Below, piece by piece: positions 1 through 23,079 of a stretch of DNA of 23,079 nt. The stretch lies in IMG/VR virus record IMGVR_UViG_3300033146_005561, positions 1-23,079 of that record. One strand, given 5' to 3'. The notes below the pieces were generated by a model. That model had not been told where the DNA came from. It was given only the letters and a program-made list of their open reading frames with translations, and made no database searches. Position 1 is the first letter of the stretch. Every line of letters starts with the position of its first letter. The position numbers and the translations under genes are program-made. The DNA is from a virus.

Positions 1-504
1 CAATGAAACTTGATAATCAGAGGAGTCTACAATATTGGTATCGCCATCATAAGTATCAGATTGAATCAACAGTCTTGTATATGAGTCAATACCACCAACA
101 TAGAGCTTGATCTTGGTGTTTGCCGGGTCGAAGTCGATCTTGTTATTCTCAATAGCATGACCGAGAATATGAATGTATCCCTGGGTAGGTTTACTGCTGG
201 TAAATGAACCATCTGTTCCAAGATAAACTTTTGATCCTTTACTGAGACCTGTGAGACCGTCAATAACACCTTTGGTCATAATATCTGCTGTAGTTGTAGT
301 AGGCTTTGCGATGCAGTACCCGATAACATCACGAGTATCCGAGTTATCAACTACCTTATCAACTCCGTTAGAAATAGTTTCAGACTCCATAACAAGGTCA
401 CCAATAGCAAGACCAGCATCACAATTTCTTGTGATGCCGGCACCATCTACATTACTATCCTCATAATATCCATCGGTATTAACATAAAGAAATTTATTAA
501 CCAT
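1..504 (-). CDS. Fibre/adhesin protein, N-terminal part (cut by window edge)
   Basis: This reading frame starts at ATG 502-504 and stays open for 168 codons to base 1, so the C-terminus lies outside the window. An AGAGG ribosome-binding site sits about 9 bases upstream of the start. Residues 3-21 carry the N-terminal motif shared with four other proteins here (KFLYVNTDGYYED). Residues 22-139 are a copy of the beta-rich domain (CDAGLAIGDLV ... GLTGLSKGSKVYL ... ILGHAI) also found in the genes at 510, 2838 and 4304. After it comes SYTRLLIQSDTYDGDTNIVDSS, which resembles the opening of LamG/concanavalin-like domains in phage fibres; this is recognition from memory. Base composition is about 42% GC in sampled lines, against about 33% in the next gene, which suggests recent exchange. 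The inferred role is host-surface or glycan binding on the virion. Confidence 0.75.
   Translation of the reverse strand, partial: MVNKFLYVNTDGYYEDSNVDGAGITRNCDAGLAIGDLVMESETISNGVDKVVDNSDTRDVIGYCIAKPTTTTADIMTKGVIDGLTGLSKGSKVYLGTDGSFTSSKPTQGYIHILGHAIENNKIDFDPANTKIKLYVGGIDSYTRLLIQSDTYDGDTNIVDSSDYQVSL
386..405. repeat. 20-bp exact direct repeat (second copy 4141-4160)
   Basis: The bases at 386-405 and 4141-4160 (TCCATAACAAGGTCACCAAT) are identical, inside a longer region of high base-level similarity between two adhesin genes about 3.7 kb apart. This is a plausible substrate for recombination between them. Confidence 0.8.
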
Positions 505-509
505 TAAAA

Positions 510-1163
510 TTAACCTCTTTTAAGTTGATGCATAGCCGGTCTAAAATCAACTTTAGTTCCATCCGAACAATTTCCTAATATTTGAACATAACCTGTAGTA
601 GGTAATAAACTAGTTAATTGCCCTGTAGTACTAACATAAGTTTTCTTTCCAGCAGCAAAAGAAGATAAACCTGTTAAAGGTCCTACAAACATTATCTCAG
701 CTGTAGTAGTGGTAGGCTTACCTACACAAATTCCTATAACTAATCTACCATCTGTATTACTAGTAGCTTCTACAACAGCATTAGCAAATGCTGTAGATTC
801 CCATACTAAATCTCCTACAGCTAATCCTGAATCACAATCCCTTACATCTACTAAAGATTTAGATTTATCAATTATTACAGCACTACCTGTAAAAAGTTGC
901 CAATTATAACCATTATTTACAGGATCTACTTCTACTTGCTCATAACGGTCACCATTTAAATTATTTTTATAAAAAGAACCAAAAGGAGCTTTAGTAGTAC
1001 TTGCATTATCTTGAGAACCACTTGTCGGCGGCCCATCTTCTCTTAAAAGAATCTGCCTATTAGCAAATTCATGATTATTTTGATTACAATGATCTAACCA
1101 CTGTTGATCAGTAATAGTAAGAGGATGGACGTTATTATTATCTACTATAACTATTTTTCCCAT
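510..1163 (-). CDS. Fibre-associated protein with shared C-terminal beta domain
   Basis: A 217-residue protein. An ATG at 1170-1172 is also in frame, but the GGGAGG ribosome-binding site directly abuts it. The same site lies 9 bases before the ATG at 1161-1163, so the shorter start is preferred; it falls one base after the stop of the upstream gene. The N-terminal ~95 residues lack the FLFVNxDGYYEE motif of the neighbours and match nothing I recognise. From about residue 100 to the end the protein is a copy of the shared beta domain (DCDSGLAVGDLVWES ... KPTTTTAEIMF ... GLSSFAAGKKTYV ... GYVQILG), ending in the LKRG tail typical of these copies. It is probably a fibre tip or a component bound to the fibres. 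The fold and virion location are inferred. Confidence 0.75.
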   Translation of the reverse strand: MGKIVIVDNNNVHPLTITDQQWLDHCNQNNHEFANRQILLREDGPPTSGSQDNASTTKAPFGSFYKNNLNGDRYEQVEVDPVNNGYNWQLFTGSAVIIDKSKSLVDVRDCDSGLAVGDLVWESTAFANAVVEATSNTDGRLVIGICVGKPTTTTAEIMFVGPLTGLSSFAAGKKTYVSTTGQLTSLLPTTGYVQILGNCSDGTKVDFRPAMHQLKRG

Positions 1164-1164
1164 T

Positions 1165-2796
1165 TTACACATCCTCCCTTATTCTAATAAAACTATCACC
1201 AGTTGTATTAGACTCTCTTTCAGCCACATCATTCCAATATAAATAATTACCATGTGCATCATAATTACCACTACTATCTGTTATAGAAAAACCTCTCACA
1301 TGATCATTTAAATCAGAATAAAAAGTCATAGTAATTAAATCTTTATCAACTGCATGTAATTTAGATGTATCTGACACATAAGTACCTAAAGGCATTTTAA
1401 TTGCTTGGGGATCAAAATAAATATCTCTTTCAACAAAACCTCCAATAACATAAGTATCATCATTTGATCCAGAGGTATCTATAGTATTCTGTGTAAGTCC
1501 TGCTAAATTCTGAGCACTTAAACTTTGCCAGTTATAGGTACCATTAGTATCATTATCATCTATAGTTATTGTAGCATTAAAAACGCTGCCTGGAGTTGAG
1601 CCAGAAAAACTACCCAAGGAACCTTCCGGGGCTGATAACGTAGGAACAGCGCGTAACCATTGATTAGAATGAATAGTTACTGTATAATCTTTACCATTAG
1701 GATCATGTTGAAATCTAGCTGAATTTTCAGTAATCCAAACAGTAGGTAAAACATGAGCTATATAAACAGTAGTTGTAGCTGTTGTTTGAGCATTATTAGC
1801 AGTTCTAATTGCTATTGCCTTAACATTAGCATTACTTACATTATAATCCCCTGACTGACGAGTTACAGTTTTAGTAGATTCATCTAAATTAGGATCTGTA
1901 ATAGTAAGTTCATTTGTAGGAGAACTATAAGCAATTGTATTTAAATCAGAAGTAGTCATTGCTATAGTAGCAGTCTCAGTATTTTTTAAAGCATCAAATC
2001 CAGAACTATAAGTTATTGTCCCAAAAATAACTGTTGGATGTAAATCATTACATTTAATTAAATGCACACCATCAGTTGTACCACCAGTAGCATTAGTATC
2101 TCTATAGGCACCAAAAGTTCCAAAATCATTTTTAGCCCTTACACGGCCCGGCAAACTTTGAACTGAATTAGAAGTATTATCTACTGTTCCAGTAATAACT
2201 ACCTTATGATTAGCATCTGGAGTAATATTATTATGAATACTATATTTCATAGCCCCGAAATCTGCAACCTCTATAGATACAGGTGTAGGACTATTAGGAT
2301 CAAAAGTTACTTCTAAATCAAAAGTATCATTAGCCTTAACTTCTGTTTGAGAACCAGGATAACCATTTACAAATTCAACATTTGTAATAACTGGCCCTGC
2401 TCCTTGATATTGAAAAGGTACTTCTGCAATAGTTCCTTGATTATGCATAGCTACAATACCAGAGGTAGTAGCATCTACAGGAATTGTAGCAGAACCCACA
2501 AAACGTCTAGAATCAGAAGATATAGGTTGACCATTAGTTACAGTTACACCATTAATAACTACTGTACCATTCCAGTCATAAGCTATACCATCCCATTCCA
2601 CAGTTACTATTATTGTAGAATCATCGGATTTAATAAGTTCTGGTAATTGTTTCCCTATAACACCAGACTTATAATCCATTCTAACAATACCACTACCTCC
2701 AGGAGCAGCATCGGTGATAAAAATACCACCATCCATTCCTTCGGTATAATCACCGTTATCATCTACATACAAAAATCTTGCTTTATATGTTGTCAT
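1165..2796 (-). CDS. Large Ig-like repeat virion adhesin
   Basis: A 543-residue protein with a clear AAGGAG ribosome-binding site before ATG 2794-2796. Residues 4-23 carry a variant of the shared N-terminal motif (ARFLYVDDNGDYTEG). The rest is rich in Thr, Ser, Asn, Asp and Val, with a beta-sandwich-like pattern and recurring hydrophobic strands such as PVITNVEFVNGYPGSQTEV and HPTVIFGTITYSSG. This is the usual look of stacked Ig-like domains in phage surface proteins. No signal peptide, membrane segment or enzymatic motif is visible. It lies between two proteins with the shared beta domain but has no copy of it. The inferred role is a fibre shaft or an Ig-like surface adhesin; the exact number of Ig domains cannot be set by eye. 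Confidence 0.72.
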   Translation of the reverse strand: MTTYKARFLYVDDNGDYTEGMDGGIFITDAAPGGSGIVRMDYKSGVIGKQLPELIKSDDSTIIVTVEWDGIAYDWNGTVVINGVTVTNGQPISSDSRRFVGSATIPVDATTSGIVAMHNQGTIAEVPFQYQGAGPVITNVEFVNGYPGSQTEVKANDTFDLEVTFDPNSPTPVSIEVADFGAMKYSIHNNITPDANHKVVITGTVDNTSNSVQSLPGRVRAKNDFGTFGAYRDTNATGGTTDGVHLIKCNDLHPTVIFGTITYSSGFDALKNTETATIAMTTSDLNTIAYSSPTNELTITDPNLDESTKTVTRQSGDYNVSNANVKAIAIRTANNAQTTATTTVYIAHVLPTVWITENSARFQHDPNGKDYTVTIHSNQWLRAVPTLSAPEGSLGSFSGSTPGSVFNATITIDDNDTNGTYNWQSLSAQNLAGLTQNTIDTSGSNDDTYVIGGFVERDIYFDPQAIKMPLGTYVSDTSKLHAVDKDLITMTFYSDLNDHVRGFSITDSSGNYDAHGNYLYWNDVAERESNTTGDSFIRIREDV

Positions 2797-2837
2797 TAGT
2801 TTTTCTCCTTATTAAATAATATAAAAAACATTATTAT

Positions 2838-4259
2838 TTACTTTATAATAAAAGCTATTTTCTTTGCACCAGTTATAAGAAAACCATTATCCGAAATAGA
2901 TGCAGATAAACCTAAATCATAATTATCTACAGCATTACCTTCTATTGTCTGAACAATATTATATTGAGTATCATCATCTTTAGCTATGTACACAGCACCG
3001 ACATTAGAATTTGACCCTGTATCATAACCACTGTCTGTAATAATACAAATTTTATATCTTTCACTAATATCTACAGCATAACTAAACCTATCATTATTTA
3101 CAGAAGGTGCAACTATCTTATCATAAACAGACCAAGAAGAACCGTCATACTTACAAATAAATGCCTCATTTGTACCTAAAGAAGAAACAATAAAAGTATT
3201 ACCATCTAACATTATAGGTTCTTTTTGAACTGAATTAAAACTTGCTCCTGTTAAAGTAATAGTTTGTGATAAAACAAAAGATGACCCATTATAATCGTAC
3301 ACATTAACCTTATCATTACTATGCATAACAACAAGTCTATTACCATCAACACTAAATCCTTGCACACCAACTATAATATCCTGCACTACAGTAGAATTTA
3401 CATAATCATAGACTCGAACAACTATGTTATTTGAAACCCTATCATTATAAAACATGTAATTATTATTAACACCTACCCATCTACCTGTATTTGCATTACT
3501 ATCAGAACCACCCATTTCTTTAATTTTAACCCAAGTAGAACCATTAAACGAGTATAAATAAGTTCTCCCTTTACCACTATTATAACCATTAGCCCCTATA
3601 ATTAAATGGGAGCCATTACAAGCAATACCATTACCAAAACCATCATTATTAGTATCAGAAGGAATATTTATTTCTTGAATTTGAGTTACTGTGTCGGCCA
3701 CTTCATCATAAGTATAATAAAAAACACGACCTTCAAAATTCCAAGTTGTATCCGCCACAAAAATCATATTACCTATAGTATGTGAAGGATAACCTAAAGA
3801 ACTTCCTCCAGCATCGAATTGAGTCATTACCATAGGTGTTGCAAATAATTCTTTGAATATCTTAATTTTAGAATTTATAGGATCAAAATCTAATTTAGTT
3901 GTTTCTATAGCATAACCCAAAATATGTAAATAACCACTGCTTGGTTTTGTAGAAGAAAATTTCCCAGAATCGGAAAGATAGACTTTTTCACCTTTAGTAA
4001 GGCCGGAAAGCCCATCTATTTCCCCCGCCAGCAAAATTTCAGCCGTTGTTGTGGTAGGTTTTGCAATACAATAACCAATTACCGAACGAACATCTGAATT
4101 ATCTGTAACTTTATCCACGCCATTGGCAATAGTTTCAGATTCCATAACAAGGTCACCAATCGCAAGGCCGGAGTCACAAGATCTAACTACGCCTGAACCA
4201 TCGGTATAACCTTCCTCGTAGTAACCATCATTATTTGTAAAAATAAATTGTTTTAACAT
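2838..4259 (-). CDS. Adhesin: shared N-domain plus probable beta-propeller
   Basis: A 473-residue protein; the AAAGG ribosome-binding site follows directly after the hairpin at 4275-4305. Residues 3-21 hold the shared motif (KQFIFTNNDGYYEEG). Residues 22-135 are the shared beta domain and are very close to the partial protein at 1-504. From about 140 to the end the sequence has repeated blade-like units (for example GFGNGIACNGSHLIIGANGY, then a YLYSFNGSTWVKI segment, and later FICKYDGSSWSVYDKI), typical of FG-GAP or kelch-like beta-propellers. Base composition changes inside the gene: the first ~390 bases of coding sequence sample at about 42-50% GC, while the propeller part samples near 27%. 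It is probably a receptor-binding protein with a recombined head segment. Confidence 0.8.
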   Translation of the reverse strand: MLKQFIFTNNDGYYEEGYTDGSGVVRSCDSGLAIGDLVMESETIANGVDKVTDNSDVRSVIGYCIAKPTTTTAEILLAGEIDGLSGLTKGEKVYLSDSGKFSSTKPSSGYLHILGYAIETTKLDFDPINSKIKIFKELFATPMVMTQFDAGGSSLGYPSHTIGNMIFVADTTWNFEGRVFYYTYDEVADTVTQIQEINIPSDTNNDGFGNGIACNGSHLIIGANGYNSGKGRTYLYSFNGSTWVKIKEMGGSDSNANTGRWVGVNNNYMFYNDRVSNNIVVRVYDYVNSTVVQDIIVGVQGFSVDGNRLVVMHSNDKVNVYDYNGSSFVLSQTITLTGASFNSVQKEPIMLDGNTFIVSSLGTNEAFICKYDGSSWSVYDKIVAPSVNNDRFSYAVDISERYKICIITDSGYDTGSNSNVGAVYIAKDDDTQYNIVQTIEGNAVDNYDLGLSASISDNGFLITGAKKIAFIIK

Positions 4260-4274
4260 AAAGACACCTTTATA

Positions 4275-4305
4275 AATTTAAGGGGGCTATAAGCCCCCTT
4301 AAATT
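4275..4305 (-). terminator. Strong intergenic hairpin, possible terminator
   Basis: A perfect 13-bp stem (with AGGGGGC / GCCCCCT at the top) and a 5-base loop lie between the stop codon at 4304-4306, which the stem partly includes, and the start at 4259. The bases after the stem on the minus strand (TATAAAGG) form the next ribosome-binding site instead of a long U-tract. It may therefore work as an attenuator or as RNA stabilisation more than as a full terminator. Confidence 0.55.
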
Positions 4306-4714
4306 AAGCTCTCTTAACTTTAGTATTAACAGGATTAAAATCAATTTGATTGGTATCTATAGCATGACCTAATATTTTTACATAATTAGCTACAGCTAAA
4401 GTAGAAGTAAATGTTCCTGTAGAGGAAAGATATACTTTACCTGCTTTAGTTAAACCAGATAGACCTGTAATATTACCCTTAAATAATACTTCAGCTGTAG
4501 TAGAAGTAGGCTTACTTACTACCCAACCAATTACATCACGAGTTTCAGAATTAGAAGTTACCTTATCTACACCATTAGTAATTGTTGTAGATTCACATAC
4601 TAAATCGCCGGCAGCTAATGAAGCGTCACAATCTCTGATAACTACAATACCATCAACGTAACCTTCTTCATAATAGCCATCAGCATTAACAAAAAGAAAT
4701 TGTTTTGTTGCCAT
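4304..4714 (-). CDS. Minimal adhesin: shared motif plus shared beta domain only
   Basis: A 136-residue protein with an AAAGGAG ribosome-binding site before ATG 4712-4714. It consists only of the N-terminal motif (residues 4-22, KQFLFVNADGYYEEG) and one copy of the shared beta domain (residues 23-136, DCDASLAAGDLVCES ... SKPTSTTAEVLF ... GLSGLTKAGKVYL ... YVKILGHAI), ending VKRA. It thus defines the basic unit that neighbouring genes extend with other modules. GDLV...GLSGLTxGxxxYL...ILGxAI is a pattern I know from phage fibre and fibre-cap domains. It is flanked by hairpins on both sides, so its mRNA may be expressed or processed separately. It may be a small trimeric cap or decoration piece; no enzymatic residues are seen. 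Confidence 0.75.
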   Translation of the reverse strand: MATKQFLFVNADGYYEEGYVDGIVVIRDCDASLAAGDLVCESTTITNGVDKVTSNSETRDVIGWVVSKPTSTTAEVLFKGNITGLSGLTKAGKVYLSSTGTFTSTLAVANYVKILGHAIDTNQIDFNPVNTKVKRA

Positions 4715-4737
4715 TATTATTCTCCTTTATTTAAGAA

Positions 4738-4761
4738 AGGCGGGCTTTAAATAGCCCGCCT
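4738..4761 (-). terminator. GC-rich intergenic hairpin, possible terminator
   Basis: A perfect 9-bp stem (AGGCGGGCT / AGCCCGCCT) with a 6-base loop lies between the stop of the 453-residue fibre gene (4779) and the start of the next gene (4714). On the minus strand it is followed by TTTCTTAAAT, a weak U-rich tail, and then the next ribosome-binding site. A partial terminator is likely. Confidence 0.55.
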
Positions 4762-4778
4762 ATAATCATTAAAACCTA

Positions 4779-6140
4779 TTAGCTATTACGTTTAACAAAT
4801 TCTACATCAACATAAGCATCTGTAGCATTCTTAGCTGCTCCAATTCTCCATACATAAAACCCACTGAAAATAGGTAAAGAAGTTGCCCAAGTAGAACCAT
4901 CCCAATAATATTTTGTTCCAGCAGTAGCACCTGAAAGAATACCAGGAAGAACTGTATCATCTTTAAGAACTTCCACAGAATTACCAGTGGTAGCATTATC
5001 TTTAGCAATACCAATTGCATAAACTGCAGATGTACCAGGATGTGTCTCGACAGTATCATTAGCACTCATATATACTAAATCACCTTTAGAGATATTAGCT
5101 CCAGCAGTAAATGTATTAGTATCAATTGGTGTAGATGCCTGATTCCATAATTCAAGAAGAGCTCCCTCAACATTATTAGCTGTAAAATGGCCTGCTGCAT
5201 CTTCAATACCTACAAAAGAAGCGCCTTCACCAGTAGCTGTTGATGCGATATCAGAAGCCATAAAAGCTTTATCATCTGCACCATCAATAGTAAAAGTAGA
5301 AGCCCAATCAACACCTAACTCATCAGAATTTGTTCCAAAGAAACCTAAACCAGAATCGGTGTCTAATAGATCAATTTTAACAAGTAAGTTAGTATGATCT
5401 ACAATAATACCTTGATCACCAGTATAATCACGGGGTGAGGTAAAAATATCAAAAACTACAGGATCAGTACCGAAGTTAATAGAACCATCTGCATTAGAAC
5501 CATTACTGATTACAACAAATGAATGCTTAGCATAAGTATCACCATTCAACACTTCAGGAACAAAAGAACCACGATATGCTTCACCGTCCTGATCAAAGTC
5601 GTCCGCACGAGTTAAAAGACTTGTACTTGAAGACCATACATAAACACCATTTTCTTTATTATCAGTCTGCTTCCATACTAAAACTCTATCACCATCTTGA
5701 AGAGTATAGTTATCTAAAGAAGCAACTGTTTGAGTTAAGTCAATGTTTGCAATAGTAGCTACTTCACAGACACCATGTGGCCTTAAACCAGCGGCCATAA
5801 GATCTACATATGCTTTAGTAGCAGCATCCTGAGCATTTACAGGATCAGTTACATTAACGATAAGATGAGAACCAGCATCAATATTTCCAGTAAATGCTCT
5901 TGAACCATCTACTAAAATGTATTGTGGATGATCATCATCCCCCAAACCACTTAATTGCCCGTGATCAATGCCAGAAGCATCAATCATAGAAGAATCAATT
6001 GTTCCCGAGGCTGTAAGAACTATAGGCTTACCACCATCGGCTGCTCCAGTAGAAACGGAAATAAAATCCGCTATCTCATAAGCACCAGCTGACTCTTCAT
6101 AATCACCATCTGTGTTTACAAAAATAAATTTCTGTGACAT
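4779..6140 (-). CDS. Phage tail fibre protein
   Basis: A 453-residue protein with an AAGGAGA ribosome-binding site before ATG 6138-6140. It starts with the shared motif (residues 3-16, QKFIFVNTDGDYEE). Residues 59-74 (DHGQLSGLGDDDHPQY) and 99-113 (DPVNAQDAATKAYVD) are motifs I recognise from many phage tail-fibre shafts. A middle section of about residues 114-340 includes a GVYVWSSS region and a NNVEGALLELW segment, also fibre-like. The last ~110 residues (NISKGDLVYM ... SGATAGTKYYWDG ... YVDVEFVKRNS) are a divergent relative of the beta domain seen in the neighbours. It is the most standard fibre protein of the array and supports reading the whole region as adhesion functions. Confidence 0.85.
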   Translation of the reverse strand: MSQKFIFVNTDGDYEESAGAYEIADFISVSTGAADGGKPIVLTASGTIDSSMIDASGIDHGQLSGLGDDDHPQYILVDGSRAFTGNIDAGSHLIVNVTDPVNAQDAATKAYVDLMAAGLRPHGVCEVATIANIDLTQTVASLDNYTLQDGDRVLVWKQTDNKENGVYVWSSSTSLLTRADDFDQDGEAYRGSFVPEVLNGDTYAKHSFVVISNGSNADGSINFGTDPVVFDIFTSPRDYTGDQGIIVDHTNLLVKIDLLDTDSGLGFFGTNSDELGVDWASTFTIDGADDKAFMASDIASTATGEGASFVGIEDAAGHFTANNVEGALLELWNQASTPIDTNTFTAGANISKGDLVYMSANDTVETHPGTSAVYAIGIAKDNATTGNSVEVLKDDTVLPGILSGATAGTKYYWDGSTWATSLPIFSGFYVWRIGAAKNATDAYVDVEFVKRNS

Positions 6141-6164
6141 GTTTTTTCTCCTTAAAAAATTTTA

Positions 6165-6614
6165 TTAAGTAATAATTTCACCATTCTCAGGGTTATATCC
6201 AAATTTCTCCCCTACTTGGATACCATGAGCTTTTCCAATTTCCTCTAAATCTAACCTACTTTTGTATTTAAAATTATCATAATCCCTAACTTGATCCGCA
6301 CAAATTTTATCCAGTAGCATTAGTTCCCTTTCTACAGTTTCTATTCTACTTTCATATAATTCTTTACGTAATTGTAAAACCATCCTTTTTAATTCTGAAA
6401 TTTCCTTAATTCTTTTATACACTTCATGCTTTTCAGCATTTATTGTTATTCTACTTAACTCAAGGTCAGTTAAATAATCTTTCTCTAAAATTTCAACATC
6501 TAAAGCTGCTTCTTCCTCTACAGGCTTACTTTTGCGAGGTCGACCCCTTCTTACAGGCTTTTTTGATGTTTCTACTTTTTTTCCATCTTTTTCATTTTTT
6601 TTAACTCTAGGCAT
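6165..6614 (-). CDS. AT-hook-like, coiled-coil protein of unknown role
   Basis: A 149-residue protein with an AAAGGGGG ribosome-binding site before ATG 6612-6614. The first ~35 residues are strongly basic and include RRGRPRKSK (22-30), which looks like an AT-hook. Residues about 52-105 form a charged heptad-like helix predicted to be a coiled coil. The C-terminus ends FGYNPENGEIIT, a tail style seen in several small phage proteins. It lies between two fibre-type genes, which is odd for a nucleic-acid-binding protein. It could be a fibre-assembly chaperone, a virion protein touching DNA, or unrelated. I do not recognise a named family. Confidence 0.65.
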   Translation of the reverse strand: MPRVKKNEKDGKKVETSKKPVRRGRPRKSKPVEEEAALDVEILEKDYLTDLELSRITINAEKHEVYKRIKEISELKRMVLQLRKELYESRIETVERELMLLDKICADQVRDYDNFKYKSRLDLEEIGKAHGIQVGEKFGYNPENGEIIT

Positions 6615-6625
6615 AAAAACCCCCT

Positions 6626-7213
6626 TTATAATCTTTTAACTCTTCTAAGCTCAGGTTGAAAATTAAACCTATTACTAGTAATAGCATGACCTAAAACCTG
6701 TATGTAATTAGTATCTGGAACTTCAGTAGTTAAAGTGCCACTAACTGAAATAAAAACTTTCCTACCTTCTTGTAAAGTTTCATTAATATCAAAAGTGCCA
6801 GCAAAAGTTACTTGAACTTCACTATTAGATATTATTTTAGTAACAACTCCTATAATAGGATTTAAACTATTATTATCAACCACACTTTTAACTTTTTTAT
6901 CATAACCTACCTGATATACTAAATCATATAAAGATATAACAGTATCATAATTATATATTTCTGAAAAATAAGTAAGGCTATCATAAACAGGCATCCAATA
7001 ACGAACACCAGAGACTGTAGAATGTAATATCTCGCCATCTGTAGTAGGTAATCCTAAATAAGATTCTTTTTCTTTTAAATAAGCCTGAATAGGCTCAGAA
7101 TCAGCTACACCACTTATAGTTGTATTATGAGTAACCCCATGCTGATTTAAAACAAAAACTTCAGAACCAGTTAAAGGTAAATTCGCTGGGCTATATTCAG
7201 ATATACGTGCCAT
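6626..7213 (-). CDS. Small tail-fibre-like structural protein
   Basis: A 195-residue protein starting at ATG 7211-7213, with only a weak GGAT ribosome-binding sequence. Its N-terminus (RISEYSPANLPLTGSEVF, then GVTHNTTISGVA) follows the RIS-LxxAxxLTGxE...QxGVTxxTTxxxIA pattern common at the start of phage fibre and appendage proteins. The C-terminal ~105 residues (YDLVYQVGYDKK ... PIIGVVTKI ... GRKVFISVSGTLT ... YIQVLGHAI ... RRVKRL) are a divergent copy of the beta domain in the genes at 510-4714, including the VKR ending. It therefore joins a classic fibre N-terminus to the shared C-domain and lacks the FLFVNxDGYYEE motif. Confidence 0.75.
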   Translation of the reverse strand: MARISEYSPANLPLTGSEVFVLNQHGVTHNTTISGVADSEPIQAYLKEKESYLGLPTTDGEILHSTVSGVRYWMPVYDSLTYFSEIYNYDTVISLYDLVYQVGYDKKVKSVVDNNSLNPIIGVVTKIISNSEVQVTFAGTFDINETLQEGRKVFISVSGTLTTEVPDTNYIQVLGHAITSNRFNFQPELRRVKRL

Positions 7214-7233
7214 CTAGTTATCCAATTTTATTA

Positions 7234-7809
7234 TCAACTTTCATCTAATAAATATTCCCCAGCCTCATCTAATATTTTTTCCCATGTTTCATCTAATATA
7301 CAATTATAACAAAAGGCTAATAATCTTCTACGTTCATAAACTTTAACTTCTGCTGGTATATTATATTTATTAAACAAGTCAAATATAGCAGTTTCAGTGG
7401 TGTTATCTTCATCAAAGAAGAACATTTTATTATTAGAAATTTTCCAAGCACCACTTTCAATAGCTTTTATAAAATTTATATTATCTATAAGTTCTAAAGC
7501 TTTTTGGTGTTGCCAAATCTGTTCTGCTACAGAAAATTCTTCTACTTTAATTTCTGCTACAACCGGTGCATAGCCTGAACAAGTTACATAGCAATAATAA
7601 TCTCCAGGTGTATCTATAGAAAGGGTGGTCACATAAACACCACTAGCTACCGTGGATTCTAATAGTTGACCAATTTTGGGAGGATTTAAAGAAGCATCAT
7701 CTAAAGTTCTTACATCATAATAAACTAATTCTCCACTTACAGAATTATTATGCTCATCTAATATTGTAGAAGTTATTGGAAAGACTTCTGAAGCTACAAT
7801 TCTTATCAC
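7234..7809 (-). CDS. Ig-like structural protein, paralogue 2 of tandem pair
   Basis: A 191-residue protein starting at GTG 7807-7809, supported by AGAGG about 9 bases upstream. It aligns without gaps over residues 1-160 to the gene at 7839-8330: both begin MIR-V-SEVFP, share ESTV-SGVY and CYVTCSGY, then FIK--E-G-WKI (111-124) and EDNTT with a VYER ending. The N-terminal half looks like an Ig/CnaB-type beta-sandwich. The C-terminal half is a domain I recall from phage structural proteins. This copy carries an additional ~30-residue acidic tail (about 161-191). The inferred role is a virion surface or appendage component. Confidence 0.75.
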   Translation of the reverse strand: MIRIVASEVFPITSTILDEHNNSVSGELVYYDVRTLDDASLNPPKIGQLLESTVASGVYVTTLSIDTPGDYYCYVTCSGYAPVVAEIKVEEFSVAEQIWQHQKALELIDNINFIKAIESGAWKISNNKMFFFDEDNTTETAIFDLFNKYNIPAEVKVYERRRLLAFCYNCILDETWEKILDEAGEYLLDES

Positions 7810-7838
7810 TTAATCTACCTCTACAATATAATAATTAA

Positions 7839-8330
7839 CTACACTCTTACTCTTTCATATACATCTTCTTCAGCTAATTCATGATTTTTATTGTATAAAT
7901 TAAACGTAGCTATTTGTGTAGTATTATCCTCTTTATATAATAATAATTGATTATTAATTATTTTCCATCGACCACCTTCAACATCTTTAATAAATTCTAC
8001 ATCACTAACTAGTTGTAAAGCAACAGTAGCCGACCATACTGAATCAGCTACTGTTTCTTGATTAACTATTATATTTCTAGTTTGTGTAGGATAACCAGAG
8101 CAAGTAACATAACAAATATAAGTACCTGCAGTATCAATAGTCAAATTTTGTTTATAAACTCCACTAGATACAGTGGATTCTACTAAAGACCCATTATTAG
8201 GAGGGGATAGAACTGTATCATCTGTTTTACGAATATCATATAATACATTTTCTCCTGTCACAGGATTACCAGCATTATCCAATAATGTTATAGCTACAGG
8301 AAATACATCTGATACAGTTACTCTTATCAT
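7839..8330 (-). CDS. Ig-like structural protein, paralogue 1 of tandem pair
   Basis: A 163-residue protein starting at ATG 8328-8330, which overlaps the upstream stop by one base (TAATG), so it is probably translationally coupled; the ribosome-binding sequence is weak. An N-terminal beta-sandwich-like half (about 1-92, with CYVTCSGY) is followed by a C-terminal half with VEFIKDVEGGRWKI (111-124) and an EDNTTQIATFNLYN stretch, ending VYERVRV. It is the shorter paralogue of the 7234-7809 protein. The gap-free alignment points to tandem duplication followed by strong divergence. It probably contributes to an appendage or to virion-surface decoration. Confidence 0.75.
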   Translation of the reverse strand: MIRVTVSDVFPVAITLLDNAGNPVTGENVLYDIRKTDDTVLSPPNNGSLVESTVSSGVYKQNLTIDTAGTYICYVTCSGYPTQTRNIIVNQETVADSVWSATVALQLVSDVEFIKDVEGGRWKIINNQLLLYKEDNTTQIATFNLYNKNHELAEEDVYERVRV

Positions 8331-8800
8331 TAGCGTCTACTATCCACTCTTAACATACTAATTCTTTTTTCAAGTATCCTACATAAACTATCTTTGTTAG
8401 CTCTTGGCTTCGCTTCTTGTAAAGCATACTTTAACAAACGTATATCACTTATACGAGGTACAACTTCCCTAGCTTTTCTAACAGACAGATTAACTACATC
8501 TTCTACAGTCATATCTCTTTTAGTGAAAACATCCGGTGTAATACCTGCATCATCTAAATCAGGAACTTCAAAACTATCACTAGGAGGTGTATCATTCATA
8601 AGAACAAACTCCCAATCTTGTAACTGACCTTTAAGTTTTACCTCTTTTAACCACTTAATAAAATCAGGCCCTTCATCAATATTATGTTTTTTACCATAAT
8701 TATCATAGAGTTCCTGTAAAGGTATTTTACCTCCAGGTCTTACAGCCCTTTTAAACACATGTTTCCAACTAGTAGACAAACTTTTAATATAACCTTCCAT
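8330..8800 (-). CDS. Conserved-looking phage protein of unknown function
   Basis: A 156-residue protein. The frame opens earlier at a TTG (8816-8818), but that codon lies upstream of the AAGGAGGAAATT ribosome-binding site for ATG 8798-8800, so the ATG is the real start. It is soluble, charged and largely helical by eye: SWKHVFKRAV, then a FIKWLKEVKLKG segment and a helical C-terminus with RAREV-like and LEKRISML stretches. Cysteines are scarce and there is no membrane segment. It starts the run of genes after the endonuclease and membrane protein and ends translationally coupled to the Ig-like pair. It may be a head-completion or appendage-assembly protein, but I cannot assign a family. Confidence 0.65.
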   Translation of the reverse strand: MEGYIKSLSTSWKHVFKRAVRPGGKIPLQELYDNYGKKHNIDEGPDFIKWLKEVKLKGQLQDWEFVLMNDTPPSDSFEVPDLDDAGITPDVFTKRDMTVEDVVNLSVRKAREVVPRISDIRLLKYALQEAKPRANKDSLCRILEKRISMLRVDSRR

Positions 8801-8839
8801 AATTTCCTCCTTTTCCAAAAATTAACCTTTTCCTTTTTA

Positions 8840-9157
8840 TTAAAAAATTACATACCTTAAAAAAGTATTATGTAAAATAAAAGCTACTTTATGAATAACC
8901 ATCCATAGCACTATAAAAGAAATAAAAGTAGTTATATTAAAAAAATTTAAACTTGAAATTAATAAAATAAAACTAACCCATACTGACATACAATAAGCAC
9001 AGTCAAATAATTCATGTAAAAAATACAAAATAACTTTATCTTTATTTTTATACAAAAATTTTTTAAAAGGTTGTATAATATCAGAATTAACTAATATATC
9101 TGTTATAGCTTCCGTAGCTAAAATATAAAGAATTATCCCTACAACAAATTCAATCAT
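8840..9157 (-). CDS. Small membrane protein, DUF1360-like
   Basis: A 105-residue hydrophobic protein with a GGAG ribosome-binding site before ATG 9155-9157. Three likely membrane segments span about residues 1-21, 57-73 and 76-96. Between the first two is a basic loop (KKFLYKNKDK), then ELFDCAYCMSVW with C53-x2-C56 and W60. The LFxCxxCxxxW pattern is what I know from DUF1360 membrane proteins, which occur in phages and bacteria with unknown function. It would act in the host inner membrane. The position between capsid and fibre genes does not explain its job; lysis (holin-like) or exclusion roles are possible but not shown. Confidence 0.65.
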   Translation of the reverse strand: MIEFVVGIILYILATEAITDILVNSDIIQPFKKFLYKNKDKVILYFLHELFDCAYCMSVWVSFILLISSLNFFNITTFISFIVLWMVIHKVAFILHNTFLRYVIF

Positions 9158-9191
9158 TTACACAACTCCATATACTTTTATATAAATAGGG

Positions 9192-10607
9192 TTAGTTAAT
9201 TAAATAGTATACATAAGTTCTGTGGCCACAATCCCAAATACGATCATAACCTTGTTCACGTCTTAATTCCCATTCAGTTTTATTTGTTAATTTTTCAGAG
9301 GATGTTTTTCTAAGAGTAAAATTTCGCCATCTTTGGCCTGCTTTAATATAATGAGGAGTATACTTAGTAAAACCTTCTAATTCAAAACCAAGAACTTCAT
9401 AAACAGGTTTAAAAATATTAGCATAACGCATATCACAATAAGATTTAATAAGTTCATAATCATTATCTTCCGCATAAATTCTTATGGCTTTAAATAATTT
9501 GCCTGCTCCTCCTACAATAGAAACATCTAATAAAGAACAAAACCTTTTCAGCTCTAAAATTTTTTTACCTGAATTTGTATGTTTTCTTATTAAATTACCA
9601 GCACTAGCAACTGCTACTAGTTCATCTTTATAAAATAAACCATATCTAATTAATGCAGTAGATTTTCCTTGTATATGATTGTTTTTAAAAAAAGTATTAG
9701 CTGTTTTAGAATCAATTTCTATTAACTGACATTTTCTAGCAAAAATTCTTTGTTTAGATTTATATAAAGCTTGTCTAATTCTAGAAAATACTATGGAAGG
9801 CTTATTTAAAAGTTCATCTTCAAAAATAGTTATTAAACGAATACCTTTATCATAACAAGCCATCATTTTATTATAATGATAAGATCTAAGTCTCCCAGAA
9901 CTTAATTCCCCGTGCCAATATAAACCACATACTTCTATTGCTAAATTATATTCTGGAAAATAAAAATCAAGTTCTTTAGGTGATATAGTAGACCTATCAT
10001 TGTAAATAACTTTTACATCTGAAAATTCAGCTTCTATAAAATCACGTACTAACTGTTCAGGTTTAGAAACATAATTATTTTGTAAATAACAAGTCATACA
10101 TCTATTATTATTATGATAATAATTATACCAAGTAGTTTCCCATAAATGACCTTCAGGACACTTAACTTTTAAAATACTTGTATGTGTATTTTTATATTTA
10201 GGAGCACCCACTAAAGTATAATTATCCTTAGATAATTCCTTTTTTATATCCTTTAATTTATTTGATTTATTAATAATTCTATTATATTTTCTTAAAAACT
10301 TTCTTTTCTTAGATCTGATTATTTCAGTCTTTCTACTATTTTGTTTTTTACGTTTTTTATTACATTCTTCTGAACCACAATAAATTTTCTTAGGATAATA
10401 AGTTGAAAATACCTCGCCACAAAAAGGACAAGTACGTATAAAAGCTTTTTTCTCTTGCTGACGTAATAAAGTTCTTTTTTTATCTCGCTGTTGTTGCTTT
10501 AATTTAATAGCTTTATCTTTACAGTTTATACAATATTTTTGTTTAGGACTAGTAGGTATATAATAATCCTCACATAAATAACACTTTTTTTCTTTAAAAT
10601 TTGCCAT
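9192..10607 (-). CDS. Free-standing homing endonuclease (Vsr-like/EDxHD type)
   Basis: A 471-residue protein, ATG 10605-10607, with a weak AAGG ribosome-binding sequence. The N-terminus holds zinc-binding pairs at C9/C12-C26/C29 and C60/C63-C77/C82, and a third group at C150, H154 and C170/C173 (CPEGHLWETTW). Residues about 183-285 form a PD-(D/E)xK/Vsr-like nuclease: ELDFYFPEYNLAIEV (D214, E225), GLYWHGE (H232), a YHYNKMMACYDKGIRLI helix-strand and IFEDE. The C-terminal ~180 residues (from ARKCQLIEI, through SIVGGAGKLFKAI and CDMRYANIFKP, to YDRIWDCGHRTYVY) match the GNAT-like domain often fused to phage homing endonucleases. It sits directly after the major capsid gene behind a terminator, and is inferred to be a selfish element cutting a site in intruder-free related phages near this locus. 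Catalytic residues are assigned by eye. Confidence 0.85.
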   Translation of the reverse strand: MANFKEKKCYLCEDYYIPTSPKQKYCINCKDKAIKLKQQQRDKKRTLLRQQEKKAFIRTCPFCGEVFSTYYPKKIYCGSEECNKKRKKQNSRKTEIIRSKKRKFLRKYNRIINKSNKLKDIKKELSKDNYTLVGAPKYKNTHTSILKVKCPEGHLWETTWYNYYHNNNRCMTCYLQNNYVSKPEQLVRDFIEAEFSDVKVIYNDRSTISPKELDFYFPEYNLAIEVCGLYWHGELSSGRLRSYHYNKMMACYDKGIRLITIFEDELLNKPSIVFSRIRQALYKSKQRIFARKCQLIEIDSKTANTFFKNNHIQGKSTALIRYGLFYKDELVAVASAGNLIRKHTNSGKKILELKRFCSLLDVSIVGGAGKLFKAIRIYAEDNDYELIKSYCDMRYANIFKPVYEVLGFELEGFTKYTPHYIKAGQRWRNFTLRKTSSEKLTNKTEWELRREQGYDRIWDCGHRTYVYYLIN

Positions 10608-10645
10608 AATTATAACCTTATAAAAATTAATTATTATTTTTTATA

Positions 10646-10674
10646 ATTATAACGCATATTACATTTTTAAGCAA
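10646..10674 (-). promoter_or_regulatory. Sigma-70-like promoter for the homing endonuclease
   Basis: On the minus strand a perfect -10 box TATAAT (10646-10651) lies 17 bases from a TTGCTT -35-like box (10669-10674, matching TTG of the consensus). It falls between the capsid terminator (10701-10733) and the endonuclease start (10607), placing the start of transcription about 30 bases before the ATG. This would express the endonuclease separately from the late genes, using host polymerase. Confidence 0.55.
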
Positions 10675-10700
10675 CAAAAAAATCTTGTTTTAAAAACAAT

Positions 10701-10733
10701 AAAAAAGGCCCCTTCCGAAGAAGAGGCCTTTTT
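10701..10733 (-). terminator. Rho-independent terminator after major capsid gene
   Basis: On the minus strand a 14-bp stem (AAAAAGGCCTCTTC pairing with GAAGGGGCCTTTTT, one G-U pair) is capped by a UUCG loop closed by C-G, the very stable cUUCGg tetraloop. It ends in a run of six U. It lies 23 bases after the capsid stop codon and is the strongest terminator in the window. Confidence 0.9.
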
Positions 10734-10755
10734 AACTAAATATAAAACTACTATA

Positions 10756-11823
10756 TTATAAGCTTCTATCAATAATACCCATACCTAACATACGACTATC
10801 TAAGCAAGCAAATCCAATCTCTGCCCAGCCAAAAAATCCTTGTTTTTGAACCCTTAACAACGTAGGATCATCATAAGCTTCATATTCTTTACGAATAGGC
10901 ATAACAAGAGAATCATTAGTAGAAAGATCAAAACCAAGAATCTGGGTTTCACCTAAATTACTAACAGTACCATCAGCAGCAGTAATATTTGGATGATCTA
11001 AAGTGTAAGCATTAAATACATTACCTTTAGCTACAAACTTACCATACTCACTACCATCACCATTAATATTGTACATACCAGTAGCACCAAGATGCTGAAC
11101 CTCATGAAGAGTAACATTCCAAATACTTCCCATACCAGAAGCTTGAAATATCTCTCTACGAGTTACAGGATCAATATCAGTATCAGTCCACTCACGAATA
11201 TCAGCAGCATCTTCAGGAGATACATAAAGATCAGTTAAAGTACGACCAGTACGTTTAAAACCAACAATCATTTTGTTGATGAGCTCTTTAGAAAGGTAAC
11301 CAGCACCTGTAGAAGACGATTCAATTTCATAAATAGGAGCTGGACGAGAACCTAAAAGACCTTTACCAGAAAAAGCAGAAGTAGCAGCAGGCATAATAAC
11401 TCTCCAACCACATTCTTCTTCATAATTAGCAAGATCCTTAGCTACACGTGCTGCAGCTCTATTAGCTACATCAATACGTGAATCACGAGCATATGTAATC
11501 TTCCAATCAGCAGCAGCATCGATCGTAAAAGTAGGTACATACACTTCTTCACCGATACCCTCAATAAAATTCTGTGCTACATAACCAAGACCAGGAAGAA
11601 CCCATACAGGTATTTCAAAGTCTTCTGCTACAGGATAAACAGCTTGTGCACCTGGAGCTAATTGCTCTACAGCAAAAAGATTACGCATAATAGACTCTAA
11701 TTCAAGTTTTTGAAGAATCGGAGTAGTAATAGCAGCAGCAAAAGCTTTATAAGCAGCTAAACCTTCAGGAGTATGAATCTCCGCAGTTTTAGCGAATAAT
11801 TGACGCATTTCATTAAGTTCCAT
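10756..11823 (-). CDS. Major capsid protein
   Basis: A 355-residue protein with an excellent AAGGAGG ribosome-binding site before ATG 11821-11823. It has the length and composition of an HK97-fold major capsid protein. The LELESIMRNLFAVEQL and VWVLPGLGYVAQNFIEGIGE stretches, followed by EVYVPTFTI, are familiar from capsid proteins of this type. So is the late beta-rich region with the FFGWAEIGFACLDSRMLGMG end. It follows terminase, portal, protease and scaffold genes in canonical order. Sampled GC near 43% is higher than in the portal or terminase genes, as often seen in highly expressed genes. Its transcript ends in the strong terminator just downstream. HK97 fold membership is inferred, not computed. 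Confidence 0.85.
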   Translation of the reverse strand: MELNEMRQLFAKTAEIHTPEGLAAYKAFAAAITTPILQKLELESIMRNLFAVEQLAPGAQAVYPVAEDFEIPVWVLPGLGYVAQNFIEGIGEEVYVPTFTIDAAADWKITYARDSRIDVANRAAARVAKDLANYEEECGWRVIMPAATSAFSGKGLLGSRPAPIYEIESSSTGAGYLSKELINKMIVGFKRTGRTLTDLYVSPEDAADIREWTDTDIDPVTRREIFQASGMGSIWNVTLHEVQHLGATGMYNINGDGSEYGKFVAKGNVFNAYTLDHPNITAADGTVSNLGETQILGFDLSTNDSLVMPIRKEYEAYDDPTLLRVQKQGFFGWAEIGFACLDSRMLGMGIIDRSL

Positions 11824-11850
11824 AAGTTTTTCCTCCTTATGTTTTATATT

Positions 11851-11886
11851 TATGGAAGGGTAGGCTAAGCTACCCCTTAATCCATA
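11851..11886 (-). terminator. Imperfect hairpin upstream of the capsid gene
   Basis: An imperfect inverted repeat (core GGGTAG / CTACCC, extended by AA/TT and ATGG/CCAT with small bulges) has a 6-base loop. It lies in the 80-base gap between the 208-residue gene and the capsid gene, just before the AAGGAGG ribosome-binding site. It may protect or set the level of the capsid mRNA; the absence of a U-tract argues against a full terminator. Confidence 0.4.
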
Positions 11887-11903
11887 TTAAATACTTTTAT
11901 AAA

Positions 11904-12530
11904 TTATACTAACAATTTAACCCTAACAGGATAAAGAGTAGTATTCTGAATATTAGCAGTACACTTACCAGCAGAAGCACCCTTAATTACACGTGCTACA
12001 ACTACATCACTACATCTTTCACCATTATTATCAGTACCACTAGCATCTGTGGTAGAGTTGGTAACTTTAGCTTCATCAGCAGCAGCATAAAGTGCCATAC
12101 CTGGTTTCATTTGATCACCATCATCTACAGTACCTGCAGTGGTAGACTGAGTACAAGTATAATGAACTGTATCCCAAATACCTAAATGAGCAACACCTAC
12201 AGGAATAGCTTGTGTTCCATTAATATTACCAGAAGCATCATAAGTAGGCTGAGCAATAGCATCACTAGAACCTAAGTCTCCAGGAAGAACCATACCTACA
12301 GGATGAACTGCATGATAACCTGTTTTTACTTTTTGCATACAAAAACCAAAAGGAGTTTCTGTAACACCATAAGCCATTTTTTTAACAATAGCTTCTTCAT
12401 TATCAGCAGTGGGGTCAAGATATACTACTGAACCAGCATAAGCAACAACATTACCTGCTCCGCCTGCCTCGGTTGTTTCACCGTATTTACAAAATTGATC
12501 TTCTACAACTGGATGTCTCGGAATAAACAT
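11904..12530 (-). CDS. Probable capsid decoration or head protein
   Basis: A 208-residue protein with a GGGAGGAG ribosome-binding site before ATG 12528-12530. It is rich in Gly, Ala, Thr and Val with alternating beta patterns (AGSVVYLDPTADNEEAIVKKM, in part; GMALYAAADEAKVTN; a final YPVRVKLLV) and no enzymatic motif. It lies between the scaffold and the major capsid genes, the usual place of a decoration or cement protein. GxVVYL...GxALYAAADEAKVT resembles small beta-barrel decoration proteins of the DUF2190 kind, but this is only similarity by eye. A minor head protein is the alternative. Confidence 0.6.
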   Translation of the reverse strand: MFIPRHPVVEDQFCKYGETTEAGGAGNVVAYAGSVVYLDPTADNEEAIVKKMAYGVTETPFGFCMQKVKTGYHAVHPVGMVLPGDLGSSDAIAQPTYDASGNINGTQAIPVGVAHLGIWDTVHYTCTQSTTAGTVDDGDQMKPGMALYAAADEAKVTNSTTDASGTDNNGERCSDVVVARVIKGASAGKCTANIQNTTLYPVRVKLLV

Positions 12531-12544
12531 ATTGTTCTCCTCCC

Positions 12545-13270
12545 TTACTTATCGTTTTTCATAGCTTCGGCCATGGCTTTACCTAAATCAGCATATTTAG
12601 CCATAATATCTTCCGAAGGATACACTTCGAGGTTCATAGCAGCAGAAACAGATTGGCTAGGATCAATATTAGCGGGAGGTGTACTTACCTCTTCACCATT
12701 ATTATTAGCTAACTCTTCCCCTGACTCTTCTTCACTAGAAGTTTCTTTTTCATTAGATTCTTCTTTGACTTTAAGCTCTGCTAAAATAGAAGCTTTAATT
12801 GACTCAAGTTCTTCTTTATAAGCAGCAAATTCTTCATCAGTCATTTCTCTAACTTTAGCCTCTTGACTAGAAGCGTCTTCTCTTACTACACCTACAGAAG
12901 CAAGCTCTGCCATACGTTCTTTAGCTTGAGCATCTTTTTTAATATTTGTAAGTTCTTCGGCTTTCTCTTCAAGTTCTTTTTTAAGTGTCGAGAGTTCTAA
13001 TTCCTTTGTTTCTTCTAATTTTTCTTTCTCTGCTTCAAGTGCAGCTTTCTGAGTTTCTAGTTCTTCGACAGAAGTTCTAGTCTCAGTAAGCTCAATAGAT
13101 GCAGCTTCTAATTCAGCTTTTACAACTTCTAAATCAGAAGTTAAAGATTCAATGGTAGAAGCAGATTCTCTTAAAGCATCCTCTGTTCTCTTACGCATTT
13201 CATCTTCTTTCTTGCTATTAAAGATATCTTCAATGATATCTGCAATTTCCTTCTTTAATTTATCTTCCAT
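12545..13270 (-). CDS. Probable capsid scaffolding protein
   Basis: A 241-residue protein with a strong AGGAGGAA ribosome-binding site before ATG 13268-13270. It is dominated by a long Glu/Lys/Leu-rich heptad coiled coil (about residues 22-120). Next come a VREMTDEEFAAYKEEL helix, an acidic Ser/Glu linker (about 165-190) and a short C-terminal helix (EDIMAKYADLGKAMAEAM). This composition, the position after the protease and before the capsid gene, and the absence of any enzymatic motif fit a scaffold cleaved or released during head maturation. The C-terminal helix may be the capsid-binding end, as in known scaffolds; that is inference. Confidence 0.75.
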   Translation of the reverse strand: MEDKLKKEIADIIEDIFNSKKEDEMRKRTEDALRESASTIESLTSDLEVVKAELEAASIELTETRTSVEELETQKAALEAEKEKLEETKELELSTLKKELEEKAEELTNIKKDAQAKERMAELASVGVVREDASSQEAKVREMTDEEFAAYKEELESIKASILAELKVKEESNEKETSSEEESGEELANNNGEEVSTPPANIDPSQSVSAAMNLEVYPSEDIMAKYADLGKAMAEAMKNDK

Positions 13271-13460
13271 TATTTTTCCTCCTAATAGAAAAGCAAATAA
13301 TTTTAATATTCTTAACCAACCTATATCTATTTATTTTTATGACCTTTTCCTAGTTTACGCACTAATATAAATTTAATTGTATAAACAAATAATAAAAATA
13401 ATAAAACAAAAATTAATTAAATAGCGTAAGAGATAGAACACTATTTAATTTTTTACAAAA
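13271..13460. other. Longest gene-free stretch (190 bases), very AT-rich
   Basis: This gap between the 128-residue gene and the scaffold gene holds the hairpin at 13415-13450 and the scaffold ribosome-binding site. I found no convincing -35/-10 pair, RNA gene or further open frame. Confidence 0.5.
13415..13450 (-). terminator. AT-rich hairpin with U-rich tail, weak terminator candidate
   Basis: A perfect 10-bp inverted repeat (AATTAAATAG / CTATTTAATT) with a 16-base loop lies 11 bases after the stop of the 128-residue gene. On the minus strand it is followed by AATTTTTGTTTTATT. The stem has only one G-C pair, so its stability is low. Confidence 0.35.
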
Positions 13461-13847
13461 TTACTTTACGTAATCTTCTATGTAACGTGATGGTGCATTA
13501 CCACCAAGAACAATCTGTACATCAAAATCAACAGTTACAGTACTAGCTGCTTTAATTGAAATAACATTATTTTGAGTATCATGCTCTACATAGTAATGAG
13601 CATTAATAGGCCCTTTAGCTGTAGCAATAACATTACCATAAGTGGCTAAATCTTTTCCTTGGAATACAACACCACTAGCAACTACAGCGGTATCTGAAGC
13701 TACCATAGAAATTGTATCTGCCCAAATAAATGGTGATGTATGATTATTACCCATGTTTTTAAAGATAACCTTTTTGTTGTCATCTGCCTTAATATTTGTT
13801 ACTTTAGGTATACTCTGACGTTTACCTGTTAGCGCTTGACCCACCAT
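13461..13847 (-). CDS. Small probable head protein
   Basis: A 128-residue protein with an AGGAGGAG ribosome-binding site 4-5 bases before ATG 13845-13847. It is beta-rich with no long helix, cysteine or membrane segment; segments such as KKVIFKNMG, TISMVASDTAVVASGVVF and TVDFDVQIVLGG suggest a compact beta-sandwich. It sits between the prohead protease and the scaffold. A decoration, head-fibre or minor capsid role is the best guess from context. I do not recognise the family. Confidence 0.6.
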   Translation of the reverse strand: MVGQALTGKRQSIPKVTNIKADDNKKVIFKNMGNNHTSPFIWADTISMVASDTAVVASGVVFQGKDLATYGNVIATAKGPINAHYYVEHDTQNNVISIKAASTVTVDFDVQIVLGGNAPSRYIEDYVK

Positions 13848-13865
13848 AATCTCCTCCTAATTTTT

Positions 13866-14990
13866 CTATTTTTTTAACAAACTTAGTAATTGGGAAGTTA
13901 GCTTATTTATTTTAGCATTTTCATAAATTAAGTCTAACTCGCGTTCAACTATCTCCTCAGTAAGAGAGGCTACTACCTTAGATAAACAATTAGCATCAGT
14001 ATAATCACCAGAAACTGGGCATGTAGTGTCGTACTTAGTACACCAATTTTTAGCAAATACCTTAGTATCTTGATCTTTTACTATACTATCTGTTAGTTCT
14101 TTCTTATAATTTACACATAAACCTACTGTGTCATCATATTGTAATTCTGAATTTTCAACTTGTTTTGATACTTTCGAAGCTTTTTTTACAATCTTTTTAT
14201 TTTTTTCTTCTATATTACTAATAGTTACATTATTAGAAGCCTTTTCTATAGTATCAAAATCTAAAATAATAACGTTATCATTATTACTTGCTGTAGCTTC
14301 TAAAACAACGCTTGGGGGATTAGCAGGATTTTTAACTATACCTACACCAGAAAAACAGATGCCTCTTAAAACTCTAACTATAGGACCTTCTGCTATAGTT
14401 TCCCCAGCTTTAATTATTTTAGCTTGTTGACCATAACTATTTTCTGAAAAAACGTCTACACCTAAAGAGGCTGCCTCATCTTTAGATAAAATAGTATCAC
14501 CTATCTTTATATCAAAGTCTCTAAAATAAGCTTCCATACTAACTTTCCACTTACCTTCAGCCACCTCTTGAGCTATCTGAGGAAAACGTGATTTATAAAT
14601 AACACTAGCAATAGCAATGTGGTACTCCTCTTCATCTATAGCTGCAATTTCCTTATTTTGTAACTCTTCAATAGATACTTCTTCTCCAGAACTATCTACA
14701 AAAGCTTTATGATAAATATGACCTATAATTTGATCTTCCTCATGTTCAATATCTACAGCTTTAGATGCTATAGTACCTTCAGCCATAACTAACTCTGAAG
14801 ATAAAAAATGAGCATTATTTAAATTTGTACCTGTAGATACAAATATAGAAGAAAAATAACTAAGATCAGGTTGACGTTCTGTCTCAGAAGGTAGGTCTAT
14901 TACTGAGGCCACCTCTTTACGTAACGCTACTGTCTCTTGTATAGGCTCTAATTTAGCCTCTAAATAAAATTTATACCCCTTATCATCCAT
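13866..14990 (-). CDS. Prohead maturation protease
   Basis: A 374-residue protein with an AGAGG ribosome-binding site before ATG 14988-14990. The first ~230 residues have the pattern of phage prohead serine proteases. DIEHEEDQIIGHI supplies a candidate catalytic His (H83), and WKVSMEAYF supplies a Ser nucleophile candidate (S151) followed by E153. The later FSGVGIVKNPANP stretch is the usual strand-loop end of these proteases. After about residue 235 there is a Lys/Asn-rich linker and a cysteine-bearing C-terminal region (CVNYKKEL ... NWCTKYDTTCPVSGDYTDANC, in part) with a final helix. That extension may be a scaffold-like or self-cleaved segment. Position between portal and scaffold agrees. 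Catalytic residues are by eye. Confidence 0.75.
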   Translation of the reverse strand: MDDKGYKFYLEAKLEPIQETVALRKEVASVIDLPSETERQPDLSYFSSIFVSTGTNLNNAHFLSSELVMAEGTIASKAVDIEHEEDQIIGHIYHKAFVDSSGEEVSIEELQNKEIAAIDEEEYHIAIASVIYKSRFPQIAQEVAEGKWKVSMEAYFRDFDIKIGDTILSKDEAASLGVDVFSENSYGQQAKIIKAGETIAEGPIVRVLRGICFSGVGIVKNPANPPSVVLEATASNNDNVIILDFDTIEKASNNVTISNIEEKNKKIVKKASKVSKQVENSELQYDDTVGLCVNYKKELTDSIVKDQDTKVFAKNWCTKYDTTCPVSGDYTDANCLSKVVASLTEEIVERELDLIYENAKINKLTSQLLSLLKK

Positions 14991-15011
14991 ATCTAGCCTC
15001 TTTAATTAATA

Positions 15012-16826
15012 TTATATTGTTTTCTTTTTAAATTTCTCCAACTCTTGTATAAAAGCATCTAAATCTTGCTCATCCATAGAAGCAAAAATTTCTTTTAATT
15101 TTACAGGCTCTAAAGAGGCTGTTTTTTTAGGATTTTGTGTTTTGCCTCCAGGCTGTTTATTAGGATCAGTTTCTGGTGTTTTCTTATTAGTTTGTCCTGT
15201 AGGTCTACCGCTAGAAGGAGTTCCTTCAGGAGCCATTTGTGTTTGCTGTGTACCTGATCTTTGAAAAGGACTGCCTATAATACCAAAAACACCCTCTTGA
15301 ACAAGTGGCAGTTCTTCTTGCATATTATTTAATTCATTAGCATAATCAAAACCTACTGCTTCTAAGGCTGTTTCATAACTAAGCATCCTACGGTCTACCA
15401 TTTGAGCTATAACATTTTTATATAAGATCTCATCTTTAAGAATACCCTCATCCCAACGTACCTTAGGAAACCTTTCAAAACCCATAGCTTCAGCTATCTG
15501 ACGATACTCTTTATATACCCAACGTTCTATTTGTCTACGTGCATATTCAATATCTTCTCTAATACCTCTCACAGCCCACTCAACTTCTGCTTGGTTTAAA
15601 TCACCGCCGCCATCAATTAATGCTCTAGTAATTGCTAAACCAGAAGTAATATCCTCATTTACTTGTTCATATTTTGATTTTCCTAAAATAGATTCTATCT
15701 CAGGACTAACTATTTTTTCTATTTCTAAAGTATGATTCCAAACAACATCAAAAGACTTACTTGGTGTATCAAATAATTTAGCTACAGCTTCTAACTCTTC
15801 TTGAGAAACTACCGGATACTCATCATTACCTATTGTAATCTTTAATATATAATTAGAAATACCGTCTAAAGTACTTAAATCAGCTTCACGTAAAGCTTTT
15901 TTATACTCAATACTATCAAATATTCTAGCTATTCTTGGTCTAGCATATCTTTCATAAGGCATTTTTTTATAAGTAATAGTACCTACTAACCTAGAGTCTA
16001 ATTGAAAAGAATCACCACTTTTACCTGCGTTTTTTAAATCAGTGGGTAAAGATTTAACTAATTCTTTTTCTTCTATTGTTAGCTCTGATTGGGGTTTTTC
16101 TAATAAAGTCTTTAACTCCTCTGGAGGTGTTAAAGTTACAGCTACTTTATCAAAAAGTAAATTGCCTTCTATAGATACTAACATTGGATTTAGTACTGTA
16201 TAACCTACAGGTAAATGTCCTTTAGACCATATATTCTTTTTAGCAGCTAATTCTTTATTTAAGATGGCCTTTACTTTTTTAGGTTTTTGACCTGCTACTG
16301 GAGAAATAGTAGAAACCCTAGGTTCATATTTAGCTATTACCTTGTAAGTAGTCACATGGGACATCCTTAATAGATCTAAAGAAATCCATTCTAATACTTC
16401 TTCAAAATTAACGTCAAAAACCCAAGTATCGTAAAAATTTTTAATATCTGGATCATCTATATCATTCTCAAAACCTTTACATACAATAGAAGACATTAAA
16501 TTTAAAGCTGAACCTACTAAAGGTTCTGTATAATAATATTTTAAAGCTTGCTCATATAAATTTTTAGGGTCTTCTTCATAAACATCTTTTTTAAGCCCTA
16601 AATCTAAATAACCTCTACTTATAGGATCTCTAGTTATAGTAGAAGCTTTTTCTTTAAATACACGAGGTACTGTAGGATTATCTAAAAAAGCTAAAGTTCT
16701 ATTATTAGGTTCTATATATAAAGTAGACTTTCCTGAAGCTTCATCTATTTCCACAGAACGTATACCAGCATCAGGAAATTTTTCCTGTAATTCTGCTGTT
16801 ATTTTATCAAAAGTATTTTTTTTCAT
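15012..16826 (-). CDS. Portal protein
   Basis: A 604-residue protein starting at ATG 16824-16826; no ribosome-binding site is visible before it, unlike most genes here. It follows the large terminase and precedes the protease, the standard portal position. Features typical of portals are the NLYEQALKYYYTEPLVGSAL clamp-like start (about 88-107), a mixed wing region, a stem/clip helix with EVEWAVRGIREDIEYARRQI and YKEYRQIAEAMGF, and the DRRMLSYETALEAVGFDY segment (about residues 488-505) seen near portal C-termini. The last ~90 residues are a Gln/Pro/Thr/Gly-rich linker and a final charged helix. It forms the dodecameric ring through which DNA enters the head. Confidence 0.85.
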   Translation of the reverse strand: MKKNTFDKITAELQEKFPDAGIRSVEIDEASGKSTLYIEPNNRTLAFLDNPTVPRVFKEKASTITRDPISRGYLDLGLKKDVYEEDPKNLYEQALKYYYTEPLVGSALNLMSSIVCKGFENDIDDPDIKNFYDTWVFDVNFEEVLEWISLDLLRMSHVTTYKVIAKYEPRVSTISPVAGQKPKKVKAILNKELAAKKNIWSKGHLPVGYTVLNPMLVSIEGNLLFDKVAVTLTPPEELKTLLEKPQSELTIEEKELVKSLPTDLKNAGKSGDSFQLDSRLVGTITYKKMPYERYARPRIARIFDSIEYKKALREADLSTLDGISNYILKITIGNDEYPVVSQEELEAVAKLFDTPSKSFDVVWNHTLEIEKIVSPEIESILGKSKYEQVNEDITSGLAITRALIDGGGDLNQAEVEWAVRGIREDIEYARRQIERWVYKEYRQIAEAMGFERFPKVRWDEGILKDEILYKNVIAQMVDRRMLSYETALEAVGFDYANELNNMQEELPLVQEGVFGIIGSPFQRSGTQQTQMAPEGTPSSGRPTGQTNKKTPETDPNKQPGGKTQNPKKTASLEPVKLKEIFASMDEQDLDAFIQELEKFKKKTI

Positions 16827-16881
16827 ATAATTTATATAAGTATATAATTTTTGTATTAGTATTTATCTTATTCAGGTTAGT

Positions 16882-19800
16882 TTATTTCTTTTTAGTTAAT
16901 AAAGCTGCAGACATCACGGAAGCATCTAAAGATGCTACAGGATGTTGTACACTTTGCCAAGAAGAGGTGTCTCTTTGTCTAACCATACCTCCAGAAGAAA
17001 ATAAAATATGTGAGTCATCTTCTGTATCTAACTCATGTTCTAAAGCTTTTATACCATAACAAGCTAAAATAAAAGCTGAATACAAGTCTTTATTCTGTCC
17101 TTTTTTAGGAGTATCAAAATGTAAAGCTCCTCCAGAAGTTTGTGTAACTACAATACTTGTACATTGTCTTTTTAAAACTTCTATTTGCTCATACTCTTCT
17201 GCATCCATATCTTTAATAGATTTAATGGGAGGTTCTGGAAAACGTACTTTCTTATCTTCTAATAAAGCTAATGTAGCAAAATTAGCATCAGATATCCATC
17301 CAGTATTAAAAGCTATAACTTCTAATATATGACGACCTTGACGTTTAGAATTTTCCTTTTTATTCCTATCTAGGATAGGTTCATAACCATTATAACCTTC
17401 CTCCAATAAATCACTTACAGCTTTACCACCCCCGCCACGATCCATAAAAATACGAACAACTCTATAGGAGTCACATACTTGTTGTATAGCAGTAGTAATA
17501 TCTTGAGTAGTTTTACCTGATAAAGCCATAACTCTAACTACTCTATTAAAATCACCACTTAATTTTACAACAACTAAACCACATTTAGCACTACCACCTT
17601 GATTAGGGTCAATACCTATAATATAAGAACTTTTAGGATCTCCCACATACTCCATTTTAAAATCATTACCAAAAGTACAATCATCTAATAAAGAAGCTTT
17701 AAAAAATCCTTCAGAATCAGATACCATGTCTGCCATGTATTCCATACGAAATTCATGATCAGACATAACTCTTCTAGCGTTAGTTATATTTTTTTCATCA
17801 AGAAAACCTTCTGGAAGTAACGTATAAGGTACTTGAAAAATAGCATGATCTTTGGAGCCTTCATCTATAAGCCTCCAATACTCACGCATACGTTTATACA
17901 TATGATTAAATTTATAATAACCAGAAGAAGTACCTATCATTTTATTAATTGCATCTTCTTCAAAATCCTCTTCTGTAGCTAAACCAGCTTCTATTAAACG
18001 TTTCCTACGTTCTAATTCTCTAACTTTCTTCATAGGATCTAATTTAGTAATACTCATAGGAGCTAAAACAGTTTCAATTATTTTTTGAGGTACTTGTGCA
18101 AATTCATCTATTAAAATACAATAAAATCTAGAACCACGAATTTTCGCTCCATCTGCACCTAAGGGTAAAGCTTCAATAAAAGCACCATTATAACCAGAAA
18201 CAGATCTAAATTTTAAGTAACAAGTATCAGAACCTCTAATAGGTCTTTTAACTGTAGCTTCTCTTAAAATAGGTGATTGATCATATAATTTTTCTACTTC
18301 AGCAAATAACATTTTTGAATTATGGCTTATAAAACCTGAAGAAAAATAACAAGATTCATTTTCTACTTCTATATCCATTGTTTCAGCAAACATATGCTCC
18401 TTACTTTTAACTTGCACAAAATAATAATCTTGATCTAAATACTCTTTATAAGTATTAATATTTTTATCAACTATATTTTGTGGTAATCCTAAATAATTAG
18501 CTACTGATATATCAGTGTTGAAATGCTCTTTAATATAATTATTAAGTTTAGTTTTTTTTCTAACTAATTTAAATAAACCTTCTGTATTAAACTTCTCTAA
18601 ATTACGCCTACCTGTTATTCTTACCTTATAAGATTCTGCACATTTTGATAGTTTATCTCTACCAAGTAATTTCTTCTCACAAGCTCTACTAGCTATAGTC
18701 AAATTAGACATTACACCTACATTAAGTAAAAAAGATTGGTATTCCTTAGCTAACTGTTTAGATGAAGTGTTTAAAGTTACTTCACAATGATCGCTACCAC
18801 TTTTATGTATTTGTACATAACAACAACCATCTGTATCCATTAGTCCTTGGATAAAGCTTACAAAGCACTCCTTTGATGATCTTTTAATAATGTGTGGTAT
18901 TTTTTTATCCAAAGCTGTAGTTTTAGTAAAACCACACTCTAATAAAAATATGACTAATTTTTTACAGTAATAGGTTATTTGAGGACATCTATTTTTTTGA
19001 TTTCTATCTGTAGTGACTATATTAAAATACTTCAACATAGTACTTTCAAAAACTTCCAATAACTCTGGATCAGCACTTGTAAACATTATTCTATATTTTC
19101 TTCCTGTACTATCAATAGAAATACACCCATCACCTATAAGTAAACCAAATAAGTAAGCTAAATCTGGTGTTAGTTCTGTTGGAATAGTACAATCCTTTGT
19201 ACGCCAGTCATGTTCAAATGTATAAGTGGGTAATGTGTTATTATCTCCAAAATAATTAAATCCTGATTTTACAAGTAAATAATCTCCTCTATTTAAATCA
19301 CACATATCTTTGAAACCAATCTTACCACTTTCAACATCCAAGGCTAATACACCATGATCAGCTGTTCCGCTCAACTCAAAACCTTTTGTAGTTTTAAGCT
19401 TAACACAATCACGTTCATCATTTTTCCACTTACTTAGGATGGTGTTTTGAGAATATTGTGATTGGACTTTGGTCACACCTTCTTCTACAATATCAAACAA
19501 TTTTTCAGTGCTGGTAACCAAACCTTCTGATGTCCAGAATGTATCGTAAGTGCTTGAAATTACGAGACTTTGGCGAAAGCTGGGCGCTATGAGACCCACC
19601 CTATATCCAGGATATAATAAACAAAGTAAAGAAGCTAAAACTCCAGATAAAAAAGTATTATGATTTATAAAACCATTAGTTATATAATTCGGTTCTTCTC
19701 CTTCTTCCATGGCCATTTCAAAATCATAACAATCACCTTGCCAATCTAAAACACTTACTACTGTATCATAATAATAATGTGTATCTCTTAATATTATAAG

Positions 19801-21183
19801 TTTTTTAAAGGTGTCATCTAAGACTTCATTTAAATCTTCTACTCTATTATTTATTATACCTAATAAAGTAGTTAATTTTTCTAGAAAAGAATATCCTATT
19901 TCAGATGTTTCTGGTATGTCAAAAGAGGCATCCCATTCTTCTATAATATCACCATGAATACTTTTACATAAATCTACTGTTTGTTTGCATACATCATACA
20001 AACCAGGAATAGTATCATGAATAGTATTTGGAACTTTTCCTCCAAAACATTGTAATACAGCATCATGATGTTCTTTTATTCTAAAACCTATTAATTTTCT
20101 ATATTTATAGGCTTCTTCAGAAGTTATTTCTAACTTATATTTTTTCTCGAACTTAGATGTCCCATCTATATGTATAGAAGAAATAACACCAAAGTTTAAA
20201 AGAAGTTGTTGTAATTCTACAAACAATTTTTTAGAAGTAGATTCACAAGTAATATAACCATTCAATTTATTTATATTACATGAAACATCAAAAAAACCTT
20301 TGAGAAAGGCTTTCTGTACTCCCTCATCACCTATACGAACAAAATAAGGAACACCTTTACCATATAAAAATAAATTTTTAAGCATATAATGCTCAATAAA
20401 ATCTTCCATAGCAGTAGCTGTAAAACTAAAATTATTATTCTTTTTGGGAGCAGGTTTTCCAGGAAGGACTAAAGGTGGTAAACTTTTTTTAAGAGGTATA
20501 GCATTATCTTTACAGTAAGTTCTTAAAAACTTTAGAATAAGATCTTCTTCTGTTTTTATTTCTAATTTTTTAGAAGGCTGATAAACACCAGCACCCATTA
20601 AAATACCTAATAAATAGGCATCATCAAAAGGCATAGCGTAAGAACCAAACAATTTTTGGCCGCGCTTAATACAAATTCTATCTCCAAAAGTTAACTCATC
20701 TAATCTTTTATAAACTAAATTACATGCACTATCTATAGTTAAAATAGGATGATGATCACTACCTCTTTTTACTAAACCTATTTGAGTTATAACTTTTTTA
20801 CCTTTAATTTGTTTTTCTAAACACAAATTTTTTATCGGACGATAACCTTTATCAGTATATAAAATGTCATCATATTTTATTACAATATCTTCCCCAGCAT
20901 CTAAAAAGTCGGGCACTTTAGGTAGGACTTCATCTAAATAAACTAAACCTTTACCCATAAAAAAACCAAACTCTTTTATATAAACGCTTTTACCAAAACC
21001 ACGAGAACAAACAGCCAAAGTATAAGGCTTAAACCACATATCTTCGAAAACAACACGTTGAATTGGAGCTAAATCTACACCTAATAAATCATAAGCTGCT
21101 ATACAAGGATTATCTCTATAAAATTCAATTAAATCAGGACCTTGTGATAAAACAACATCCATCTTTTTAGATATATTACCCAT
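16882..21183 (-). CDS. terL: Terminase large subunit precursor with two inteins
   Basis: A 1433-residue precursor; ATG 21181-21183 overlaps the small-terminase stop by one base (TAATG), with GAAGG upstream. It is the packaging motor ATPase and headful or cos nuclease. Removing residues 66-509 and 539-955 leaves a 572-residue extein, normal for this family. In the spliced protein Walker A reads CSRGFGK|TFLSG, Walker B is YCILIDEF (D1026, E1027), and GTSSGYY (from 1084) is the coupling motif. The RuvC-like nuclease has GIDPNQGG (D1192), FMDRGGGG (D1248) and NKDLYSA (D1366). ATPase function is impossible without splicing because intein 1 interrupts the P-loop. The next gene, the portal, starts 55 bases downstream. 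Confidence 0.93.
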   Translation of the reverse strand: MGNISKKMDVVLSQGPDLIEFYRDNPCIAAYDLLGVDLAPIQRVVFEDMWFKPYTLAVCSRGFGKSVYIKEFGFFMGKGLVYLDEVLPKVPDFLDAGEDIVIKYDDILYTDKGYRPIKNLCLEKQIKGKKVITQIGLVKRGSDHHPILTIDSACNLVYKRLDELTFGDRICIKRGQKLFGSYAMPFDDAYLLGILMGAGVYQPSKKLEIKTEEDLILKFLRTYCKDNAIPLKKSLPPLVLPGKPAPKKNNNFSFTATAMEDFIEHYMLKNLFLYGKGVPYFVRIGDEGVQKAFLKGFFDVSCNINKLNGYITCESTSKKLFVELQQLLLNFGVISSIHIDGTSKFEKKYKLEITSEEAYKYRKLIGFRIKEHHDAVLQCFGGKVPNTIHDTIPGLYDVCKQTVDLCKSIHGDIIEEWDASFDIPETSEIGYSFLEKLTTLLGIINNRVEDLNEVLDDTFKKLIILRDTHYYYDTVVSVLDWQGDCYDFEMAMEEGEEPNYITNGFINHNTFLSGVLASLLCLLYPGYRVGLIAPSFRQSLVISSTYDTFWTSEGLVTSTEKLFDIVEEGVTKVQSQYSQNTILSKWKNDERDCVKLKTTKGFELSGTADHGVLALDVESGKIGFKDMCDLNRGDYLLVKSGFNYFGDNNTLPTYTFEHDWRTKDCTIPTELTPDLAYLFGLLIGDGCISIDSTGRKYRIMFTSADPELLEVFESTMLKYFNIVTTDRNQKNRCPQITYYCKKLVIFLLECGFTKTTALDKKIPHIIKRSSKECFVSFIQGLMDTDGCCYVQIHKSGSDHCEVTLNTSSKQLAKEYQSFLLNVGVMSNLTIASRACEKKLLGRDKLSKCAESYKVRITGRRNLEKFNTEGLFKLVRKKTKLNNYIKEHFNTDISVANYLGLPQNIVDKNINTYKEYLDQDYYFVQVKSKEHMFAETMDIEVENESCYFSSGFISHNSKMLFAEVEKLYDQSPILREATVKRPIRGSDTCYLKFRSVSGYNGAFIEALPLGADGAKIRGSRFYCILIDEFAQVPQKIIETVLAPMSITKLDPMKKVRELERRKRLIEAGLATEEDFEEDAINKMIGTSSGYYKFNHMYKRMREYWRLIDEGSKDHAIFQVPYTLLPEGFLDEKNITNARRVMSDHEFRMEYMADMVSDSEGFFKASLLDDCTFGNDFKMEYVGDPKSSYIIGIDPNQGGSAKCGLVVVKLSGDFNRVVRVMALSGKTTQDITTAIQQVCDSYRVVRIFMDRGGGGKAVSDLLEEGYNGYEPILDRNKKENSKRQGRHILEVIAFNTGWISDANFATLALLEDKKVRFPEPPIKSIKDMDAEEYEQIEVLKRQCTSIVVTQTSGGALHFDTPKKGQNKDLYSAFILACYGIKALEHELDTEDDSHILFSSGGMVRQRDTSSWQSVQHPVASLDASVMSAALLTKKK
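18319..19569 (-). other. Intein 2 in terL, with intact-looking LAGLIDADG endonuclease
   Basis: This intein covers precursor residues 539-955 (417 residues), inserted at FRQ|SKMLF. It begins with Ser 539 (SLVISSTYDTFW, block A with EGL), has block B GTADHGVLAL (T607, H610) and ends with block F/G (MDIEVENESCYF, SGFISHN), followed by Ser 956 as the +1 nucleophile. The endonuclease blocks are LFGLLIGDG (D685) and FIQGLMDTDG (D785), both keeping the metal-binding Asp before Gly. It is therefore likely to be active in both splicing and homing. Boundaries come from motif reading and may shift by a residue. Confidence 0.9.
19657..20988 (-). other. Intein 1 in terL, splicing motifs kept, endonuclease degenerate
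   Basis: This intein covers precursor residues 66-509 (444 residues), splitting Walker A between Lys 65 and Thr 510. It starts with Ser 66 (SVYIKEFGFFMGKGL, block A), has a block-B-like GSDHHPILTI (S142, H145) and ends with DCYDFEM and NGFINHN, then Thr 510. Two LAGLIDADG-like blocks are recognisable, but both lack the catalytic Asp: LLGILMGAG (Ala 198 in the Asp position) and LKGFFDVSC (Ser 301, with Gly replaced by Cys). It probably still splices, since the terminase needs it, but has probably lost homing. Confidence 0.9.
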
Positions 21184-21692
21184 TAAATACCTTCATCAAT
21201 ATCATCTTTATTTCCATAAGTAGCTAAAGCTTTAGCTACATCTTTTTGTCGCGCTTTTAATTTTTTAGCTTTCTTTTCTACTTCTAATTTTTTTTCTTGA
21301 TCAAAAGAAACAGCTAAATCAACTATTGAAAAGCCTTTAAAGGCCTTACTAGGATCTACCCTATCTTTTCTTCTTGCTGATAAATTATCTTTAATTTTAT
21401 CTGATTGCTTTCTTAACTTTTCTAAAGAATTAGAATAATCTAAATGTTTTAAAGCGTCACCTTTACTTGCTTTCATTAACCTAACTTCTAAAACTTTATT
21501 AGTAGCTAAAGTCATAATATCATCAATATCGGAAGAAGTTAAGTCATCACCATCAAAATCTTTTAAATAAATATCTACTAAACTATTATAAATAAGTAAT
21601 TCTTCTTTACTAAACATATCTTCCACAGGAAGTATATTCTTTAAAAGTTCTTTTGCTTTTGGTGGATTTTTAGGTCTGCCTTTTTTAGCCAT
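21183..21692 (-). CDS. Probable terminase small subunit
   Basis: A 169-residue protein with a GGAGAAG ribosome-binding site before ATG 21690-21692. It starts basic (KKGRPKNPPKAK, AT-hook-like). Then come a helical region (EELLIYNSLVDIYLKDF, TSSDIDDIMTLATNKVLEVRLMKA), a Lys-rich helix with SLEKLRKQSDKIKDNL, and a charged coiled-coil C-terminus (about 130-160). The size, helical character and one-base overlap with the large subunit fit a small terminase that recognises viral DNA and loads the motor. The assignment rests on context and general character and not on a recognised motif; the upstream 154-residue protein is an alternative candidate. Confidence 0.6.
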   Translation of the reverse strand: MAKKGRPKNPPKAKELLKNILPVEDMFSKEELLIYNSLVDIYLKDFDGDDLTSSDIDDIMTLATNKVLEVRLMKASKGDALKHLDYSNSLEKLRKQSDKIKDNLSARRKDRVDPSKAFKGFSIVDLAVSFDQEKKLEVEKKAKKLKARQKDVAKALATYGNKDDIDEGI

Positions 21693-21695
21693 TAA

Positions 21696-22160
21696 TTACT
21701 TCTCCAAATCTTCTAATAAGACCAAAATTTTTTTATAATCAATACCCTTACTTTTACATAGGAGTTTCAATTCACACATTTTTTCTGGATTATTAGTAAA
21801 TGAATTTATATTAATATTATTACTCATATCCATATTTAATTCTATAGATAATTCTCTCTGTCTCTTAGCATTTAAAGATTTTTCAGTTAATACTGTGGAA
21901 GAATCATCTAATAAATGAATATTAGCTTCATACCATAATCTTACTTCAGCGTCATTATCTATAAGATCTTTATAATCATCATATAATTCTTTAGAAAAAG
22001 GATATAACATTCTAAAATAAGCCATTAAAGTTCTAGAAATTTTTTCTTTGGTGGCTTCAGAATGTTTTTGCCCTTTTTTAGATTCACTGATGGCTCTTTT
22101 ACTTTCTTCTGACAATCTAAACCCTAAAGGTCTGCCTCTACCTCTCTTTACCTGATTCAA
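21696..22160 (-). CDS. NUMOD3-like and AT-hook-like DNA-binding protein
   Basis: A 154-residue protein starting at TTG 22158-22160, supported by GGAGG six bases upstream, and overlapping the previous gene by 23 bases. Residues 6-11 (RGRGRP) look like an AT-hook. Residues about 14-45 hold two NUMOD3-type units (LSEESKRAISESKKG, then HSEATKEKISRTL), a DNA-binding motif best known from homing endonucleases. No GIY-YIG, HNH or other nuclease motif follows; the rest is helical with an Asn-rich stretch (SNNININSFTNN). Immediately upstream of the terminase genes, it may help recognise packaging DNA, or be a remnant of a homing endonuclease. The first reading is inference. Confidence 0.7.
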   Translation of the reverse strand: MNQVKRGRGRPLGFRLSEESKRAISESKKGQKHSEATKEKISRTLMAYFRMLYPFSKELYDDYKDLIDNDAEVRLWYEANIHLLDDSSTVLTEKSLNAKRQRELSIELNMDMSNNININSFTNNPEKMCELKLLCKSKGIDYKKILVLLEDLEK

Positions 22161-22479
22161 TATCTACCTCCAAAACTTTAGAATAAGTTTTACATTTAGT
22201 ACATATAATACCTACCGTATTTTTAGTGACATTTACATAAGCCCCACAATTTGCACAAATTTTTAAATAAGTAGGTTTACTTTTTTTAGGTTTAGAAAAA
22301 GAAAAAGGTAAATTTTTATATTTATCGGCATAAGCACTATCGCTATGTATTTTAGCATTATGCTTATTAATACCTCCCACAGGCTCATAGCGCCTATCAA
22401 CACTCCCTGGAGCAAGTTCTCCTCCAGTGTCTGAAGATTTAATTATTTTCTTAATATCATTAGTAAATTCACTGTTCAT
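22138..22479 (-). CDS. Small zinc-ribbon protein
   Basis: A 113-residue protein starting at ATG 22477-22479, overlapping the preceding gene by 11 bases. The N-terminal ~65 residues are polar and probably disordered. The C-terminus has C75-x2-C78 (ICANCGAYV) and C93-x2-C96 (ICTKCKTYS), a zinc ribbon of rubredoxin-knuckle style. Such small ribbons occur in phage regulators and nucleic-acid-binding proteins, but none can be named here. Tight overlaps on both sides place it in the same operon as the terminase genes. Confidence 0.65.
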   Translation of the reverse strand: MNSEFTNDIKKIIKSSDTGGELAPGSVDRRYEPVGGINKHNAKIHSDSAYADKYKNLPFSFSKPKKSKPTYLKICANCGAYVNVTKNTVGIICTKCKTYSKVLEVDIESGKER

Positions 22480-22693
22480 TTTTTCTAACCTTTCCTTTAT
22501 AATTATGACATCTTAATTTAAAAGTGGTACCTGCTGCAAAATAAGATACAGAAAAAGTAGGTATTATAAAATCTATATTTTGTAACATATCACACATATT
22601 ATAAGGATCTAAATAAGATGTATCATATAACTTGATTATACAATAATTATTTACACAACTATCCTTAAAAGGGCACTCTATTTCTTTATACAT
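22469..22693 (-). CDS. Small cysteine-containing protein of unknown function
   Basis: A 74-residue protein with a GAGG ribosome-binding site lying in the end of the upstream HD-domain gene; ATG is 22691-22693. It has five cysteines (C7, C13, C18, C34, C62) and a C-terminal basic tail. The first three (CPFKDSCVNNYC) suggest a small metal site, and its last codons overlap the zinc-ribbon gene by 11 bases. No family is recognised. Confidence 0.55.
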   Translation of the reverse strand: MYKEIECPFKDSCVNNYCIIKLYDTSYLDPYNMCDMLQNIDFIIPTFSVSYFAAGTTFKLRCHNYKGKVRKNEQ

Positions 22694-22696
22694 AAA

Positions 22697-23079
22697 TCAA
22701 GCCTCACTATACCTATCTTTATATTTTACAGATAAAGTTTTTTTACTAGCAATATAATCACTTAAGTATACACATAACTCTTCAGGAGTATACTCATTTA
22801 AAGGCTTTTTCCATTTTAATTCAGACCAAGGCCCATAATGATACCCTACACAATTACGAATTATGTTATAGCTTTCTTCACTTATACATTTAAAATCATT
22901 ATATACTTCAAAAACAAGTTGAGCTGCTAAATCAGGGTGATTTTTAAGTGTATGTCCTGATTTAGTTTTTCCTTGTTTACGTAAATCATGTATTAAACAA
23001 GCAGCTATAATAGCATCCCTATTACTTTCACAACCTAAACCTCTACATAAATCCATAGCTATAGTCACAACACGTTTAG
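22697..23079 (-). CDS. HD-domain protein, N-terminus cut by window edge
   Basis: The frame stays open to the window end. A GTG at 23066-23068 could be a start, but three further in-frame codons (K-R-V) with no stop precede it, and HD proteins need an earlier His, so the gene is probably incomplete here. Visible residues, numbered from the GTG, include CLIHDLRK (H27-D28), KNHP (H44), GYHYGPW (H77) and YLSDYIAS (D104). These are the HD...H...H...D metal ligands of HD phosphohydrolases. Its substrate could be a nucleotide or a signalling nucleotide. It ends three bases before the next start, so it belongs to the same operon. Confidence 0.75.
   Translation of the reverse strand, partial: KRVVTIAMDLCRGLGCESNRDAIIAACLIHDLRKQGKTKSGHTLKNHPDLAAQLVFEVYNDFKCISEESYNIIRNCVGYHYGPWSELKWKKPLNEYTPEELCVYLSDYIASKKTLSVKYKDRYSEA

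Follow-up and report, generated by a model that had tools for sequence, protein, structure and literature searches.

In mycobacteriophages, the TerL1-a intein is inserted between the invariant Lys and Thr residues of the P-loop of the large terminase (TerL); the part of the report by Kelley et al. 2016 on which we draw presents sites a-e of the TerL1 family as separate insertions and describes no two-intein TerL, and the five of its seven TerL intein types that were tested all spliced (PMC5050341). The terminase of the cultivated Psychrobacillus phage Perkons (MT325768) carries an intein at the same GK|T site (GFGK|C...GFISHN|T, where the bar marks a junction). TerL proteins with two inteins have been described in cyanophage Mic1, where the large intein is reported with an endonuclease domain and the second lies in the nuclease domain (PMC7156551), and in the crAss-like Delta phage OBYQ01000140, where both are in frame (PMC7886860). 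Archaeal MCM harbours neighbouring ATPase inteins, one of them after the Walker A lysine, with a sporadic occupancy that is restricted by the +1 residue (PMC10643990). In this system, Turgeman-Grott et al. reported that the homing of two neighbouring active inteins is mutually hindered, and raised the question of how frequently an endonuclease-less intein travels with an endonuclease-bearing neighbour (PMC10643990). Mycobacterium smegmatis DnaB has a P-loop intein without endonuclease and a second intein with one (PMC6195587), and two closely spaced inteins, 48 residues apart, are found in the Pyrococcus abyssi CDC21 gene (PMC8966425).

The terL gene described here lies in a window of 23,079 bases (the whole stretch of DNA that was analysed), which is a single viral metagenomic contig fragment. 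Its first intein occupies the TerL1-a site, a likeness of position. The Perkons intein is about 27% identical to one site-1 intein of the clade to which the window belongs but differs in being single and Cys-1, with intact LAGLIDADG motifs. As in Mic1 and OBYQ01000140, two inteins share one TerL; however, the second intein of the window follows the first after only 29 residues, unlike that of Mic1, and OBYQ01000140 is distinguished by Hint-Hop inteins and recoded stop codons. Archaeal MCM differs in being a cellular helicase, and both of its endonucleases are active in Haloferax mediterranei (PMC10643990). The division of labour seen in DnaB, with the endonuclease in the second intein, recurs here, but in DnaB the P-loop is occupied by a class 3 mini-intein (PMC6195587) whereas the P-loop intein of the window is a Ser-1 intein with a full-length, degenerate endonuclease domain. 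The P. abyssi inteins are both mini-inteins and reside in an archaeal host gene (PMC8966425). Two-intein TerLs, closely spaced inteins and the TerL1-a site are already known, and the arrangement of the window is not unique; in the open-access literature we found no description of a TerL clade with three neighbouring ATPase-domain sites, recurrent double occupancy, a triple or a 29-residue spacing.

The terL frame is uninterrupted from 16882 to 21183 on the minus strand, starts with an ATG codon and encodes 1433 residues. It comprises the following features:

16882..21183, minus strand: terL, intein-containing precursor of 1433 aa; matches to terminase large subunit families phrog_2 and phrog_5909 in its C-terminal part
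20989..21183, minus strand: N-extein, residues 1-65, ending with the P-loop SRGFGK (20989-21006)
19657..20988, minus strand: intein 1, 444 aa, residues 66-509; Ser-1, block B GSDHHPIL, C-terminal GFINHN, +1 Thr
20590..20592, minus strand: intein 1 LAGLIDADG motif 1, GILMGAGVY, catalytic Asp replaced by Ala (residue 198)
20281..20283, minus strand: intein 1 LAGLIDADG motif 2, FFDVSC, catalytic Asp replaced by Ser (residue 301)
19570..19656, minus strand: middle extein, 29 aa, 87 bp, TFLSGVLASLLCLLYPGYRVGLIAPSFRQ
18319..19569, minus strand: intein 2, 417 aa, residues 539-955; Ser-1, block B GTADHGVL, C-terminal GFISHN, +1 Ser
19129..19131, minus strand: intein 2 LAGLIDADG motif 1, catalytic Asp of GLLIGDG
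18829..18831, minus strand: intein 2 LAGLIDADG motif 2, catalytic Asp of LMDTDG
16882..18318, minus strand: C-extein, residues 956-1433 plus stop codon, with Walker B and RNase H-like nuclease motifs
18100-18126, minus strand: Walker B, FYCILIDEF, in the C-extein

The extein contains SRGFGK|T, FYCILIDEF and IGIDPNQGG, as in Terminase_6-like large terminases, the last of these being accompanied by two further RNase H-like nuclease motifs, IFMDRGGGG and NKDLYSA. The gene that follows matches portal proteins, and an intein-free relative of the window TerL, L012, gave Pfam Terminase_6N and Terminase_6C matches above cut-off; the AlphaFold model of L012 was poor (pLDDT 64) and was left out of the analysis. 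When the 1433-residue precursor was scanned with Pfam, Intein_splicing matched in two stretches (E 4e-19) and LAGLIDADG_3 in three (E 2e-32). The sequence-only reading had proposed two Ser-1 inteins in this gene, at residues 66-509 and 539-955, over a span (18319-20988) bounded by the start of intein 1 and the end of intein 2, with the 87-bp middle extein in between. Both pairs of junctions proved exact: intein 1 begins at S66 within the P-loop and ends at N509 (SRGFGK|SVYIK...GFINHN|TFLSG, that is K65|S66...N509|T510), and intein 2 begins at S539, 29 extein residues further on (APSFRQ|SLVIS...GFISHN|SKMLF). Excision of both in silico yields, as had been predicted, an ordinary TerL of 572 residues with its motor and nuclease motifs. 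The alignment with intein-free TerLs that had been proposed as a check gave the same boundaries, as 55 unique relatives (among the matches listed) read straight through both sites (GRGFGK|TFLxG and P[S/V]FRQ|[S/A]KMIF; for example GRGFGK|TFLSG and APSFRQ|AKMIF). The junctions are therefore set by homology, beyond motifs alone, with the host protein continuous across each of them.

Since these 55 relatives lack the inserts, the latter are not TerL domains, and the refutation that the earlier reading had named is thereby ruled out. Origin of the two-intein pattern by chance is excluded. That the window derives from one metagenomic contig fragment lends some room to a chimeric assembly, but the frame is open throughout, the empty sites in relatives are exact, and the search for the same insertion sites in viral metagenomes, also proposed earlier, recovered full inteins at both sites in 11 unique TerLs, the doubles coming from many metagenomes. 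We consider the probability of an artefact, whether a chimera or misread TerL domains, to be negligible.

The sequence-only reading had not remarked on an asymmetry between the two inteins. Intein 1 retains the features of class 1 splicing (S66, GSDHH and GFINHN|T), but both of its catalytic aspartates are replaced, with GAG in place of GDG and DVSC in place of DTDG, while the splicing motifs are intact. Scanned alone, it matched LAGLIDADG_3 (Pfam E 3e-10) and Intein_splicing (E 1e-7; 32.0 bits, below the curated cut-off of 35.8). Its AlphaFold model (pLDDT 83) agrees with Pfam on a HINT plus LAGLIDADG fold, the best solved matches being the intein endonucleases TliVMA (7qss, E 1e-17) and PI-PfuI (1dq3), with PI-PkoII and PI-SceI also among the top matches. 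Judged from its sequence and its predicted structure, intein 1 is thus a full-length intein with a putatively dead endonuclease and not a mini-intein; because both catalytic aspartates are replaced, it is not predicted to be an active homing element. Throughout, an endonuclease is called dead when its catalytic residues have been lost in the sequence. The decay extends beyond the active site: compared with site-1 inteins with live endonucleases, the splicing regions of intein 1 are 53% identical on average and its endonuclease region 29%, a gap of 0.24 (0.06-0.13 in live inteins, 0.11-0.27 in dead ones; dead versus live, p 5e-5). The terminal branch of the window measures 1.97 in the site-1 intein tree versus 0.22 in the extein tree. 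Intein 1 alone as a query found no relatives, because its sequence is so diverged, and these were retrieved with an alignment of same-site inteins. Intein 2 has its splicing motifs (S539, GTADH and GFISHN|S) and both catalytic aspartates (GLLIGDG and LMDTDG), its identity gap is 0.06, and by its motifs it looks fully active.

We then classified both sites in TerLs collected from viral contigs, using as queries the C-extein, both inteins and the extein alignment. After removal of repeats, the sample comprised 109 unique TerLs among the matches listed, all of one uncultivated phage clade; the collection of bacterial and archaeal genomes yielded no relative of the window TerL, and its identity to TerLs of isolated phages is only about 27%. 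Both inteins are complete in at least 11 of these 109 TerLs (the window, L004, L063, L070, L095, L102, L105, L111, L113, L114 and L124), which were drawn from many separate metagenomes. L138 (IMGVR_UViG_3300031601_001372) is a triple truncated by the end of its contig: of the site-1 intein the final eight residues are left, and full inteins fill both site 2 and a third site just before Walker B (DG|C...FFSHN|SKIRG). Sites 1 and 3 are both filled in three further TerLs (L097, L122 and L127). The TerL gene of crAssphage cr53_1 (L292), which has in-frame TAG codons, bears a single intein at another site (GTGGDEG|C...GIITHN|S).

In an intein-unbiased sample of 84 TerLs, found by the extein alone and scorable at both sites (among the matches listed), 55 have neither intein, 14 have site 1 only, 9 have site 2 only and 6 have both; the excess of co-occurrence at sites 1 and 2 was not significant in these 84 TerLs (odds ratio 2.6, p 0.18). 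The earlier remark that two inteins within 30 residues are unusual is therefore only partly right: doubles make up about 7% (6/84) of this intein-unbiased sample, 11 complete doubles and the triple were found in the clade as a whole, and both two-intein TerLs and closely spaced ATPase inteins have been published. On the extein tree, occupancy changed at least 24 times at site 1 and at least 23 times at site 2, a pattern to be expected from recurrent intein gain and loss. The +1 residue at site 2 is Ser in all 30 occupied alleles, and Ala in 9 of the 79 others (occupied versus empty, p 0.06). Alanine at this position is unable to act as a splicing nucleophile. Proline is likewise unable to serve at +1 in MCM (PMC10643990).

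Taken together, these data make it very probable that this phage large terminase combines an old P-loop intein, no longer mobile by itself, with a separately acquired second intein that still looks mobile. Two LAGLIDADG inteins from separate, site-specific lineages would have invaded TerL, in two distinct acquisitions, and the scatter of doubles over the tree shows that such pairs originated on many occasions in a single TerL clade. Intein 1 would be the older resident, an age that its decay suggests, still able to splice but not to home; intein 2, with an endonuclease that is intact in sequence and presumably active, would be at the homing stage. An origin of the pair by intragenic duplication was rejected, as inteins of the two sites are only about 25% identical in cross-matches and those of the window both resemble the same-site inteins of relatives far more closely.

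The two sites are only 87 bp apart, and the endonuclease-dead intein 1 might instead spread as a passenger, by co-conversion when intein 2 homes, the relaxed need for its own endonuclease having allowed that domain to decay. The dead-plus-live state of 5 of the 11 doubles and the raw surplus of doubles whose site-1 endonuclease is dead fit such a scenario, and co-homing is described as the only route by which an intein without endonuclease could home in doubles of this kind (PMC10643990). However, when the extein was taken into account, intein-1 and intein-2 distances among the 11 doubles were not correlated (partial Mantel r 0.02, p 0.41, in a sample that is small and deep), a negative result that speaks against co-homing as the main route. 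L063 and L070, whose exteins are 80% identical, share only 53% identity in intein 2 and 46% in intein 1, showing that pairs were not inherited or moved jointly at such depth, and no co-homing was seen in the haloarchaeal data (PMC10643990). We regard this passenger scenario as unlikely. Given the uncorrelated distances and the L063/L070 comparison, separate assembly of the doubles, with each of their two inteins apparently acquired on its own, is most likely.

Is the death of one endonuclease linked to double occupancy? Dead site-1 endonucleases occur in 8 of 11 doubles versus 4 of 16 singles (Fisher raw p 0.022), but this excess was not significant on phylogenetically independent pairs, which lean in that direction (about 4 for, 1 against) but are too few. 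For site 2 the corresponding numbers are 3 of 12 doubles versus 0 of 14 singles (p 0.085). Among the 11 complete doubles, both endonucleases are alive in 3, the second alone in 5 and none in 3. One dead and one live partner is therefore not the rule, and the link between doubles and a dead site-1 endonuclease is a lead, not a result. It is conceivable, though we lean against it, that double-intein alleles persist or spread preferentially once the endonuclease of one neighbour has died, so that pairs tend to have at most one mobile partner; if true, such a drift would resolve the two-cut interference reported in archaea. For the window, the two-cut conflict by which double homing is impeded in haloarchaeal MCM should be lifted by the dead neighbour. 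The sister TerLs L113 and L116 have in common a highly diverged, endonuclease-dead site-1 intein, and site 2 is filled only in L113.

With separate acquisition as the preferred origin, expression would proceed by translation of the whole precursor and excision of each intein by the standard Ser-1/Asn-terminal pathway, using the +1 Thr of intein 1 and the +1 Ser of intein 2. As the motifs and the empty-site relatives suggest, splicing would rebuild the ATPase P-loop and the following strand, and a functional TerL would need both excisions; that packaging would depend on two splicing events, as the earlier reading held, is a sound inference. The location of intein 1 in the ATP-binding site, with splicing motifs preserved while the endonuclease decays, could also suggest a regulatory switch, in which the inteins keep TerL inactive until packaging conditions are reached and the P-loop intein is retained for that purpose. 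A function of this kind has been suggested for the pair of inteins in Mic1 TerL (PMC7156551) and put to the test in M. smegmatis DnaB (PMC6195587). However, half of the relatives lack both inteins and occupancy changes often, so that this function would be dispensable, and an essential gene by itself enforces the maintenance of splicing with no need for regulation; we consider such a switch very unlikely.

The clade displays the two sites, separated by 87 bp, in many natural states (empty, single, double, one triple, with live or dead endonucleases) in a gene essential for packaging, and the question of Turgeman-Grott et al. is thereby testable in phages. Recognition of both inteins also matters for annotation, as a 1433-residue TerL can otherwise be overlooked or assigned the wrong size.

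Elsewhere in the window, the tail sheath, head and portal genes constitute a structural module. The tail sheath gene (1165-2796, minus strand; PHROG 15433, E 4e-82) implies that the phage probably has a contractile tail. No match to Rfam was obtained in the window, which therefore contains no known intron class. A gene for a free-standing putative homing endonuclease of 471 aa (9192-10607, minus strand; PHROG 3339/559, E about 1e-73), with a weak Vsr-like match, lies immediately downstream of the gene for the major head protein. An HD-domain protein (PF01966, E 2e-8) is encoded at the contig end (22697-23068, minus strand).
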